From positions 1 to 64,000 of the forward strand of contig JAUSLF010000030.1 of NCBI GenBank assembly GCA_030646695.1: a DNA stretch of 64,000 nt. Reading direction: 5' to 3'. Below the pieces are notes generated by a model. The model searched no databases. It saw only the letters and a program-made list of their open reading frames with translations, and had not been told where the DNA came from. The position numbers and the translations under genes are program-made. Shown piece by piece: positions 1-64,000 of this stretch (position 1 is its first letter; each line of letters starts with the position of its first letter). This stretch comes from Nitrosomonadaceae bacterium. GTDB lineage: Bacteria; Pseudomonadota; Gammaproteobacteria; Burkholderiales; Nitrosomonadaceae.

Positions 1-1
1 C

Positions 2-1420
2 GGTACGTTGCAGGCGGGGGGCACGATCACGTCGCTGGGCACGCGGACGGTGACCTTGACCAGCACGGGGCTCATCGACACCAACGGCAACAGCGTCAGC
101 ATCGCTGGAGTGATGAGCGGGGCGGGCGGGCTGACCAAGAACGGGTCAGGCACGCTAACGCTGAGCAATGCGGCCAACACCTTTAGCGGGGCGGTGACGC
201 TTAATGCGGGGACCACCAGTGTGGCGGTCCTGGCTAATTCAGGGACGAATAGTTCGCTGGGCACGGGCGCCGGGACACCGGGCATCACGCTAGGCAGCGC
301 AACGGCAGCGACATTGTTGTACACCGGTAACACCACCACCAGCAACCGGGCGCTCATGCTTGGCGGGGCAGGCGGCGGGACGCTGCAGATGACGGCGGCG
401 GCACAGACACTGACGCTCTCTGGCACGGTAACCGCGACCGCAGGAACGCTGACGCTTGACACGGGCACGAGCAATGCAATTCTCACCAATACCTCGAACA
501 ACTTTAGCACCGTTCAGATTACGAGCGGGGGCGCGATCTCGCTGGTCGATTCTAACGCCATGACGCTGGGATCATCGAGCCTGGGTACGCTCACGGCGCG
601 CACGCTCACGGGTAATCTCACGCTGAGCGGCAATATCACTGCTAGCGGCAGCGGTGACGCGATTGTGCTGGCTGCTGGCGGCAACTTCAATAATGCAAGT
701 GGCTTTACGCTGACACCGGGCACGGGCCGCTGGCTGGTCTATTCGACTGACCCAACCGCTGCTGGCGCAGATCGGGGTGGACTCGTCTATGACTTCAAGC
801 AATACAATCTCGCGTACCCTGGAGCACCAACCCCGCTAACCGGCGACGGCTTCATCTATAGCGTCGCGCCAGTCATCACGCCCAGCCTGATTGGGACGGT
901 CAGCAAGACCCACGATGGCACCACTGCTGTAACAAATCTCACGTCTGCCAATTTCACAACCTCGGGGATCATCGATGCCGATACTGTTACGTTTACCTTT
1001 CCGGCAACCGGTACCTATAACAACGCAAACGTTGGCGTAGGTAAACTCGTCACTGCGGATGCCATCTCGATCATCGGCGCCACCAACGGTGCCGCCACTG
1101 TCTTCGGTTACCAGCTTGCAGGTACCCTCGCGAGCGGAAATATTGGGACGATCACAACTGAGTCAACCACGGTGACCAGCGAGCCGGGTGTGGTAGCGGC
1201 TGTTACCACGGTTGCGACACAAGTGGTTCTTCGCGACCCCGCTCTGGTTGCTGCCCCAGACTTGATCACTGTTTCGCTTGCCCTCAATACGTTGCTGCCC
1301 CCCGTGAGCGTGTTACCAAACCTGGATTCTCCGGATGTGGTGATCTCGCCGTGGCTGAGTGTTGCCAGTTGCGGGATCAGTTTACCCTTCACGACCGGGG
1401 CTGGGAGTTGTGGGCCCTGA
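2..1420 (+). CDS. C-terminal part of a haemagglutinin-like secreted exoprotein (partial)
   Basis: The reading frame is open from the left edge, so the true start lies outside the window. The visible part is almost all Gly/Ala/Thr/Ser/Asn-rich beta-strand repeats of the autotransporter or filamentous-haemagglutinin type (segments such as GAGGLTKNGSGTLTLSNAAN). A conserved block with RWLVYSTDP follows, then an MBG/YDG-like domain around residues 290-390 of the visible part (TVSKTHDGTTAV). The protein ends in a short Val/Pro-rich tail with two Cys and no beta-barrel. By family knowledge this suits a TpsA-type adhesin exported by a separate TpsB pore, expected outside the window. Function as an adhesin or contact factor is inference. 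Confidence 0.7.
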   Translation, partial: GTLQAGGTITSLGTRTVTLTSTGLIDTNGNSVSIAGVMSGAGGLTKNGSGTLTLSNAANTFSGAVTLNAGTTSVAVLANSGTNSSLGTGAGTPGITLGSATAATLLYTGNTTTSNRALMLGGAGGGTLQMTAAAQTLTLSGTVTATAGTLTLDTGTSNAILTNTSNNFSTVQITSGGAISLVDSNAMTLGSSSLGTLTARTLTGNLTLSGNITASGSGDAIVLAAGGNFNNASGFTLTPGTGRWLVYSTDPTAAGADRGGLVYDFKQYNLAYPGAPTPLTGDGFIYSVAPVITPSLIGTVSKTHDGTTAVTNLTSANFTTSGIIDADTVTFTFPATGTYNNANVGVGKLVTADAISIIGATNGAATVFGYQLAGTLASGNIGTITTESTTVTSEPGVVAAVTTVATQVVLRDPALVAAPDLITVSLALNTLLPPVSVLPNLDSPDVVISPWLSVASCGISLPFTTGAGSCGP

Positions 1421-1479
1421 TAGCACAGACGGATTTATGAAATCTCCACGCTACCAAATTCCAAAACTACTCAATCAGC

Positions 1480-2186
1480 TTATTCCCCCAGATAGGCATG
1501 CCGCACCTTCTGGTTACTCAGTAACGCTCTCGCTTCATCGTGTAAGGTGATCAGGCCGCTTTCCAGCACATAGCCGCGATGGCTGGTTTCCAGCGCGAGC
1601 TTGGCGTTCTGTTCTACCAGCAGGATGGTGACGCCTTCTGCCGCGATGGCGCGGATAGTTTCAAAAATCTTCTGTACCATCAGCGGCGCCAGCCCCATGC
1701 TGGGTTCGTCCAGCAGCAACAGTCGTGGGCGCGACATCAGTGCACGGCCGATGGCGAGCATCTGCTGTTCGCCGCCCGACAGCGTTCCGGCCGCTTGATG
1801 GTTGCGTTCCTGCAGGCGCGGGAAGCGCGCATAAACCCGCTGTAGATCCGCTTTAATTCCCTTTGCATCGTCGCGGCAATAAGCGCCCATGTGCAGGTTT
1901 TCTTCCACCGTCAGCCGTCCGAAAATTCCACGCCCTTCCGGCACCAGCACCAGTCCTTTTCTGACCAGTTGATGCGTAGGCTGGCGGGTGATGGAATGCC
2001 CCTGATAATGAACCGTACCACCCGCTGGCCGTTCCAGTCCGGCCAGCGCGCGCAGCGTGGTGGATTTTCCCGCGCCATTGGCACCGATCAGCGCCACCAG
2101 TTCACCTGCGCGGATTTCCAGGTCGATACCCTTGACCGCATTGATGCCGCCGTAGGAAACCTTCAGGCCGCGCACTTCCAGCAAAT

Positions 2187-2190
<4 letters not shown>
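1480..2190 (-). CDS. livF: Branched-chain amino acid ABC transporter ATP-binding protein LivF
   Basis: Cytoplasmic ATPase of a LivFGHMK-type importer. It has a Walker A motif (GANGAGKST), the signature LSGGEQQ and Walker B (LLLLDEPS), with the LivF-typical VEENLHMGA and VLESG segments. The frame continues upstream, but the start used here (MNLLEV, 236 aa) overlaps the livG stop codon in an ATGA and gives the family length. It is the last gene of the minus-strand operon livK-livH-livM-livG-livF. Substrates of this family include branched-chain amino acids, amides and urea-like compounds, and the sequence alone does not decide between them. Confidence 0.93.
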
Positions 2191-2972
<782 letters not shown>

Positions 2973-2974
2973 GA

Positions 2975-4060
2975 TTAATCATGGCTGGCAAACTCTCGCC
3001 GCCGTACCGGCGAAGGCCATAGCCCTGCCGGGCGCAGCAGCATTATCAGCACCATCGCCAAACCGAGCAGCAGCAGGCGCAAATCGGATGGATCCACAAT
3101 CACGCGCCCGAACAGCGCTTCCTCCAGCGGCCCGATATAGCGCAGCGCTTCCGGCAGTATCGACAGCAGCACCGCGCCGAGTATCACGCCGGGAATGTGG
3201 CCCATGCCGCCCAGCACCACCATGCACAGAATCATGATCGATTCCGTCAGGTGGAAACTTTCCGGACTGACGAACCCTTGGAAACCCGCGAACAGGCCGC
3301 CGGAAACGCCGCCGAAGCTTGCGCCCATGGCGAATGCCAGCAGCTTGACGTTGCGGGTGTTGATGCCCATCGCCTGCGCCGCCACTTCATCTTCCCGTAC
3401 CGCCACCCAGGCGCGGCCGATGCGCGAATTTTCCAGGCGGATGGAAATGAAAATGATCAGCAGCGCCAATGCCAGAAACAGATAATAGTAGTTGTGCACC
3501 GAAGAGAAGGTAATGCCCAGGAACTGGTGAGTGCGGCTGAGAGAGAACTCGCCCAGCATGATCGGATCGATCATGTTCACCCCTTGCGGGCCATTGGTGA
3601 TATTGACCGGCGCATTCAGATTGTTGAGAAAAATACGGATGATTTCGCCGAAGCCCAGCGTCACGATGGCGAGGTAATCGCCGCGCAACCGCAGTGTCGG
3701 CGCGCCCAGCAACACCCCGAACATGCAGGCGACCAATGCGCCCAGCGGCAGCAGCGTCCAGAATGGCAGATGCAGACCGAAATGCGGCGAGGCCAGCAAG
3801 GCATACAGATAAGCGCCGACGGCGAAAAACGCGACATAGCCCAGATCCAGCAGGCCGGCAAAGCCCACCACGATATTGAGTCCCAGCGCCAGCATGATGT
3901 AGAGCAGGGTGTGATCGAGTATCCGCACCCAGGAGCGGCCCAGCGCCGCATCGGTGACAAAAGGCAGCAGCACCAGCGCGGCGCCGATCAGCGCAAATCC
4001 CAGCCATATGGCATACGGCTCGCGTTTGAATTTGCGCCAGTAGGTCAGTAATTCATTCAT
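2975..4060 (-). CDS. livM: Branched-chain amino acid ABC transporter permease LivM
   Basis: Polytopic inner-membrane permease, 361 aa. It shows the LivM hallmarks: GLNIVVGFAGLLDLGYVAF near the N-terminal third, LRGDYLAIVTLGFGEI in the middle, and the cytoplasmic loop AVREDEVAAQAMGIN that contacts the ATPases. The C-terminus has the usual RPAGLWPS. It starts 2 bp before livH ends in transcription order and pairs with LivH as the translocation pore. Confidence 0.93.
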   Translation of the reverse strand: MNELLTYWRKFKREPYAIWLGFALIGAALVLLPFVTDAALGRSWVRILDHTLLYIMLALGLNIVVGFAGLLDLGYVAFFAVGAYLYALLASPHFGLHLPFWTLLPLGALVACMFGVLLGAPTLRLRGDYLAIVTLGFGEIIRIFLNNLNAPVNITNGPQGVNMIDPIMLGEFSLSRTHQFLGITFSSVHNYYYLFLALALLIIFISIRLENSRIGRAWVAVREDEVAAQAMGINTRNVKLLAFAMGASFGGVSGGLFAGFQGFVSPESFHLTESIMILCMVVLGGMGHIPGVILGAVLLSILPEALRYIGPLEEALFGRVIVDPSDLRLLLLGLAMVLIMLLRPAGLWPSPVRRREFASHD

Positions 4061-4062
4061 GG

Positions 4063-4986
4063 CTACGCCCGCTCAGCCGTGCGCTCGCCGAGCAGCCCGG
4101 AGGGACGGAACACCAGCACCAGGATCAGTACGAAAAATGCGAATACATCCTGATAATGGCTGCCGAGCACACCGCCGGTAAGCGGCCCGATGTAACCCGC
4201 GCCCAGACTTTCGATCACCCCCAGCAGCAATCCTCCCAGCATGGCGCCGCCGAGATTGCCGATACCGCCGAGAACTGCGGCGGAGAAGGCTTTCAGTCCC
4301 AGCAGAAAGCCCATGTAATAATGCGCCAGGCCGTAGTAAGCGCCAACCATCAGGCCTGCCACTGCGGCCAGTGCCGAGCCGATGATGAAGGTAGCGGAAA
4401 TAACCGTGTTGACGTTGACCCCCATCAGCCCCGCAACTTCCGGATTCTGCGCGGTAGCGCGCATGGCGCGGCCCAGCCGGGTTCTTTTCACCAGAAAAAT
4501 CAATCCCACCATGATTGCCGTCGCCAGCAGGAAAATGAAAATCTGCAAGAGGGTAATGCTTGCGCCGGCAATGACATAAGCATCGTTCGGCAGCAGCGGC
4601 GGGAAAGCAATGTATTGCCGCCCCCAGACAATCATGGCGAGATTCTGCAGCACAATTGATACACCAATCGCGGTAATCAGTGGTGCCAGACGCGGGGCAT
4701 GGCGCAGCGGACGATAGGCAACGCGCTCGATGCCGTAGCCCAGCAGCATACAGGCGGGAATGGCGATCAGCAGGCCCATCAGTACGATAACCGGCCCCGG
4801 CAGGGCGGTGCCGGTCAAGGCGTGAATCGCCGCCAGCGCCACCATCGCGCCGATCATCACGACTTCACCATGAGCGAAATTGATCAGCCCGAGGATGCCG
4901 TAGACCATGGTGTAGCCGAGCGCAACCAGTGCATAGATGCTGCCCAGTACCAGGCCGTTTATGATCTGCTGAAGGAAAATATCCAC
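4063..4986 (-). CDS. livH: Branched-chain amino acid ABC transporter permease LivH
   Basis: Inner-membrane permease of 307 aa with the family start QQIINGLVLGSIYALVALGY, the GLINFAHGEVVMIGA motif, and the ATPase-contact loop RATAQNPEVAGLMGVNV. It ends with RPSGLLGE. It lies downstream of the binding protein, separated from it by about 116 bp. That gap has no gene and is larger than the other gaps in the operon, so expression of livH-M-G-F could be partly independent of livK. Confidence 0.93.
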   Translation of the reverse strand: MDIFLQQIINGLVLGSIYALVALGYTMVYGILGLINFAHGEVVMIGAMVALAAIHALTGTALPGPVIVLMGLLIAIPACMLLGYGIERVAYRPLRHAPRLAPLITAIGVSIVLQNLAMIVWGRQYIAFPPLLPNDAYVIAGASITLLQIFIFLLATAIMVGLIFLVKRTRLGRAMRATAQNPEVAGLMGVNVNTVISATFIIGSALAAVAGLMVGAYYGLAHYYMGFLLGLKAFSAAVLGGIGNLGGAMLGGLLLGVIESLGAGYIGPLTGGVLGSHYQDVFAFFVLILVLVFRPSGLLGERTAERA

Positions 4987-5102
4987 GGGTGGGGGTCAGC
5001 CAGAAGAAGGCCGGATTGAACCGTGGTTAACGCGAATGTTCATGGATTGCAGGGGTGAGGTAGGTTCTGCTCGCACCAACCGGGTGTCATGTTGGAAGGG
5101 CT

Positions 5103-6317
5103 TTATCCGCGATCATCCGCGACCGGCATGGCAGCAGCAGTGGACGCGGGTTCGGCCGGTGCACTGGACAGCGTTTCCGCCACCTCCCATTTGCCGTTTC
5201 TCACCCGGTAGAATGTAACTGCGCCCGCTTTCAAGTCGCCTTTTTCATCGAACACGATTCTGGCGGTGACGCCGTTATAATCCGTCTTTGCCAGTTCCGG
5301 TAGATATTTCTCCGGTTTCACCGAATCGGCACGTTTCATTGCTTCGATCATGATATTGACCGCATCGTAGCAGAACGGCGCGTAGAGTTGAATTTCTCTA
5401 TTGTACTTGGCTCTGTATTTATCGCGAAAGGCGATACCGCTGGGCATCTTTTCGAGCGGAACGCCGGGCAGCGAACCATAAGCGCCTTCCGCCGCATCTC
5501 CCGCCAGTTTGATGAACTCCGGAGTATAGACGCCGTCGCCACCGAGAAACTGGGCGGTGATGCCGAGCGATCTGACCTGCCGCATCAGCGGACCGCCCTG
5601 CGGGTCCATCCCGCCGAAGAACAGCACATCGGGTTGCTTGCCTTTGATCGCGGTCAGAATGGCGCGAAAATCAGTCGATTTGTCGGTGGTGAATTCGCGC
5701 GCCACGATGATCCCGCCGTTAGCCTTGACCGATTTTTCGAATTCGTCGGCAAGCCCCTGGCCATAAGCGGTGCGGTCATCGATGATGGCGATTCTTTTTG
5801 CGGCCAGATGTCTGGTGACGAACTGGCCCAGCAGTCTGCCTTGCTGGACATCATTGGCCATGGTACGGAACGCTGACTTGAAACCTTGCTGGGTATACTT
5901 GGGATTGGTTGCGGAAGGTGAAATCTGCGGGATGCCTGCGTCATGATAAACCCGGGACGCCGGGATGGTGGTGCCGGAATTGAGGTGGCCGATCATGCCG
6001 TTTATTTCCGCATCCGCCAGCTTATGCGCGACGATGGTACCGTTTTTGGGATCGGCCTGATCGTCCTCGCTCAGAAGCTGGAATCGGACCTTCTGTCCGC
6101 CGATGACGATGCCCGCTGCATTTGCTTCCTCGATTGCCAGCCTGACCCCATTCTCATTGTCCTTGCCGATATGCGCCTGGGTGCCGGTAAGCGGTGCGGC
6201 ATGGCCGATTTTTACCAGCAGTTCATCCACCTTGGGCAGGGGCAATGTTTCCTTGCAGCCGGAAAGAATGAGAATGGCAGCCGCAAGGCCAAAACTGAAT
6301 CGTCCGGAAAATCTCAT
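5103..6317 (-). CDS. livK: Branched-chain amino acid ABC transporter substrate-binding lipoprotein LivK-type
   Basis: Periplasmic binding protein of the Peripla_BP_6 / LivJK fold, 404 aa. Recognisable family segments are IGHAAPLTGTQAHIGKDNENG, DDQADPKNGTIVAHKLAD and the SPSATNPKYT region. The N-terminus is a lipoprotein signal (hydrophobic stretch followed by LSGC, Cys at residue 21), so the protein is probably lipid-anchored rather than freely soluble. This is less usual for Gram-negative LivK. The residue after Cys is Lys, which does not suggest inner-membrane retention. First gene of the liv operon. The actual ligand cannot be read from sequence. Confidence 0.9.
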   Translation of the reverse strand: MRFSGRFSFGLAAAILILSGCKETLPLPKVDELLVKIGHAAPLTGTQAHIGKDNENGVRLAIEEANAAGIVIGGQKVRFQLLSEDDQADPKNGTIVAHKLADAEINGMIGHLNSGTTIPASRVYHDAGIPQISPSATNPKYTQQGFKSAFRTMANDVQQGRLLGQFVTRHLAAKRIAIIDDRTAYGQGLADEFEKSVKANGGIIVAREFTTDKSTDFRAILTAIKGKQPDVLFFGGMDPQGGPLMRQVRSLGITAQFLGGDGVYTPEFIKLAGDAAEGAYGSLPGVPLEKMPSGIAFRDKYRAKYNREIQLYAPFCYDAVNIMIEAMKRADSVKPEKYLPELAKTDYNGVTARIVFDEKGDLKAGAVTFYRVRNGKWEVAETLSSAPAEPASTAAAMPVADDRG

Positions 6318-6441
6318 GAAATCCTCTTGTCTGAATCGCGGATTCCTGCGGGGATCGGGCTGCAGCGGTAGATGTGTTCGACAACGATGCCGGATAAAGA
6401 CCGACGCAAAGGATTATCCGCAGCCTCTGCGATAATGTCAA

Positions 6442-6469
6442 TTTTACGCTGCCGTTTTTTGTGTATAGA
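6442..6469 (+). promoter_or_regulatory. Putative promoter of tRNA-Ala
   Basis: A TTTTAC box and a TATAGA box lie 16 bp apart, and the second ends about 14 bp before the mature 5' end of the tRNA, a normal spacing for a tRNA promoter. Seen by eye only. Confidence 0.5.
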
Positions 6470-6483
6470 ATACGCCGTCATGT

Positions 6484-6559
<76 letters not shown>

Positions 6560-6998
6560 CTAACCAATCCACAGCAGTTCGAAAAATTCACACGCTCGGG
6601 AAAGATTGAAGCCGGACAAAATGAGCTGTTGGCTGTGTCGCATGTTATTGAGCTTTACATAATTGAAGACAACATTTGTAACGAGTGCACCAGTAGACGA
6701 AATCCATCAATTCGTCATTCCCTGTCACCCTCGCGAAGGCGGGGGGCAAGCGTGGCGTAAAGCAAGAAAAGGAATTGCTTTTGCATGTACTGGGGGTGGG
6801 TTGGGGCGGGAAATTTTGGGGAGTGTGGGAAGTTTGATAGAATGCACCCCGGCCAAGCTCCGCGCTTGTTGACAATATGGGATATTTTGTGGAGGTATGG
6901 CGAACACACAGCAATCGTATGGCAAGCAACAGCGGGGCTTTCAAGGCAATGTGTTGTCCTCGTCTCCCAAGTTGCCTCAGAACATTCCGGTTCATTCC
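6560..6998 (+). other. Intergenic spacer between the two tRNA genes
   Basis: No convincing gene is visible in these 439 bp on either strand. The short open frames lack ribosome-binding sites and family resemblance. Around 6713-6745 there is a stretch (CGTCATTCC... GCGAAGGCGGG) like the short GC-rich palindromic repeats scattered in many proteobacterial genomes. An AT-rich TAGAAT box at about 6838 could be a promoter element, but its partner is unclear. Confidence 0.4.
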
Positions 6999-7074
6999 GG
7001 GTCGTTAGCTCAGCTGGTAGAGCAGCGGACTCTTAATCCGTAGGTCGTCGGTTCGAATCCGACACGGCCCACCA
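6999..7074 (+). tRNA. tRNA-Lys (anticodon CTT)
   Basis: A 76-nt cloverleaf. The acceptor pairs GGGTCGT with ACGGCCC. The anticodon stem GCGGA/TCCGT carries loop CTCTTAA, so the anticodon is CTT (codon AAG). The T-arm GTCGGTTCGAATCCGAC is perfect and CCA is encoded. An integrase fragment begins 14 bp downstream, so the gene is the likely attachment site of the island that follows. Confidence 0.95.
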
Positions 7075-7081
7075 ATAAAAC

Positions 7082-7116
7082 AAGGAGCTAGCGTAGATGC
7101 TGGCCCCTTCTTTTTT
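7082..7116 (+). terminator. Rho-independent terminator after tRNA-Lys
   Basis: Hairpin formed by AAGG..CTAGC pairing with GCTGG..CCTT (one G-U pair, a small internal bulge), followed by six T. It begins 8 bp after the tRNA CCA. Confidence 0.6.
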
Positions 7117-7312
7117 CCTGATGTGCCGAAATTGTGCTCTCAAGGACATTCGACACCAACTCGGAATGCTGCATGAGTTGCGGTTTCGACAGGTGAGCAT
7201 AGCGCCTCACCATCTCTTCCGATTCCCATCCACCGAGTTCCTGCAACACATTCATGGGCGGCCTTGTTGCGCTAACCAACTTACCCAGATGCGGCGCAGA
7301 TCGTGCCGTCAC
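7088..7312 (-). pseudogene. Tyrosine-recombinase integrase, C-terminal fragment (frameshifted)
   Basis: The minus-strand frame encodes PMNVLQELGGWESEEMVRRY AHL, the C-terminal catalytic part of phage/island integrases including the nucleophilic Tyr. The upstream part of the motif (HDLRRIWVSWLAQQGRP) is present but in another frame, so one base has been gained or lost near 7258. Just above it a stop and loss of similarity mark where the rest of the gene is missing. It sits directly beside tRNA-Lys, the normal place for an island integrase. Non-functional. Confidence 0.8.
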
Positions 7313-7329
7313 TGGTCTATGCGGTCCAG

Positions 7330-7620
7330 TTACGAGTGCAATGCGCGGAGCGCTGCTTCTGGTTCTTTCTCGACGATGGTCAGCAGGGCAGCAGCGGGCC
7401 CAGTGGGTTGGCGACGATGTTGCTCCCAGTTTCTGAGTGTTGCCACTTTTACTCCAATCAGTTGGGCAAATTCGCTTTGGCTCAATCCAATCTTGGCACG
7501 CACGGACTTTGCATCGGGTGAGCTGATCTTCGTTATTTTTCCGGGCGCAAGCTCACCGCGTCGAATTGCTATAGCTTCTTTCAAGCCTTGCTTGAGAGAT
7601 TCAAAAAGTGTTTTATCCAT
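7330..7620 (-). CDS. NadS/HigA-like helix-turn-helix antitoxin (TA pair 1)
   Basis: A 96-aa DNA-binding protein. The N-terminal half is the toxin-binding part. The C-terminal half is an XRE-type helix-turn-helix (LSQSEFAQLIGVKVATLRNW) ending in the RRQPTGPAAALL segment typical of NadS-type antitoxins. It starts 3 bp after the toxin gene with a good ribosome-binding site (GGAG, 9 bp spacing). Toxin-first order is typical of higBA-like modules. It likely binds the palindrome in the promoter upstream of the toxin gene and neutralises the toxin. Confidence 0.82.
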   Translation of the reverse strand: MDKTLFESLKQGLKEAIAIRRGELAPGKITKISSPDAKSVRAKIGLSQSEFAQLIGVKVATLRNWEQHRRQPTGPAAALLTIVEKEPEAALRALHS

Positions 7621-7623
7621 TGT

Positions 7624-7935
7624 CTATAACTCCTTTACGAGGCTGCGTAAAATTGCGGTTTCCTTGTCTGTCAGATTGTCTTTGACGCTCTTGGGATACG
7701 CCACCAGCATGAGAATCTGGTTGTCTTCGGTGAGCCAGTAATAAATCACCCGTATACCGCCGCTCTTGCCCGTCCCGGCTCGTTTCCAGCGCAATTTGCG
7801 GATGCCACCACCATTCTTGATGAGATCGCCAGTATCCGGACGATTAGACAACTCTGTTTGCAGCTTTGAGTATTCGTCATCGGCCAGCAGTTCTACAATC
7901 AAACGGGTGAATGTCGGGGTCTCAATGAAAATCAT
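7624..7935 (-). CDS. RelE-like mRNA-interferase toxin (TA pair 1)
   Basis: A 103-aa protein of the RelE/HigB superfamily. It has the core GDLIKNGGGIRKLRWKRAGT, then GKSGGIRVIYYWL, then LMLVAYPKS with the C-terminal helix. These are the beta-sheet and basic residues of the RelE fold. Family role: ribosome-dependent mRNA cleavage when free of antitoxin. The ATG lies 6 bp after the -10 box, so the transcript is predicted to be leaderless. It appears intact, with full family length and no frameshift. Confidence 0.83.
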   Translation of the reverse strand: MIFIETPTFTRLIVELLADDEYSKLQTELSNRPDTGDLIKNGGGIRKLRWKRAGTGKSGGIRVIYYWLTEDNQILMLVAYPKSVKDNLTDKETAILRSLVKEL

Positions 7936-7941
7936 ATTTCG

Positions 7942-7969
7942 ACTATACGCCGCTGGCGTACTATGTCAA
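7942..7969 (-). promoter_or_regulatory. Promoter and operator of TA pair 1
   Basis: On the minus strand a perfect TTGACA (7964-7969) is followed after 16 bp by TATAGT (7942-7947). The spacer and the start of the -10 contain a perfect 15-bp palindrome with 3-base centre, TACGCC GCT GGCGTA (7946-7960), a natural site for the HTH antitoxin. The toxin ATG starts 6 bp after the -10. Confidence 0.75.
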
Positions 7970-8073
7970 GTGTCACAAATGCTGCGTACTTGTGAAGGCG
8001 TAGACACAGACTGGCGATACCAGGCTGTGTGTATTAGAGATAGACTTGCTGATGAGTAGCGCTTATTTAACGG

Positions 8074-8370
8074 CTATGCGGCAGCTTCCCTGAGAACTTC
8101 AGGTCTGCGTTCGGCGATGGCAATAAGAGTCTTGGCTGCGCCGCTAGGCTGGCGCCGACCTTGTTCCCACTCCTGTAGTGTCCGCACCGATACACCGAGC
8201 AGCTTGGCAAACTCGGTTTGCGACAGGCCGGATTTTTTCCGTGCGGATATGACAGGTGACATGACAACACGGCCTTTTCCGGCAACCATCTGGCGCACAG
8301 ACTCCAGCAACTCAGCGCCGAGGTCGCGTTGTGCGTCACGTTTTCTCAGTTCTTTTTCGGTCATGGGCAT
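8074..8370 (-). CDS. HTH antitoxin (TA pair 2), paralogue of pair 1
   Basis: A 98-aa protein with the same architecture as the pair 1 antitoxin: a charged N-terminal half, then LSQTEFAKLLGVSVRTLQEW and RRQPSGAAKTLIAIAERRPE. Two starts are possible. The upstream ATG (8370) has an AGGAG 8 bp away and is chosen. The ATG at 8364 would overlap the toxin stop as ATGA. It probably represses the promoter at 8682-8709 and neutralises the neighbouring toxin. Confidence 0.82.
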   Translation of the reverse strand: MPMTEKELRKRDAQRDLGAELLESVRQMVAGKGRVVMSPVISARKKSGLSQTEFAKLLGVSVRTLQEWEQGRRQPSGAAKTLIAIAERRPEVLREAAA

Positions 8371-8675
8371 GTTATCTTCTCCTTAATCGTTTTCAATATA
8401 TGTGCAGGAATATTTTCGTGTTCGTTTTTTGCATAAATCAGCAATAGCCAAACTGTTTTATCTTCAAGCATGTTGTAATAGATCACACGCACACCCCCGC
8501 TTTTACCGATTCCTTTGCGTGACCAGCGTACTTTGCGACAACCGCCAGAGCAGCGCACAACATCGCCGACGTTATGGTGTTCTGCAATCCAGACAGAAAA
8601 TGCTTCACGTTCATCTTCCGTCCAATAGTCACTGACATAGCGGCTGAATATTTCAGATTCTGCAACAGTGAGCAT
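8361..8675 (-). CDS. RelE-like toxin (TA pair 2), paralogue of pair 1
   Basis: A RelE/HigB-type toxin with GDVVRCSGGCRKVRWSRKG, GKSGGVRVIYYNM and LLLIYAKNEHENI, matching pair 1 block by block. The frame extends to an ATG at 8693, but that codon lies inside the operator between the -35 and -10 boxes. The ATG at 8675 (MLTVAESEIF) lies 6 bp after the -10, exactly as in pair 1, and is used here (104 aa). It overlaps its antitoxin by 10 bp. Apparently intact. Confidence 0.82.
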   Translation of the reverse strand: MLTVAESEIFSRYVSDYWTEDEREAFSVWIAEHHNVGDVVRCSGGCRKVRWSRKGIGKSGGVRVIYYNMLEDKTVWLLLIYAKNEHENIPAHILKTIKEKITCP

Positions 8676-8681
8676 AGACAT

Positions 8682-8709
8682 ATCATACGGCATTGCCGTA
8701 CCATGTCAA
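8682..8709 (-). promoter_or_regulatory. Promoter and operator of TA pair 2
   Basis: TTGACA (8704-8709) and TATGAT (8682-8687) are separated by 16 bp on the minus strand. A perfect palindrome TACGGC ATT GCCGTA (8686-8700) fills the spacer. Layout, spacing and box positions are the same as in pair 1, but the palindrome half-sites differ by one base (GCC versus GGC core), which may keep the two regulators separate. Confidence 0.75.
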
Positions 8710-8780
8710 GTTGAGTGGTAGAGATATCTTGGGGGTGGCCACTTGTTCAGGCAGCCAGTTTTTTCAGCGGCAATATACAT

Positions 8781-8982
8781 CTAGCCGAATAGCCGTTCCA
8801 GCAGCACATCACGCTCGACACCTTGGGCTGCCGCCACATCGCCGAGAATGGCTGAAAGCGTGCCTATCCGCAGAGGATCATGCAGTGGAACAGTGATATG
8901 GTGCTGATGTGGAACATCGCAAGTCAGACGGACATGGCTGCCTGACCAGTTCGGCGCCGGTCAGGTCACGCGGTAATCTTAT
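8781..8982 (-). pseudogene. HicA/YcfA-like toxin, inactivated
   Basis: The minus strand encodes RLPRDLTGAELV in one frame and GSHVRLTCDVPHQHHITVPL HDPLRIGTLSAIL...LLERLF in another. Together these are the start and the body of a HicA-like toxin. The dozen or so residues normally between the two halves are missing and the frame is shifted. The expected ATG overlapping the antitoxin stop reads ATA. The catalytic His region survives but is out of frame, so no functional toxin can be made. Confidence 0.78.
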
Positions 8983-9185
8983 GCCGCCAGCACTTCTTCC
9001 TGCACGATATGCAAGCGAATAACCTTGGGTCGATCACCCTCGTCAAAATGGCACTGCACCGCGTCCTGTACCATCTGGCGCAACTCCGGCAAGGTGTCTG
9101 CTTCCGTGAAAATGGAATCACCTAATGCGCGCGCGGTGTACCCACCTTCGGGAGCTTGCTCCACGAGAAATAGAATTTCACTCAT
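8979..9185 (-). CDS. HicB-like small antitoxin, partner toxin dead
   Basis: A 68-aa protein (MSEILFLVEQAPEGGYTARALGDSIFTEADT...) of the short HicB-like antitoxin group, with the partial RNase-H-like fold expected for HicB and no HTH. It ends at a TAA that overlaps the remains of the toxin gene. The gene looks complete, and because the toxin is broken it is an orphan immunity gene. Databases sometimes carry such proteins under unrelated enzyme names. Confidence 0.75.
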   Translation of the reverse strand: MSEILFLVEQAPEGGYTARALGDSIFTEADTLPELRQMVQDAVQCHFDEGDRPKVIRLHIVQEEVLAA

Positions 9186-9340
9186 ATTGCCTCCATATTT
9201 AACCCACTAACCGTTGCAATGATACGCCTGCGGGAACGTGAACATCGCCAACCGTTACAGCGGAGTAGGCAAAATCGCACGTCAGTTTATCGGTATGTTG
9301 ACGCCTATTGAAAATCACCTGGCCTGACAACGCTACCCGT

Positions 9341-9634
9341 TCAGGCAGCCAGTCTTTCCATCGGCTTGATATTCGGGCTTGGCTGTTGCTCAGCTTGCCA
9401 CAAGTCCCACTGTGTTTGCATTTCAAGCCAAACATCGGGGGAGGTACCAAGCCATGCCGAAAGACGCAAAGCCATCCCCGCCGTTACGCCGGCTTTGCCA
9501 TTCAGTACCTTGGAAAGCGTAATACGGGAAACCTGCAATTCCTTTGCCGCCCTCGTGACCGTCATTCCATCCGGCAGCCATTCCCGCAATACTTCGCCAG
9601 GATGTGCTGGGTTGTGCATTCTGCTCATGTTCAA
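9341..9634 (-). CDS. higA: HigA/VapI-type antitoxin without a toxin gene
   Basis: A 97-aa XRE-type protein with the HigA family start HPGEVLREWLPDGMTVTRAA, the HTH LQVSRITLSKVLNGKAGVT, and ALRLSAWLGTSPDVWLEMQ. Family knowledge: HigA is normally translated just after HigB. Here the gene upstream is another antitoxin (5 bp away), and no HigB-like sequence was found on either side, so it is an orphan. Confidence 0.82.
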   Translation of the reverse strand: MNMSRMHNPAHPGEVLREWLPDGMTVTRAAKELQVSRITLSKVLNGKAGVTAGMALRLSAWLGTSPDVWLEMQTQWDLWQAEQQPSPNIKPMERLAA

Positions 9635-9639
9635 TTTCT

Positions 9640-9942
9640 CTATCGGTGTACTGACAATTTTAAACCCGCAGCACTGATCACCGCCAGCAGGGTCTTTATT
9701 GTCGGATTGCCTTTCTTAGATAATACCCGGTAAAGACTTTCTCTCGGGATTCCAGCACGTTCAGCCACGGCAGTCATACCTTGCGCTTCTGCAATATGGC
9801 GCAGCGCTGCCAGCAGGGCTTCACGGCCTCCGGGTTGGTTGGCTTCATCAAGTGCGACGGAAAGATATTCATCGGCAAAGGCCGGATCTTTGTGCAGCAG
9901 TTCCACTACTGCATCATCATGGGGGCGGGATGCTTTGTTCAT
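9640..9942 (-). CDS. Addiction-module antidote protein (HI1420-type), partner toxin degraded
   Basis: A 100-aa HTH protein: [20 protein letters not shown], then [20 protein letters not shown] and [20 protein letters not shown]. This is the pattern of the downstream antidote partner of HI1419-type killer proteins. Read from the farthest ATG the frame is 155 aa, but the first 55 codons are the remains of the toxin gene. The ATG at 9942 has GAGG 8 bp upstream and gives the family length. Confidence 0.8.
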
Positions 9943-10107
9943 GTCTTGTTTCCTCTGTTCTGGCGTAATACACGCGATAGCCCGGCCCGTAGTTAATGCG
10001 CAACTCCCCCACACCCTCGGTAATCGGCTTGCAGTCTCCAGATTTTCCAGCCACTCCTTGAAAGGGTCATGCTTACCATTTGTCAGGTAATCGGAAACTT
10101 TAAACAT
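9943..10107 (-). pseudogene. Addiction-module killer protein (HigB/HI1419-type), internally deleted
   Basis: Frame one gives [23 protein letters not shown], the usual start of the killer protein. A second frame then gives [26 protein letters not shown], the conserved core. About twenty residues between them and the whole C-terminal part are absent, and the frames do not match. The toxin is therefore dead while the antidote gene downstream is intact. Confidence 0.75.
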
Positions 10108-10214
10108 AGTGTAAAGTGTGAATTATACGTTACATTTAGACAAATTCAAGTGGTCATCGCTTGATGTCAGGGAAACTGTGCGCAATTTTTGCCGTATGTG
10201 ACAGCAACCGGCAA

Positions 10215-10256
10215 TGCACCCGCATTCGCGGGTGCATATGGGTGGGCATGATGCCC
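10215..10256. repeat. Two adjacent perfect palindromes
   Basis: TGCACCCGC (10215-10223) pairs with GCGGGTGCA (10228-10236) around a 4-base loop. Eight bases further on GGGCAT pairs with ATGCCC (10244-10256) around one base. They lie about 100 bp upstream of the DUF433/DUF5615 pair and could be an operator, or a terminator without a T-run for the preceding sequence. Confidence 0.45.
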
Positions 10257-10355
10257 GTGAACAGATCGTGTTTAAGCAGACATCTTATGTGCTAGCGGTA
10301 TAAACTGGCGATGTGGTTGCGTAGGTTTATTTTTGGAAGACGGGAGGTAACGAGA

Positions 10356-10580
10356 ATGAACGAACGGATTATGATTGATCCGGCAATTTGTCATGGCAAG
10401 CCTTGTATTCGTGGGTTGCGCTATCCGGTAGAAAATGTCCTGGAGTGGTTGGCTAGCGGCATGAGCACTGAGGAGATTCTGGCTGATTATGCGGATTTGG
10501 AGCGTGAAGATATTCTTGCGGCACTATCTTATGCCGCGCGCCTGACGCACGTTAAACGGCTGGAGCATTTGGCCGCATGA
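10356..10580 (+). CDS. DUF433 antitoxin (VapB-type)
   Basis: A 74-aa DUF433 protein: IMIDPAICHGKPCIRGLRYP, then LEWLASGMSTEEILADYADL and ILAALSYAA. This is a winged-helix-like DNA-binding fold, proposed as the antitoxin of PIN-like toxins. The start is set by GGAGG 8 bp before the ATG at 10356, and the longer frame from 10311 lacks such a site. Its stop overlaps the start of the next gene as ATGA, a typical coupled toxin-antitoxin arrangement. Confidence 0.85.
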   Translation: MNERIMIDPAICHGKPCIRGLRYPVENVLEWLASGMSTEEILADYADLEREDILAALSYAARLTHVKRLEHLAA

Positions 10581-10927
10581 AGTTTCTGGTTGATGCGCAG
10601 CTGCCACGGCATTTTATCGGCTGGTTGGCTGAGGCAGGGCATGATGCGCTGCATACGCTGGATTTGCCGCTGGGCAACCGCACACCAGATAGCGAGGTCA
10701 TCGCATATGCCGCGCGCGAGGGACGTGTTGTGGTGAGCAAGGATGACGATTTTATACAATCTTTCTTGCTTACCGGCGAGCCGCAGCTGTTGCTGATTTC
10801 CACCGGAAACATCGCCAATACAGAGTTGGAGAAGTTGTTGCGCACCAATTTGCCCGGAATTGAGGCGGCTTTTGCCGCACATCGCTTTGTTGAGATTACC
10901 CGCGATGCACTGGTGATACATGAATGA
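10577..10927 (+). CDS. DUF5615 PIN-like toxin
   Basis: A 116-aa PIN-like (DUF5615/Mut7-C-like) protein with the acidic motifs FLVDAQLPRHFIGWL, ALHTLDLPLGNRTPDSEV and VVVSKDDDFIQSF. These supply Asp residues expected to bind metal in a ribonuclease. It overlaps the DUF433 gene by 4 bp and appears intact. It is the only plus-strand module of the island. Confidence 0.85.
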   Translation: MKFLVDAQLPRHFIGWLAEAGHDALHTLDLPLGNRTPDSEVIAYAAREGRVVVSKDDDFIQSFLLTGEPQLLLISTGNIANTELEKLLRTNLPGIEAAFAAHRFVEITRDALVIHE

Positions 10928-11008
10928 TTTTACCGTATGGCGATAACTACATGAGTAACGATCCGGCGCAGATATGATACAAACGTTCGCAACTTTTTGT
11001 GGTTATAG

Positions 11009-11218
11009 CTAGATGTTCCCAGTAGCCGGGTTGATACCGGCGCACTTGAGGAAATAATCGGTAATTCTTTGCATGGGGATACGTAAGCGCTCCACATCGC
11101 CGATGATATAACCTGCGGTGACATCATTCGTCATCTTGTGATTTGCCAAGCGTTTGACGGCATAAGCCGAGATATCCAAACTTTCAGCAACCGTGATGTG
11201 CTTGTAGCTCCTTTTTTG
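11009..11218 (-). pseudogene. Second integrase C-terminal fragment
   Basis: The minus strand reads TVAESLDISAYAVKRLANHK and then MTNDVTAGYIIGDVERLRIP followed by MQRITDYFLKCAG and a TAG stop. This is the last part of a phage-type tyrosine recombinase, with the Tyr in AGYI. Nothing recognisable precedes it in frame. It belongs to a different integrase subfamily from the fragment at 7.1 kb, so two integration events are suggested. Confidence 0.75.
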
Positions 11219-11273
11219 CAGGCTGTAACCAGTTTGTAACCGTGTTTACTCAATGCCAAGCCATCACACCAAA

Positions 11274-11297
11274 GAAAAACCCACCTCGAGGGTGGGT
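11274..11297 (-). terminator. Rho-independent terminator of ppc (distal)
   Basis: On the minus strand CCCACC pairs with GGTGGG and is followed by five T. Second of two stacked terminators downstream of ppc. Confidence 0.65.
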
Positions 11298-11306
11298 ATC
11301 AGAAAT

Positions 11307-11330
11307 GAAAACCCCCGCACATGGCGGGTA
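11307..11330 (-). terminator. Rho-independent terminator of ppc (proximal)
   Basis: On the minus strand CCCGCC..GCGGGGG forms a hairpin followed by TTTT, about 20 bp after the ppc stop codon. Confidence 0.65.
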
Positions 11331-11349
11331 CTATCCGTTTTAACAGAAC

Positions 11350-14142
11350 TTATCCGCTGTTTCTCAGTCCGGCGGCGACACCGTTGATGCTGAGATGAAT
11401 TGCGCGCTGCACCATTTCGCCGGTATCGCCGGCGCGATAGCGGCGCAGCAGTTCCACTTGCAGATGGTTGAGCGGATCAATGTAGGGAATGCGGTTACGG
11501 ATACTGCGCGCAAGGGTGGGGTTGTCCTGCAGCAGTTCGGTGTGGCCCGTCACAGCAAACAGCCATTTTATGCTGCGTTCCCATTCCGCCTCAATGCGGG
11601 CGAAGATTTCCTCGCGCAGCTTCACGTCCGTCACCAGTTCGGCGTAGCGGGAGGCGATGCCCATGTCGGTTTTTGACAGCACCATATCCATATTGGACAG
11701 CAGCGTTTGCATGAACGGCCAGATGCGGTGCATCTCCTGCAACTGTTTCAGCCCTTGTTCGCCCTCGCGCTGGACGAACGCCTCCACCGCCGAGCCGAAG
11801 CCGTACCAGCCGGGAATCATGGCGCGGCTAACACTCCAACTGAATACCCACGGGATTGCGCGCAGGTCTTCGATCAGGTCGGATCGTTTGCGTGACGGCG
11901 GGCGGCTGCCGATATGCAGCCCGGCGATTTCTCTGATCGGGGTGGATTCCTGAAAGTAGCGTTCAAAACCGGGAGTCTCGTAGACCAGACTGCGGTAAGC
12001 GGCGAGCGCATCGCCTGCCAGCACTTCCATGACCTGATAGTAACCGGCGGCGCGTTCGCCCAAGATATCGTGGCTCAACAAGGTGGCTTCGACAGTGGCG
12101 GCTACCAGTGTTTCGAGATTGCGCCGGCCAATTTCAGGATCGGAGTATTTGCTGCCGATGACTTCGCCTTGCTCGGTAATGCGTATCTGTCCGTTGACGC
12201 TGCCCGGTGGCTGCGCCAGTATCGCCTGATAGCTCGGCCCGCCGCCGCGTCCGACCGTACCGCCGCGCCCGTGAAACAGGCGCAATTCGATCTTGTGCTT
12301 GGCGAATACTTTGGTCAGCTCGGTTTCGGCTTTGTACAGTTCCCAGTTGGCGGCGAGGAAACCGCCGTCCTTGTTGCTGTCGGAATAACCCAGCATTACT
12401 TCCTGCACGTCGCCACGCGAGTCCAGCAGTTTACGGTAGTAAGGCAGTGAGAACAGTTCGTCCATGATGGCGCCGCAGCCACGCAGGTCGGTGATGGTCT
12501 CGAACAACGGGATGATATTGAGATGTAAACGGGGTGTTTCTCCGGGTTGCAGCAGTCCGACTTCCTTCAACAGCAGCGCGACTTCCAGCACATCGGAGAC
12601 CCCATCGGTTTTGGAGATGATGTAATTGGGCAGCGCAGCGCGGCCGAAACGCCGGTGTATCTCTGCTGCCGTTTGCAGGATGCGCAGTTCGCTCTGGGTG
12701 ACATCAGAATAATCCAGATAGGGTGAGAGCAATGGGCGCGGGCTGCTGATTTCGGTCAGCAGGCAGCGTGTGCGTTGCGCCTCGGTCAGTGCCGAATAAT
12801 CCTGGCATTGCGCGCCGTGCTCGAATAATTCCGCCACCACGTGCTCATGTACGTTGCTGTGCTGGCGCATGTCCAGCGGCGCCAGATGGAAACCGAATAC
12901 TTCCGCTGCGCGCTGCAAATGGCGCAACGCTCCGCGTGCCAGCAATTCTGATTTGTGCTGCTTGAGCGAGCGAATCACAATGTCCAGATCATGCACAAAC
13001 TCCGTGCTGTCTGCGTAAGGCTCAACCGGCGCGACCGGACGCCGTTGTGTGATGGTATGACCAAGTCGTTGGCCGGTAGCGGCAAGGCGCGCATAAACAC
13101 CGATCAAGGCACGCCGGTAAGGTTCGTCAGCGCGGCTTTCGGCGTGGTCGGGTGAGGCTTCGGCCAGCTGCGTCAGTTCGTCGCTCACCTCCACCAGGCG
13201 GTCGGTCAGGCTCAGTCTGCGGCCAATCAGGTGCACTTCGCCCATGTAGAAATCCAGCGCCAGTGCCGATTGACGCTCGGCCGCATGCTGCATCACCTCA
13301 TCGGTGACGAAGGGATTGCCATCGCGGTCGCTACCTATCCAGCTACCGATCCGCAGAAACGGTGGAATACGCGGGGCATTTTTACCCAGGCGGGATTCGA
13401 GCAAGTCCTCGATTTCCGCATAGAGACGCGGTACTTCAGTGAGAAAGGTGTAGCGGTAATAAGCCAGGCCATTTTTGATTTCATCATGTACCGACAGGCG
13501 TGCCGAGCGCAGCATGCGGGTTTTCCACAAAATTTGAATGGCACGGCGCAGCCCCTCCTCATTATCGTGCAACTCATCGGGCGTGAGCTGCATGCGGTCG
13601 CGTGCATTCATCAGGTGCGCGATGGTCAACTGCCAATCGAGGATGCTTCTGCGCTGCACTTCGGTGGGATGGGCGGTCAATACCGGTGACACTACCGCCT
13701 TGGCGAAAAACCTGGCCAAGGCGGCCCCGTCTGCTCCGCTGGACAGGACCCGGTCCAGCGCCAGCGCCACGCTGCCAGCCTGGGGTGGCGATCCGGCGCA
13801 GAGATGAGCGCGGCGGCGGCGGTTGTGGTGAATATCTTCGGCAATGTTGGAAAGTTGCGAGAAATAACTGAAGGCGCGCACCACTGCGACAGTAGCCTTG
13901 TTGCTCAGTTGGTTGAGTATCGTATCCAGTTCTTGCCGCGCCTTGGGATCCTGCTCGCGGCGAAAGCGAATTGCGGTCTGGCGAATGTTTTCGACCAGAG
14001 CGAAAGTGGACTCGCCTTCCTGTTCGCGCAAGGTATCGCCCAACATGCGTCCCAGCAGGCGGATGTCCTCACGCAGCGGCGAATCCTTGGCATCGATGTG
14101 ATTTTTGTCGGAACTGTTGTTCCCAGGGGTAAGGGAACTCAT
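11350..14142 (-). CDS. ppc: Phosphoenolpyruvate carboxylase
   Basis: Cytoplasmic enzyme that carboxylates PEP with bicarbonate to oxaloacetate, feeding the TCA cycle. At 930 aa it has family length. The catalytic His motif (VLTAHPTEVQRRS), the glycine-rich loop FHGRGGTVGRGGGPSYQAIL and the C-terminal NGVAAGLRNSG, which ends at the canonical terminal Gly, are all present. Its start lies about 120 bp from the divergent hemC. Two stacked terminators follow the stop. In an autotroph the enzyme replenishes C4 acids and links bicarbonate supply to biosynthesis (inference). Confidence 0.97.
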   Translation of the reverse strand: MSSLTPGNNSSDKNHIDAKDSPLREDIRLLGRMLGDTLREQEGESTFALVENIRQTAIRFRREQDPKARQELDTILNQLSNKATVAVVRAFSYFSQLSNIAEDIHHNRRRRAHLCAGSPPQAGSVALALDRVLSSGADGAALARFFAKAVVSPVLTAHPTEVQRRSILDWQLTIAHLMNARDRMQLTPDELHDNEEGLRRAIQILWKTRMLRSARLSVHDEIKNGLAYYRYTFLTEVPRLYAEIEDLLESRLGKNAPRIPPFLRIGSWIGSDRDGNPFVTDEVMQHAAERQSALALDFYMGEVHLIGRRLSLTDRLVEVSDELTQLAEASPDHAESRADEPYRRALIGVYARLAATGQRLGHTITQRRPVAPVEPYADSTEFVHDLDIVIRSLKQHKSELLARGALRHLQRAAEVFGFHLAPLDMRQHSNVHEHVVAELFEHGAQCQDYSALTEAQRTRCLLTEISSPRPLLSPYLDYSDVTQSELRILQTAAEIHRRFGRAALPNYIISKTDGVSDVLEVALLLKEVGLLQPGETPRLHLNIIPLFETITDLRGCGAIMDELFSLPYYRKLLDSRGDVQEVMLGYSDSNKDGGFLAANWELYKAETELTKVFAKHKIELRLFHGRGGTVGRGGGPSYQAILAQPPGSVNGQIRITEQGEVIGSKYSDPEIGRRNLETLVAATVEATLLSHDILGERAAGYYQVMEVLAGDALAAYRSLVYETPGFERYFQESTPIREIAGLHIGSRPPSRKRSDLIEDLRAIPWVFSWSVSRAMIPGWYGFGSAVEAFVQREGEQGLKQLQEMHRIWPFMQTLLSNMDMVLSKTDMGIASRYAELVTDVKLREEIFARIEAEWERSIKWLFAVTGHTELLQDNPTLARSIRNRIPYIDPLNHLQVELLRRYRAGDTGEMVQRAIHLSINGVAAGLRNSG

Positions 14143-14265
14143 CGTGCCATTTTCCGCGTGGTACGGAGAGAGACGGATCCCCGCTGCGCTTCGAGCCAGG
14201 CCGGCGCCGACCGTGCTAAAATAAGCGGCAAGCGCGAATCGCGTAATTTTCTCATTGTGATATAA

Positions 14266-15231
14266 ATGCCCAATTCATCCATGCCCACAAAAATCGTTAT
14301 TGCTACACGGGAAAGCGCCTTGGCCTTGTGGCAGGCAAATTTCATCCGGCAGTGGTTGACGGAATTATACCCGCAAACCGAAATCAGCATACTCGGCATG
14401 ACGACGCGCGGTGACCAGATACTCGACACCTCGCTCTCCAAAATCGGTGGCAAGGGATTGTTCATCAAGGAGTTGGAGCAGGCGCTGGAAGAGGGTCGCG
14501 CAGATATCGCGGTGCATTCGATGAAGGACGTGCCGATGCATATGCCGCCTGGATTTGCGCTGGCCGCCATCGGCGAACGTGAAGACCCGCGTGATGCTTT
14601 TGTTTCCAATCGCTATGCCAGTCTCGACGCGCTCCCCGCCGGCAGCGTGGTGGGTACTTCCAGCCTGCGGCGCGAAAGCCAGTTGCGCGCGCGCTTTCCG
14701 CATTTGCAAGTGCAGCCGCTGCGCGGCAACGTGCAGACTCGGCTGCGCAAATTGGATGAAGATCAATATGCGGCAATCATACTGGCGGCGGCGGGGTTGA
14801 AGCGGCTGGGACTGGCCGGGCGCATCGCCGCACTGCTGAGTGCCGAGTTGAGCCTGCCGGCAGTGGGGCAGGGAGCGCTTGGAATCGAATGCCGTGCCGA
14901 CCGGCCCGATCTGATAAAACTCATGCAACCGCTGCATCACCTGGAAACTGCCCAGTGCGTGGAGGCCGAACGCGCCATGAGCCGTGCGTTGGGCGGCAGT
15001 TGTCAGGTGCCTTTGGGCGGTTTTGCGGAAATTGCCGACGGTGTGCTGCGGTTGCGCGGGTTTGTCGCCAGCCCTGATGGAACGCGTATGATCAGCGCTG
15101 AATTGAGCGGCAAGCCGGAATCGGGCGGGATCATGGGTGCACAATTGGCACTGGATTTGAAGGCGCAGGGTGCGGAAGAAATTCTGGCAGCATTGGAATC
15201 AAGCACGACTGAAGCCGTGAGTTATCCGTGA
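14266..15231 (+). CDS. hemC: Porphobilinogen deaminase (hydroxymethylbilane synthase)
   Basis: Polymerises four porphobilinogens to hydroxymethylbilane in haem synthesis. The 321-aa protein shows [46 protein letters not shown] and GTSSLRR. The dipyrromethane-cofactor Cys is in [14 protein letters not shown]. First gene of hemC-hemD-hemX-hemY, where every junction is a 4-bp overlap. Its stop overlaps the GTG start of hemD. Confidence 0.96.
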
Positions 15232-16031
15232 CTAAACCGCTGACCGGGATCACTATCCTGGTCACACGGCCAGCGCATCAGGCGGACAATCTTGCCACCG
15301 CGATTCGTGCAGCAGGTGGTAACCCGGTGTTGTTTCCGGTACTGGAAATCCGCGAGGTAAAGGATTCACGCCCGTTGCTCGACTTGATCGCACGTCTGGA
15401 TGAGTTCGATCTGGCGATTTTCATCAGCCCCAATGCGGTCAACAAGGCGATGAATCTGATACTCACACAACGGGCGTTGCCAGCGGGGCTGAGAATTGCT
15501 GTCGTCGGCCAGGGCAGCGCCAGGGAGTTGAAACAGTTTGGTGTCAGCGAAGTGATTGCGCCCACCACACGATTTGATAGCGAAGCACTACTCGAGATGG
15601 CGGAATTACAGCAGATTCAGGGCAAACGTGTTGTGATCTTTCGCGGCGATGGTGGCCGCGAGTTGCTGGGAGATACGCTGGTGAAGCGCGGCGCTACAGT
15701 CAAATATGCGGAATGTTACAGCCGTGTCAGGCCCGACACTGATATCGCACCGCTGCTGCAAGCCTGGGCAAGTAACGCGCTACATGCCATTGTCGTGACC
15801 AGCAGCGAAGGGCTGCGTAATTTGTTTGACATGGTTGGCGATGCCGGCCAATCCTGGCTCAGAAAAACCCCGTTATTCGTGTCGCATGAGCGCATCGCGC
15901 AGATGGCGAAAAAATTCGGATGTGCTGAGGTGATTTCCACTGCTGCTGGCGATGAAGGTTTGCTGCAGGGTTTATCAGATTATTTCAACCCAGGAGCGGG
16001 AACCAGGATTTGTTCTCCACAGAAGCCATGA
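15228..16031 (+). CDS. hemD: Uroporphyrinogen-III synthase
   Basis: Cyclises hydroxymethylbilane with inversion of ring D. The 267-aa sequence is diverged, as usual for HemD, but shows [21 protein letters not shown] at the N-terminus, [12 protein letters not shown], and [15 protein letters not shown] in the second lobe. It starts at a GTG that overlaps the hemC stop. The last codons contain the hemX ATG. Position between hemC and hemX supports the call. Confidence 0.93.
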
Positions 16032-17071
16032 ACGCAGAAACTCAATCCGGCGTTACCGACAAACCACAAGACCCGCGCAGCCGCGTCAATCCGCTGATGG
16101 TGTTTGTCATGGTCGTTATCGTTGCCATGGTGGTGGCGTGGCAGTGGTATGACACCCGCAACCAGATCACAGGCTTGCAGCAGGAATTGGCGAAGCGCCT
16201 GGCTGAGGCGGGCGCTTCCGGCAAGGAATCACGCAATCTTGCGGCAGAAGCGCGCGAGGCGGGCCGCCAGGCAGAAACCAAGCTCAGTCTGCTCGAAGCT
16301 AAACTGGCTGAATCACAGAGTCAGCAAGTGGCGCTGGAAGCGCTCTACCAGGAGGTGGCACGCAATCGTGATGAAGTGACGCTGGAGGAAGTGGAGCAGT
16401 TGCTGCTCATTGCCAGTCAGCAATTGCAACTGGCGGGTAATGTGAAAGCTGCGTTGATTGCGATGCAGGAAGCCGATGCCCGTTTGCAACGTATCGATCG
16501 CCCGCAGTTGTCGCCACTGCGCAAAGTCATGTTGAAGGATATAGATATGCTGAAAGCTGCGCGCTATGTCGATACGGTGGGAATCAGCCTGCGCCTTGAC
16601 AATCTTGCTGCTGCAGTAGAAACGCTGCCGCTGGCGATGGAGATCCGTCCGCCGCAAACTCGCTCTGCTCCGGGGCCGATACCGGCAGAGGAAAACGTCT
16701 GGCTCAAGTTTGCGCACGAGATCTGGGGGGATATGAAGCAACTGGTGCGCATCCAGAATATGAACAAGCCGGACTTGCCGCTGTTAGCGCCGTCACAGAC
16801 GTACTTTCTGCGCGAGAATCTCAAGCTGCGGCTTCTGTCGGCGCGACATGCCTTGCTGGTGCGCGATGCGGCCAGCTTTAAGGCGGATGTCAAAGCCTGC
16901 CTGGACTGGATCAACCGTTATTACGACAGCAAATCGAAGCCCGCCGTCAACATGCTGGAGGCATTACGCCAATTGCATGACAGCGAGATTGGCATAGAAC
17001 TGCCTGACATCTCGGCCAGCCTTGACGCGGTGCGCAATTACCGTCTGGCGCGTGAGCGGGGAAGCAGATGA
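16028..17071 (+). CDS. hemX: HemX, membrane-anchored haem-operon protein
   Basis: About 347 aa. It has a short cytoplasmic N-terminus, one membrane segment (PLMVFVMVVIVAMVVAWQW), and then a long helical, coiled-coil-prone domain rich in Gln/Glu/Ala (LEAKLAESQSQQVALEALYQ). It belongs to the HemX family, which is often labelled uroporphyrinogen-III methyltransferase by association, but none of the methyltransferase motifs is present. The ATG overlapping the hemD stop is chosen over a start 6 codons upstream. Precise role unknown. Confidence 0.88.
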   Translation: MNAETQSGVTDKPQDPRSRVNPLMVFVMVVIVAMVVAWQWYDTRNQITGLQQELAKRLAEAGASGKESRNLAAEAREAGRQAETKLSLLEAKLAESQSQQVALEALYQEVARNRDEVTLEEVEQLLLIASQQLQLAGNVKAALIAMQEADARLQRIDRPQLSPLRKVMLKDIDMLKAARYVDTVGISLRLDNLAAAVETLPLAMEIRPPQTRSAPGPIPAEENVWLKFAHEIWGDMKQLVRIQNMNKPDLPLLAPSQTYFLRENLKLRLLSARHALLVRDAASFKADVKACLDWINRYYDSKSKPAVNMLEALRQLHDSEIGIELPDISASLDAVRNYRLARERGSR

Positions 17072-18294
17072 AACTGGTGTTCTGGCTGCTGGCGTTGTGC
17101 ATCGCGGCAGTGGCGGTGGCGCTCGCAGCTACATATAACAGCGGCTATGTGTTGTTGGTAGTGCAGCCTTATCGCATCGAACTGTCACTCAATCTGCTGC
17201 TGGCAATCCTGTTGGCGGTATTCCTGGTTGGTTATTTTGTGGTGCGGTTGATCGGCATCACCCTGCGGTTGCCGACGGAGATACGCGAATCGCGCCTGCA
17301 CCGCCGCCGTGAGAAAGCGCGCGCAGCGATGCTGGATGGGCTCAAGGCATTCTTTGAAGGGCGTTACGCCAAAGCCGAAAAATCTGCGGTTGCGGCACTG
17401 GAACTGAAAGAATCTCCTGCGATTAGTGCGATCAATGCAATTATCGCGGCGCGTTCCGCGCACGAACTGAGGGAATATTCCCGGCGCGATGAGTTTATTG
17501 CCGCGGCGGAGAATGATGCACCGCAAGAGATCGCATTACGGCTCGTCACTCAAGCCGAGCTGTTGCTGGATGAACGCCGCCCCAAAGAAGCGCTGCAAGT
17601 TTTGCAGAGCTTGCGTTCCGGAGGAGTGCGCCAGCACACTGCGGCGCTGCGGCTGGAATTGAAAGCCCAGCAGCAGTTGAAAAATTGGGATGCAGTGCTG
17701 GATCTGGTTGGTCAACTGGAACAACGCAACGCTTTCGACAGGACTCTGGCCGAGCAATTACGGCGCAATGCCCATCTGGAAAATCTAAAAAGCAAAGCAA
17801 TAAACCCGCAGTTGTTAAAGAACTACTGGCAGGCTATCCCTGCGGCAGAGAGAAAGGACAGCAGACTGGCCGCCGCCGCCGCCCATGCGCACATGGCGCT
17901 GGGCGAGTGCGTGACTGCTCACCAGATCATCGAACAAAGTCTGGACCAGCAATGGGATCCGGAACTTATCGGTCTTTATGCGGAATGCCTGGGGGAAGAT
18001 GCGATCAGGCAGATCAAGCGCGCCGAAGCGTGGCTCGAGTCCCACGCCAACGATGCCGGTTTGCTGCTTGCTCTCGGCAAACTTTGCTTCCATTGCGAGT
18101 TGTGGGGAAAAGCGCAAAACTATCTGGAAGCGAGCCTGTCGCTGGAGCCTGATCACCCGGCCCACATCATACTGGCACGGTTAAACGAGAGAATTGGCAA
18201 GCCTGAACTGGCAAAAGAGCATTACAACAAAGGGCAGGAACTGGTATTGAAGCACCTGGAAGTGTCCAGGGTGGGGACGCAGGTTAAAGTTTAG
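17068..18294 (+). CDS. hemY: HemY-type TPR membrane protein of the haem operon
   Basis: 408 aa. Two N-terminal membrane helices (residues about 4-22 and 40-62) are followed by RLPTEIRESRLHRRREKA, the HemY_N signature. A set of TPR-like helical repeats then runs to the C-terminus (LLLALGKLCFHCELWGKAQN, LEASLSLEPDHP). This is the proteobacterial HemY (COG3071), not the protoporphyrinogen oxidase of the same name. It is thought to act as a scaffold in late haem metabolism. It overlaps hemX by 4 bp, and its 3' end overlaps the convergent reductase gene by 11 bp. Confidence 0.9.
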   Translation: MKLVFWLLALCIAAVAVALAATYNSGYVLLVVQPYRIELSLNLLLAILLAVFLVGYFVVRLIGITLRLPTEIRESRLHRRREKARAAMLDGLKAFFEGRYAKAEKSAVAALELKESPAISAINAIIAARSAHELREYSRRDEFIAAAENDAPQEIALRLVTQAELLLDERRPKEALQVLQSLRSGGVRQHTAALRLELKAQQQLKNWDAVLDLVGQLEQRNAFDRTLAEQLRRNAHLENLKSKAINPQLLKNYWQAIPAAERKDSRLAAAAAHAHMALGECVTAHQIIEQSLDQQWDPELIGLYAECLGEDAIRQIKRAEAWLESHANDAGLLLALGKLCFHCELWGKAQNYLEASLSLEPDHPAHIILARLNERIGKPELAKEHYNKGQELVLKHLEVSRVGTQVKV

Positions 18295-19324
18295 GTTTGC
18301 TCGACGAAACAGTAAACATGTCGGAGAAAAATTCATCTTCCGGCAGGTTGCGTAATTGGGTGAAATCCTTGTGGGCCGCCGCCACCATTACCGGCGTACC
18401 GCAGGCATATACCTGATATCCGGCGAGACTGTCGAAATCCTGCAGTACCGCCTGGTGCACCAGGCCTTTTCGACCGCGCCAGTTATCTGCCGGCAGCGCT
18501 TCCGACAGCACCGGGATGAAAGTGAAATTGTCGTGCGCCTGTTGCCAGCTTCCCGCCAGTTCCGCCAGATAGAGACCGGCTTTGGTGCGGGCGCCCCAAT
18601 AGAGCACCATTTGCCGCTCGCTGCCGCGCATATTATCGCTGTGGAAGATATACTCGAGCATGCTTTTAACCGGTGCGAAGCCGGTGCCACCGGCGACAAA
18701 TATGATCGGTTTGTCCGAATCCTCGTGCAGGAAGAAGGTGCCAAGCGGTCCTTCAAAGCGCAGAATTTCCTTCTCCTTCATGGATGTGAACACGCGCTCA
18801 GAAAAGGTGCCGCCGGAATAGTTACGCACGTGCAGTTGCAGCAATTCATCGTCATGCGGCGCATTGGCTAGTGAGAAACTGCGGCGTTTGCCGTCTTTCA
18901 TCAGAATGTCGATATACTGCCCGGCGAGAAACTGCAGCCGTTCGTTGGTCGGAAGTTTCAGGGAAATAATCATCACGTCAGGTGCGGCCCGTTCCAGCCG
19001 GTGTACGCGGCACGGCAGGGTTCTGACGGCAATATCCTTGATCGCACCGATTTCGCGGGATTCGATCACCAGTTCCGACAACGGCAAGGCGCAGCAGAAC
19101 AAAGCCATGCCTGCCTGCTTTTCCGCATCAGTCAGTGTATCTGCGTTATGCCTGCCGAAATCAACCGTTCCCTGTATGATTTTGCCTTTGCAGCTGCCGC
19201 AAGCGCCGTTGCGGCAGCCGTAGGGCAGCGGAAAGCCTTGGTGCAGTGCGGCTTGCAGCACGGTTTCACCGGGTTCTGCAGTGAAAACGTGGCCGCTGGG
19301 CTGGATGGTGATTCGATACGACAT
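18284..19324 (-). CDS. 2Fe-2S ferredoxin / FAD / NAD(P)H reductase
   Basis: 346-aa electron-transfer protein. The N-terminal plant-type ferredoxin domain (about 1-90) carries GCRNGACGSCKGKI and the fourth Cys in MALFCCALP. The FAD domain has KRRSFSLANAP and the NAD domain has FVAGGTGFAPVKSML and VYACGTPVMV. Betaproteobacterial relatives are usually named CDP-6-deoxy-delta-3,4-glucoseen reductase, but no deoxysugar genes are nearby, so the substrate is unknown. The start MSYRITIQP is chosen because the 22 codons upstream do not belong to the family. Confidence 0.88.
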   Translation of the reverse strand: MSYRITIQPSGHVFTAEPGETVLQAALHQGFPLPYGCRNGACGSCKGKIIQGTVDFGRHNADTLTDAEKQAGMALFCCALPLSELVIESREIGAIKDIAVRTLPCRVHRLERAAPDVMIISLKLPTNERLQFLAGQYIDILMKDGKRRSFSLANAPHDDELLQLHVRNYSGGTFSERVFTSMKEKEILRFEGPLGTFFLHEDSDKPIIFVAGGTGFAPVKSMLEYIFHSDNMRGSERQMVLYWGARTKAGLYLAELAGSWQQAHDNFTFIPVLSEALPADNWRGRKGLVHQAVLQDFDSLAGYQVYACGTPVMVAAAHKDFTQLRNLPEDEFFSDMFTVSSSKPKL

Positions 19325-19377
19325 TGGCTTATAAACGCTGCAACAAAAATAACTGGCGGTCAATAAAATAGATTGGG

Positions 19378-20283
19378 ATGAAACGAACACTTTTAATCAT
19401 TGGTTGCGGCGACATCGCCTTGCGTACAGCGCCGCTGCTACAGGCCCACTACCGGCTGCTGGGGCTGTGCCGCAGAGCGGAAAACTGCCGTCAACTACGT
19501 TCGCACGGGATTACTCCAGTGTCCGGAGATCTCGACAATTCCAGGAGTCTCGCCAAGCTCGCGGGCATGGCTCACGCAGTGTTGCATCTGGCGCCACCAC
19601 CGGATCATGGCAGGCGCGATACGCGCACAGCCAATCTTCTGGCGGCACTGACAAAGCGCTCAAAAACAATAGAGCGAATGTTACCACAACAGCTAGTCTA
19701 CATCAGTACCAGCGGGGTATACGGCGATTGCGGTGGCGCATTGATAGATGAAACTCATCCGCTCAACCCGCAAACCGAGCGGGCCATGCGCCGGGCCGAC
19801 GCCGAGAGGCAGGTACGAGAGTGGGGGCAGCGCAATCGGGTGAACGTTTCGATCCTGCGCGTGCCAGGAATCTATGCCGCCGATCGCCTGCCGCTGGCCC
19901 GTTTACGGGAAGGCGTGCCGGCGCTGCTGCCGGAAGAGGATAGCTACACCAACCACGTTCATGCCGATGATCTTGCCGGGAGCGTTTTTGCCGCATTGCG
20001 CCACGCAAAGCCGGGGAGGATTTACCACGTCTGTGACGATTCACATCTGAAAATGGGCGAGTATTTTGATCTGGTGGCGGACCGGTTTGGTCTGCCGCAC
20101 CCGCCGCGCATCACCCGCGCCGAGGTCAATGGGCGCATATCGCCGGGCATGCTGTCGTTCATGCGAGAATCGCGGCGTCTGACGAACGCGCGCATGAAGC
20201 ATGAGTTGCATGTAAATCTGCGCTACCCGACTGTAGCCGTGGGCATTGCTGCGAGCGCAGCAATCAGCCCGGAAAGCAGGTAA
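19378..20283 (+). CDS. NAD-dependent epimerase/dehydratase (short-chain dehydrogenase fold)
   Basis: 301 aa with an extended-SDR layout. A Gly-rich nucleotide motif lies at the N-terminus (LLIIGCGDIALRTAPLL). YISTSGVYGDCGG supplies the catalytic Ser/Tyr region, but the classical YxxxK is not obvious. RVPGIYAADRLPL and NHVHADDLAG belong to the C-terminal half. It resembles the YeeZ group of sugar-nucleotide epimerase-like proteins whose substrate is unknown. It is divergent from the reductase gene (53 bp between starts), and cutA follows. Confidence 0.83.
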   Translation: MKRTLLIIGCGDIALRTAPLLQAHYRLLGLCRRAENCRQLRSHGITPVSGDLDNSRSLAKLAGMAHAVLHLAPPPDHGRRDTRTANLLAALTKRSKTIERMLPQQLVYISTSGVYGDCGGALIDETHPLNPQTERAMRRADAERQVREWGQRNRVNVSILRVPGIYAADRLPLARLREGVPALLPEEDSYTNHVHADDLAGSVFAALRHAKPGRIYHVCDDSHLKMGEYFDLVADRFGLPHPPRITRAEVNGRISPGMLSFMRESRRLTNARMKHELHVNLRYPTVAVGIAASAAISPESR

Positions 20284-20332
20284 AATCCTGCCTGCCGGTT
20301 TAACTGGTACCAACTGCCCGATAGTCAGTCCG

Positions 20333-20665
20333 ATGGAACCCATACTCGTCATTACCAATTTTCCCGATAGGGCGAGCGCTTTGGCGCTTGCGCAAAAACT
20401 GGTTGATGAACGGCTGGCTGCATGCGTTAACGTACTGGCTGACTGCACTTCTGTCTATCGCTGGCAAGAAAAAATCGAGAATGCCAGCGAGGTGCCGGTA
20501 TTAATCAAGACTCTGGCGCAGCATTATCCTCGAGTGGAGCAGGCGGTGAAGGCGATGCACCCTTACGAACTCCCGGAAATTATTGCTGTCCCAATAAGCA
20601 ACGGCTTACCCGCTTATATGCAATGGATGGCTGGTGAAATGCTGGCACTTCCGGATAAAACATGA
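20333..20665 (+). CDS. cutA: Divalent-ion tolerance protein CutA
   Basis: 110-aa trimeric PII-like protein, linked in the literature to copper/divalent-cation tolerance. Motifs seen: VITNFPDRASALALAQKLVD, ERLAACVNVL, SVYRWQEKIENASEVPVLIK T, and HPYELPEIIAVPI. The frame is open 29 codons further upstream, but the ATG at 20333 matches the family start. It overlaps dsbD by 4 bp, the common cutA-dsbD arrangement. Confidence 0.94.
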   Translation: MEPILVITNFPDRASALALAQKLVDERLAACVNVLADCTSVYRWQEKIENASEVPVLIKTLAQHYPRVEQAVKAMHPYELPEIIAVPISNGLPAYMQWMAGEMLALPDKT

Positions 20666-22614
20666 ACAGAATCGCATTACCTATGCGCCTGCCCCGCTAC
20701 TTATTATTGCTGCTTTGTGTCGTCAGCATCAATGCTTTCGCCGAAGAGAAGAAATCTTTCAATCTGCTGTCCGGATTGCAGCAACTCGGTGCAAACCTTG
20801 GTCAGAACGAAGAAGAACTGTTGCCGCCGGACCAGGCTTTCAAACTTACGGTCAGGGTACGTGACGCGAATACGCTGATAGCGGATTTTGCGCCGGCAAA
20901 AAATTATTACCTTTATCGCGACAAAATAGCATTCAAGCCACAAGACAGCGAGACATTTATTGAAAGAATCTCGCTGCCCCAAGGGGAGATGAAAAGTGAT
21001 CTGACCTTCGGTCAAGTTGAGGTTTTTCACAAACCGTTCCAAGCGATAATTTCCCTGAAGCGCGTGGCGTCGGCAACGAACCAGTTGACTCTTGCCGCCA
21101 CCTATCAAGGCTGCAACGAACCGATAGGTGTTTGTTACGCTCCCATCAGCAAGGTAATCGAACTGACGCTGCCGGCTGCGCGCGCCGTGGTCGGGGCAGT
21201 AGCCGAGGCGGTCAGCAATGATGCGACTGCTGCCAGGCCAGACGCTACTGCGGAACTGTTCCAGTCCCCAGCCAGATCTCCCGGGATTGAGACAGAATCG
21301 AACAGAATCGACCAGATGTTCGAAAGCGGTAGTTTCTGGCTGATTCTGACCGGTTTTTTTGGCATCGGTCTGCTGCTTTCATTTACGCCCTGCGTGTTTC
21401 CGATGTTTCCTATCCTGTCAGGGATCATTGCGAACAGAGGGCAGCATATCACCAAGACTCACGGTTTTATTTTAGCGCTGGCCTATGTCATGGGGATGGC
21501 GCTCACTTACGCCGCTGCCGGCGTGGCAGCTGGGCTTTCCGGCGCAATGCTGTCTGCAACCCTGCAAAACGCCTGGGTGCTGGGAACATTCGCGCTGGTA
21601 TTCATCGTGCTGGCTTTTTCCATGTTTGGTTTTTATGAACTGCAATTGCCGGGTTTTCTCCAGAGCAAGCTCTCCGAAGAGGCGGGGCATCTGAAGGGTG
21701 GACATTTAACCAGTGTATTCGGTATGGGCGCACTGTCCGCACTGATAGTCGGGCCTTGTGTCGCAGCACCGCTGGCCGGGGCATTACTGTACATCAGCCA
21801 GACACGGGATGTGGTGCTGGGCGGTTCGGCGCTGTTTGTCATGGCCCTGGGCATGGGTGTGCCACTGCTGCTGTTGGGTGCATCCGCCGGAGCACTGCTG
21901 CCCAAAGCAGGTCCCTGGATGGAATCAGTCAAGCGCTTTTTTGGCGTGCTGCTGCTGGGGGTGGCGATCTGGCTGATATCGCCGGTGATTCCGGCAGTGG
22001 TGCATATGCTGCTGTGGGCGGTGCTGCTGATCGTCTCCGCCATATATCTGCACGCCGTTGACCCATTGCCGCCAGCGGCTTCCGGTTTGCGCAAATTCCT
22101 GAAAGGACTGGGCCTGATCGCACTATTAACCGGCGTGGCCATGCTGATAGGGGTTCTGTCGGGCGGGCGTGACATTCTGCAGCCTCTCTCAAAATTAAAT
22201 ATCTCCAGCGCCGGTGCGGTAGAGGCAGGCAAAGTGAATACCAGTGAGGCGCGGCATTTACCATTCCAGCGGGTAAAATCGATAGCCGAACTTGACCAGC
22301 ACATCCTGCAGTCGCGGGACAAATACGTGATGGTGGACTTTTATGCCGACTGGTGTATTTCGTGCAAGGAAATGGAGCGCTTCACGTTTACCGACGCCAG
22401 GGTACAGTCGCGGCTGAAAGACGTAGTATTGCTGCAGGTAGATGTCACCGCCGGCACGCCCGATGATATGGCGCTGCTCAAACGCTTCAAACTGTTTGGT
22501 CCGCCTGGCATCCTGTTCATTGATCAGCAAGGGCGTGAAATTCCAGGTGTCAGACTGATTGGTTATCAGAACGCAGAAAGTTTTCTCGCAGTACTCAATG
22601 CGCTACTGGTCTGA
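20662..22614 (+). CDS. dsbD: Thiol:disulfide interchange protein DsbD
   Basis: Transfers reducing power from cytoplasmic thioredoxin across the inner membrane to periplasmic thiol proteins. 650 aa: signal peptide to about residue 28, periplasmic alpha domain with Cys in YQGCNEPIGVCYAP, eight-helix membrane domain (about 220-480) with Cys in TPCVFPMFPILSG and VGPCVAAPLAG, and a C-terminal thioredoxin domain with ADWCISCKEME. All three redox Cys pairs are present. A TlpA-type thioredoxin gene follows directly and is a likely partner. Confidence 0.95.
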   Translation: MNRIALPMRLPRYLLLLLCVVSINAFAEEKKSFNLLSGLQQLGANLGQNEEELLPPDQAFKLTVRVRDANTLIADFAPAKNYYLYRDKIAFKPQDSETFIERISLPQGEMKSDLTFGQVEVFHKPFQAIISLKRVASATNQLTLAATYQGCNEPIGVCYAPISKVIELTLPAARAVVGAVAEAVSNDATAARPDATAELFQSPARSPGIETESNRIDQMFESGSFWLILTGFFGIGLLLSFTPCVFPMFPILSGIIANRGQHITKTHGFILALAYVMGMALTYAAAGVAAGLSGAMLSATLQNAWVLGTFALVFIVLAFSMFGFYELQLPGFLQSKLSEEAGHLKGGHLTSVFGMGALSALIVGPCVAAPLAGALLYISQTRDVVLGGSALFVMALGMGVPLLLLGASAGALLPKAGPWMESVKRFFGVLLLGVAIWLISPVIPAVVHMLLWAVLLIVSAIYLHAVDPLPPAASGLRKFLKGLGLIALLTGVAMLIGVLSGGRDILQPLSKLNISSAGAVEAGKVNTSEARHLPFQRVKSIAELDQHILQSRDKYVMVDFYADWCISCKEMERFTFTDARVQSRLKDVVLLQVDVTAGTPDDMALLKRFKLFGPPGILFIDQQGREIPGVRLIGYQNAESFLAVLNALLV

Positions 22615-23166
22615 ATGACGAAATTAAAGCAGATGCTATTGTATGCGGGTATCGCGGCATTTGCCGTGACTGCCGGTTTCCTGCTACGGGGTCAGATGAT
22701 AGGCAGCAATTCTCAGCCTGCGGCTGCGGCAGGCAGCGCGAATAAAGGAGCGGAAACGATACTCGCCGCTAGCCTGCCTGACCTGCAAGGCACGAGTCAG
22801 GCTATTTCACAGTGGCGTGGCAAAGTTCTGGTGGTTAATTTCTGGGCGACCTGGTGCGAACCATGCCGCAAGGAAATCCCAGAATTCATTGAGCTTCAGG
22901 AGCAATTCCGCGATCAGGGATTACTTTTTATCGGCATCGCCGTGGATCAACGGGAAAAGGCAGCGGCTTTCAGTAAAGACATCGGCATCAATTACCCGGT
23001 GCTGACAGGGGGCATGGAAGCCATGGCGCTAGCCGAAGCAGCAGGAAACAAGCAGGGAGCGCTGCCTTTTACCGTCGTTATCGACCGTAGTGGAAAAATC
23101 ACCGGCACCCATCTGGGTCTCCTCAGTCGCAGCAAGCTGGAGGCGATGTTCAAACCCCTGCTGTAG
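22615..23166 (+). CDS. TlpA/ResA-family membrane-anchored thioredoxin
   Basis: 183 aa. An N-terminal signal anchor (residues about 6-27) is followed by a periplasmic thioredoxin fold with NFWATWCEPCRKEIPEFIEL. The cis-Pro is in GALPFTVVIDRSG. The CEPC active site is typical of TlpA/ResA proteins that reduce apocytochromes or copper proteins. The ATG begins right after the dsbD stop (no gap), so it is probably co-translated with DsbD, which would keep it reduced. Confidence 0.92.
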   Translation: MTKLKQMLLYAGIAAFAVTAGFLLRGQMIGSNSQPAAAAGSANKGAETILAASLPDLQGTSQAISQWRGKVLVVNFWATWCEPCRKEIPEFIELQEQFRDQGLLFIGIAVDQREKAAAFSKDIGINYPVLTGGMEAMALAEAAGNKQGALPFTVVIDRSGKITGTHLGLLSRSKLEAMFKPLL

Positions 23167-23250
23167 GTAGGGGTCAACCCAGTTCAACACATCACGGCGC
23201 TGCAGGGTTATCCGGATTCGTGACCATATCGGATCAGACAATCAGGATAT

Positions 23251-23751
23251 TCAGCGGGCTTTGTGACCGCGAGCTTTTGTAAGACTCCACGAGAACTCGC
23301 GGGTGCCGTCGGATATGAGTGCCACTGAAAGCGCGCCCTTGGTAAGTGGTTGCACGGTCACATCGATGTTGTATTCTCTCGTGATCAGAGGCGATCCGGC
23401 AGGTATCGGGGTGAGAAGAATGGTGACTTGCGTGACGGTGTAATCACTGTTGCCGTTGTAGATACTGCCGCTGAAAATGCCGTAGCCAAAGCCACCGTCG
23501 GTGTCGAGTTTGCCGAGTGCTTCGGCTGTCAGATTTTCGTCTTCTGGTACTTTCCCCGGGAGTTTTTCGCGGCAGGAACTTACGGCTTCGCGGGCAGCCA
23601 GGTCGCCGACTGCCTTGTTGGTAGCCGCCAGCACGCATTGGTCATAATTGACCGGATCAGGCTGGCTGGCGATAGACAGGGCCGGTGAGATCAAGAGCGC
23701 CACAGCGGACAGAATCAGGGGCACCAAGGTTGCTTTGTGTTCCGTTCCCAT
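23251..23751 (-). CDS. Exported protein of unknown function with a Cys pair
   Basis: 166 aa with a Sec signal peptide (hydrophobic stretch about 9-27, cleavage near SIASQ). The mature protein begins with YDQCVLAATNKAVGDLAAR and ends that helix with AVSSCREKL. Two Cys spaced about 20 residues apart on a helical hairpin recur in small exported proteobacterial proteins. The rest is a Thr/Val/Ser-rich beta domain with a basic C-terminus. It starts 4 bp after the DUF2490 gene with no ribosome-binding site of its own, so translation is probably coupled. Not recognised beyond this. Confidence 0.7.
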   Translation of the reverse strand: MGTEHKATLVPLILSAVALLISPALSIASQPDPVNYDQCVLAATNKAVGDLAAREAVSSCREKLPGKVPEDENLTAEALGKLDTDGGFGYGIFSGSIYNGNSDYTVTQVTILLTPIPAGSPLITREYNIDVTVQPLTKGALSVALISDGTREFSWSLTKARGHKAR

Positions 23752-23755
23752 TTTT

Positions 23756-24481
23756 TTAGAAATTGAGAAATAAATTAACCGATAGAATATGATCCATCAG
23801 ATTAGGGCCGCGCTTGTTAAGATAATGGTTCATATAACCGATCTCAGTTCTGGCGTTTTTATTAATGGTATAAGCCACTCCTGCAAACGCTCTATTGTTA
23901 TCGAAACCAGTTCGAGGTCCCCAGCTGGCTTCGTTCATGCTGACAAAAAACTCATCTTGTAGCACCAAGCCAAAACCTGGTGCCTGAGGCAGCGGCATCA
24001 ATATTCTAACTAGTTGCCGATAACGATAAGCAGTATCGTCACTCTGCCAGGGCGAAAAACGCTGTTCCATACGGCTACGAGCGGTGAGTGTGCCGAACGA
24101 GAATCTATCAGCCCACAATGCTTGCTGCCAGATTCGTTGTTCGTCGAACGGTGTATTGGTAAACGGTTGTGCGGTGGGGGCCCAGGCATAACCCAGCCAG
24201 ACACTGGTGGTTCTATGAACTTGATAGCCGATACCGGGACGTATCAAGGCCTGAGAAAATTGCGATGTGTTCTCACCAAAACGTCCCTGTCCTTCCATCC
24301 ACCATCTGAATTTCTCCAGTTTTGGATTTTTGAAACCTAGAGATTCAAACTTGCCGGTAGCCGTAACATTGCCCCAAGTTTGGAAGTCTTGTATATCATT
24401 ATCTTGATGAGCAGCTATGGGGCCCGAGAGCATCAGACCAGACGCTGCCAATAGCGCGAGAATTTTTTGTTTATTTAGCAC
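23756..24481 (-). CDS. DUF2490 outer-membrane beta-barrel protein
   Basis: 241 aa starting at GTG with GGGGAG upstream. It has a signal peptide to about residue 25 (ending PIAAHQ). The mature part is made of alternating amphipathic strands rich in Trp/Tyr/Phe (TSVWLGYAWAP, RYRQLVRILM, RTEIGYMNHYL) and ends in Phe, the usual outer-membrane insertion signal. This matches the DUF2490 family, whose role is not known. It forms a two-gene unit with the exported protein downstream. Confidence 0.8.
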   Translation of the reverse strand: MLNKQKILALLAASGLMLSGPIAAHQDNDIQDFQTWGNVTATGKFESLGFKNPKLEKFRWWMEGQGRFGENTSQFSQALIRPGIGYQVHRTTSVWLGYAWAPTAQPFTNTPFDEQRIWQQALWADRFSFGTLTARSRMEQRFSPWQSDDTAYRYRQLVRILMPLPQAPGFGLVLQDEFFVSMNEASWGPRTGFDNNRAFAGVAYTINKNARTEIGYMNHYLNKRGPNLMDHILSVNLFLNF

Positions 24482-24790
24482 TTAACTCCCCTTTACTAGG
24501 TGTGTAATTAGGTTCTTGAAATTAAATTACAGAAATCTCAACTATTCCTCGCGTGCGATCCCTTGGCTCTACAGGATGAAGAGCCGGCGCGGCTAGACAA
24601 CAGGTGCAAGTACAATTATTCCAGTTACAGTGATTACTGGTTGCTGATCTTCGGGCCGCTATAGGCAGCCAATCCCGACTAAAAAAGTGGAGTATTGCGC
24701 CACGGTGGGCAAACTAACATGGCGTAAGTGAAAAAAGTGTCATACAGAAGTGAAGTGTTTGTGAAGTATGGGTGCTGCCGGGAAGATTCC
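24482..24790 (-). other. Intergenic region between the DUF2490 gene and glnS
   Basis: About 309 bp without a supported gene. It must hold the promoter of the DUF2490 operon and the 3' end signal of glnS, but no clear hairpin with a T-run was found. Confidence 0.4.
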
Positions 24791-26497
24791 TTAAGTACTT
24801 TTCCCCCATGAATCACGCAATGTTACCGCACGGTTGAACACGGGCTTGCCCGGTTTTGTCTCCACGCGGTCAGCGATAAAGTAACCATGGCGCTCAAACT
24901 GGAACAGTTCTTCCGGTTGGACCTCGCTGAGTACAGATTCCAGGTAGGCGGAGATGATTTCCTTCGAGTGTGGATTGAGGAATGCCCTATAGTCCTTGCC
25001 GCCCGCATCAGGATGGGGATCGGAGAATAGTCGGTCGAACAGCCGCACTTCGGCTGGGTGCGCATGGCTGGCCGAAAGCCAATGGATGTTGCCCTTGACC
25101 TTGCGTGTTTCCGCGCCTGCTGTACCGCTCTTGGTGTCAGGGTCATAGGTGCAATGAATTTCCTCAATTTCACCGCTGGCGCCCTTCACCACATTGACGC
25201 ACTTCACGATGTAGGCATAACGCAAACGCACTTCTGCGCCGGGTGAAAGACGGAAGTAGCCTTTGGCAGGTATTTCCATGAAGTCGTCGTGTTCGATGTA
25301 GATGATTCTTGACAGGGGTACGGCACGCTTTCCCCATTCAGGTTTTTGCGGATGGTTGGGGGCGAGGCATTCCTCCTCGCTGTCTTTCGGGTAATTGTCG
25401 ATGATGAGTTTCAGCGGCTTCAACACGGCGATGCGGCGCGGCGCGCGTTCGTTCAAATCCTGGCGCAAGCAATCTTCCAGCACGCTCATGTCTATCCATG
25501 AATCGGCTTTGCTGACACCGATGCGCTCGGCGAACAGGCGGATGGATTCGGGCGTATAACCACGACGGCGTACCCCCACCAAGGTATTCATGCGCGGATC
25601 ATCCCAGCCCTCCACGAAACCGCCCGCCACCAGTTCCATCAACTTGCGTTTGCTCGTCACGGTGTAGGTGAGATTCAACCGGGCAAATTCGATTTGCTGT
25701 GGATGGCAGGGAACCACATCTTGCAGTTGATCCAGCACCCAATCGTAGAGCGGGCGGTGATCCTCAAATTCCAGCGTGCAAATAGAGTGGGTAATGTTCT
25801 CCAGCGCATCGGAAATGCAGTGGGTGTAATCGTACATCGGGTAGATGCACCACTTGTCGCCGGTGCGGTGATGATGAGCGCGGCGGATGCGGTAAATGAC
25901 CGGGTCGCGCAAGTTGATATTGGGAGAGGACATGTCGATTTTGGCGCGCAGCACGTGGGCGCCATCGGCGAACTCTCCTGCTTTCATGCGGCGAAACAGG
26001 TCGAGGTTTTCCGCGATGCTGCGCTCACGGTACGGACTGTTCTCGCCGGCCTCGGTCAGGGTGCCGCGCAGCGCGCGGATCTCCTCGGCAGTGAGGCTGT
26101 CCACATAGGCTTGACCCCGGTTGATAAGGTGTTCGGCGAATTCATACAGTTTGTCGAAATAGTCGGAAGCGTAATGAAGGTTCCGTCCCCAGTCGAAGCC
26201 GAGCCATTTGACCGACTCGAGTATCGCATCGACGTATTCCTGTTCTTCTTTCTCCGGGTTGGTGTCGTCAAAGCGCAGATGGCAGACGCCGCCGTAATCA
26301 CGAGCAAGACCGAAATTGAGGCAGATGCTCTTGGCATGGCCGATGTGCAGGTAGCCGTTTGGCTCAGGTGGAAACCGGGTTTCCACGCGCCCGCCCCACT
26401 TGCCGATGCGATTATCCTCGTCGATGATGTTGCGGATGAAATTGGCAGCAGGCGCAATCGGGGCGATGGGTTGGGTGATTACAGGTGTGTCTTTCAA
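24791..26497 (-). CDS. glnS: Glutaminyl-tRNA synthetase
   Basis: Class I synthetase charging tRNA-Gln. Signature [20 protein letters not shown] (HIGH-type), [11 protein letters not shown], and the KMSKS-type [11 protein letters not shown] are present. The frame is open to an ATG at 26647, but that would overlap the divergent birA start, and the first 50 residues do not resemble GlnRS. The first plausible start inside is a TTG at 26497 ([10 protein letters not shown]), giving 568 aa, close to family length. The start codon is therefore inferred. Confidence 0.93.
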
Positions 26498-26633
26498 GTT
26501 GGTTTCTCGTGAGGTAATTCGCCATGCATGGCGCAGCACATTATATAATGACCAGCCATTCAGATTCAGTGCGAATAAGAGTCTATATTGGAACAGTTGC
26601 ACCCGTGATTCCAACACTTGCCGATAATTTGCC

Positions 26634-27626
26634 ATGAAGCCCCTCACTTTCTCCGTTCTGCGTCTGTTGGACGATGGCGAATTCCATTCCGGTGTAGCTA
26701 TCGCCCGAAATCTTGGCGTGTCGCGCGCCAGCGTGTCCCTCGCGTTGCGAGGCCTGGATGAAGTGGGGTTGGTGGTGCATAAGGTTCATGGCCGTGGCTA
26801 CCGGCTGCCCGACCCGATGCAATGGCTGGAACGGGAGGTAATCCTGCAACACCTCGACATGGAAGCGAAAACGTTTCGTCTCGAAATCCTGGACACTGCC
26901 GAATCAACCAACAGTTTGTTGTTGCAACAGGCCGCAATGGAAATGAGTTCTTCTGGTAGCGGCGGTGTGCGTGTTGTGGCGACAGAACTGCAAACTGGCG
27001 GACGCGGGCGGCGCGGGCGGGAATGGCATTCCGGTCTGGGCGACGGTCTTACATTTTCTCTGCTGTGGCGTTTCCAGCAGGGCGCCAATCTCTTGTCGGG
27101 CTTGAGCCTGGCGGTGGGGGTAGCTATCGCACGTGTACTGCAATCCTCCGGGATCAGAGGTGCAGTGCTTAAATGGCCTAACGACGTGCTGTTTCACTAC
27201 CGTAAACTGGCGGGTATCCTGATCGAGTTGCAGGGAGATATGCTGGGCTCCACTGTTGCTGTGATCGGTATTGGTATGAATTTGAGACTGTCGGACGGTA
27301 TGAAGGCTCGCATAGACCAAGGCGCGACAGACCTGTTTTCCATCACTGGCGAAATGCCTGACCGTAACAAGTTGCTGGCTGCGCTGCTGGTCGAATTGGT
27401 GACGGTGCTGAGAGAGTTTGAGCGTCAAGGTTTTGCACCTTTCAGGGAGGAATGGGTACATTGTCACGGGTTCGAGAATAAATGCGTTACCTTGCACCTG
27501 CCCGATGGCTCAAGTCAAGAAGGTGTAGTGCATGGCGTGGGGGAGGACGGTTCATTGCTATTGCACACTCCAGCGGGCAATCGTGGCTACAGCAGCGGCG
27601 AAATCACCCTGCGCAAGGTGGCATGA
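26634..27626 (+). CDS. birA: Bifunctional biotin-protein ligase / biotin operon repressor BirA
   Basis: 330 aa. An N-terminal winged HTH (residues about 5-60, [16 protein letters not shown]) is followed by the ligase core with [18 protein letters not shown] (biotinyl-5'-AMP loop), [20 protein letters not shown] and the SH3-like C-terminal domain ([13 protein letters not shown]). It attaches biotin to acetyl-CoA carboxylase carrier protein and may repress biotin genes. coaX follows after 1 bp, the common birA-coaX pairing. Confidence 0.95.
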
Positions 27627-27627
27627 T

Positions 27628-28374
27628 ATGACCTATTTATTGGCGGTTGACTCCGGCAATACCCGCATCAAGTGGGGATTGCATGATGGGCACGGCTGGT
27701 TGCAGCAGGGGGCAGTGGCGCAAAGCGAAAGCATGCTGCTGCAGCGGGAATGGCAAGATCTGCCAGAACCAGCGCGTATCATGGTTTCCAACGTGGCTGG
27801 TGAGCAAACGAAGATGGAACTGTCGGGGCTGTTTTCTCGTTGGGAAGCCGAGCCACAATGGGCAGTTGCTAGCGCATATCAATGCGGAGTACGCAACTAC
27901 TATGCGGATCCGCTGCAGCTCGGCAGCGATCGCTGGGCAGCGCTGGTTGCGGCATGGAGATCGCAACGGCAGGGTTGCCTGGTAGTGAATGCCGGTACCG
28001 CCATGACAGTGGATGCTCTTTCCGACACGGGCGAATTTCTTGGCGGTATCATCGTCCCCGGTCTTGAATTAATGCAGAAAGCATTGACGGCAAACACTGC
28101 ATCGTTGAAACTTGGAGAAGGAGAATTTCGTGATTATCCGGACAGCACCGCCGATGCCAGCTACAGTGGCGGGGTGCAGGCGCTGGCCGGCGCAGTGGAG
28201 CGCATGATTATGCTGCTCACCGCCACCCTGGGTCACGTACCCGACTGCATCGTTAGCGGCGGTACGGCGCCGCTGTTGCTGGCGCGGCTTAATATCCCCG
28301 CCAGGATGGCAGATAATCTGGTGCTGGATGGTTTGGTGGCCATTGCCGAAGAAACTACAGGGACGACGCTGTAA
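27628..28374 (+). CDS. coaX: Type III pantothenate kinase
   Basis: Phosphorylates pantothenate, first step of coenzyme A synthesis. The 248-aa protein shows the ASKHA phosphate loop [16 protein letters not shown], then [31 protein letters not shown] and [13 protein letters not shown]. The frame is open 32 codons further upstream inside birA, but the ATG right after the birA stop starts the family domain. Confidence 0.94.
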
Positions 28375-28448
28375 GTCCAGATTGGCAAATAGCCGCCGCG
28401 CAGCCAACAATTAATTTTCCAGTTTCACCACGTCTGATCCGGAAATTC

Positions 28449-29135
28449 ATGTCTCTTTTTCAGCACGCAACCTTTTACACCACCGTCAATCACCTGCGGG
28501 ATTTGCCGCTGTCCGGCGGAGTGGAAATCGCTTTTGCTGGACGTTCTAACGCAGGCAAGTCTAGTGTTATCAACACCTTGGCCAATCGCGGCCGTCTCGC
28601 CTTCGTCAGCAAAACACCGGGGCGTACTCAGCATATCAACTTTTTTCAACTGGGAAATGATCGTTTTCTGGTTGATCTTCCTGGCTACGGCTATGCCAAG
28701 GTACCGCTGGAAATCCGCCAGCACTGGGAACACCTGCTCAGCACCTATCTGCAAACCAGGGAGTCGCTTCACGGCATGGTGCTTATCATGGACGTGCGTC
28801 ATCCTTTAACCCCGCTTGACCGGCGGATGCTGGACTGGTTTGCGCCAACCGGGAAAGCGGTGCATGTGATACTTACCAAGGCGGACAAACTTACCCGGCA
28901 GCAGGCCAGAAAGACTCTTAAGGAGGTGCAGGTTTTTTTGCAGGAAAGCTATCCACAATGCAGCACGCAACTCTTTTCCAGTCTGGCCAAAGAAGGCGTC
29001 GAAGAGGCTACTACCGTGCTTGGAAGCTGGCTTGAATTGGACGCAGCTTTGACTCGGGAATCAAAGCCGACGGCTAAGCCTGAAATAAAAAACCCCCGGT
29101 TAAAGGGGAATAAAACCGGGGGCAAACTGCCTTAA
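28449..29135 (+). CDS. engB: Ribosome-biogenesis GTPase EngB (YsxC/YihA)
   Basis: 228-aa GTPase acting in large-subunit assembly. G1 is [14 protein letters not shown], the switch region [13 protein letters not shown]3 [12 protein letters not shown]4 LTKADKL, G5 SSLAKEGV. The last 20 or so residues are basic and low-complexity, and their codons coincide with a 9-bp inverted repeat that works as a terminator for the opposite strand. The C-terminus may therefore be shaped by the RNA element rather than by protein function. Confidence 0.95.
29087..29122 (-). terminator. Minus-strand terminator inside the 3' end of engB
   Basis: A perfect 9-bp stem, AACCGGGGG with CCCCCGGTT when read on the plus strand from each side, has a 12-base loop and is followed on the minus strand by six T. 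No T-run exists on the plus-strand side, so the terminator works for leftward transcription although no minus-strand protein gene lies upstream of it. Confidence 0.75.
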
Positions 29136-29190
29136 CAAGCATTAAGGCCCCGCTCAGGGAGGGGAAGCGGGAGACAGTCAAACATCGTCT
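29087..29190 (-). ncRNA. Candidate structured small RNA between engB and hemB (minus strand)
   Basis: Reading leftward, hairpins follow one another: GACAG..CTGTC (29173-29193, whose 5' end may lie just outside the transcript), CCCGCT..AGCGGG (29149-29171) with a C-rich loop TCCCCTCCCTG, CCTTAA..TTAAGG (29130-29147), then the terminator stem with T-run. The plus strand carries the same dyads but has no terminator. The C-rich loop is complementary to Shine-Dalgarno sequences, as in several regulatory RNAs. A structured candidate called the hemB motif has been described upstream of hemB in betaproteobacteria, and this may be its relative. Identity and exact ends are inferred. Confidence 0.6.
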
Positions 29191-29195
29191 GTCAA

Positions 29196-29224
29196 TAAGA
29201 CGGAAGAGTCATGGAACAAGTTCC
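29196..29224 (-). promoter_or_regulatory. Possible sigma-E-like promoter of the small RNA
   Basis: On the minus strand GGAACTT (29218-29224) stands 17 bp before TCTTA (29196-29200), close to the sigma-E consensus (GGAACTT, then TCTGA). The same bases form the dyad GGAAC..GTTCC, so an operator is an alternative reading. Confidence 0.4.
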
Positions 29225-29246
29225 CGGAATTTCAATTTTTTGTTAA

Positions 29247-30284
<1,038 letters not shown>

Positions 30285-30319
30285 ACAAGTCCCACGCAGG
30301 CGCGACAACCTGTTTGCTG

Positions 30320-32638
30320 CTACAACAACCGATCCGGCACATCGCTTGACGGTTTGGCGACGTCATCATCATCGCGGCCGGCTTCCGGCGGCAACTGCTC
30401 TTGCAGAAAATACTCTGTCATTGCACCATGCGCTTCTCTCAGTCCAGTTGCCGGATTGATTCTGGTCATCGTAATGCCTCGGGGGGGTGTATAGATGGCC
30501 ATAGGGACATTCTGCAATACCTTATTCATATAACCCATCCATATGGGCAGGGCAGCCCGACCTCCGGTTTCGTTATCACCCAATGATCTGGGATTGTCGA
30601 AACCGATCCAGGCCACTGCGACCAGATTGGCCTGGTAACCACAAAACCAGGCATCGATATGATCATTGGTGGTGCCGGTTTTTCCAGCCAGATCAGTACG
30701 GCTGAGCTGCTTTGCTCTGGTCGCAGTGCCTCGCTCCACCACATCTTGCATCATGTTGGTCATAAGAAAAGCATTGCGCGGGTCTATGACCTGCGTGGCG
30801 TTTTTTGTCACTCGCGCTGGTTGCGCCTGTTCCAGCACATTGCCCTTTTCATCCTCGATACGCTCGATGAAATAGGGTGCGATGCGGAAACCACCATTGG
30901 CGAACGTTGTGTAACCCACCGCCATCTGCATCGGCGTCACGGACCCCGCACCTAATGCCATGGTCATGTAAGGCGGGTGCATGCTGGGGTCAAAACCAAA
31001 GCGGGAGATGTAATCCTGGGCATACTGGACACCAATGGCCTGGAGAATACGAATCGACACCATATTCTTGGATTTGGCAAGCGCTTCGCGCATGCGTAAT
31101 GGCCCCTCGTACTTGCCATCGAAATTCCTTGGTTCCCACAGTTTGCTGCCCGTTTCGGCAGCGCTAAAGGAAAGCGGCGCATCGTTAATGACAGTTGCCG
31201 GGGTAAAGCCCTTTTCCAGTGCGGCTGAATAAATGAAGGGTTTCAGGCTGGAGCCCGGTTGGCGCCAAGCCTGTGTGACGTGGTTGAACTGATTGCGGTT
31301 GAAGTCAAATCCGCCCACCAGCGCGCGAATCGCCCCATCTTGCGGATCGATAGAAACCAGCGAAGCTTCAACCTGGGGAAGTTGCACAATTTGCCATACC
31401 CCTTTTTCATTCTTCTGCACCCGGATCAGCGCCCCGGGACGGATACGCTGTTGACCGGGGGCTACCGTGTCGGCGAGGAATTTATGTGCGGATTTGAGGC
31501 CATCGCCGGTGATCTCGATGCTCTCCCCCCCTCTGCGGTAAGCATGCACGGATTTGGAGTTGGCAGTCAGTACCACGGCAGCATAAATGTCATCACTGTC
31601 GATCATATCCTGCACCACATTTTCCAGCGCCTCTTCCTGATTCGCACCGTTTTTCGGCAAGTTAACAACCGCTTCCGGGCCGCGATAGCCGCGACGCCGG
31701 TCATAATCCATTACACCCTGGCGCAGAGACTGGTAAGCCGCTTGCTGATCCAGTTGCCGCACAGTCGTATAGACTTTGAAACCTCTGGTGTAGGTTTCTT
31801 CCTGATAGCGATCATAGACCGCCTGGCGCACCATTTCGGCTACATATTCAGCCCGTATTGAAAATTCCTGTGACTTGCGCTTGATCCGCAGTGGCTGTTC
31901 CCCGGTCTCCTTGAATTCCTGAGTGGGAATATGACCGAGTTCATGCATGCGCCGCAGCACGTAGAGCTGCCGCGTTTTGGCGCGCTTGGGATTGACTATC
32001 GGGTTGTAGTGCGAAGGCGCTTTGGGCAGGCCCGCCAGCATGGCAGCTTCAGCCAGGTTGATATCAGCCAGGGTTTTGCCGAAGTAGACCTGTGCTGCGG
32101 AAGCGAAACCATAGGCACGCTGACCGAGATAAATCTGGTTGATGTAGAGCTCGAGGATTTCATCCTTGCTCAAGCTGTGTTCAATCTTGAATGCAAGCAG
32201 AGCTTCGCTGAATTTTCGTGTCAGGGTTTTTTCCTTGGTCAGGAAAAAATTCCGCGCTACCTGCATGGTGATAGTGCTGGCGCCCTGACGGACGCCACCG
32301 GAGGTGAAATTGGAATAAGCTGCGCGCAGCACACCCGCGTAATCCACCCCGCCATGCTGGTAAAAGCGATCATCTTCTGCTGCCAGAATCGCCTGTTTGA
32401 GTCGTTCCGGCACTTCACTGACTTTCACCACGGCGCGGCGCTCCTCACCAAACTCCCCCATCAGCACGCCTTCGGAACTGTAAACCCGCAGGGGAATTTT
32501 CGGACGGTAATCTGTCAGCGCTTCAAGCGACGGTAGCGTGGGGAGGGTAACCAGTACCGCGAATCCGGCCAGCAGGGCGCCGAGCAGGCTCAGCCCTAAC
32601 AAAGCGACGATTGGGTAAAGCCACCAGCGTGCTAGCAT
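30320..32638 (-). CDS. mrcA: Class A penicillin-binding protein 1A
   Basis: Bifunctional peptidoglycan synthase, 772 aa. Signal anchor about residues 5-33. Glycosyltransferase 51 domain: EDDRFYQHGGVDYAGVLRAA and GASTITMQVARNFFL, KDEILELYINQIYLGQRAYG F. An OB-like insert follows, then the transpeptidase with SSLKPF (catalytic Ser), SKN and KTGTTNDHID. It is divergent from pilM, the usual ponA/pilM gene order of beta- and gammaproteobacteria. Confidence 0.96.
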   Translation of the reverse strand: MLARWWLYPIVALLGLSLLGALLAGFAVLVTLPTLPSLEALTDYRPKIPLRVYSSEGVLMGEFGEERRAVVKVSEVPERLKQAILAAEDDRFYQHGGVDYAGVLRAAYSNFTSGGVRQGASTITMQVARNFFLTKEKTLTRKFSEALLAFKIEHSLSKDEILELYINQIYLGQRAYGFASAAQVYFGKTLADINLAEAAMLAGLPKAPSHYNPIVNPKRAKTRQLYVLRRMHELGHIPTQEFKETGEQPLRIKRKSQEFSIRAEYVAEMVRQAVYDRYQEETYTRGFKVYTTVRQLDQQAAYQSLRQGVMDYDRRRGYRGPEAVVNLPKNGANQEEALENVVQDMIDSDDIYAAVVLTANSKSVHAYRRGGESIEITGDGLKSAHKFLADTVAPGQQRIRPGALIRVQKNEKGVWQIVQLPQVEASLVSIDPQDGAIRALVGGFDFNRNQFNHVTQAWRQPGSSLKPFIYSAALEKGFTPATVINDAPLSFSAAETGSKLWEPRNFDGKYEGPLRMREALAKSKNMVSIRILQAIGVQYAQDYISRFGFDPSMHPPYMTMALGAGSVTPMQMAVGYTTFANGGFRIAPYFIERIEDEKGNVLEQAQPARVTKNATQVIDPRNAFLMTNMMQDVVERGTATRAKQLSRTDLAGKTGTTNDHIDAWFCGYQANLVAVAWIGFDNPRSLGDNETGGRAALPIWMGYMNKVLQNVPMAIYTPPRGITMTRINPATGLREAHGAMTEYFLQEQLPPEAGRDDDDVAKPSSDVPDRLL

Positions 32639-32689
32639 GAAAAATAAGCTTTGAAGTGGAGGGTTAAAATAAACATCTTTGAATTATAA

Positions 32690-32708
32690 GGGGTATATAC
32701 CCCGTTTT
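32690..32708 (+). repeat. Palindrome GGGGTATATACCCC followed by a T-run
   Basis: A perfect 14-bp palindrome (32690-32703) is followed by GTTTTT. It lies in the 208-bp divergent region between mrcA and pilM. It could be a weak terminator or a regulator site, and nothing decides between the two. Confidence 0.35.
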
Positions 32709-32769
32709 TCCGCAAATGGTTTGTTCTCAAAAAAAGCCACAATAAACGTATGCCATTATAGTGGGTGCG

Positions 32770-32798
32770 TTGGTAAAATGCTTTATATGCACTATAGT
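32770..32798 (+). promoter_or_regulatory. Putative promoter of the pilMNOPQ operon
   Basis: TTGGTA and TATAGT are spaced by 17 bp and end about 50 bp before the pilM start. Sigma-70 type by eye. Confidence 0.5.
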
Positions 32799-32846
32799 TG
32801 CTAAGGGAACTTAATATATTTTATACGCATTGCTTCTAACTAACTA

Positions 32847-33956
32847 ATGTTAAATGGAAAGCTCGATATAAATTTCGCCTCTTTTCAGATGGGATCAACA
32901 TCGCTGATAGGTGTGGATATCGGTTCGTCTTCGGTGAAGATGGTTGAGCTTTCCGTGGCCAGAAAGAACAGCAACGCTTATCGGGTCGAACGTTACGTGA
33001 TCGAACCCTTGCCCAGGGATGCTATGCTGGATGGCAATATTGTCAGCCTGGAAGCGGTAAGTGAAAGCCTGCGGCGCGGCTGGAAGCGCATGGAGACACG
33101 GCTTAAGACGGTCGCCTTGGCGTTGCCGGCAGCAGCAGTGACTACCAAGAAAATCATCGTTCCGGCAGGGCAGCGGGAAGACGATCTGCTTTTCCAGGTC
33201 GAGACCGAGGCCAGCCAGTATATTCCCTTCGCGCTGGATGAGGTAAACCTCGATTTTCAGGTAGTGGGGCCAGCACCCGGCAATCCGGAAGAAGTGGAAG
33301 TACTGATTGCTGCCTCGCGTAAGGAGAAAGTGGAGGACCGGGTAGCTGTGGCGCTGACTGCCGGTTTGAAGGCTGTGGTCATGGACGTTGAGCCGTATGC
33401 CGCGCAGGCTGCTTTCGAGTTGATTGAGGATCGGCTTCCGGGCGGCGGAAAAGATCAGATTATTGCGCTTGTCGATATCGGTGCCACGGGCATAAACATC
33501 AATGTGCTGTGCAACAAACAGTCGGTTTATATGCCCAACCAACCCCAACCGTTTGGCGGCGACCATCTCACCCGGGAGATTCAAAGCTATTTCAATCTTT
33601 TGCCGGGAGAAGCGGAAGCTGCCAAGCGCAGCGGCGAACTCACTGATAATTATAAGACCGACGTGTTACAGCCATTCCGCGAAGCCCTGGTGCTGGAAGT
33701 GGCTCGTGCCCTGCAATTTTTCTTCACCTCGACCCAGTTCACCGCTGTCAATTATATTTTCCTGGCGGGTGGATGCGCCGTTATCCCGGAGTTGGACGAG
33801 GCTGTTGCAGCCCGTACCCAAGTCGACACCCTGGTCGCCAATCCTTTCATCGGCATGGAACTATCCAACCGGGTTGCGCCGAAACAACTGAGTATCGATG
33901 CTCCCTCGCTTTTGGTCGCCTGTGGTCTGGCTTTACGAAGTTTTGATCGATCATGA
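32847..33956 (+). CDS. pilM: Type IV pilus assembly protein PilM
   Basis: Cytoplasmic actin-like ATPase of the pilus alignment complex, which binds the N-terminus of PilN. 369 aa with LIGVDIGSSSVKMVELS (phosphate 1), ALPAAAVTTKKIIVPAG, ALVDIGATGININVL, FGGDHLTREIQSYFNL and FLAGGCAVIPELDEAV. A second ATG at 32889 is possible. The first is kept because DINFASFQ resembles the usual PilM N-terminus, although neither has a clear ribosome-binding site. Leads pilM-N-O-P-Q with 4-bp overlaps at most junctions. Confidence 0.93.
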   Translation: MLNGKLDINFASFQMGSTSLIGVDIGSSSVKMVELSVARKNSNAYRVERYVIEPLPRDAMLDGNIVSLEAVSESLRRGWKRMETRLKTVALALPAAAVTTKKIIVPAGQREDDLLFQVETEASQYIPFALDEVNLDFQVVGPAPGNPEEVEVLIAASRKEKVEDRVAVALTAGLKAVVMDVEPYAAQAAFELIEDRLPGGGKDQIIALVDIGATGININVLCNKQSVYMPNQPQPFGGDHLTREIQSYFNLLPGEAEAAKRSGELTDNYKTDVLQPFREALVLEVARALQFFFTSTQFTAVNYIFLAGGCAVIPELDEAVAARTQVDTLVANPFIGMELSNRVAPKQLSIDAPSLLVACGLALRSFDRS

Positions 33957-34561
33957 TCCGCATCAACCTGCTCCCTCACCGCGAACTCGAGCGCAAGGCG
34001 AGACAGCAGCAAATTGCCGTGCTGGCCGGGGTGACATTCATACTGGGGCTCATAATCGTCGGTGTGATCCACGTTGCGATCATCGAACAGATCGAGTACC
34101 AGAATGGGCGCAACAATTATATGAAAGACCAGATTATTATTCTTGACAAGCAACTTGAAGAGATCAATAAAAGCAAGGTGCTAATCCATGCGCTGCTGGC
34201 ACGCGAGAAAGTGATCGAGACTTTGCAGGACGACCGGGTTGAAGTGGTGCATTTGCTGGATCAGTTGGTGCGACTGCTCCCCGACGGGGTTTATCTCAGA
34301 AGCATCAAGCAAACCAACCATGATATTAACCTGACAGGGTATGCCCAGTCCAGTTCGCGGGTGTCGGTTCTGATGCGCAATCTGGAATCGTCGCCCTGGC
34401 TGGAATCGCCGTCATTGATCGAAATCAAGGCAGCCACGGTGAATAACGCCCGCCTCAACGAGTTCAACCTTGATGTAAAGTTTACCCACTCGTCTGAAAA
34501 CACCGATGGCAAGATTCCATCTGCGGATTTGGCAAAACCTGTAGAAAAGCCAAGAAATTAA
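33953..34561 (+). CDS. pilN: Type IV pilus assembly protein PilN
   Basis: Inner-membrane alignment protein, 202 aa. It begins MIRINLLPHRELERK, the conserved PilN N-terminus that docks into PilM. One membrane helix (about 21-43) and a periplasmic coiled coil plus ferredoxin-like domain follow (LPDGVYLRSIKQTNHDINLT). Its ATG overlaps the pilM stop. Confidence 0.94.
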   Translation: MIRINLLPHRELERKARQQQIAVLAGVTFILGLIIVGVIHVAIIEQIEYQNGRNNYMKDQIIILDKQLEEINKSKVLIHALLAREKVIETLQDDRVEVVHLLDQLVRLLPDGVYLRSIKQTNHDINLTGYAQSSSRVSVLMRNLESSPWLESPSLIEIKAATVNNARLNEFNLDVKFTHSSENTDGKIPSADLAKPVEKPRN

Positions 34562-34567
34562 ATCGAC

Positions 34568-35200
34568 ATGAGCCTGTTCGAAGAAATAAGGCTACTCAAT
34601 CCCCGGAGCCCGGAGAGCTGGCCTGCAAGCATAAAAGCCGGCGCCCTCGCCACGTTGCTGGTGGCGATCATTGCTGTCGGTGTTATTCTGGATTGGCATG
34701 AGCAATGGGAAATTCTGGATCGGGCCAAGACAGAAGAAACGGAACTGAAAGAAGCCTATCTGGCAAAGAGAAGGAATGCGGCCAATCTGGATATCTTACG
34801 GCAGCAATTACAGGACATCGAACAGTCTCTCGGTACCGTGTTAAAACAACTGCCGAGCAAGTCCGAAATGGATGCACTATTGATAGACGTCAATCAGGCA
34901 GGGCTGGGGCGTGGCTTACAGTTTGAGTTGTTCAGGCCGGCGACCAGCGAGACTATTACAGAGTTCTACGCCGAACTGCCTATCACCATTCGTGTCACCG
35001 GCAGCTACCACGACATCGGGGCCTTTGCCAGCGACATCACGCAGTTACCGCGTATCGTAACGCTGAATAATATAAATATTGCTCCCAATACTAAAGGAGA
35101 TTTGGTACTGGATGCCACGGTTAAAACATTTCGCCACCTCGACGAGGAAGAGGCAAAGCAGAAAAAGGCTGCCGCACTGGCGATCGAGGGTAAAAAATGA
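34568..35200 (+). CDS. pilO: Type IV pilus assembly protein PilO
   Basis: 210 aa. One membrane helix (about 25-43), a coiled-coil region (TEETELKEAYLAKRRNAANL) and a periplasmic domain with LPSKSEMDALLIDVNQAGL, ELPITIRVTGSYHDIGAFAS. It forms heterodimers with PilN and contacts PilP. It is the only gene of the set separated from its upstream neighbour (6 bp) instead of overlapping it. Confidence 0.93.
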   Translation: MSLFEEIRLLNPRSPESWPASIKAGALATLLVAIIAVGVILDWHEQWEILDRAKTEETELKEAYLAKRRNAANLDILRQQLQDIEQSLGTVLKQLPSKSEMDALLIDVNQAGLGRGLQFELFRPATSETITEFYAELPITIRVTGSYHDIGAFASDITQLPRIVTLNNINIAPNTKGDLVLDATVKTFRHLDEEEAKQKKAAALAIEGKK

Positions 35201-35724
35201 TGAAGCGGTCTCATCTGCTGCCGCTGCTGATTTCATTAGCGCTATCTGCTTGTGGTGAGAGTACCTATAGCGACCTGGATCAATTCATCAGAGATTCCGA
35301 CAAAGATCTGCATGGCAAGGTGGTTCCGCCACCCGTGATCAAGATCTATGAGCACTATCCCTATGACGCATTCGACATTCCCGACCCATTCAAGCCGCGC
35401 AAGAGCGAGTCGATGAAAAGTGGAGGCGGTGGGCTCCAGCCAGATCTGAAGCGACGCAAGGAGCTTCTGGAAGGCTTCCCGCTGGAGAGCCTGAAAATGG
35501 TTGGCTCGCTGCAACAAAATAAGGCGATCTACGCACTGATCAAGACACCGGACAATACCCTCCACCGGGTCAGAGTAGGCGGCTATCTGGGTCAGGATTT
35601 CGGGTTGATAACCGCAATCTCGGAATCCGAGGTTAGGCTTAAAGAAATCGTGCAAGATAATACCGGTGACTGGGCAGAACGTGTCAGCACCCTAATGCTG
35701 GAAGATCAGGAGCGAAGTCAATGA
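35197..35724 (+). CDS. pilP: Type IV pilus assembly lipoprotein PilP
   Basis: 175 aa. Lipoprotein signal with LSAC (Cys about residue 19), a proline-rich linker, then the HR domain of PilP: YDAFDIPDPFKPRK, LEGFPLESLKMVGSL, ALIKTPDNTLHRVRVGGYLG Q. It links the PilNO inner-membrane complex to the secretin PilQ. It overlaps both neighbours by 4 bp. Confidence 0.94.
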   Translation: MMKRSHLLPLLISLALSACGESTYSDLDQFIRDSDKDLHGKVVPPPVIKIYEHYPYDAFDIPDPFKPRKSESMKSGGGGLQPDLKRRKELLEGFPLESLKMVGSLQQNKAIYALIKTPDNTLHRVRVGGYLGQDFGLITAISESEVRLKEIVQDNTGDWAERVSTLMLEDQERSQ

Positions 35725-37871
35725 ACACATCGACTGTTATGAATCGTTATGTGTGGCTGGGATGCACTTTGTTATTGGCCATACTCCTCCCGCCCGCAAT
35801 CGCGGCTGACACGGAACCGGTTGCTGCCGCGCAATATAATATTGAAGACATCAGCGTTTCCGCTGCTCAAGGTAATCTGACGGTGGTCAAAGTGACAATG
35901 AATCAGCCTTTGACTGCCCCTCCCGTCGGCATTTCCCTGAGCAACTCAGACTCGGCACGGATTTATTTCGATTTTCTCAACACGTCCAATGCACTGGGTA
36001 AGAATATCCTGAGAATTGACGAAGGGGGAGTGCGCAGCCTTAATATTGTGCAGGTTGGAGGCCGTACCCGTCTGGTGGTGAATCTGTCTCGATCCATGAA
36101 TTATGTTGCTGCAATCGAGGATAAAGTCGTTTTGATCACCTTGCGGGGCATGATCGCTGATCCCACGGCGACCGGTTCGACGACACATTTTGCTGAAGTT
36201 AAATCCGATAGGTCACAGCTCCTCAGTTTACGGGATGTGGAGTTTCGCCGCGGTGCCGACGGTGAAGGGTTGGTACAGGTGGACTTGTCGAATGCCGGTA
36301 TCGGAATTGATGTGCGCCAGCAGGGAAAAAATATCATTGTTGAATTTATCCAGGCATCCTTGCCGCGTAATCTGGAGCGGCGGCTGGATGTAGTGGATTT
36401 CGCTACGCCGGTACAAACCATTGAAACCCTCACGCATGGGGAAAATGTGCGCATGGTGATCGAATCCAAGGGGCTATGGGAACACTCGGCTTATCAGACG
36501 GACGCCAAATTTATTCTGAAAGTGAAGCCGGTGGCAGAGGATCTCGACAGACTCGCGAATGGGAAATCCGGCCGCGGAGGTTTCAAGGGCGACAAGCTGT
36601 CGCTCAATTTCCAGAACGTGGATGTGCGCGCAGTGCTGCAGGTGATCGCCGATTTTACCGGACTCAATATCATCACCAGCGACACAGTCACCGGCAATCT
36701 TACGCTGCGTTTGAAAGATGTCCCGTGGGATCAGGCATTGGATATCATGCTTCAGGCCAAAGGATTGGGCCAGCGCCAAGTTGGTAATGTCATTTTGATT
36801 GCACCACGCGATGAAATTGCCACCAAGGAGAAGCTTGATTTGGAGTCCCGGCAGCAGATTTCCGATCTGGAGCCGATCTACACCGAGAGTTTCCAGATGA
36901 GTTATCAGAAAGCCGACGTAATCAGAACCATGTTGGCTGATCCGGTGCAGAAGATGTTGTCCAAGCGTGGTAGCGTAGCAATGGATGCCCGCACCAACAC
37001 TTTGTTTGTGAGAGATACGCCCACGCAACTGGAAGAGTTGCGCAAACTACTCGTAAAAATCGATATACCCGTGCGGCAGGTGATGATCGAAGCGCGTATC
37101 GTGGAGGCGGTTGATACATTCAGCCGCAATCTTGGTGCCCGTTTCGGTGTTCAGAATGCTACCCAGATCGGCAATCGCAACCTCGGAATTTCTGGCACTC
37201 AGGCGGGTTCCAGCGACTTGGCCGCTGGCGGCTCCTCGAGCGGCTCGACTCTGTTTAATAACGTCAACATGCCTGCGCTCGGTGCTGCAGGTGCCGCCGC
37301 CGCATTGGGCGGGCCGTTTACACTGGGCCTCAGTCTGATCAAGATCAATAATGGCACCCTGGTCAACCTGGAGCTGTCCGCACTGGAAACTGATGGCAGA
37401 GGCAAGGTCATTGCCAGCCCGCGGATAGTGACTGCTGACCAGGTTGAGGCCACCATTGAACAGGGTTCGCGCATCCCTTTCCAGCAGGCAACCAGCAGTG
37501 GTGCCACCAGCGTTGTTTTCAGGGATGCAACGTTACGCCTCAAGGTCACACCACAGATCACACCTGATAACAATGTCATCATGAACTTGAACGTCAATCA
37601 GGACAGCATCGGAACGATTACAGCCACTGGTGTGCCGACCATCAATACCAAGCAAATCACCACGCAGGTACTGGTGGAGAATGGCGGGACGGTAGTCATT
37701 GGCGGTATTTTCTCCCGGGACGAAAATACTTTGACCAACAGGGTGCCGCTGCTGGGGGATATTCCGTTGCTTGGAAACGTGTTCAGGAATAACGCAAGAA
37801 GGGACAATAAAACAGAACTACTGATTTTTGTTACCCCGCGCATATTGAAAGATAGTCTCAATATGCGCTGA
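35721..37871 (+). CDS. pilQ: Type IV pilus secretin PilQ
   Basis: Outer-membrane gate for the pilus, 716 aa. Signal peptide to about residue 28 (ending AIAAD). Two AMIN peptidoglycan-binding domains follow (about 40-230). The secretin N0/STN domain has LSLNFQNVDVRAVLQVIADF, the N1 domain SFQMSYQKADVIRTMLADPV, and the secretin core begins VMIEARIVEAVDTFSRNLG. The end carries VPLLGDIPLLGNVFRN and ELLIFVTPRIL. Full family length. Last gene of the pil operon. Confidence 0.95.
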   Translation: MNTSTVMNRYVWLGCTLLLAILLPPAIAADTEPVAAAQYNIEDISVSAAQGNLTVVKVTMNQPLTAPPVGISLSNSDSARIYFDFLNTSNALGKNILRIDEGGVRSLNIVQVGGRTRLVVNLSRSMNYVAAIEDKVVLITLRGMIADPTATGSTTHFAEVKSDRSQLLSLRDVEFRRGADGEGLVQVDLSNAGIGIDVRQQGKNIIVEFIQASLPRNLERRLDVVDFATPVQTIETLTHGENVRMVIESKGLWEHSAYQTDAKFILKVKPVAEDLDRLANGKSGRGGFKGDKLSLNFQNVDVRAVLQVIADFTGLNIITSDTVTGNLTLRLKDVPWDQALDIMLQAKGLGQRQVGNVILIAPRDEIATKEKLDLESRQQISDLEPIYTESFQMSYQKADVIRTMLADPVQKMLSKRGSVAMDARTNTLFVRDTPTQLEELRKLLVKIDIPVRQVMIEARIVEAVDTFSRNLGARFGVQNATQIGNRNLGISGTQAGSSDLAAGGSSSGSTLFNNVNMPALGAAGAAAALGGPFTLGLSLIKINNGTLVNLELSALETDGRGKVIASPRIVTADQVEATIEQGSRIPFQQATSSGATSVVFRDATLRLKVTPQITPDNNVIMNLNVNQDSIGTITATGVPTINTKQITTQVLVENGGTVVIGGIFSRDENTLTNRVPLLGDIPLLGNVFRNNARRDNKTELLIFVTPRILKDSLNMR

Positions 37872-37959
37872 CCACGGAGAATTTCCCCCAGCATCGGCAA
37901 AACCCGTTATGGCTTTTTTGTGTTACGCGAATGCGGGCATTTCCGCTACAATTGCCCGA

Positions 37960-38556
37960 ATGAATTCAGCTAAAGCGACAACGGTGCCAGACCATATTGC
38001 GGCAGAAGCGGGCGGCAATATTTTTCTGGTGGGCATGATGGGCGCGGGGAAAACCACCATCGGCAAGTCTTTAGCCAGCCATCTGGATAAAACTTTTTTT
38101 GATTCGGATCGTGAAATTCAGAAACGTACCGGAGTCGGCATACCGGTAATTTTTGAAATTGAAGGAGAGGCCGGTTTTCGCAAGCGCGAGACGGAAATGC
38201 TGCGGGAACTGGTGAAATTAAAGAATATTGTGCTGGCCACAGGGGGTGGCGCAATACTGAGTACGGAAAATCGCGAGCTGTTAAGGCGTAATGGTACCGT
38301 AGTCTATCTGCGAGCCACAGTGGATGATCTGTGGCGGCGTACCCGGCACGACAGGAGCCGGCCACTGCTTCAGACCCCGAATCCCCATGCCAAGCTGGCT
38401 GAGCTCTATGCACAGCGTGACCCACTTTACTGCGAAATAGCGCATATCGTTGTTGAGAGCGGAACACAGAGTACTCGCCAACTGACTCAATCACTCGCAC
38501 AACAGCTAACGGGTGCTGATTTGAACATAGATGGAGCTTATTCAGAGGTTCCTTGA
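37960..38556 (+). CDS. aroK: Shikimate kinase
   Basis: Phosphorylates shikimate in aromatic amino acid synthesis. About 198 aa with Walker A GMMGAGKTTIGKSLA, shikimate-binding FDSDREIQKRTG, GGGAILSTENRELL and the lid region RTRHDRSRPLL. The frame is open 17 codons further upstream. The ATG at 37960 is preferred because the upstream codons are not family-like. It follows pilQ and precedes aroB as in many proteobacteria. Confidence 0.94.
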   Translation: MNSAKATTVPDHIAAEAGGNIFLVGMMGAGKTTIGKSLASHLDKTFFDSDREIQKRTGVGIPVIFEIEGEAGFRKRETEMLRELVKLKNIVLATGGGAILSTENRELLRRNGTVVYLRATVDDLWRRTRHDRSRPLLQTPNPHAKLAELYAQRDPLYCEIAHIVVESGTQSTRQLTQSLAQQLTGADLNIDGAYSEVP

Positions 38557-38603
38557 TTCACCTGGCAGCCTTGCTGTAACACTGCGGAATCCATACGAAT
38601 ATC

Positions 38604-39704
38604 ATGCAAACCATCACGGTAGAGCTTGCCTCTACAGCAACCAAGCGTAGCTACCCGATACTTATCGGTGTCGGCATATTGGATCAGCCCAGACTTATTC
38701 TGCCCTACCTGCCGCAGAAGCGGGTTGCCATCGTCACCAACACCACGGTAGCGCCGCTTTACCTGGAACGGTTGCGTACGGGATTGGAAAGTCATGGGGT
38801 AGCGGCTGTCTCCATCGTCCTTCCCGACGGCGAGAAGCACAAAAACTGGCAAACATTGAATCTTATTTTTGACGCTCTGCTATCAAGTCGCTGTGAACGC
38901 AACACTGCGGTCATCGCGCTGGGTGGCGGAGTTATCGGCGATCTGGCCGGGTTCGCTGCCGCAACTTATCTGCGCGGAGTGCCGTTTATTCAGGTTCCAA
39001 CCACGCTGCTGGCGCAAGTGGATTCTTCGGTAGGCGGCAAGACTGGCATTAATCACCCACTCGGCAAGAACATGATCGGTGCTTTTTATCAGCCACGCGT
39101 GGTGCTGGCGGACAGCGCAACACTTGATACCTTACCCGAGAGGGAATTACGTGCCGGCATTGCGGAGATCATCAAGTATGGATTGATCCGGGATCCCGCT
39201 TTTTTCGAGTGGCTGGAACAGAATATGACCAAGCTTCTGGTGCGCGATCCAGATGTGCTGAACGAAGCAATTCGGCGAAGCTGCACGAACAAGGCCGAAG
39301 TTGTCGCGGCTGACGAACGCGAAAGTGGTGTAAGGGCGCTGCTTAATCTTGGCCATACCTTTGCCCACGCCATCGAAAACGGCATGGGCTACGGCGTGTG
39401 GCTGCACGGCGAAGCAGTGGCGGCAGGCACGCTGCTGGCTGCGGAATTGTCACAGCGCATGCACATGATTAGCGCAGCCGAAGTCGGGCGCATCCGCAAA
39501 ATTTACTTGCAGGCCGGACTTCCTGTCGTCGCTCCCAATCTTGGTCAGGAAAAATACCTGCATCTGATGGGGCTGGACAAAAAAGTCGAAAGTGGAAAAA
39601 TGCGTTTCGTTCTCCTCAAACGCATTGGTGAGGCTGTGATCCATGCCGAGGTACCTGCGGCTGCACTAACTGGCACTCTGGTGGAATGCATTGTTAATGC
39701 ATGA
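38604..39704 (+). CDS. aroB: 3-dehydroquinate synthase
   Basis: Second step of the shikimate pathway, NAD-dependent. 366 aa with [60 protein letters not shown], and the zinc-site segments [12 protein letters not shown] and LHGEAVAAG. It overlaps the start of dgt by 8 bp. Confidence 0.96.
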
Positions 39705-40818
39705 GTTCGCGCCTTATGCAGTATCGTCGGCAAATTCACGTGGCCGTCGTGTCCAGGAGGAATCCCCTTCCGGGCGCAGTGAATTCCAGCGCGACCGTGA
39801 TCGCATCATCCATTCCACCGCATTCCGCCGGCTTGAATACAAGACCCAGGTTTTCGTCAATCATGAAGGAGACCTGTTTCGTACCCGTCTGACCCACAGC
39901 CTGGAAGTGGCGCAAATTGGCCGCTCCGTCGCGCGCAATCTGCATCTTAACGAAGACCTGGTTGAAGCCATTGCCTTGGCGCATGACCTGGGGCATACGC
40001 CATTCGGTCACGCCGGGCAGGATGCGCTGAATGACTGCATGAAAAATCACGGCGGTTTTGAACACAATCTGCAGTCCCTGCGCGTGGTCGATGTGCTGGA
40101 AGAGCGTTACGGCGCGTTTGACGGTCTGAATCTGTGCTTCGAAACCCGTGAAGGCATACTTAAACATTGTGCGAAGAAGAACGCCAGAAAACTCGGGGAC
40201 GTGGGCGAGCGCTTCCTCGCCAATCAAAGGCCGTCACTGGAAGCGCAGCTCGCCAACTTGGCTGATGAAATTGCTTACAACAATCACGATGTGGACGACG
40301 GTCTGCGCTCCGGCCTCATCGCTCGGGAGCAACTGGAGCAAGTCGGCCTATTTTCACGGCATCTGGTGATGGTGAGAAAACTCTATCCTGAAATCTCGGG
40401 ACGGCGTTTGATTCATGAAACCGTGCGGCGCATGATCAACACCCTGGTGGCGGATTTAATCAGACAAAGTGCGGCCAGTATCGCTGCTGCCCGGTTGGAA
40501 GGCCTGCCTGCAGTGCGAATAGCCCCGCTGCTGATCGGCTTCAGTGAGAAAATCAGGCTGGAACAGCAGGAATTGAAAAAATTCCTGCGCGATCATCTTT
40601 ACCGGCACTATCAGGTAGCGCGCATGAGCAGCAAAGCGCGGCATACCATCGAAATGCTGTTCAATGCATTTAGCTCGGATACCCGTTTGCTTCCTCCAGA
40701 GCACCAGATCAAGTACCAGCAGGATGGGCATCAGGCGATCGCCGACTACATCGCTGGCATGACCGACCGTTACGCAATCCGGGAATACCGGCGGCTGTTC
40801 GCCATCGAGGAAGGCTGA
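39697..40818 (+). CDS. dgt: Deoxyguanosinetriphosphate triphosphohydrolase-like protein (HD domain)
   Basis: 373 aa. HD-domain phosphohydrolase of the Dgt family that removes triphosphate from dNTPs. Motifs: [59 protein letters not shown] and [16 protein letters not shown]. The ATG at 39697 is used rather than a TTG two codons upstream. It is commonly found after aroB. It regulates dNTP pools and in some bacteria also affects phage, though no such role is shown here. Confidence 0.92.
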
Positions 40819-40949
40819 TTAAAAGATGGCTTGGCTATTATATCCAGATCGGCCGCTACGGCACTGCTTCTGGACGACGCGCACTGTGTACGCAGCAGTC
40901 AATCGCTGGTAGTATCGGATTGGATTTCAATTATTAGACAGGCTTGCGA

Positions 40950-42014
40950 ATGACAAAACTGAAAAACGATACGCTGATACGGGCGCTGCTGCGGCAACCC
41001 ACTGAATACACTCCGGTATGGGTGATGCGTCAGGCTGGGCGCTATCTCGCCGAATATAACCAGACCCGTGCCCGTGCCGGTGATTTTCTTTCGCTGTGCA
41101 AGAATCCCGATTTCGCCACTGAAGTCACCATGCAGCCGCTGGCGCGATTTCCACTGGATGCGGCGATACTATTTTCCGACATCCTCACCATTCCAGATGC
41201 GATGGGGCTGGGACTTTATTTCGCCGAGGGCGAGGGTCCCAAGTTCGAGCGGCCCTTGCGTGAGGAGTGGGAAATCCGTGCGCTGACAGTGCCTGATCCT
41301 GCTGTGCATTTACGTTATGTGATGGATGCGGTGACACAAATTCGCAAAACACTGGATAACCAGGTTCCGCTGATCGGTTTTTCCGGCAGTCCGTTTACGC
41401 TTGCCTGCTATATGGTGGAAGGCTGCGGTGGTACTGATTTCCGGCAAATTAAAACCATGCTTTACCAGCGGCCCGATCTGTTGCACCACATTCTCAACAT
41501 CAATGCCCAGGCAGTCATTGCTTATCTCAATGCGCAGATCGAATCCGGTGCGCAGGCAGTGATGATTTTTGATACCTGGGGCGGAGCGTTATCGCATAAC
41601 GCCTATCAGGAATTTTCCTTGCGCTACATGAGCCAGATTCTGGCCGGAATAACGCGTGAGTATGGCGGCGCACGTATTCCTGCCGTTGTTTTCACCAAGG
41701 GCGGCGGACTATGGCTGGAAAGCATTGCCAACAGCGGGTGTGATGCGGTGGGACTCGACTGGACCGTGGATATCGCTGAAGCGCGTCGGCGCATCGGCGA
41801 CAAGGTTGCGCTGCAAGGCAATCTCGATCCGGCAGTATTGTTCGCTGCACCGGAAGTTATCACCGCCGAGACGGAAAAAATTCTTGCCGGCTATGGCAAC
41901 GGCAGTGGCCATGTGTTCAATCTGGGCCACGGCATTTCCCAGTTCACGCCGCCGGAGAGTGCCTTGACACTGGTGGAAGCGGTTCATGCCCTCAGCCGCA
42001 AATATCACCAGTGA
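40950..42014 (+). CDS. hemE: Uroporphyrinogen decarboxylase
   Basis: Decarboxylates uroporphyrinogen III to coproporphyrinogen III, the step after HemD. 354 aa with [64 protein letters not shown] and [17 protein letters not shown] two codons upstream is a weaker start. No other haem gene adjoins it, so haem synthesis is spread over three loci here (hemCDXY, hemB, hemE). Confidence 0.96.
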
Positions 42015-42092
42015 CCAGTTTGATGGGGTACTTCTAACAATCCGGATTTCAGCGCCGCACTTCTTTGTAATGTTTCAGCAGGACACCCATCC

Positions 42093-42776
42093 GTGCATAT
42101 ACTCATAATCGAAGATGATCCGGCAATCGCTACCAATCTCTACGATTTTCTGGAAGCCCGCGGGCACAGTGTCGATGCGGCCGCTGACGGCATCACCGGA
42201 CTGCATCTCGCGATTACGCAGCACTTTGACGGTATTCTGCTTGATCTTGGTTTACCGGGTATGGACGGCATCACATTGTGCCGCAAGCTGCGGCAGGAAG
42301 CGCATCTCGACACGCCAGTGCTGATGCTGACTGCGCGCGACACGCTGGAGGACAAGCTGAAAGGTTTCGAACATGGGGCCGATGACTATCTGGTCAAGCC
42401 GTTTGCATTGAGAGAAGTCGAAGCGCGTCTGGTGGCAATGCACAAACGCCATAGTGGCAAGGTCACCAGTCGCACATTAGAGACCGGCGACCTGTCATTC
42501 GACCCCAAAACGATGTCGATCAATTTTGCTGGTTCAGGGGTCAAATTGCCGCCGAAATGCATCCGCCTGCTTGCACTCATGATGGGCGAGCCCGGCCGCG
42601 TATTCAGCCGTAAAGAGCTCGAGTCGGGAGTCTGGGGGGCTGCGCAGGAAACCAGCGACACCCTGCGCAGCCATATGCACGAACTGCGCCGTGCACTGAT
42701 CCGGGCTGGGAGCTACGATCCGATCGAGACTGTCCACGGCCTCGGTTATCGCCTGATTACTCGTGCTCGAGCTTAA
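42093..42776 (+). CDS. OmpR-family response regulator
   Basis: 227 aa starting at GTG. The receiver domain has IIEDDPAIATNL and the phosphoacceptor Asp51 in ILLDLGLPGMDG, the conserved Thr in LMLTARDTLEDKL and Lys in DDYLVKPFALRE. The C-terminal winged helix (about 130-227) has LPPKCIRLLALMMGEPGRVF and HMHELRRALIRAG. It overlaps the kinase gene by 14 bp. Target genes unknown. The next operon downstream encodes anion and carbon uptake and is one candidate. Confidence 0.92.
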   Translation: MHILIIEDDPAIATNLYDFLEARGHSVDAAADGITGLHLAITQHFDGILLDLGLPGMDGITLCRKLRQEAHLDTPVLMLTARDTLEDKLKGFEHGADDYLVKPFALREVEARLVAMHKRHSGKVTSRTLETGDLSFDPKTMSINFAGSGVKLPPKCIRLLALMMGEPGRVFSRKELESGVWGAAQETSDTLRSHMHELRRALIRAGSYDPIETVHGLGYRLITRARA

Positions 42777-44031
42777 GCGCGGCCTGCGCCTGCGTATTGC
42801 GCTGGCGTTCGCAGTATTCTGCATATTTGTCGTCGGCACCCTGGGCATCAGTCTTTATGTCGCTTCCGGCGATATCGAAGAAGCGCATATCGAGCAGGTC
42901 ATTGAAATGGAGATGGACCATCTCATTGAGCGCTATCGTCAGCAGCCTGATTTTATTCCACAAGCCGGTTCCAACCTCGAAGGTTACATCGTGCGTGACC
43001 GTGCCGAGGAGTTGCGGCTGCCGGCTTATCTGCAGGGTCTCAACCAAAGACGTCACATGGTGTTTCGCGGTCCCCAGGAAGTCCGGGTCGCAGTACGGCA
43101 CATCGATGGGGTCAAGTTTCTTGTTGCGTATGAAATCGGGCTGCATGAGCAGCGCAAACAGGAGTTCGGGCTGCTGATCGGGCTGTCGCTGATCTCGCTG
43201 GTCGGCGTCTCGCTGGTGGTGGGATACCTGCTCGCCGGATTCCTCGTCAGAGAAGTCGCCGACCTTGCCGAGAAGGTAAGGCATCTTGCACCCGGCAACG
43301 TGCAGGACGTAACGCTGACACAGCCAGGGATGGATGAAGAAGTGGCGCAGCTTGCTCGCGCACTGGATGATTACCAGAACCGCATTAAACGCATGCTGCA
43401 GCGCGAGCAGGAATTCACCGCCAACGTAAGCCATGAACTGCGCACCCCGATCACCACGATCCTGACGAGTTGCGAGCTGCTGGCGACCGAGCCGAACTTG
43501 TCCGGAAAGGTGCGCACCCGCATCGGCATGGTCGAGTCGGCAGCGGCCCGCATGGGCGAACAATTGCAGGCTTTACTGTTTCTTGCCCGCGAACAGGCGC
43601 TGGGAATCACGGAACCGGTCGCAATCGCGGAATGCGTGTACGATGCGGCGGCGCCGCTGCGCCCGGAAATCGCGCGCAAACACCTCGGCTTCGAGGTGGA
43701 AGTAGAGCCGGAAGCCGTCCTCACGCTCAACCGGCAGGCGCTGCACACTGCCTTGGTGAACCTGCTGCGCAATGCCGTGCAATATACCGCGCATGGTTCT
43801 GTGCGGGTGAAATTCAGCGGGCGCCACCTCACGATCTCCGATTCGGGCATCGGCATCGAGCCCTCCTACCTGCCTTTCCTGTTCGAACGCTTCTTCCGTG
43901 GATCGACACAAGGCGAAGGCCTGGGGATCGGGCTGGCCATCGTCAAGCGCATCTGCGATCACTACGGCTGGCGCATCGAGGTCGATAGCACGCCCGGGCA
44001 TGGCGCGACTTTTCATATTACCTTTCCCTGA
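42763..44031 (+). CDS. Sensor histidine kinase
   Basis: 422 aa from a GTG. Two membrane helices (about 11-33 and 136-160) flank a periplasmic sensor loop of about 100 residues. A HAMP-like region follows, then the phosphoacceptor His224 in ANVSHELRTPITTIL. The ATPase has N (VNLLRNAVQYT), G1 (ISDSGIGIEP) and G2 (GEGLGIGLAIVKRICDHYG) boxes. Overlap with the regulator gene indicates a dedicated pair. Signal unknown. Confidence 0.92.
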   Translation: MLELKRGLRLRIALAFAVFCIFVVGTLGISLYVASGDIEEAHIEQVIEMEMDHLIERYRQQPDFIPQAGSNLEGYIVRDRAEELRLPAYLQGLNQRRHMVFRGPQEVRVAVRHIDGVKFLVAYEIGLHEQRKQEFGLLIGLSLISLVGVSLVVGYLLAGFLVREVADLAEKVRHLAPGNVQDVTLTQPGMDEEVAQLARALDDYQNRIKRMLQREQEFTANVSHELRTPITTILTSCELLATEPNLSGKVRTRIGMVESAAARMGEQLQALLFLAREQALGITEPVAIAECVYDAAAPLRPEIARKHLGFEVEVEPEAVLTLNRQALHTALVNLLRNAVQYTAHGSVRVKFSGRHLTISDSGIGIEPSYLPFLFERFFRGSTQGEGLGIGLAIVKRICDHYGWRIEVDSTPGHGATFHITFP

Positions 44032-44062
44032 CCTCCATACTTGCAGCCCTCACAAATTAATC

Positions 44063-44080
44063 ACATCTAAAAGATGTTTT
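44063..44080 (+). terminator. Weak terminator after the two-component genes
   Basis: ACATCT pairs with AGATGT around AAA and is followed by TTT, about 30 bp after the kinase stop codon. The stem is AT-rich, so efficiency is uncertain. Confidence 0.4.
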
Positions 44081-44152
44081 CTTCACATTTGCTGTGTTAA
44101 TTTCCCGTAGCCAGAAATAATTCCAATAATTATCACCGGGAGATAACTATTC

Positions 44153-45499
44153 ATGACTTCGCATAACACAGATAAGCCATCCTCGCCAGCGCACGGCCAC
44201 GAACCCAGCGACACGACCGGGCCAGTCACCATCCCAGGATCAGCGGCATTTCAGGCCAAGTACTTCGTCCGCGACCTCCAGGCTGGAGTGATAACCGGGG
44301 CAATGGCGATTCCCCTGACAGTCGGCATCGCCATGATGTCGGATTACCCCATCAAGGTGGGGTTGGCGACGGTCGTTTTTGCCAGCTTTATCGGCTGGAT
44401 CAATGCCTGGATCAAGCCGGGCAACTATATCGGCAGCCCGGGAATCGCGGCGGGTCTGGCGCCGGTGCTGGCAATGGGTGTTGCCGCCTTTGGCATAGAA
44501 AATATGGCATTTGTTATTTTCCTGGTTTCTTTCATGCAGGCCATCATCTGGAAATTCGACTGGCAGCGGTATATTTTAATTGCCGTACCGGGTTATCTGG
44601 TCGAGGGGCTGCTGGCGGGGGTGGGCTTGAAGATCGCCCTGAAGTTCATGGAGATGACTTATGAGCTGCCGGCTGACCAGGTATCCGCCGAGTCGTTCTG
44701 GAACGGGGCACGCATCCAGATGTGCCTGATATCGCTGGTTGGTTTGTCCATGTTTGTGTATCTGTTTTCCAAATTCAAAGACACTCAACCCGCCATGCCC
44801 TATTTCGCACTGCTCATAGGAGGTGCAATAGTGGCCCAGTTCGTGCCGGTGCCGATGCTGCATGTGGAAGACGTAGAACTCAAGCTCGCCTTGCCGATAC
44901 CGCATTTTGACAGCGCGCTGACCTGGGTGTACGTGATACTTTTTGCAGCGATGCTGGCGGTGATCGACGTGATTGAACAAGTGATGAGCAACGCCGCGAT
45001 CGAGAAAATCGACCCGCTGAAACGCAAATGCAACAGCAATAACAGCCTGTTCGCGATCTGGATCTCCAACATGGGTTCAAGTTTCTTCGGCGGCATGACC
45101 AATCTGGACGGTCTGGCAAAGAGCACCACCAACAAGCTGGCTGGGGCTTATACCAAGTTTTCTGTGCTGATCATCGGTACTGTGGTGGGTTTCTTTTTGA
45201 TCTACTCGCAATATCTGGAATACCTGCCGAAGTTTGCGCTGGGGGCGATCATGATATTCACGGGCTGGAAAATGATTCTGGGACTGGTGCATATTTCCCA
45301 TCATGGTCCCTATCCCCTGATGCTCGCGACCTTGTGCGGTGGATTAGTCTATAAGGTCGGGATTTTCGAGGGCTTATTGATTGCCATGGCCGTGCACGGC
45401 ATCGTCCACTATATGGTTTATTACAACGCCGATAAAATACCGAGCAAGGCCATTATCAAAAAGTACTTTGATGGTCTCAAGGGCGGTGATGTGAGTTGA
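44153..45499 (+). CDS. SulP-family anion permease without STAS domain (copy 1)
   Basis: 448-aa inner-membrane transporter. A 35-residue polar N-terminus precedes the membrane domain, which starts with RDLQAGVITGAMAIPLTVGI, the SulP signature. The conserved SSFFGGMTNLDGLAKSTTNK corresponds to the SulP GxxGGMP..G region. No C-terminal STAS domain follows the membrane part (the end is ADKIPSKAIIKKYFDGL). Such permeases carry sulfate, bicarbonate or other anions. With dabA/dabB close by, bicarbonate is an attractive guess but not proven. Good ribosome-binding site GGGAG. Confidence 0.85.
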   Translation: MTSHNTDKPSSPAHGHEPSDTTGPVTIPGSAAFQAKYFVRDLQAGVITGAMAIPLTVGIAMMSDYPIKVGLATVVFASFIGWINAWIKPGNYIGSPGIAAGLAPVLAMGVAAFGIENMAFVIFLVSFMQAIIWKFDWQRYILIAVPGYLVEGLLAGVGLKIALKFMEMTYELPADQVSAESFWNGARIQMCLISLVGLSMFVYLFSKFKDTQPAMPYFALLIGGAIVAQFVPVPMLHVEDVELKLALPIPHFDSALTWVYVILFAAMLAVIDVIEQVMSNAAIEKIDPLKRKCNSNNSLFAIWISNMGSSFFGGMTNLDGLAKSTTNKLAGAYTKFSVLIIGTVVGFFLIYSQYLEYLPKFALGAIMIFTGWKMILGLVHISHHGPYPLMLATLCGGLVYKVGIFEGLLIAMAVHGIVHYMVYYNADKIPSKAIIKKYFDGLKGGDVS

Positions 45500-45542
45500 C
45501 CGTACTGACCCGCGCATGGTTCATAAAGCCGTGGCAGCCTGA

Positions 45543-45570
45543 GGGCGGGAGTCGAAACTGCCGCCCTTCA
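45543..45570 (+). terminator. Hairpin after SulP copy 1
   Basis: GGGCGG (45543-45548) pairs with CCGCCC (45561-45566), followed by TTCA. The corresponding hairpin in copy 2 has changed bases on both sides of the stem, so pairing is conserved. Confidence 0.55.
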
Positions 45571-45601
45571 ATAAATCACACGTATAACAAGGAGTATCCG
45601 C

Positions 45602-46009
45602 ATGTACAACAAGATCATGGTAGCGATCGACGATAGTGAAATGTCCCAGAGCGCGTTGCAGGAAGCCTTGCATATCGCCGGCACATATGGCGCCAAACTA
45701 TGTATTATCCATGCTGTCAGCAATCCGGACGATGCCAGCAGGCTGGCCGGCGCCAGCCTGCTGGAGAAGGCCAGATTCACTGCCGGCAATGCACTCGACG
45801 TAGAAACCCGCCTGCTGGAAGCCGACGGCGAACTTGGCGCGAACGGTGTAGCTGAGGCCATCGCCACTGCTGCTGACGAGTGGGAGGCTAAACTGCTGGT
45901 GGTCGGGTCAAAAGGCCGCCGCGGTTTGGAGCGCTTGGTCCTCGGTTCGGTGGCCGAGCAACTGGTAAGCAAGGTAGCAGCTTCCGTTCTGCTGGTGCGT
46001 CTGCACTGA
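45602..46009 (+). CDS. Universal stress protein (UspA family)
   Basis: 135 aa, single Usp domain: MYNKIMVAIDDSEMSQSALQ at the start and the ATP-type motif VVGSKGRRGLERLVLGSVAE QLV near the end, so it belongs to the ATP-binding subgroup. A strong AAGGAG lies 6 bp upstream. It lies between SulP copy 1 and dabA. Usp genes often accompany transporters in autotrophs, possibly as nucleotide-sensing regulators (inference). Confidence 0.92.
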   Translation: MYNKIMVAIDDSEMSQSALQEALHIAGTYGAKLCIIHAVSNPDDASRLAGASLLEKARFTAGNALDVETRLLEADGELGANGVAEAIATAADEWEAKLLVVGSKGRRGLERLVLGSVAEQLVSKVAASVLLVRLH

Positions 46010-46037
46010 TAGATTCAATTTGGGCGTAGACGCAGGG

Positions 46038-46071
46038 AGTGGAACATGAAAACCAGTTTTCATGTTCCACT
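46038..46071. repeat. Perfect 16-bp inverted repeat with 2-base loop
   Basis: AGTGGAACATGAAAAC is followed by CA and then its exact reverse complement, ending 46071. It lies 28 bp after the usp stop. No T-run follows, so it is an unusual terminator or a processing or protein-binding site. Confidence 0.7.
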
Positions 46072-46561
46072 ATCCATTACTAAATAACGCTATAACTAAC
46101 TGGCAGTTTGCAGTTCAGTGAATATTTCCCGCTTAATCCTAAATTTAACGGTGCTTGCATCTTATGTATTGACGGCATATTCATACCTATGCTGTTTTTG
46201 GCGGCATTACTTACGCCCATTGCATTGCTTACTTTTTACTATTTTCAGCAGTGTGTCTTGTTCAACATCTTCACTTGTAAATTTGCGACGCTATGCACGT
46301 TTGCTACGACAGACGGCATAGCCAGCACCAAACGCCGGTGGTTACGCGCGATCCATGAAAGATCACAGCGCGCCGGACTTGCCTGAAAATGGGGGGAAAC
46401 GCCCTCCATTGAATTGTGAAGTGAGAATGGGGTAGCGGCATCATGCACCGCTGAACCAGCCCAGAATTGAATGTGGGTAACGCCAATCGGCAAAATATCC
46501 GAGCGATTCCGGATAACGATGCAGCAGATTTATAGAAGCGTTCTTTATAAGGTGCCCCTTA
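46072..46561 (+). other. Gene-free AT-rich region upstream of dabA
   Basis: About 490 bp. A 92-codon open frame (46108-46386) with a hydrophobic stretch and a minus-strand frame (46245-46493) exist, but neither has a ribosome-binding site or recognised similarity. A dyad TATCCG..CGGATA (46496-46515) lies 46 bp before dabA and might be an operator. Otherwise nothing was recognised. Confidence 0.4.
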
Positions 46562-49096
46562 ATGAAAGCACAAAACTCTTCTTTCGATGAACACGAAGTA
46601 CTTCATGAGTTGAAGCACTTTCTACCTGCTCAGGCGCCACTGAAAGACTTTGTTCACCACAACACGTTACATGCATTTCAAGATCTAAAATTCTATGCTG
46701 GCGCTCGCCATGCAAAAAAAATATTTGGTTATTTTGTCAGTCTGCAACTGGATGAATATCGAGCACTTTGTAAATCCGGACGTATTCGCAAGGATGTTCT
46801 TGAAAGAATTGTTTCTGAAAAAAAAGGGCTCGAACATGTTGATGGCTGGATGGAAAATATACTCAGCAAGAAATATGACACTTCGATTCCGCCAAGAATA
46901 GGTTCACTAAGATCAAACTGGGAAAAGCAATACCACATAGATCTGGATCTGATAGTCCATCCATTTCTTTTCAGGATACTCTGCAGTTATCTTGACCAGG
47001 GAATTTCGGTTTGGAGTTTCCCTGTCGGGCATAAAGGTTTTCTGTCTTCCCTGAAGGAAATAGAGAAAGACAATTACACGAGCTTCTTTAAAACCGAGAG
47101 GGCCAAAAAGCTCCTTCTAAAGAGCAAATGCAGGATTGAGCAACTGCTGAAAATTCTTGTTGGCGACGAATCGCTCTACCAACAATATTTATATGATCAG
47201 CAATTTTCTCATCAGGGTTGGTCAGGCATGGTGTCCACCATTGAGGATCAGCCGCAAACCCTGTTAAACCAGAAAGAAATATCCCTTCACGATTTGGTTT
47301 GTTTTGAACTCTTGCTGGAGATTGATGCACTTGACTCACAATTTGGGGAAGACTGGCTACCCATTGGCAGCAATTTAAAAAACAGGCCCATAGAACTTTT
47401 TGGTGAGGTCCCCGAAACAGAACTGGATGAAGTGCTGTCAATTTTGCATGATGCTTTCGAATGGTCTTATTACGATCAGGTGCTGGCCGCTATTCAATTG
47501 CAAAAGCAGGAAAAGCCAGCGGCAGCACCTGGCAAGAGTTTTCAAGGAATATTCTGTATCGACGACAGGGAATGTTCCTTTCGCCGCTACCTTGAGAAAG
47601 TTGACCCAAAATGTGAAACCTTCTCTATGCCTGGATTCTTTGGGGTTGAGTTCTTTTTTCAACCTGAGCATGGAAAGTTCTACACAAAACTTTGCCCTGT
47701 GCCAATTACGCCAAGATATCTAATCAAGGAGACAGACACCAAGCACAAGCTGCAGCCAGAACCGCTCTTCTCCAAATTATCACATTCTCTTTTCCAAGGC
47801 TGGCTGATTACTCAAACGCTTGGATTCTTGTCGGCTTTGCAGCTAGTGCTGAATATTTTCAGACCCGCCATGATGCCTGTCATGGCCTCGTCGTCTGCCC
47901 ATATGGATAAAGCTTCGCACCTTACCATCGAAAACAAAAATCCAGACCATAAGGAAAACGATTTACAGATTGGCTTTACTGTTGAAGAGATGGCCCAAAG
48001 AGTGGAAGGAACCTTGAACAGCATCGGGCTGGTAAAGGATTTTGCATCAATCGTATATGTTGTCGGGCATGGCGCGAGCAGCGTCAACAATCCTCATTAT
48101 TCCGCTTATGATTGTGGAGCTTGTGCCGGCAGGCCGGGTTCGGTTAATGCGAGAGTACTTTGTTTTATGGCTAACCACCCACAGGTCAGGGCGATACTTG
48201 GCTCAAACGGAATAATAATTCCAGCCGGGACGCAATTCGTTGGGGCTCTTCATGATACGACGCGTGACGATATTACTTATTTTGATGAAGACGCGCTTTC
48301 TTCTGTAAATTCGGTAATTCATGAAAAAAATGTGTCCGTTTTCGCTGAAGCTCTGGATTTCAACGCAAAAGAAAGATCGAGAAGACTGGTGTCAATCAAC
48401 ACCAAATTGAGCGCTAAGGAAATTCATGAGGAGGTGCGTAGGAGATCAGTCTCATTGTTTGAGCCCCGGCCTGAACTCAACCATGCTACCAACGCAATTT
48501 GCATCATCGGCAGACGGAGTTTATCCAAAGGCTTGTTTCTGGACCGGCGCGCATTCATGAATTCTTATGATTACAGCATAGATCCTGAAGGAAAATATCT
48601 TTTTAACGTCATGAGGCCCATAGCTCCGGTTTTGGGTGGGATTAATCTCGAATATTTTTTCTCCCGTGTTGACAAGCACAAGCTGGGCGCGGGAACCAAG
48701 CTTCCCTATAACGTTATGGGACTTATTGGCGTCGCCAATGGTACTGACGGCGATTTAAGGCCAGGTCTTCCAAGTCAGATGATCGAAGTGCATGATCCCG
48801 TCCGGCTTCTTGTCATTGTTGAACACTTTCCCGAAGTGGTCCTGGGATCGATAAACCAGCAGCCAGCGACTTATGAATTCTTCATAAATGAGTGGGTTCG
48901 CATCGTTGCGGTGCACCCCGAGACACGCGAGTTTTTCTTGTTTAAAGATGGTAATTTCTTGCCGTATAAACCGTTGCCACAATCTATTGGTTCCGTTTCA
49001 GATATAACTGCCTTATTGGAATCCGCCAAGACAACAGTAACTACTGACATAGTGGAAGCTACCCAAGAGAATTTGCCGGTTTACTGGATTAATTAA
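46562..49096 (+). CDS. dabA: DabA, inorganic-carbon transporter subunit (DUF2309)
   Basis: 844 aa, soluble, beta-carbonic-anhydrase-like subunit of the DAB energy-coupled CO2/bicarbonate accumulation complex. The DUF2309 start APLKDFVHHNTLHAFQDL is present. The zinc ligands known from DabA map to Cys332 and Asp334 (FCIDDREC), His503 (VVGHGASS) and Cys518 (YDCGACAGRPG), with spacing close to the characterised protein, so the site is intact. The gene is much AT-richer than its neighbours, suggesting transfer. dabB follows 9 bp later. Confidence 0.92.
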   Translation: MKAQNSSFDEHEVLHELKHFLPAQAPLKDFVHHNTLHAFQDLKFYAGARHAKKIFGYFVSLQLDEYRALCKSGRIRKDVLERIVSEKKGLEHVDGWMENILSKKYDTSIPPRIGSLRSNWEKQYHIDLDLIVHPFLFRILCSYLDQGISVWSFPVGHKGFLSSLKEIEKDNYTSFFKTERAKKLLLKSKCRIEQLLKILVGDESLYQQYLYDQQFSHQGWSGMVSTIEDQPQTLLNQKEISLHDLVCFELLLEIDALDSQFGEDWLPIGSNLKNRPIELFGEVPETELDEVLSILHDAFEWSYYDQVLAAIQLQKQEKPAAAPGKSFQGIFCIDDRECSFRRYLEKVDPKCETFSMPGFFGVEFFFQPEHGKFYTKLCPVPITPRYLIKETDTKHKLQPEPLFSKLSHSLFQGWLITQTLGFLSALQLVLNIFRPAMMPVMASSSAHMDKASHLTIENKNPDHKENDLQIGFTVEEMAQRVEGTLNSIGLVKDFASIVYVVGHGASSVNNPHYSAYDCGACAGRPGSVNARVLCFMANHPQVRAILGSNGIIIPAGTQFVGALHDTTRDDITYFDEDALSSVNSVIHEKNVSVFAEALDFNAKERSRRLVSINTKLSAKEIHEEVRRRSVSLFEPRPELNHATNAICIIGRRSLSKGLFLDRRAFMNSYDYSIDPEGKYLFNVMRPIAPVLGGINLEYFFSRVDKHKLGAGTKLPYNVMGLIGVANGTDGDLRPGLPSQMIEVHDPVRLLVIVEHFPEVVLGSINQQPATYEFFINEWVRIVAVHPETREFFLFKDGNFLPYKPLPQSIGSVSDITALLESAKTTVTTDIVEATQENLPVYWIN

Positions 49097-49105
49097 GGCG
49101 ATAAA

Positions 49106-50986
49106 ATGACCCTGCTGCTGACATCGCTGCTTAAATTTTTAATATTCCTGCCACTTGCTGGGTTTGTCGTTAGTTTGCTCATTCCCGGGAAAATGGAAAA
49201 TGCCATTTCAAGGGTCGCCATTTTCACCGTTGGCTCACATTTGGTTATTTCCCTGGTATTCCTGGTGTTCTGGTTTTTCAACAGTTACCCAACCTTTGAG
49301 ACAAGAGAGCTGATTCTTTACGATACGGAGCGTTATAAGTTCTTTATCTCCTTCTATCTCGACAAGATCACTGCGGTTTACCTCATTGTTGGTTCCTTCC
49401 TGACATTTCTGGTAACCATTTACTGCAGCTACTACATGCATCGTGAAAGTGGTTACAAACGGTTTTTTAATACTGTTCTCTTCTTCTACGTCGGTTACAA
49501 CATCGTAATTTTCTCGGGAAATTTTGAAACCCTTTTCATTGGCTGGGAAATACTCGGCATTACTTCATTTTTGTTAATTGGATTTTACAGGGATAGATTT
49601 CTACCTGTAAAAAACGCGTTAAAGGTATTTACAGTATTCCGTGTTGCCGACATGGCCCTGATTCTTGCTATCTGGATGAGCCACCATCTGTGGCATGAAA
49701 ACATTACTTTTTCAAAGTTGGGGGATAGTCGGGCAGTAATTGAGCATCTTCAAGACTATCCTGTGCTTGGTATTTTGATATCGCTCATGATAGTGACGGC
49801 TGCCGCTGCAAAATCGGCCCAGCTTCCGTTTTCTTCCTGGATGCCGAGGGCAATGGAAGGCCCCACCCCATCCAGTGCAATCTTTTATGGGTCGCTTTCG
49901 GTTCATCTGGGTGTTTTTCTTTTATTGAGAACATTTCCCTTTTGGGAACATCAGACTCTCATAGTGATACTCGTTTTCCTTATAGGCTTATCTACCAGTA
50001 TTATTGCTACAGCAATTTCGCGAGTTCAGTCGTCTGTCAAAGCACAAATTGCCTATTCTTCCGTAGCGCAAATTGGAATTATTTTCATTGAGGTCGCGCT
50101 GGGTTTTTACGACCTTGCCTTAATACACTTTGCCGGAAACGCCTTTTTAAGAACCTATCAGCTATTGGTTTCGCCATCAATAGTAAGCTACTTGATTCGT
50201 GAACAATTCTATAATTTTGTTCCCCGCCGTTACATCGAAAGACATGCAACTCTCAAAAAAATTGAGTATTCCATCTATCTGTTATCCCTCAAGGAATTTC
50301 ATCTGGATTCTTGCATCTATGTTTTTTTATGGAATCCGATCAAATGGTTCGGCCGGAAATTGAATTTCCTGTCCGGGAAAGTTGGCTTTATTTTCATTAT
50401 CGTAACTTTTTTTATCGGCGTAATACTTTTATATAACAAACAGTCAATCCCGCAAGGGATACGTGAGTATCTGCCAACCATTTTTGCGTTTATTGGTCTG
50501 GTAATGGTGATCAAATCATTCACGGAGAGAAAGGATATTAAACTGAGCTGGCTTTTGGTAATCATGTACCACATATGGATAGCTTCAGCCGTTTCGTTTT
50601 ATGAAAACGTAACAATGCTTGAAATTATTATTTATTTGAGTGGAGTGCTTGTTTCTGGAATCGTGGGATATGTATGTTTGCATAAACTTAGAATCCTTGA
50701 ACACACCATCGACTGGAATGACTTTCAGGGTCATGTTTATGAGCATCCTAAACTGGCTTTTGTTTTTCTGCTTTCCTGTTTGGGGACGATGGCATTCCCC
50801 ATTACTCCATCGTTTCTTGGGGTAGATTTAATGTTCACTCATATTGAAACGAATCAAGTCGGCTTCGCGCTCATCCTGGCCTTGAGTTTTATAGTGGTGG
50901 GTCTCTCAGTGGTCAGAATGTATTCCCGTGTTTTCCTTGGGCCCCATATAAAAACCTACCATGACATTCCTGGTAGAAACTCTTAG
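49106..50986 (+). CDS. dabB: DabB-like proton-conducting membrane subunit
   Basis: 626-aa polytopic protein of the NuoL/MrpA family. It has NFETLFIGWEILGITSFLLI, then KSAQLPFSSWMPRAMEGPTP SSAIFYGSLSVHLGVFLLLR, the proton-channel core, and a long C-terminal membrane region ending RMYSRVFLGPHIKTYH. Directly downstream of dabA, so it is the expected membrane partner coupling ion flow to carbon uptake. AT-rich like dabA. Its stop lies 9 bp before a decayed IS end, but the C-terminus looks natural. Confidence 0.88.
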   Translation: MTLLLTSLLKFLIFLPLAGFVVSLLIPGKMENAISRVAIFTVGSHLVISLVFLVFWFFNSYPTFETRELILYDTERYKFFISFYLDKITAVYLIVGSFLTFLVTIYCSYYMHRESGYKRFFNTVLFFYVGYNIVIFSGNFETLFIGWEILGITSFLLIGFYRDRFLPVKNALKVFTVFRVADMALILAIWMSHHLWHENITFSKLGDSRAVIEHLQDYPVLGILISLMIVTAAAAKSAQLPFSSWMPRAMEGPTPSSAIFYGSLSVHLGVFLLLRTFPFWEHQTLIVILVFLIGLSTSIIATAISRVQSSVKAQIAYSSVAQIGIIFIEVALGFYDLALIHFAGNAFLRTYQLLVSPSIVSYLIREQFYNFVPRRYIERHATLKKIEYSIYLLSLKEFHLDSCIYVFLWNPIKWFGRKLNFLSGKVGFIFIIVTFFIGVILLYNKQSIPQGIREYLPTIFAFIGLVMVIKSFTERKDIKLSWLLVIMYHIWIASAVSFYENVTMLEIIIYLSGVLVSGIVGYVCLHKLRILEHTIDWNDFQGHVYEHPKLAFVFLLSCLGTMAFPITPSFLGVDLMFTHIETNQVGFALILALSFIVVGLSVVRMYSRVFLGPHIKTYHDIPGRNS

Positions 50987-50995
50987 AAAGGAATG

Positions 50996-51185
50996 CGTAA
51001 GCTCCCCCGTCAAGCAAACAGTTCAGAAGTGGAATTTTTCCGTGCGGGCAGTTTGCTTACGCAACACAGCTTTATAGGGAGCAGGGGTTCCCAGCGAGTC
51101 ATAGGGCCATTGTTCGTTATAGTTTTGAAGCCATTGAGGCGTAATTTCTCGCACTTCGTCAAGTGATGTAAGTAGAAAATGCTGC
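50996..51185 (-). mobile_element. IS3-family remnant: transposase C-terminus and right end
   Basis: The minus strand encodes TSLDEVREITPQWLQNYNEQ WPYDSLGTPAPY and a TGA stop (51023-51025). This is the C-terminal end of an IS3-type OrfB (the usual form is LDEVREITxxWLxxYNxxRPHxSLG). It is followed by the element's terminal sequence ending ...GGGGGAGCTTACG at 50996. The remainder of the transposase is missing. The same terminal sequence recurs at 53421-53484 in opposite orientation. Confidence 0.75.
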
Positions 51186-51400
51186 TTCTAAACGCAGCCC
51201 CTTTCGGGGGGTACCGCACAACTGTGAAAGACCACATGTTTCGTCGGGACAGGTTGCTCCGCTGAATTACGTGGTCTAATCTCTGGCGCATCCCGGTACG
51301 CAGTGCTATATGCATATGTAATACTGGCCGCAAACATTCTCTTGATCTTTCTGATAAGAAGCATAGAATAAAAACCTGCCGTTTCTTATTTTTAATTTAG
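51186..51400. other. Gene-free region after the IS remnant
   Basis: No gene supported. A CCCC TTTC GGGG hairpin lies near 51200, and AGACCAC/GTGGTCT (51229-51277) form a long-loop inverted repeat. These may be internal parts of degraded mobile DNA. Confidence 0.35.
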
Positions 51401-51670
51401 GTGATTGTCATACTTGCCAAGACGACTTCGAAAAGCCAGCTCACCCTGCCCAAGAGTCTGACTACTGCAAGTTTGTTCCGCAGAATATTGCGACGTGGAG
51501 GCACGCAACGGCAGATCCTGCTGACTCCGCTGCATATCCAGCGCGACGATGCCGTTCGCGCCGAGCTGGTCGAACTGGGTTTGCAGGAACAGAGGATATT
51601 GATGATGCAGCCGCACGGACGCACCGGGTATCCGGTCAAGCCCCTCCTGCAAAACCGGCATAAGAAATGA
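51401..51670 (+). pseudogene. AbrB/SpoVT-type antitoxin, degraded
   Basis: The open frame starts with AKTTSKSQLTLPK, the AbrB-like DNA-binding motif, and later has ILLTPLHIQRDDAVRAELVE LG, the usual second half. Between them the expected segment EYCDVEARNGR is found in a different frame. Two indels therefore shift the frame out and back, and the encoded middle (FRRILRRGGTQRQ) is nonsense. The C-terminal tail is also unlike the family. No toxin gene adjoins it. Confidence 0.65.
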
Positions 51671-51717
51671 CTCGTTGTACGCAGCTCCTATCCTTTTTTA
51701 CCGGGAGATAACTACTC

Positions 51718-53064
51718 ATGACCTCGTATAATAAAGACAAACCGTCCTCGCCAGCGCACGGTCACGAACCCAGCGACACGACCGGGCCAGTCACTATCCC
51801 AGGGTCAGCGGCATTTCAGGCCAAGTACCTCGCGCGCGATCTCCAGGCAGGAATCATCACCGGGGCAATGGCGATTCCCCTGACGGTCGGCATCGCGCTG
51901 ATGTCAGATTATCCCATCAAGGTGGCGTTGGCGACGGTCGTTTTTGCCAGCTTTATCGGCTGGATCAATGCCTGGTTCAAGCCGGGCAATTATATCGGCG
52001 CCCCGGGGGTTGCAGCGGGCCTGGCGCCGGTGCTGGCAATGGGCGTCGCCGCCTTTGGCATGGACAATATGGCGTTTGTCATTTTCCTGACTGCTTTCAT
52101 GCAAGCCGTCATCTGGAAATTCGACTGGCAGCGGTATCTTTTAATTGCCGTGCCGGGTTATCTGGTCGAGGGACTGCTGGCGGGGGTGGGACTGAAGATC
52201 GCCCTGAAATTTATGGAGATGACTTATGAGCTGCCGGCTGATGAGGTATCCGCCGAGTCATTCTGGAACGGGGCGCGCATCCAGATGTGCCTGATATCGC
52301 TGGTTGGTTTGTCCATGTTTGTATACCTGTTTTCCAAATTCAAGGACAGCCAGCCCGCCATTCCCTATTTCGCGCTGATCATAGGAGGTGTGATACTGGC
52401 TCAGTTCGTGCCGGTGCCGATGCTGCATGTGGAAGACGTGGAACTCAAGCTCGCCTTGCCGATACCGCATTTTGACAGCGCGCTGACCTGGGTGTACGTG
52501 ATACTTTTTGCAGCGATGCTGGCGGTGATTGACGTGATCGAACAGGTGATGAGCAACGCCGCGATCGAGAAAATCGACCCGCTGAAACGCAAATGCAACA
52601 GCAATAACAGCCTGTTCGCGATCTGGATCTCCAACATGGGTTCCAGTTTCTTTGGCGGCATGACCAATCTGGACGGTCTGGCAAAAAGCACCACCAACAA
52701 GCTGGCTGGGGCCATGACCAAATTTTCCGTCCTGATACTTGCTATTGTGATTGTCTTCTTTTTGGTCTACTCACAATATCTGGAATATCTGCCGAAGTTT
52801 GCGCTGGGGGCGATGATGATATTCACTGGCTGGAAAATGATTCTTGGGCTGGTGCATGTTACCCACCATGGCCCCTATGCACTGATGCTCGCGCTCTTAT
52901 GCGGTGGTCTGGTCTTCAAGGTGGGAATTTTTGAGGGTTTGTTGATCGCCATGGCCGTGCACGGCATCGTCCACTATATGGTTTATTACAACGCCGATAA
53001 AATCCCGAGCAAGGCCATTATCAAAAAGTACTTTGATGGACTTAAGGGCGGCGATGTGAGTTGA
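51718..53064 (+). CDS. SulP-family anion permease without STAS domain (copy 2)
   Basis: 448 aa, same length as copy 1, with about 35 residue differences by manual count (about 92% identity). A block of roughly 90 residues from QFVPVPMLHVEDVELK through STTNKLAGA is identical. Most changes cluster in the membrane helices on either side of it (for example LIIGTVVGFF versus LILAIVIVFF). The gene is open throughout and keeps the ribosome-binding site, so it is probably functional. As with copy 1, the anion is unknown; bicarbonate is inferred from context. Confidence 0.85.
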   Translation: MTSYNKDKPSSPAHGHEPSDTTGPVTIPGSAAFQAKYLARDLQAGIITGAMAIPLTVGIALMSDYPIKVALATVVFASFIGWINAWFKPGNYIGAPGVAAGLAPVLAMGVAAFGMDNMAFVIFLTAFMQAVIWKFDWQRYLLIAVPGYLVEGLLAGVGLKIALKFMEMTYELPADEVSAESFWNGARIQMCLISLVGLSMFVYLFSKFKDSQPAIPYFALIIGGVILAQFVPVPMLHVEDVELKLALPIPHFDSALTWVYVILFAAMLAVIDVIEQVMSNAAIEKIDPLKRKCNSNNSLFAIWISNMGSSFFGGMTNLDGLAKSTTNKLAGAMTKFSVLILAIVIVFFLVYSQYLEYLPKFALGAMMIFTGWKMILGLVHVTHHGPYALMLALLCGGLVFKVGIFEGLLIAMAVHGIVHYMVYYNADKIPSKAIIKKYFDGLKGGDVS

Positions 53065-53108
53065 CCGTACTGGGGCCAACGCAGGGTTTATAAAGCCGTG
53101 GCAACCTG

Positions 53109-53136
53109 AGGGCAGGGGTTGAAACCGTTGCCCTTT
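53109..53136 (+). terminator. Hairpin after SulP copy 2
   Basis: AGGGCA (53109-53114) pairs with TGCCCT (53129-53134), followed by TT. Same position as the hairpin of copy 1. Confidence 0.55.
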
Positions 53137-53151
53137 AATAAATCACATGGT

Positions 53152-53330
53152 GGTTTCAACCCAGATAATCCATTAGGACGCGAGATGATGGTGAGGCAGG
53201 TTGCGAGACAGTTTTATCGGTTGAGAGAAGACCATGGCTTGGCCTATGGACGCCGAGCAAGCGGCGAAAATGGCCACAAACTGACCGCCAGCACTCGCGT
53301 AGGCTCGGAGAGCCTATCTGGGTTCAAGCC
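53152..53330. mobile_element. MITE-like element with 16-bp terminal inverted repeats
   Basis: The left end GGTTTCAACCCAGATA (53152-53167) matches the reverse complement of 53315-53330 at 14 of 16 positions. The element is 179 bp and has no coding capacity that can be supported. No target duplication is evident. Confidence 0.5.
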
Positions 53331-53420
53331 TCGAATGAGAAAAGCGCAGCATGGTACTGCCTGAAATTGAAAGCATCCGGAGCGAACAAAACTGCCTGAC
53401 ACCTGCCCCATCTGTGTTCT

Positions 53421-53484
53421 GTGAGCAACTGCTCGCACGGGAAAATTCTACTTCTGAACTGTCTGCTTGACGGGGAAGCTTACG
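53421..53484 (+). mobile_element. IS3-family right-end remnant (plus orientation)
   Basis: Closely matches the reverse complement of 50996-51062: GCACGG.AAAATTC.ACTTCT GAACTG then GCTTGACGGGG.AGCTTACG. Only the last part of the transposase gene and the terminal sequence are left. It ends 19 bp before the P-type ATPase gene. Confidence 0.7.
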
Positions 53485-53503
53485 TCTATGTGAGGATTTT
53501 CTG

Positions 53504-56053
53504 GTGAATTTCACGAGATCGAAAGATTCGCCGTGGTGGGCGCGCAGTGTCGAAGAGATAGCCCGGGATATCGGCACATCGATTGATGGCCTCAGTACGA
53601 CCGAGGCGACTGAGCGGCTTAAACGCTTTGGTGCCAACGCACTCGAGGATAATGGTGCACCAGGCGTTGTTTCCTTGCTGTTGCGGCAGTTTGGTTCTCC
53701 CATCGTCCTGATTCTGATTGTCGCAGCGATTCTGTCGTTCGCAGTGCGTGATCCGAGCGATGGATTCATCATCCTCTTTATCGTTGTCGCCAGCGGTTTG
53801 CTGGGTTTCTGGCAGGAATTCCGTGCCGCGACGGTCGTTGCCAGCTTGCAGCAAATGGTCGAGCTAAATGCCACAGTCATGCGCGATGGTGCGGCAACCA
53901 GAGTGCCGCGGGATGAGGTGGTGCCAGGCGATGTTGTTCTCCTTTCCGCAGGTTCCGGCGTACCCGCAGATTGCCGCTTGTTGGAGTCACGCGATCTGTT
54001 CGTCAATGAGGCGACCCTGACCGGGGAGACATTCCCGGTCGAGAAGGCCGCGGCTGATTTGCCGGTAGACACGCCGCTGGCACACCGTACCAATGCGCTG
54101 TTCCAGGGCACCCATGTGGTCAGTGGGAACGGCCGGGCTCTGGTCATACGAACGGGCCGCAACACGGAGTTCGGTGCGATCGCGCAGCAGTTGCGGACTC
54201 GGCCGGAGGAATCTGATTTCGAGCGCGGAGTGCGTCAATTTGGCACATTGCTGATCCGGTTGACGCTGATCCTCGTGATTCTGATCTTTGCCTTCAACGT
54301 CCTGTTGCACCGGCCGGTACTCGATTCGTTTCTGTTCGCGCTGGCGCTCGCTGTCGGTCTGACCCCCGAATTACTGCCGGCGATCATTAGTGTAAATCTA
54401 GCCAGCGGGGCTCGCCGGATGGCTGCCAAGAAAGTCATCGTCAAGCGACTCGTTTCGATCGAGAACTTTGGCAGCATGGACGTGCTGTGCTCGGACAAGA
54501 CGGGCACGCTTACAGAAGGCAAGGTCAGCCTGGAAGGCGCGTTGGATGCAGAAGGGAATCCAAGCGAGCATACGCTGCGGCTGGCAGCAATCAATGCGGC
54601 ATTCCAAACTGGATTTAACAACCCGATTGACGATGCCATTACGGCGGCGGCCGATCACGCGACTTTCGGCGCAGTGCGTCTTGACGAGATACCGTACGAT
54701 TTCACACGCAAACGTCTGAGCGTGCTGGTGGCCATGGATGGACAGGCCGTGCTCGTGACCAAGGGAGCGTTGTCACAGGTGATCGAGGCGTGTGCTACGG
54801 TAGAGCTGAGCGATGGCCGGATTGTTCCCATTGCGGGGCGGGAGCAGGCGATCCTTGAGCGCTACGCCGCATTTAGTGCGCGTGGGCTGCGTACGCTCGG
54901 GATTGCGGCAAAGTCATTGCCGGGGTGCTGCGTCGCCGGGCGGGAAGACGAGACAGATCTCACGTTTGTCGGCTTTCTGCTATTCACGGATCCACCGAAA
55001 GCAGGGATTGCGGCAACGATTCTGGAGCTGAAAAATCTTGGCATCGCGCTCAAGGTGATCACCGGGGATAATCAGTTGGTGGCGCGAGAAGTTGCCAGGC
55101 AGATCGGCCTGGTTGATGCGCGTATCGTGAGCGGGCAGGAACTGCGGCAGGTAAGCGACGAGGCACTGCCACAGTTGGCGCGGATGACAGACATTTTTGC
55201 CGAGGTTGAGCCGAACCAAAAAGAGCGCATCATCCGTGCACTCCGCACGGCAGGGCATGTAGTTGGCTACCTGGGCGACGGCATCAACGATGCTCCAGCG
55301 CTGCACGCGGCGGATGTCGGCTTATCGGTTCAAGGCGCCGCAGATGTAGCGAAGGAAGCCGCCGACATCGTGTTGCTCGAGCCGGATCTCGCCGTGCTTG
55401 CTGCCGGTGTGCGTGCGGGCCGTGCAACCTTTGCGAACACCATGAAATACGTTTTCATGGCCACGAGCGCAAACTTCGGCAACATGTTCAGCATGGCCGG
55501 CGCATCGCTTTTCCTGCCGTTTCTGCCGCTGCTGCCAAAGCAGATTCTGCTCACCAATTTGATGACTGACTTGCCGGAAATGACCATCGCCACGGATCAG
55601 GTAGATACCGAATCGGTTGAGCGGCCCCAGCGCTGGGACATGAAATTCATCCGCGACTTCATGCTCAAGTTCGGGTTGCTCAGTTCCGTTTTCGACTTCC
55701 TCACATTCGGGGTGTTGTTCTTCATCCTGGAAGCTTCTCCCGAGCTGTTTCGCAGCGGCTGGTTCGTCGAATCCGTCGTGTCGGCTGCGCTGGTTGTGCT
55801 CGTCATCCGTACTCGCGGCCCATTCTGGAGGAGCAGGCCGTCCACAGCACTGACGCTGGCGACGCTGACCGTAGCGGCCGCCGCAGTCGCGCTCCCGTAT
55901 ACGCCGCTCGGCAACCTGTTTGGCTTTGTGCCGCTTCCACCCCTCTTTCTCGGACTCATGGGGCTGATTGTGCTGGGGTACATCGGCTCGGCCGAACTCC
56001 TGAAGCAAACGTTCTACCGGCAGTACGAACAAGGGAGCCGGGCTGCGGCCTAG
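53504..56053 (+). CDS. mgtA: Magnesium-translocating P-type ATPase (MgtA/MgtB type)
   Basis: 849 aa P-type ATPase starting at GTG. Actuator TGET motif is in EATLTGETFPVEKAA, the phosphorylated Asp331 in CSDKTGTLTEGKV, the hinge in GYLGDGINDAPALHAADVG, and the membrane segments carry the P3 features (FILLFIVVASGLLGFWQEFR, ALAVGLTPELLPAIISVNLA). The family imports Mg2+. The second SulP copy and IS ends lie just upstream. No leader or riboswitch was recognised in the short space between the IS remnant and the start. Confidence 0.9.
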   Translation: MNFTRSKDSPWWARSVEEIARDIGTSIDGLSTTEATERLKRFGANALEDNGAPGVVSLLLRQFGSPIVLILIVAAILSFAVRDPSDGFIILFIVVASGLLGFWQEFRAATVVASLQQMVELNATVMRDGAATRVPRDEVVPGDVVLLSAGSGVPADCRLLESRDLFVNEATLTGETFPVEKAAADLPVDTPLAHRTNALFQGTHVVSGNGRALVIRTGRNTEFGAIAQQLRTRPEESDFERGVRQFGTLLIRLTLILVILIFAFNVLLHRPVLDSFLFALALAVGLTPELLPAIISVNLASGARRMAAKKVIVKRLVSIENFGSMDVLCSDKTGTLTEGKVSLEGALDAEGNPSEHTLRLAAINAAFQTGFNNPIDDAITAAADHATFGAVRLDEIPYDFTRKRLSVLVAMDGQAVLVTKGALSQVIEACATVELSDGRIVPIAGREQAILERYAAFSARGLRTLGIAAKSLPGCCVAGREDETDLTFVGFLLFTDPPKAGIAATILELKNLGIALKVITGDNQLVAREVARQIGLVDARIVSGQELRQVSDEALPQLARMTDIFAEVEPNQKERIIRALRTAGHVVGYLGDGINDAPALHAADVGLSVQGAADVAKEAADIVLLEPDLAVLAAGVRAGRATFANTMKYVFMATSANFGNMFSMAGASLFLPFLPLLPKQILLTNLMTDLPEMTIATDQVDTESVERPQRWDMKFIRDFMLKFGLLSSVFDFLTFGVLFFILEASPELFRSGWFVESVVSAALVVLVIRTRGPFWRSRPSTALTLATLTVAAAAVALPYTPLGNLFGFVPLPPLFLGLMGLIVLGYIGSAELLKQTFYRQYEQGSRAAA

Positions 56054-56094
56054 CAAGCTGTTGCATCCAGCCGCTATTCAGCCCACGCCGGCCA

Positions 56095-57012
56095 TCATTT
56101 CCGCGGCGCAGCGCCCAGTGATGCGGCTAGTTTTCGATAGAAAACAAGACGCCGTGGGTTGATTCTTCCCTCTTCTGCCGCTTGTGCCAGTGCGCAGCCG
56201 GGCTCGCCGGTGTGACGGCAATTGCTGAATCTGCATTGCCCGAGGTAAGGGTGAAATTCGATGAATCCCCACGCCAAATCCGCCCCGTCAATATGATGCA
56301 AACCGAATTCCTGCATGCCGGGAGAATCGATCAAGCGGCTATTCTGATCGAGGTGATAAAGCCGCGCGTGGGTGGTGGTGTGGCGTCCAGTATCGAGTGC
56401 GACGGAAATCTCTGCAGTGGCACGTTCTGCAGCCGGGATGAGCGCATTGATGAGGGTGGATTTACCCATGCCAGATTGTCCTACCAGGACGCTGAGTTGG
56501 CCGTGCAGATACGGCAGCAGCGGCGTGACATCTGCCTTGGCGCTGAGTTGCAGCAGGGGATAGCCCAGTTCCCGGTAGAGCAAGAGAGAAGCAGCGGCAG
56601 CGCGAGTGGGGTCAGCGAGGTCGGCCTTGTTGAGCACGATCAACGCGTTGATACGCTGGCTTTCGGCAGCGGCGAGGCAACGGTTCACCAGTTCTTCACT
56701 GAAGCTGGGAACGGCGGCTACCACGATGACGATCTGGGTGACGTTGGCGGCGATCAATTTTTCGCGGAAAGCGTCACTGCGGTACAGTAGCGCGGTACGC
56801 GGCAGGATGGTTTCGATCACGCCTTGTTCGGGCGTGGTGGGCTGAATTAGCACCTGGTCGCCGCAGGCCGCACCACCTTTCTTGCCGCGCATTACACAGG
56901 ACCGGGTTACCCCGCTTGTGGTTTCAACCAGATAATGCCTGCCGAATGCGGCGACTATCTGTCCTGCAACAGGTGAGGGTGAAACAGACGAGGAGTTGCG
57001 GGCCAGGCTCAA
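56095..57012 (-). CDS. rsgA: Small-ribosomal-subunit biogenesis GTPase RsgA
   Basis: Circularly permuted GTPase that checks 30S maturation. G4 LIVLNKADL and G5 (QLSAKAD) come before G1 VLVGQSGMGKSTLINAL and G3 LIDSPGMQEFGL. The C-terminal zinc knuckle is CRFSNCRHTGEPGCAL. The frame is open 30 codons further upstream through phhB. The start taken here is a TTG overlapping the phhB stop (TTGA), giving 305 aa, and this choice is inferred. Forms a two-gene unit with phhB. Confidence 0.92.
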   Translation of the reverse strand: MSLARNSSSVSPSPVAGQIVAAFGRHYLVETTSGVTRSCVMRGKKGGAACGDQVLIQPTTPEQGVIETILPRTALLYRSDAFREKLIAANVTQIVIVVAAVPSFSEELVNRCLAAAESQRINALIVLNKADLADPTRAAAASLLLYRELGYPLLQLSAKADVTPLLPYLHGQLSVLVGQSGMGKSTLINALIPAAERATAEISVALDTGRHTTTHARLYHLDQNSRLIDSPGMQEFGLHHIDGADLAWGFIEFHPYLGQCRFSNCRHTGEPGCALAQAAEEGRINPRRLVFYRKLAASLGAAPRK

Positions 57013-57350
57013 ATCCGGAACAGGGCATCGACCTTCGCCGCGCAAATAAAATCGTTCTCGGACAGTCCATTGACGGCGTGAGTGGTGTATTCCACGCGGC
57101 ATTTATTGTAGCCAACCGTCATGTCCGGGTGATGGTCTTCACGGTGCGAAACCCACGCGACGGCGTTGACGAACGCCATGGTCTGATAGTAGTTCTTAAA
57201 GTCGTAGGTTTTGCCGATCCGCTGGTCGAGAAGCTTCCAGCCTTCAAGCTGCGGCAGCAGCGTGGCAATTTCGCTGGGCGTGAGCGGTGAGACCCCGCCT
57301 TCGCAGGGTTTGCATTGTTTGGTTGCGAGATCACAGACGGAAGTATTCAT
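57009..57350 (-). CDS. phhB: 4a-hydroxytetrahydrobiopterin dehydratase
   Basis: 113 aa. Pterin-4a-carbinolamine dehydratase that recycles the pterin cofactor and, in bacteria without phenylalanine hydroxylase, is thought to serve the molybdopterin or other pterin pathways. The active-site pattern REDHHPDMTVGYNKCRVEYT TH is intact. The frame start has GGAGAG upstream. It overlaps rsgA by 4 bp. Confidence 0.93.
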   Translation of the reverse strand: MNTSVCDLATKQCKPCEGGVSPLTPSEIATLLPQLEGWKLLDQRIGKTYDFKNYYQTMAFVNAVAWVSHREDHHPDMTVGYNKCRVEYTTHAVNGLSENDFICAAKVDALFRI

Positions 57351-57544
57351 GGTCTCTCCTATGTAAGGTGGAGGATCGGGTTGAGATTTCTACGTCAATT
57401 ATGCGCCAGGTTCTGCAGCCGCGCTATCCTTAACGCGGCAGGCGGATGGGAATCGTAAAATGCCGAATGCAGCGGGTCGGGAGTGAGCGTTGCGGCCTCT
57501 GGCTCGCCATCCCGGCTTTCACCGGAATGACGATTCGGAGAGCG

Positions 57545-59590
57545 CTAGGCCAGCAGCGCCTTGGCGCGTGCGCAGACGTTGTCGACGGTGAAGCCGTATT
57601 CGCGCAGCAACACCTCGGCTGGCGCGGAAGCGCCGAATCGCTCTACGCTCACCACGTCGCCGGCCGTGCCGACGTAGCGATGCCAGCCTTGGGCCACGCC
57701 TAATTCGACCGCGAGCCGCGCGCCAACCGAGGGCGGCAGCACCGCATCGCGTTCGGCTTGCGGCAACGCCTCGAACAACTCCCAGCTCGGCATCGACACG
57801 CAACGCACGGCGATGCCTTGCGCCTGCAGGCGTTCCGCCGCGGCCACGATCAGGCCGACCTCGGAGCCGCTGGCGATCAGGATCAGTTGCGGCTTTGCGT
57901 CGGGCGCATCGAGCAGCACATAGCCGCCCCGGCGCAGACCGTCGGCGGCGGCATAGCGACCGCGATCAAGCGTAGGCAGATCCTGCCTGGTCAAGACCAG
58001 TACGACCGGGCGATCCCGGGTCTCCACCGCGACGCGCCACGCCACTGCGGTCTCGTTGGCATCGCCGGGGCGGATCACGGTCAGGTTCGGAATCGCGCGC
58101 AACGCGGCCAGCTGCTCCACTGGCTGGTGGGTGGGACCGTCCTCGCCGAGCGCGATGCTGTCGTGGGTAAACACATGCACGACGTGCAAGCCCATCAACG
58201 CCGCCAGCCGGATCGGTGGACGCATGTAGTCGGAGAAGATCAGGAAAGTCGCGCCATACGGAATAAAGCCGCCGTGTGCGGCCAGGCCGTTGACGATAGC
58301 GCCCATCGCATGTTCGCGCACACCGAAGTGCAGGTTGCGTCCGGCGTAGCTCCAGCCACCACCATCGGAGCCTTGCTGGTCCTCGTTCTTCGATGGTGGC
58401 GGATTGAAGTCGGCCAAGCCTTTCAGGATAGTTTTCGTCGACGGGTCGAGGTCGGCCGAGCCGCCGGTCAGCGCGGACAGTTTGAGCGCAATAGCGTTCA
58501 TCACCTTGCCGGATGCCTCGCGCGTGGCCAAGCCTTTGGCATCGGCCTTGAATACCGGGATGTCCGAATCCCAGCCCGGCGGGAGCTCGTCGCGCAGGCG
58601 GTATTGAAGCTCTTGGGCAATCTCCGGAAACTTCCTGGCGTAGGCGCTCATGCGCTCGTTCCACGCTGCTTCATCATGCGCGCCGCGTTCCACCGCCTCC
58701 CGGAAGTGCGCTAGCGCCTCGTCCGGTATCAGGAAGTCCGGCTCGGTCGGCCAACCCAGTTTCTGCTTGGTCTTGCGCACGCCATCCATGCCGAGCGGGG
58801 AGCCGTGCACCTTGAAGGTGTCCTGCTCGGGCGAGCCGTAGCCGATATGCGTACGCACCAGGATCAGCGACGGCCGTGCGGTTTCCGCGCGCGCAGCCTG
58901 CAGCGCGGCGTCGATCGCAGCGAAGTCGTTGCCGTCCACCACCGACACCGTATGCCAGCCATAGGCCTCGAAGCGGCGCACGCGATTCTCGGAGAAGGTG
59001 ATGTCGGTGCCGGCAGCCAAGGTGACGTTGTTGTTGTCGTACAGGCAGATGAGCTTGCCCAGCTTGAGATGGCCGGCCAACGAGGCAGCCTCGGAGGCCA
59101 CGCCTTCCATCAGGTCACCATCGCTGACGATGGCAAATGTATGGTGGTCGATTACAGTGTGATCGGAACCATTGTAGCGCGCCGCCAACTGCGCCTCCGC
59201 GATTGCCATGCCGACCGCGTTGGCAAAGCCCTGCCCGAGCGGGCCGGTGGTGGTTTCCACACCCGGCGTGTGCCCGCGTTCGGGATGCCCCGGCACCCTG
59301 CTGCCCCATTGGCGGAACTGCCTGATGTCGTCCAGCGAAAGGTTGTAACCGGTCAGGTGCAGCAGACTGTAGAGCAGCGCCGAACCGTGCCCAGCCGATA
59401 GCACGAAGCGGTCGCGATTGACCCAATGCGGGTTGCGCGGGTTGTACTTGAGCCAGCGCGTCCATAGCACATAGGCCATCGGCGCGGCACCGAGCGGCAT
59501 GCCCGGATGGCCGCTGTTGGCTTTCTGCACCATGTCCACTGACAGGAAGCGGATAGTGTTGATGCATTGCTGATCGAGTTCGCCGGACAT
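57545..59590 (-). CDS. tkt: Transketolase
   Basis: 681 aa. Thiamine-diphosphate enzyme of the Calvin cycle and pentose-phosphate pathway. N-terminal [40 protein letters not shown], the ThDP motif [20 protein letters not shown], the transketolase motif [20 protein letters not shown] and a complete C-terminal domain. Noticeably GC-richer than its neighbours, so possibly acquired. It starts 5 bp after the stop of a truncated glgX, so it may be translated by coupling to that remnant. Confidence 0.96.
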
Positions 59591-59595
59591 GGTTG

Positions 59596-60159
59596 CTACC
59601 TGATTGAGTTGACCGTCTTTGACCAGGGATGCTTGGGCGGACGATCCTCATGCCAGTGAAAATGCTCCTGTGTGAATACGCATTTCGGCATGGCGCCGGC
59701 ATTATCGACCATCGAACACACCGAGTCTCCGTCGGACCCAGACGAATCGTATCCCCGAGCCGGGCCGAACTCCCAGGTAGGCAACCTCGAGATCGCCGTC
59801 GCAAAGGGATCCAGCAGGAGCTTATGAAAATTGAAACGATGACCATCCTTAGGATGATACGGGCCGTCTACGCGATAGGCATACAGTTGACCAGGCCGAA
59901 TCCCCTCAATCCAGACGTGCCATATGTCACCAGTGCGGTTGCGTGCGGGATCGAGATCAATCATCCTGGCGGGTGTTGCGTCTTTGGAATGATCAAACAA
60001 CTCCAGCCGAACGCGGCTGGCGTGACGGCTGAAGAAGGCGAAGTTGACTCCCCTCCCATATTCATGGGTTCCCATGGGTAACGGAGTCCCCACCCGAACT
60101 TCAGTACACTCGCAGACATCTGCCAAGTAATCATACAGCGGGCGTTCAGGCGTATTCAT
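59596..60159 (-). pseudogene. glgX: GlgX debranching enzyme, N-terminal stump only
   Basis: 187 codons: GTPLPMGTHEYGRGVNFAFF SRHASRVRLELFDH is the N-terminal carbohydrate-binding (CBM48/E-set) domain of glycogen debranching enzymes. It continues into GPARGYDSSGSD and ends [16 protein letters not shown] plus four unrelated residues and a stop. The catalytic alpha-amylase domain that normally starts right here is absent. Either a broken gene or a stand-alone glycogen-binding module. tkt occupies the place of the missing part. Confidence 0.8.
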
Positions 60160-60171
60160 GCTTACGTTGAA

Positions 60172-62718
60172 TCACCGTTGCCACAGGATTTGGGCGGCTT
60201 CGAGGGGAACCGCAATGCCATCGCAGTGCGGTATGAGGCGCGCCGTATAGTCCGATGCCGGGCGGGCTGCGGGCACGCCTATCGTGTAGGCGTAGCCGTT
60301 CGTTGCGCCCACCAGTTGCCGCACGCGCTTCATTTCCACTCGCTCCGGCGCGGCACCATTAACGCCATTAGCATAAAGTTCGACCTGCACCGCCTCCGGA
60401 TCGAGGTCATCGAGATACATTTGAATCTCAAATACGTGCTGTTCGCCATCGGTTTCAACCTTCACTTCGCCAAAGCGTAGTGCGGTCCATTTTTGCTCCA
60501 GAGCGTACCGCCAATTAACCATATCCACACCGATTGCACCTTTATCGGCAGCCCGCTCAAGGTAGGCTGAAGTAGCTGGAAGGTAGTGTTGCTCAGTGTA
60601 TTCGCGCACCGTGCGATTGCTGGAGAAGCGCGGTGTCAACCGCGCCATGCTTTCGCGCATCCGGTTCACCCAGGCGCTGGGGATGCCTTGTTCATCACGC
60701 GTATAGAACTCGGGGATCACCTCGCGCTCGAGCAGATCGTAGAGAGCTTCGGCTTCGGCCGCATCCCAGGCGGGATCATCGCCATGCTCCTGACCATCCC
60801 CCAGCGCCCACCCCACTTCCGGCGTGTAGGCTTCCGCCCACCAGCCATCCAGTTCCGACAGATTGATGCCGCCATTGACCAGCACCTTCATGCCGCTGGT
60901 TCCGCACGCTTCCCAGGGGCGGCGCGGCGTGTTGAGCCAGACATCCACGCCCTGCACCAAGTGCTCGGTCAAATGCATGTCGTAATCGCTGAGGAAGACG
61001 ACATGCGGGCGCACCTCGGGCCGCCGGATGAAATGCATCCATTGCTGGATCAGGGCCTGCCCTGCCAGGTCTGCGGGATGGGCCTTGCCGGCCATGATGA
61101 GCTGTACCGGGCGTTGTGGATTAGTCAGCAGGCGCAGCAACCGTTCCGGGTCGTGCAGCAGCAGATTCGGTCTTTTGTAGGTTGCAAAGCGGCGTGCAAA
61201 ACCCAGTGTCAACGTATTGCAGTCACACAGACGCTTCGCACCATCAACCGCCTCGGGCGATGCACCGGAAGCGGCCAGTTGCCGGGACAATCGCTTGCGA
61301 GCGAATTCAACAAGAGACTGGCTGGCGGCACTGCGTAATTGCCAAAGACTGGCATCGGAGATGCGGCGAATATCCTGCTCCAGGGGTTCCGTCGCGCCAA
61401 GCCAGCGGTCCTTGCCGCAGGCCTTGGTCCAAAGCTCATCGGCCGGGGCCGAGTCCCAGGTCGGCATGTGAACTCCGTTCGTCACATGTCCGACCGGCAC
61501 TTCGTCCGCAGGCCAGTGTAAAAAAAGCGGCTCAAACAGGTGCCGGCTCACTTTGCCATGCAAGCGACTCACGCCATTCACCGCCCCACTCCCGCGAATC
61601 GCCAGATAGGCCATGTTGAAAAGTTCTGACGAGTCGTTCGGATTCTGGCGGCCCAAGGCCAATAAATCGTGGAATGTTATGCCAAGCTTCTGCTCGGCAT
61701 AACCACCGAGGTATTGTTCGATGAGCGCCGGAGCAAAACGATCAAAGCCGGCGGCTACTGCCGTGTGGGTGGTGAAGAGATTCCCCGCTCGGGTAACGGA
61801 CAGCGCAACCTCAAAGGTCTGCCCGGTTTCATCCATGAAGTTTCGCGCGCGTTCCAGCACCGCGAAGGCCGCATGCCCTTCATTCAAGTGACAGACTTCC
61901 GGCTTGATGCCGAGCGCCGCGAGCAGTCGCCATCCACCAATCCCGAGCAGCATTTCCTGTTTGAGGCGCAACTCTGGCCCACCTCCGTAAAGCTCACTGG
62001 TGATGCCGCGATGCGCGGGGTAATTCGCTGCGTCATTGCTGTCCAGCAGGTATAGCTTCACTCTGCCAACTTGGACCTGCCAGGCGCGCAGCCAGACCGA
62101 GTAACCGGGTAACGCGACCTCCAGCCGCAACCACTCCCCATTCGGTTTACGCAACGGTGTGATCGGCAACTGTCCGGGGTCGTTGTACGGGAAGAGGGCC
62201 TGTTGCGCGCCATCCTTATCGATCACCTGATGAAAATAGCCTTGCTGATACAGCAGCCCCACGCCGACCACCGGGACGCCCAAGTCGCTGGCGGCCTTGA
62301 GTTGATCGCCGGCTACGTTGCCCAGCCCGCCCGAGTAAATGGGCAAGGCTTCGCTCAACATGAATTCCATACTGAAATAAGCAATACAACTCAACGGCGA
62401 TTGTGGGTAAGTTTGTTGAAACCAGGCAGGTGCTTCGGCCGTATCGCGCCGGATTTGCACCAAGTCAATAACATTTTTATGGAAGGCTGTATCTTGTAAA
62501 AGTTGCTGAAGTTTTTCCCGTGAGACGGTTTGCAAGACTACCCAAGGATTATGCGTAAGTTCCCAAAGTACAGGATCCAACTGCCGCCATATTTGATCAC
62601 TGGCATGATTCCACGACGAGCGCATATCCAGCGCAAGCTCTGACAAGGAATCGAATCCTTCTATGTCCGTAGGTAAAATAAGTTCCTTCGGGTGACTGTC
62701 CCTTGTTTGCTTGCTCAT
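60172..62718 (-). CDS. glgP: Glycogen/alpha-glucan phosphorylase
   Basis: 848 aa. Releases glucose-1-phosphate from alpha-1,4-glucans. It has CIAYFSMEFMLSEALPIYSG GLGNVAGDQLKAASDLGVP, characteristic of the short bacterial alpha-glucan phosphorylases, HLNEGHAAFAVLERAR, and the pyridoxal-phosphate Lys in EACGTSGMKVLVNGGINLSE LDGWW. The ATG at 62718 is chosen for its strong AGGAGG 4 bp upstream. It precedes the glgX stump by 12 bp, evidence of a former glycogen operon. Confidence 0.94.
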   Translation of the reverse strand: MSKQTRDSHPKELILPTDIEGFDSLSELALDMRSSWNHASDQIWRQLDPVLWELTHNPWVVLQTVSREKLQQLLQDTAFHKNVIDLVQIRRDTAEAPAWFQQTYPQSPLSCIAYFSMEFMLSEALPIYSGGLGNVAGDQLKAASDLGVPVVGVGLLYQQGYFHQVIDKDGAQQALFPYNDPGQLPITPLRKPNGEWLRLEVALPGYSVWLRAWQVQVGRVKLYLLDSNDAANYPAHRGITSELYGGGPELRLKQEMLLGIGGWRLLAALGIKPEVCHLNEGHAAFAVLERARNFMDETGQTFEVALSVTRAGNLFTTHTAVAAGFDRFAPALIEQYLGGYAEQKLGITFHDLLALGRQNPNDSSELFNMAYLAIRGSGAVNGVSRLHGKVSRHLFEPLFLHWPADEVPVGHVTNGVHMPTWDSAPADELWTKACGKDRWLGATEPLEQDIRRISDASLWQLRSAASQSLVEFARKRLSRQLAASGASPEAVDGAKRLCDCNTLTLGFARRFATYKRPNLLLHDPERLLRLLTNPQRPVQLIMAGKAHPADLAGQALIQQWMHFIRRPEVRPHVVFLSDYDMHLTEHLVQGVDVWLNTPRRPWEACGTSGMKVLVNGGINLSELDGWWAEAYTPEVGWALGDGQEHGDDPAWDAAEAEALYDLLEREVIPEFYTRDEQGIPSAWVNRMRESMARLTPRFSSNRTVREYTEQHYLPATSAYLERAADKGAIGVDMVNWRYALEQKWTALRFGEVKVETDGEQHVFEIQMYLDDLDPEAVQVELYANGVNGAAPERVEMKRVRQLVGATNGYAYTIGVPAARPASDYTARLIPHCDGIAVPLEAAQILWQR

Positions 62719-62897
62719 AGCTCCTCCTTTAAATTGCCCTAGACCCAATCTTCGTATGCATCAATTAGCAGGCCAATGAAAAACTATCTGCGTTGCCGCT
62801 ACGGTGTTAAAAACAGGCTCAAAATGCTCATTTATTACACATAAACTGCGCTTTTTCGCCTGTTTCTGCCTTGTATCGGCTACCTCGAAAACGTTTT

Positions 62898-64000
62898 TCA
62901 ACGGCCTGTTAATGAAAGACTTTCCAATGCTTTCTGATGATCCCATTTGCCGTGGAACAAATGTCCCTTTTTCTCAGGGGTGCGATCACTGGTCCAGGTT
63001 AAATAGTTGCCATCAGGCGTAAATACCGGCAGGCCGTCAAACCCTTCTTTATCCGTTACCCGCACAGGCTCTTTTTGACCATCCACGTCAACGATATACA
63101 GTTCGAAATTACGATGTCCGTGCACATTTGTAGAGAAAATAATGTATTTTCCTGATGGATGATAAAAAGGCGCCCAAGACATCATGTTTAGACGCGTAAT
63201 TTGCTTTTGATCAGAACCATCGATATTCATTGTGAATATCTCGGCTTCCCGGCCACCTTCCGAAAAACGCCGCCAAACGATCCTCTTTCCGTCCGGGCTA
63301 AAAAATGGCCCGCCGTCATAGCTGTTGCCATCGGTCAGTCTTTTCACGTTGGAGCCATCCGCATCCATGATATAAATATCGATCAGCGCAGAGGGATTAG
63401 CTTTGTGCAATGCAGCTTCTTCATCGGATAGTTTATCCATGTACGCTCTACGATTGGAGGCAAAAGCGATCAGTTTTCCATCAGGCGACCAGGAGGCTTC
63501 AGCATCGTAGCCCAATATCTTGGTTAGATTGCGAATCTTTCCACCGGAAAAATCAGTCTCGTAAATATCATAAAACTCATCATAATCCCAAGCGTAAGAT
63601 TGCCGTTCACCGGATTTTCTCCGCTCAATCTCAGCGATCATCTTGGTTTTAGCATCAGGATCTTCATGGGTGGATGAAAACAGCACTTTTTCCTGTGTGG
63701 GATGAACCCACGAGCAAGTGGTTTTACCGTTACCGGGAGATACCTGCTGCACCTTGCCACTGGGAAGATTTTTCAGGTAAATTTGATAAAAAGGATTCTC
63801 ATCGGATACTTCCGCCTGATAAGCCATCCACTGCATATCCGCACGATAATAAGCTTCGCCAACGCGCTTTTCTTTGTCAGAGAACTGATGCTCTCCGGTA
63901 ATGAAATCCGTGGCGCTGGCATGCGTTGCTGCGGCAAAAATCAGCGCTGTAAATAATCCATTGATTAATGATGTGGATTTATTGGAAACCGAATTCTGTG
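62898..64000 (-). CDS. TolB-like beta-propeller protein, exported (partial)
   Basis: The frame runs off the right edge. The first visible residues are a signal peptide (LINGLFTALIFAAATHASA), so little is missing. The mature part consists of WD40-like/PD40 repeats: IRNLTKILGYDAEASWSPDG, VKRLTDGNSYDGGPFFSPDG, ITRLNMMSWAPFYHPSGKYI, VTDKEGFDGLPVFTPDG. These are the blades of a TolB/dipeptidyl-peptidase-type propeller. No protease domain follows, as the protein ends soon after the last blade. Probably periplasmic binding or scaffold function. Exact role unknown. Confidence 0.8.
   Translation of the reverse strand, partial: QNSVSNKSTSLINGLFTALIFAAATHASATDFITGEHQFSDKEKRVGEAYYRADMQWMAYQAEVSDENPFYQIYLKNLPSGKVQQVSPGNGKTTCSWVHPTQEKVLFSSTHEDPDAKTKMIAEIERRKSGERQSYAWDYDEFYDIYETDFSGGKIRNLTKILGYDAEASWSPDGKLIAFASNRRAYMDKLSDEEAALHKANPSALIDIYIMDADGSNVKRLTDGNSYDGGPFFSPDGKRIVWRRFSEGGREAEIFTMNIDGSDQKQITRLNMMSWAPFYHPSGKYIIFSTNVHGHRNFELYIVDVDGQKEPVRVTDKEGFDGLPVFTPDGNYLTWTSDRTPEKKGHLFHGKWDHQKALESLSLTGR

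Follow-up and report, generated by a model that had tools for sequence, protein, structure and literature searches.

What is encoded in the gap between engB and hemB in this Nitrosomonadaceae bacterium? The window (the whole stretch of DNA that was analysed, 64,000 nt) holds a strongly structured element there. It could be a leader of hemB, or a gene in its own right on the opposite strand. The initial annotation favoured the latter: a divergent, trans-acting small RNA on the minus strand, under envelope-stress control. Our best explanation, which we consider probable, is a trans-acting sRNA under sigmaE/AlgU-type control whose C-rich loops mask ribosome-binding sites. The features of the locus are as follows.

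28449-29135, plus strand: engB (YihA/YsxC GTPase), convergent with the RNA; NCBIfam TIGR03598, 235.9 bits, cut-off 124.45
29085-29224, minus strand: compact sRNA gene, whole span
29085-29174, minus strand: match to Rfam RF02837 (anti-hemB), model positions 1-81 of 81, 76.8 bits
29087-29122, minus strand: hairpin 4 and U-tract, an intrinsic terminator antisense to the engB 3' end; hairpin arms 29122-29093 and six T at 29092-29087, re-read from the sequence
29129-29148, minus strand: hairpin 3, covarying, 6/7 pairs changed on both sides
29149-29171, minus strand: hairpin 2, with a C-rich, anti-Shine-Dalgarno-like loop TCCCCTCCCTG at 29165-29155
29172-29191, minus strand: hairpin 1, RNA 5' end, covarying; its 5' arm lies outside the RF02837 model
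29196-29201, minus strand: -10 element GTCTTA; the spacer to the -35 element is 16 nt, or 17 nt when measured to TCTTA (29200-29196)
29218-29224, minus strand (read 29224-29218): -35 element GGAACTT, found in the sequence and conserved in loci of the order
29277-30284, plus strand: hemB (porphobilinogen synthase), divergent neighbour; NCBIfam NF006762, 509.1 bits, cut-off 297

The minus strand of 29087-29224 carries four hairpins, the last an intrinsic terminator within the 3' end of engB (coordinates re-read from the sequence). The terminator's T run is located on the minus strand, its loop is likewise C-rich (TTATTCCCCTTT), and it is antisense to the last engB codons because the engB frame ends within the RNA gene. 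Folding of the minus strand gives -49.6 kcal/mol (z -4.65), a value equalled by none of 200 shuffles; the plus strand also beats its shuffles, by less (-45.4, z -3.14, 0/200). In the list of open reading frames, no minus-strand frame of at least 60 aa overlaps 29087-29224. The initial description of four hairpins in about 110 nt, ending in a terminator inside engB and with no minus-strand protein gene to serve, is thus borne out by the coordinates, the folding and the family match. The RNA would begin near 29188-29193, as judged from the sequence. The tail of the engB protein (window 29085-29135) is encoded antisense to the terminator, and may be shaped by the RNA hairpin. The window EngB is 46% identical to E. 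coli yihA.

The element belongs to a known family. The initial annotation had pointed to the hemB motif, and a covariance scan matched the corresponding Rfam model, anti-hemB, end to end (cut-off 49.5 bits; E 2.3e-17). Like anti-hemB, the match lies upstream of hemB (start 29277) and on the opposite strand. It is the only RF02837 match in the source genome (89% complete) at E up to 0.001. Within the order (Burkholderiales, in class Gammaproteobacteria, both in the GTDB sense), 232 of 300 genomes match at this threshold and 190 score above the cut-off. The class sample, to which the order itself contributes four genomes (three with a match), gave 168 of 369 genomes at E up to 0.001 and 21 above the cut-off; part of the 168 is noise, because 3 of 14 control genomes match at the same loose threshold (none above the cut-off). 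For neighbourhoods outside the order we took the better-scoring class matches. Some genomes have several anti-hemB copies, up to six (L075-L079; G234, G251, G281).

That this is a small RNA and not a hemB leader is already known. Rfam types anti-hemB as 'Gene; sRNA', and the available text of PMC3521395 enters it as a 'Trans-acting RNA' in 2012. In Burkholderia cenocepacia, ncS04, named anti-hemB, is a transcribed, separate and Hfq-bound 105-nt sRNA with a mapped start and a 3' end determined by RACE (accessible part of PMC5688073). An Hfq-bound RNA reported as Bc7 may be ncS04, as far as the available sources go. The claim that the present locus changes how the hemB motif is read therefore finds no support: the catalogue entries and ncS04 came before it. 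The window RNA is a genuine instance of a catalogued RNA, and the valuable part of the initial annotation is its promoter hint. With anti-hemB/ncS04 the window RNA has in common the full RF02837 model above cut-off, the engB-hemB orientation, an Hfq gene, the C-rich loop and the terminator; it adds a defined, covarying 5' hairpin and an ECF-type promoter, the latter absent in the presumed Burkholderia copies. Three things are new: hairpin 1, which covaries outside the Rfam model; a conserved GGAACTT/TCTTA promoter; and relatives outside the order with a polA-engB layout.

We aligned 71 homologs and scored the consensus structure of that alignment, with the terminator helix written in by hand. 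Over its 26 pairs, 92.7% of cells are paired and 21 pairs have two-sided changes; none of 500 shuffles reaches either figure. In hairpin 1 all six pairs have changes on both sides, with 88.3% of cells paired. The Rfam model begins in the second half of this hairpin, and the 105-nt length of ncS04 fits an RNA that includes it. Nine columns of the alignment are invariant, all of them in hairpin 2, and five of these are the CCTCC of the loop.

The covariation also has a strand. Read on the minus strand, helices 1-3 contain 154 G-U cells against 31 A-C cells, an A-C cell being a G-U pair on the other strand. One near-constant U-G pair contributes 69 of the 154; without it the counts are 85 against 31. 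These counts and the terminator favour the minus strand over a cis leader on the hemB strand. Covariation supporting only a plus-strand leader, named at the outset as grounds for giving up the minus-strand RNA, did not appear.

The neighbours of the RNA were compared in the 88 best-scoring loci of the order, after L081, L030 and L075b had been dropped as duplicates or second copies. In 58, engB is convergent and hemB divergent; 3 have engB only, 7 hemB only, and 20 neither so arranged, some of these with engB nearby in another orientation. Ten copies have neither gene in the fetched stretch, and hemB is absent from the 5' side, within the stretch fetched, in 23 of the 88. hemB therefore adjoins the RNA often but not invariably. 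The engB frame enters the RNA gene in 41 of 61 convergent loci (11 of the 41 overlaps exceed 90 nt and are perhaps frame artefacts), and the other 20 show no overlap.

Outside the order the arrangement is similar on the engB side. EngB was sought in 80 genomes, of which 2 Pseudomonas candidates were set aside and 10 had no EngB match below E 1e-30, leaving 68. In 49 of these the RNA and engB share a contig and point their 3' ends at each other, with a gap of -42 to 846 nt; of the 19 others, 10 have the RNA and engB on different contigs. The common layout is polA > sRNA > < engB. Among 57 loci outside the order (13 of them Pseudomonas), engB is convergent in 45 and polA lies upstream on the RNA strand in 39, one locus having both inverted; the polA/engB stretches were fetched short, and some misses may be truncation. 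The E. coli polA-spf-yihA locus has the same gene order. Five loci outside the order (L096, L101, L102, L115, L139) carry the RNA in tandem pairs, and a c-di-GMP-I riboswitch lies close to another relative (L107:2037-2121). Contigs titled as Klebsiella pneumoniae and Bordetella parapertussis MAGs (L247, L260, L277) carry the RNA form; of these titles, at least the Klebsiella one appears to be wrong.

What drives the gene? We take GAACTT-N16/17-TCNNA, and thus the window's GGAACTT promoter, to be of the AlgU/sigmaE (ECF) type. We defined a strict motif as GGAACT, GGAACC or GAACTT, then 15-19 nt, then TC[TAC]NA. It lies upstream of 62 of 90 strong loci of the order, against a mean of 0.32 in dinucleotide shuffles and 3 of 1,594 random stretches; it was written after inspecting upstream regions, and because the loci score highly the rate may not extend to weaker members. 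The motif occurs in at least one locus of 33 of the 41 families of the order and is absent from 28 of the 90 loci. In a second, named set of 80 loci, 55 of the 79 with enough upstream sequence have it among the matches listed (Aromatoleum, Azospira, Rhodocyclus and Azoarcus included); 5 of the 79 duplicate loci already in the first set, so the two are not independent. Outside the order a wider pattern was found in 21 of 50 loci, against 0.19 in mononucleotide shuffles. The strict motif is also retained by four (L055, L056, L062, L085) of the ten copies whose fetched stretch contains neither engB nor hemB. In two genomes of family f33 the hemB-side copy (L084, L086) is without the strict motif, and a second copy away from engB and hemB (L062, L085) keeps it. 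A sigma-70 scan of the minus strand of 28500-29800 found no site and did not detect the GGAACTT/TCTTA promoter. The window promoter is of ECF type, and the evidence for it is conservation.

The candidate sigma factor is widespread. RpoE (TIGR02939) scores above cut-off in 52 of 60 genomes of the order, the source genome included; it is missing or weak in G009, G019, G031, G033, G041 and G044, and we counted it as present in G037, where it is split, and in G053, which falls marginally short of the cut-off. Among these 60 genomes anti-hemB is missing in 4 of the 6 that are poor in RpoE against 8 of the 54 others (Fisher p 0.012, uncorrected for kinship). G033, without a strong RpoE match, has three anti-hemB places. 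The promoter of rpoE itself offers a comparison. The strict sRNA motif was found upstream of none of the best 30 rpoE genes. A pattern relaxed only after that result, GAAC[TCA] N16-18 TCT, precedes rpoE in 18 of these 30 genomes, the source genome included, against 0.85 in mononucleotide shuffles. The rpoE and sRNA upstream motifs share the core GAACT[AT] and GTCT and differ in the last -10 bases, rpoE having mostly GTCTNT, not TCTNA. We read this as RpoE-type control of the sRNA, another ECF sigma factor being possible. At the level of the motif, then, the early suggestion that the GGAACTT/TCTTA pair marks envelope-stress-type control has gained support within the order, at rpoE and outside the order.

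The lineage in which anti-hemB has been studied is different. The motif is absent in three presumed Burkholderia copies (L002, L003, L020), in the copies of family f49, and in named Caenimonas and Ramlibacter loci (L263, L301, L305). By eye, these motif-less copies have apparent sigma-70-like boxes in its place. In the accessible part of PMC5688073, ncS04 changes significantly in none of seven tabled conditions, a table in which SDS and peroxide do not figure, and the text says that short stress exposure largely failed to induce sRNAs. The absence of the motif from the presumed Burkholderia copies is consistent with an unchanged ncS04. We found no report of an anti-hemB member responding to stress in the literature searched, parts of which were available as partial text.

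The promoter and the gene order suggest kinship with two known sRNAs, ErsA and sX13. ErsA of Pseudomonas depends on the stress sigma factor AlgU. In presumed Pseudomonadaceae (the family of the PrrF-bearing genome G460), 13 of 16 engB loci have a GAACTT, GAACTA or GAACCT promoter just 3' of engB on the opposite strand, a count that stands without a shuffle control, and in those 13 an RNA ending in a terminator follows; G460 has no such promoter downstream of its own engB. Rfam calls this engB-side RNA Pseudomon-1/ErsA in 7 of 7 loci at the gathering cut-off. In a second, overlapping set it does so in 10 of 13, with one more below the cut-off and two without. When R2, a covariance model built from 57 matches outside the order, is run over 64 kb with E up to 5, its hits are confined to engB-side sites in those same 13 of the 16 Pseudomonas loci; the E-values range from 1.2e-4 to 7.1e-3 (rough calibration). 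Model R1 finds 10 of these 16 engB loci, more weakly than R2. Across 39 Pseudomonadaceae genomes R1 gave five weak matches, four of them on another contig than engB, and neither engB nor hemB lies near any of the five. Neither R1 nor R2 matches the Spot 42 locus.

Window positions 27000-32000 hold no match to RF01719 (ErsA; cut-off 50), RF02232 (sX13) or RF00021 (Spot 42) at E up to 1. In an Rfam scan of 38 relatives, with matches kept up to E 0.5, three match sX13 (L117, 6.4e-4; L119, 1.1e-3; L098, 0.25) and three match ErsA (L134, 0.015; L094, 0.06; L105, 0.064), all six at the place and strand of the RF02837 match. The alphaproteobacterial ar14 family matches seven of the 38, with a best E of 1.4e-3, and part of the likeness is therefore the C-rich-loop style itself. 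Rfam assigns no clan to the anti-hemB, ErsA or sX13 families.

How alike are these RNAs? ErsA (Pseudomon-1, RF01719) shares with the window RNA the position convergent with engB, a GAAC promoter and TC box at like spacing, similar length (116 model positions) and C-rich loops. Its pairing is Hfq-dependent in the available literature, as we propose for the window RNA; the accessible text of PMC6321483 describes it as sigma22-dependent and as repressing algC at its ribosome-binding site with Hfq. The differences are that polA, not hemB, lies on the 5' side of ErsA (11/13 loci), and that three stem-loops with a U-rich stretch are in print (PMC8575079, available part) against four hairpins here. 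The sX13 RNA of Xanthomonadaceae (RF02232), also located at polA in Xanthomonas, shares the C-rich loops and the action that we propose for the window RNA, and the bridging loci L117 and L119 match both models. In the accessible part of PMC3771888, sX13 represses through C-rich loops that meet G-rich motifs at the ribosome-binding sites of its targets; unlike the RNA proposed here it is Hfq-independent, and it is called constitutive, although one heading in the paper reads 'sX13 accumulates under stress conditions'. The available part of that paper already remarks on Spot 42 and alpha-r7 at the polA locus. Spot 42 (RF00021, E. coli spf) has the layout polA > spf > < yihA in common and differs in that its transcription is repressed by cAMP-CRP, according to a cited title. 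PMC8395346 describes ErsA as a functional orthologue of this RNA. The literature searched, which comprised papers outside subscription (the first ErsA and Bc7 reports thus stand apart), gave no link from anti-hemB to ErsA, sX13 or a sigmaE promoter in the text available.

The window RNA appears, from sequence comparison, to be the order's form of the sRNA gene found between polA and engB elsewhere in the class. A stronger proposal is that anti-hemB, ErsA and sX13 are one inherited polA-engB sRNA gene throughout the class, in which envelope-stress sigma control is ancestral and was lost where anti-hemB has been studied, polA and engB being old neighbours and hemB a late one. We hold this to be evenly balanced between true and false, having lowered our estimate to that level because of the ar14 matches.

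We propose the following mechanism. A free-standing RNA of about 105-110 nt would be made from the minus strand in the source organism, running from a start near 29190 to the terminator within engB. With a promoter of the sigmaE/AlgU (RpoE) type, its level should rise on envelope stress. The four hairpins would fold the RNA so as to expose two C-rich loops, one in hairpin 2 and one in the terminator, to mRNAs, and Hfq, whose gene is present in the source genome, would bind at the 3' U-tract. The loops would then pair with G-rich Shine-Dalgarno regions and lower the translation of several mRNAs. By analogy with sX13 and ErsA, the RNA should thus dampen the translation of a group of mRNAs when the envelope is under stress. 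The hairpin 2 loop is complementary to Shine-Dalgarno sequences and its CCTCC is invariant in the 71 homologs; at sequence level this agrees with the idea, put forward at the outset, that a C-rich loop could pair with ribosome-binding sites.

Porin genes were examined as candidate targets. We used the best 30 loci of 49 genomes with a porin; 29 start windows were scored, one being too short. The consensus hairpin 2 loop, not the window's own, did no better on these 29 start regions than shuffled seeds (42/60 shuffles as good), in a test weakened by the 7 of 30 genomes without an anti-hemB match (G001, G009, G019, G037, G038, G040, G044). The terminator loop was equalled by 4 of 60 shuffles on the same 29 starts, too weak to use. 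Overall, porins gained no support as a target class. In the source genome the complement of the loop occurs at 12 places with at most two mismatches, one of them the RNA gene itself, and the reversed pattern at 6. By eye, four porin 5' regions (L208, L226, L230, L236) share an element CTTCTC...GAGAGGTT or ...GGGAGGT upstream of the start.

Could the element serve a neighbouring gene in cis? As a plus-strand 5' leader of hemB it would sit well in the 58 of 88 loci where it lies between engB and hemB, and the plus strand does fold better than shuffles. Against this, the terminator and U-tract are on the minus strand, the G-U counts fit the minus reading with or without the near-constant pair, 23 of 88 loci show no hemB on the 5' side within the fetched stretch, polA is the upstream neighbour in 39 of 57 loci outside the order, and ncS04 is a separate sRNA in the available report. 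We reject the hemB leader on strand signal and neighbours, and regard it as scarcely credible; the same evidence supports the initial claim of a divergent minus-strand RNA. An RNA acting mainly on engB, as an antisense RNA or through convergent transcription at the engB 3' end, would explain why the two genes converge in 61 of 88 loci of the order, with frame overlap in 41 of the 61 (11 doubtful), and in 49 of 68 genomes outside it. However, 20 of the 61 convergent loci are without overlap, in ten copies the fetched stretch lacks both engB and hemB, and the invariant columns map to hairpin 2, its loop included, rather than to the overlap. We consider this very unlikely.

Two further alternatives accept a trans-acting sRNA or its likeness to others and dispute the cause. 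The promoter might be driven by sigma-70 or by another ECF sigma factor, so that envelope stress is not the signal. The motif-less copies with sigma-70-like boxes point that way, as do the unchanged ncS04 of the available table, the strict pattern at none of 30 rpoE genes, and the several RpoE-like ECF sigma factors in many genomes of the order. The motif is nevertheless kept in 33 of 41 families and in four of the ten copies with no engB or hemB in the stretch fetched, the sigma-70 scan found nothing on the minus strand of 28500-29800, and the motif upstream of 18 of 30 rpoE genes shares GAAC and TCT at like spacing; we judge this alternative unlikely. The likeness to ErsA and sX13 might itself be convergence, since terminators and C-rich loops evolve readily and unrelated sRNAs may commonly occupy the polA-engB gap. 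That account, which we find plausible without favouring it, draws on the missing RF01719 and RF02232 matches in the window, the modest E-values of the covariance matches to ErsA, the failure of R1 and R2 at the Spot 42 locus, and ar14 matching seven relatives about as well as sX13 and ErsA match three each. It has to contend with the shared gene order, with a shared promoter type in which the 13 of 16 Pseudomonas loci with a promoter are the same 13 that match R2, and with the bridging loci, each of which matches two families on one strand and at one place (RF02837 with RF02232 in L117, L119 and L098; with RF01719 in L134, L105 and L094).

The RNA has been catalogued already, and in the literature searched, part of it available as partial text, we found nothing on its control or its job. 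The conserved stress-type promoter supplies a signal to test for anti-hemB RNA, and its absence from the studied lineage may explain the lack of response in the species tested so far. If anti-hemB, ErsA and sX13 are linked, one old gene would replace what are now separate lineage-specific sRNAs. Such a link bears on the question that the authors of the sX13 study raised in 2013, in the accessible part of PMC3771888: do polA loci elsewhere encode similarly acting sRNAs? And if the single-gene reading is true, the 'hemB' in the name anti-hemB would reflect a late neighbour.
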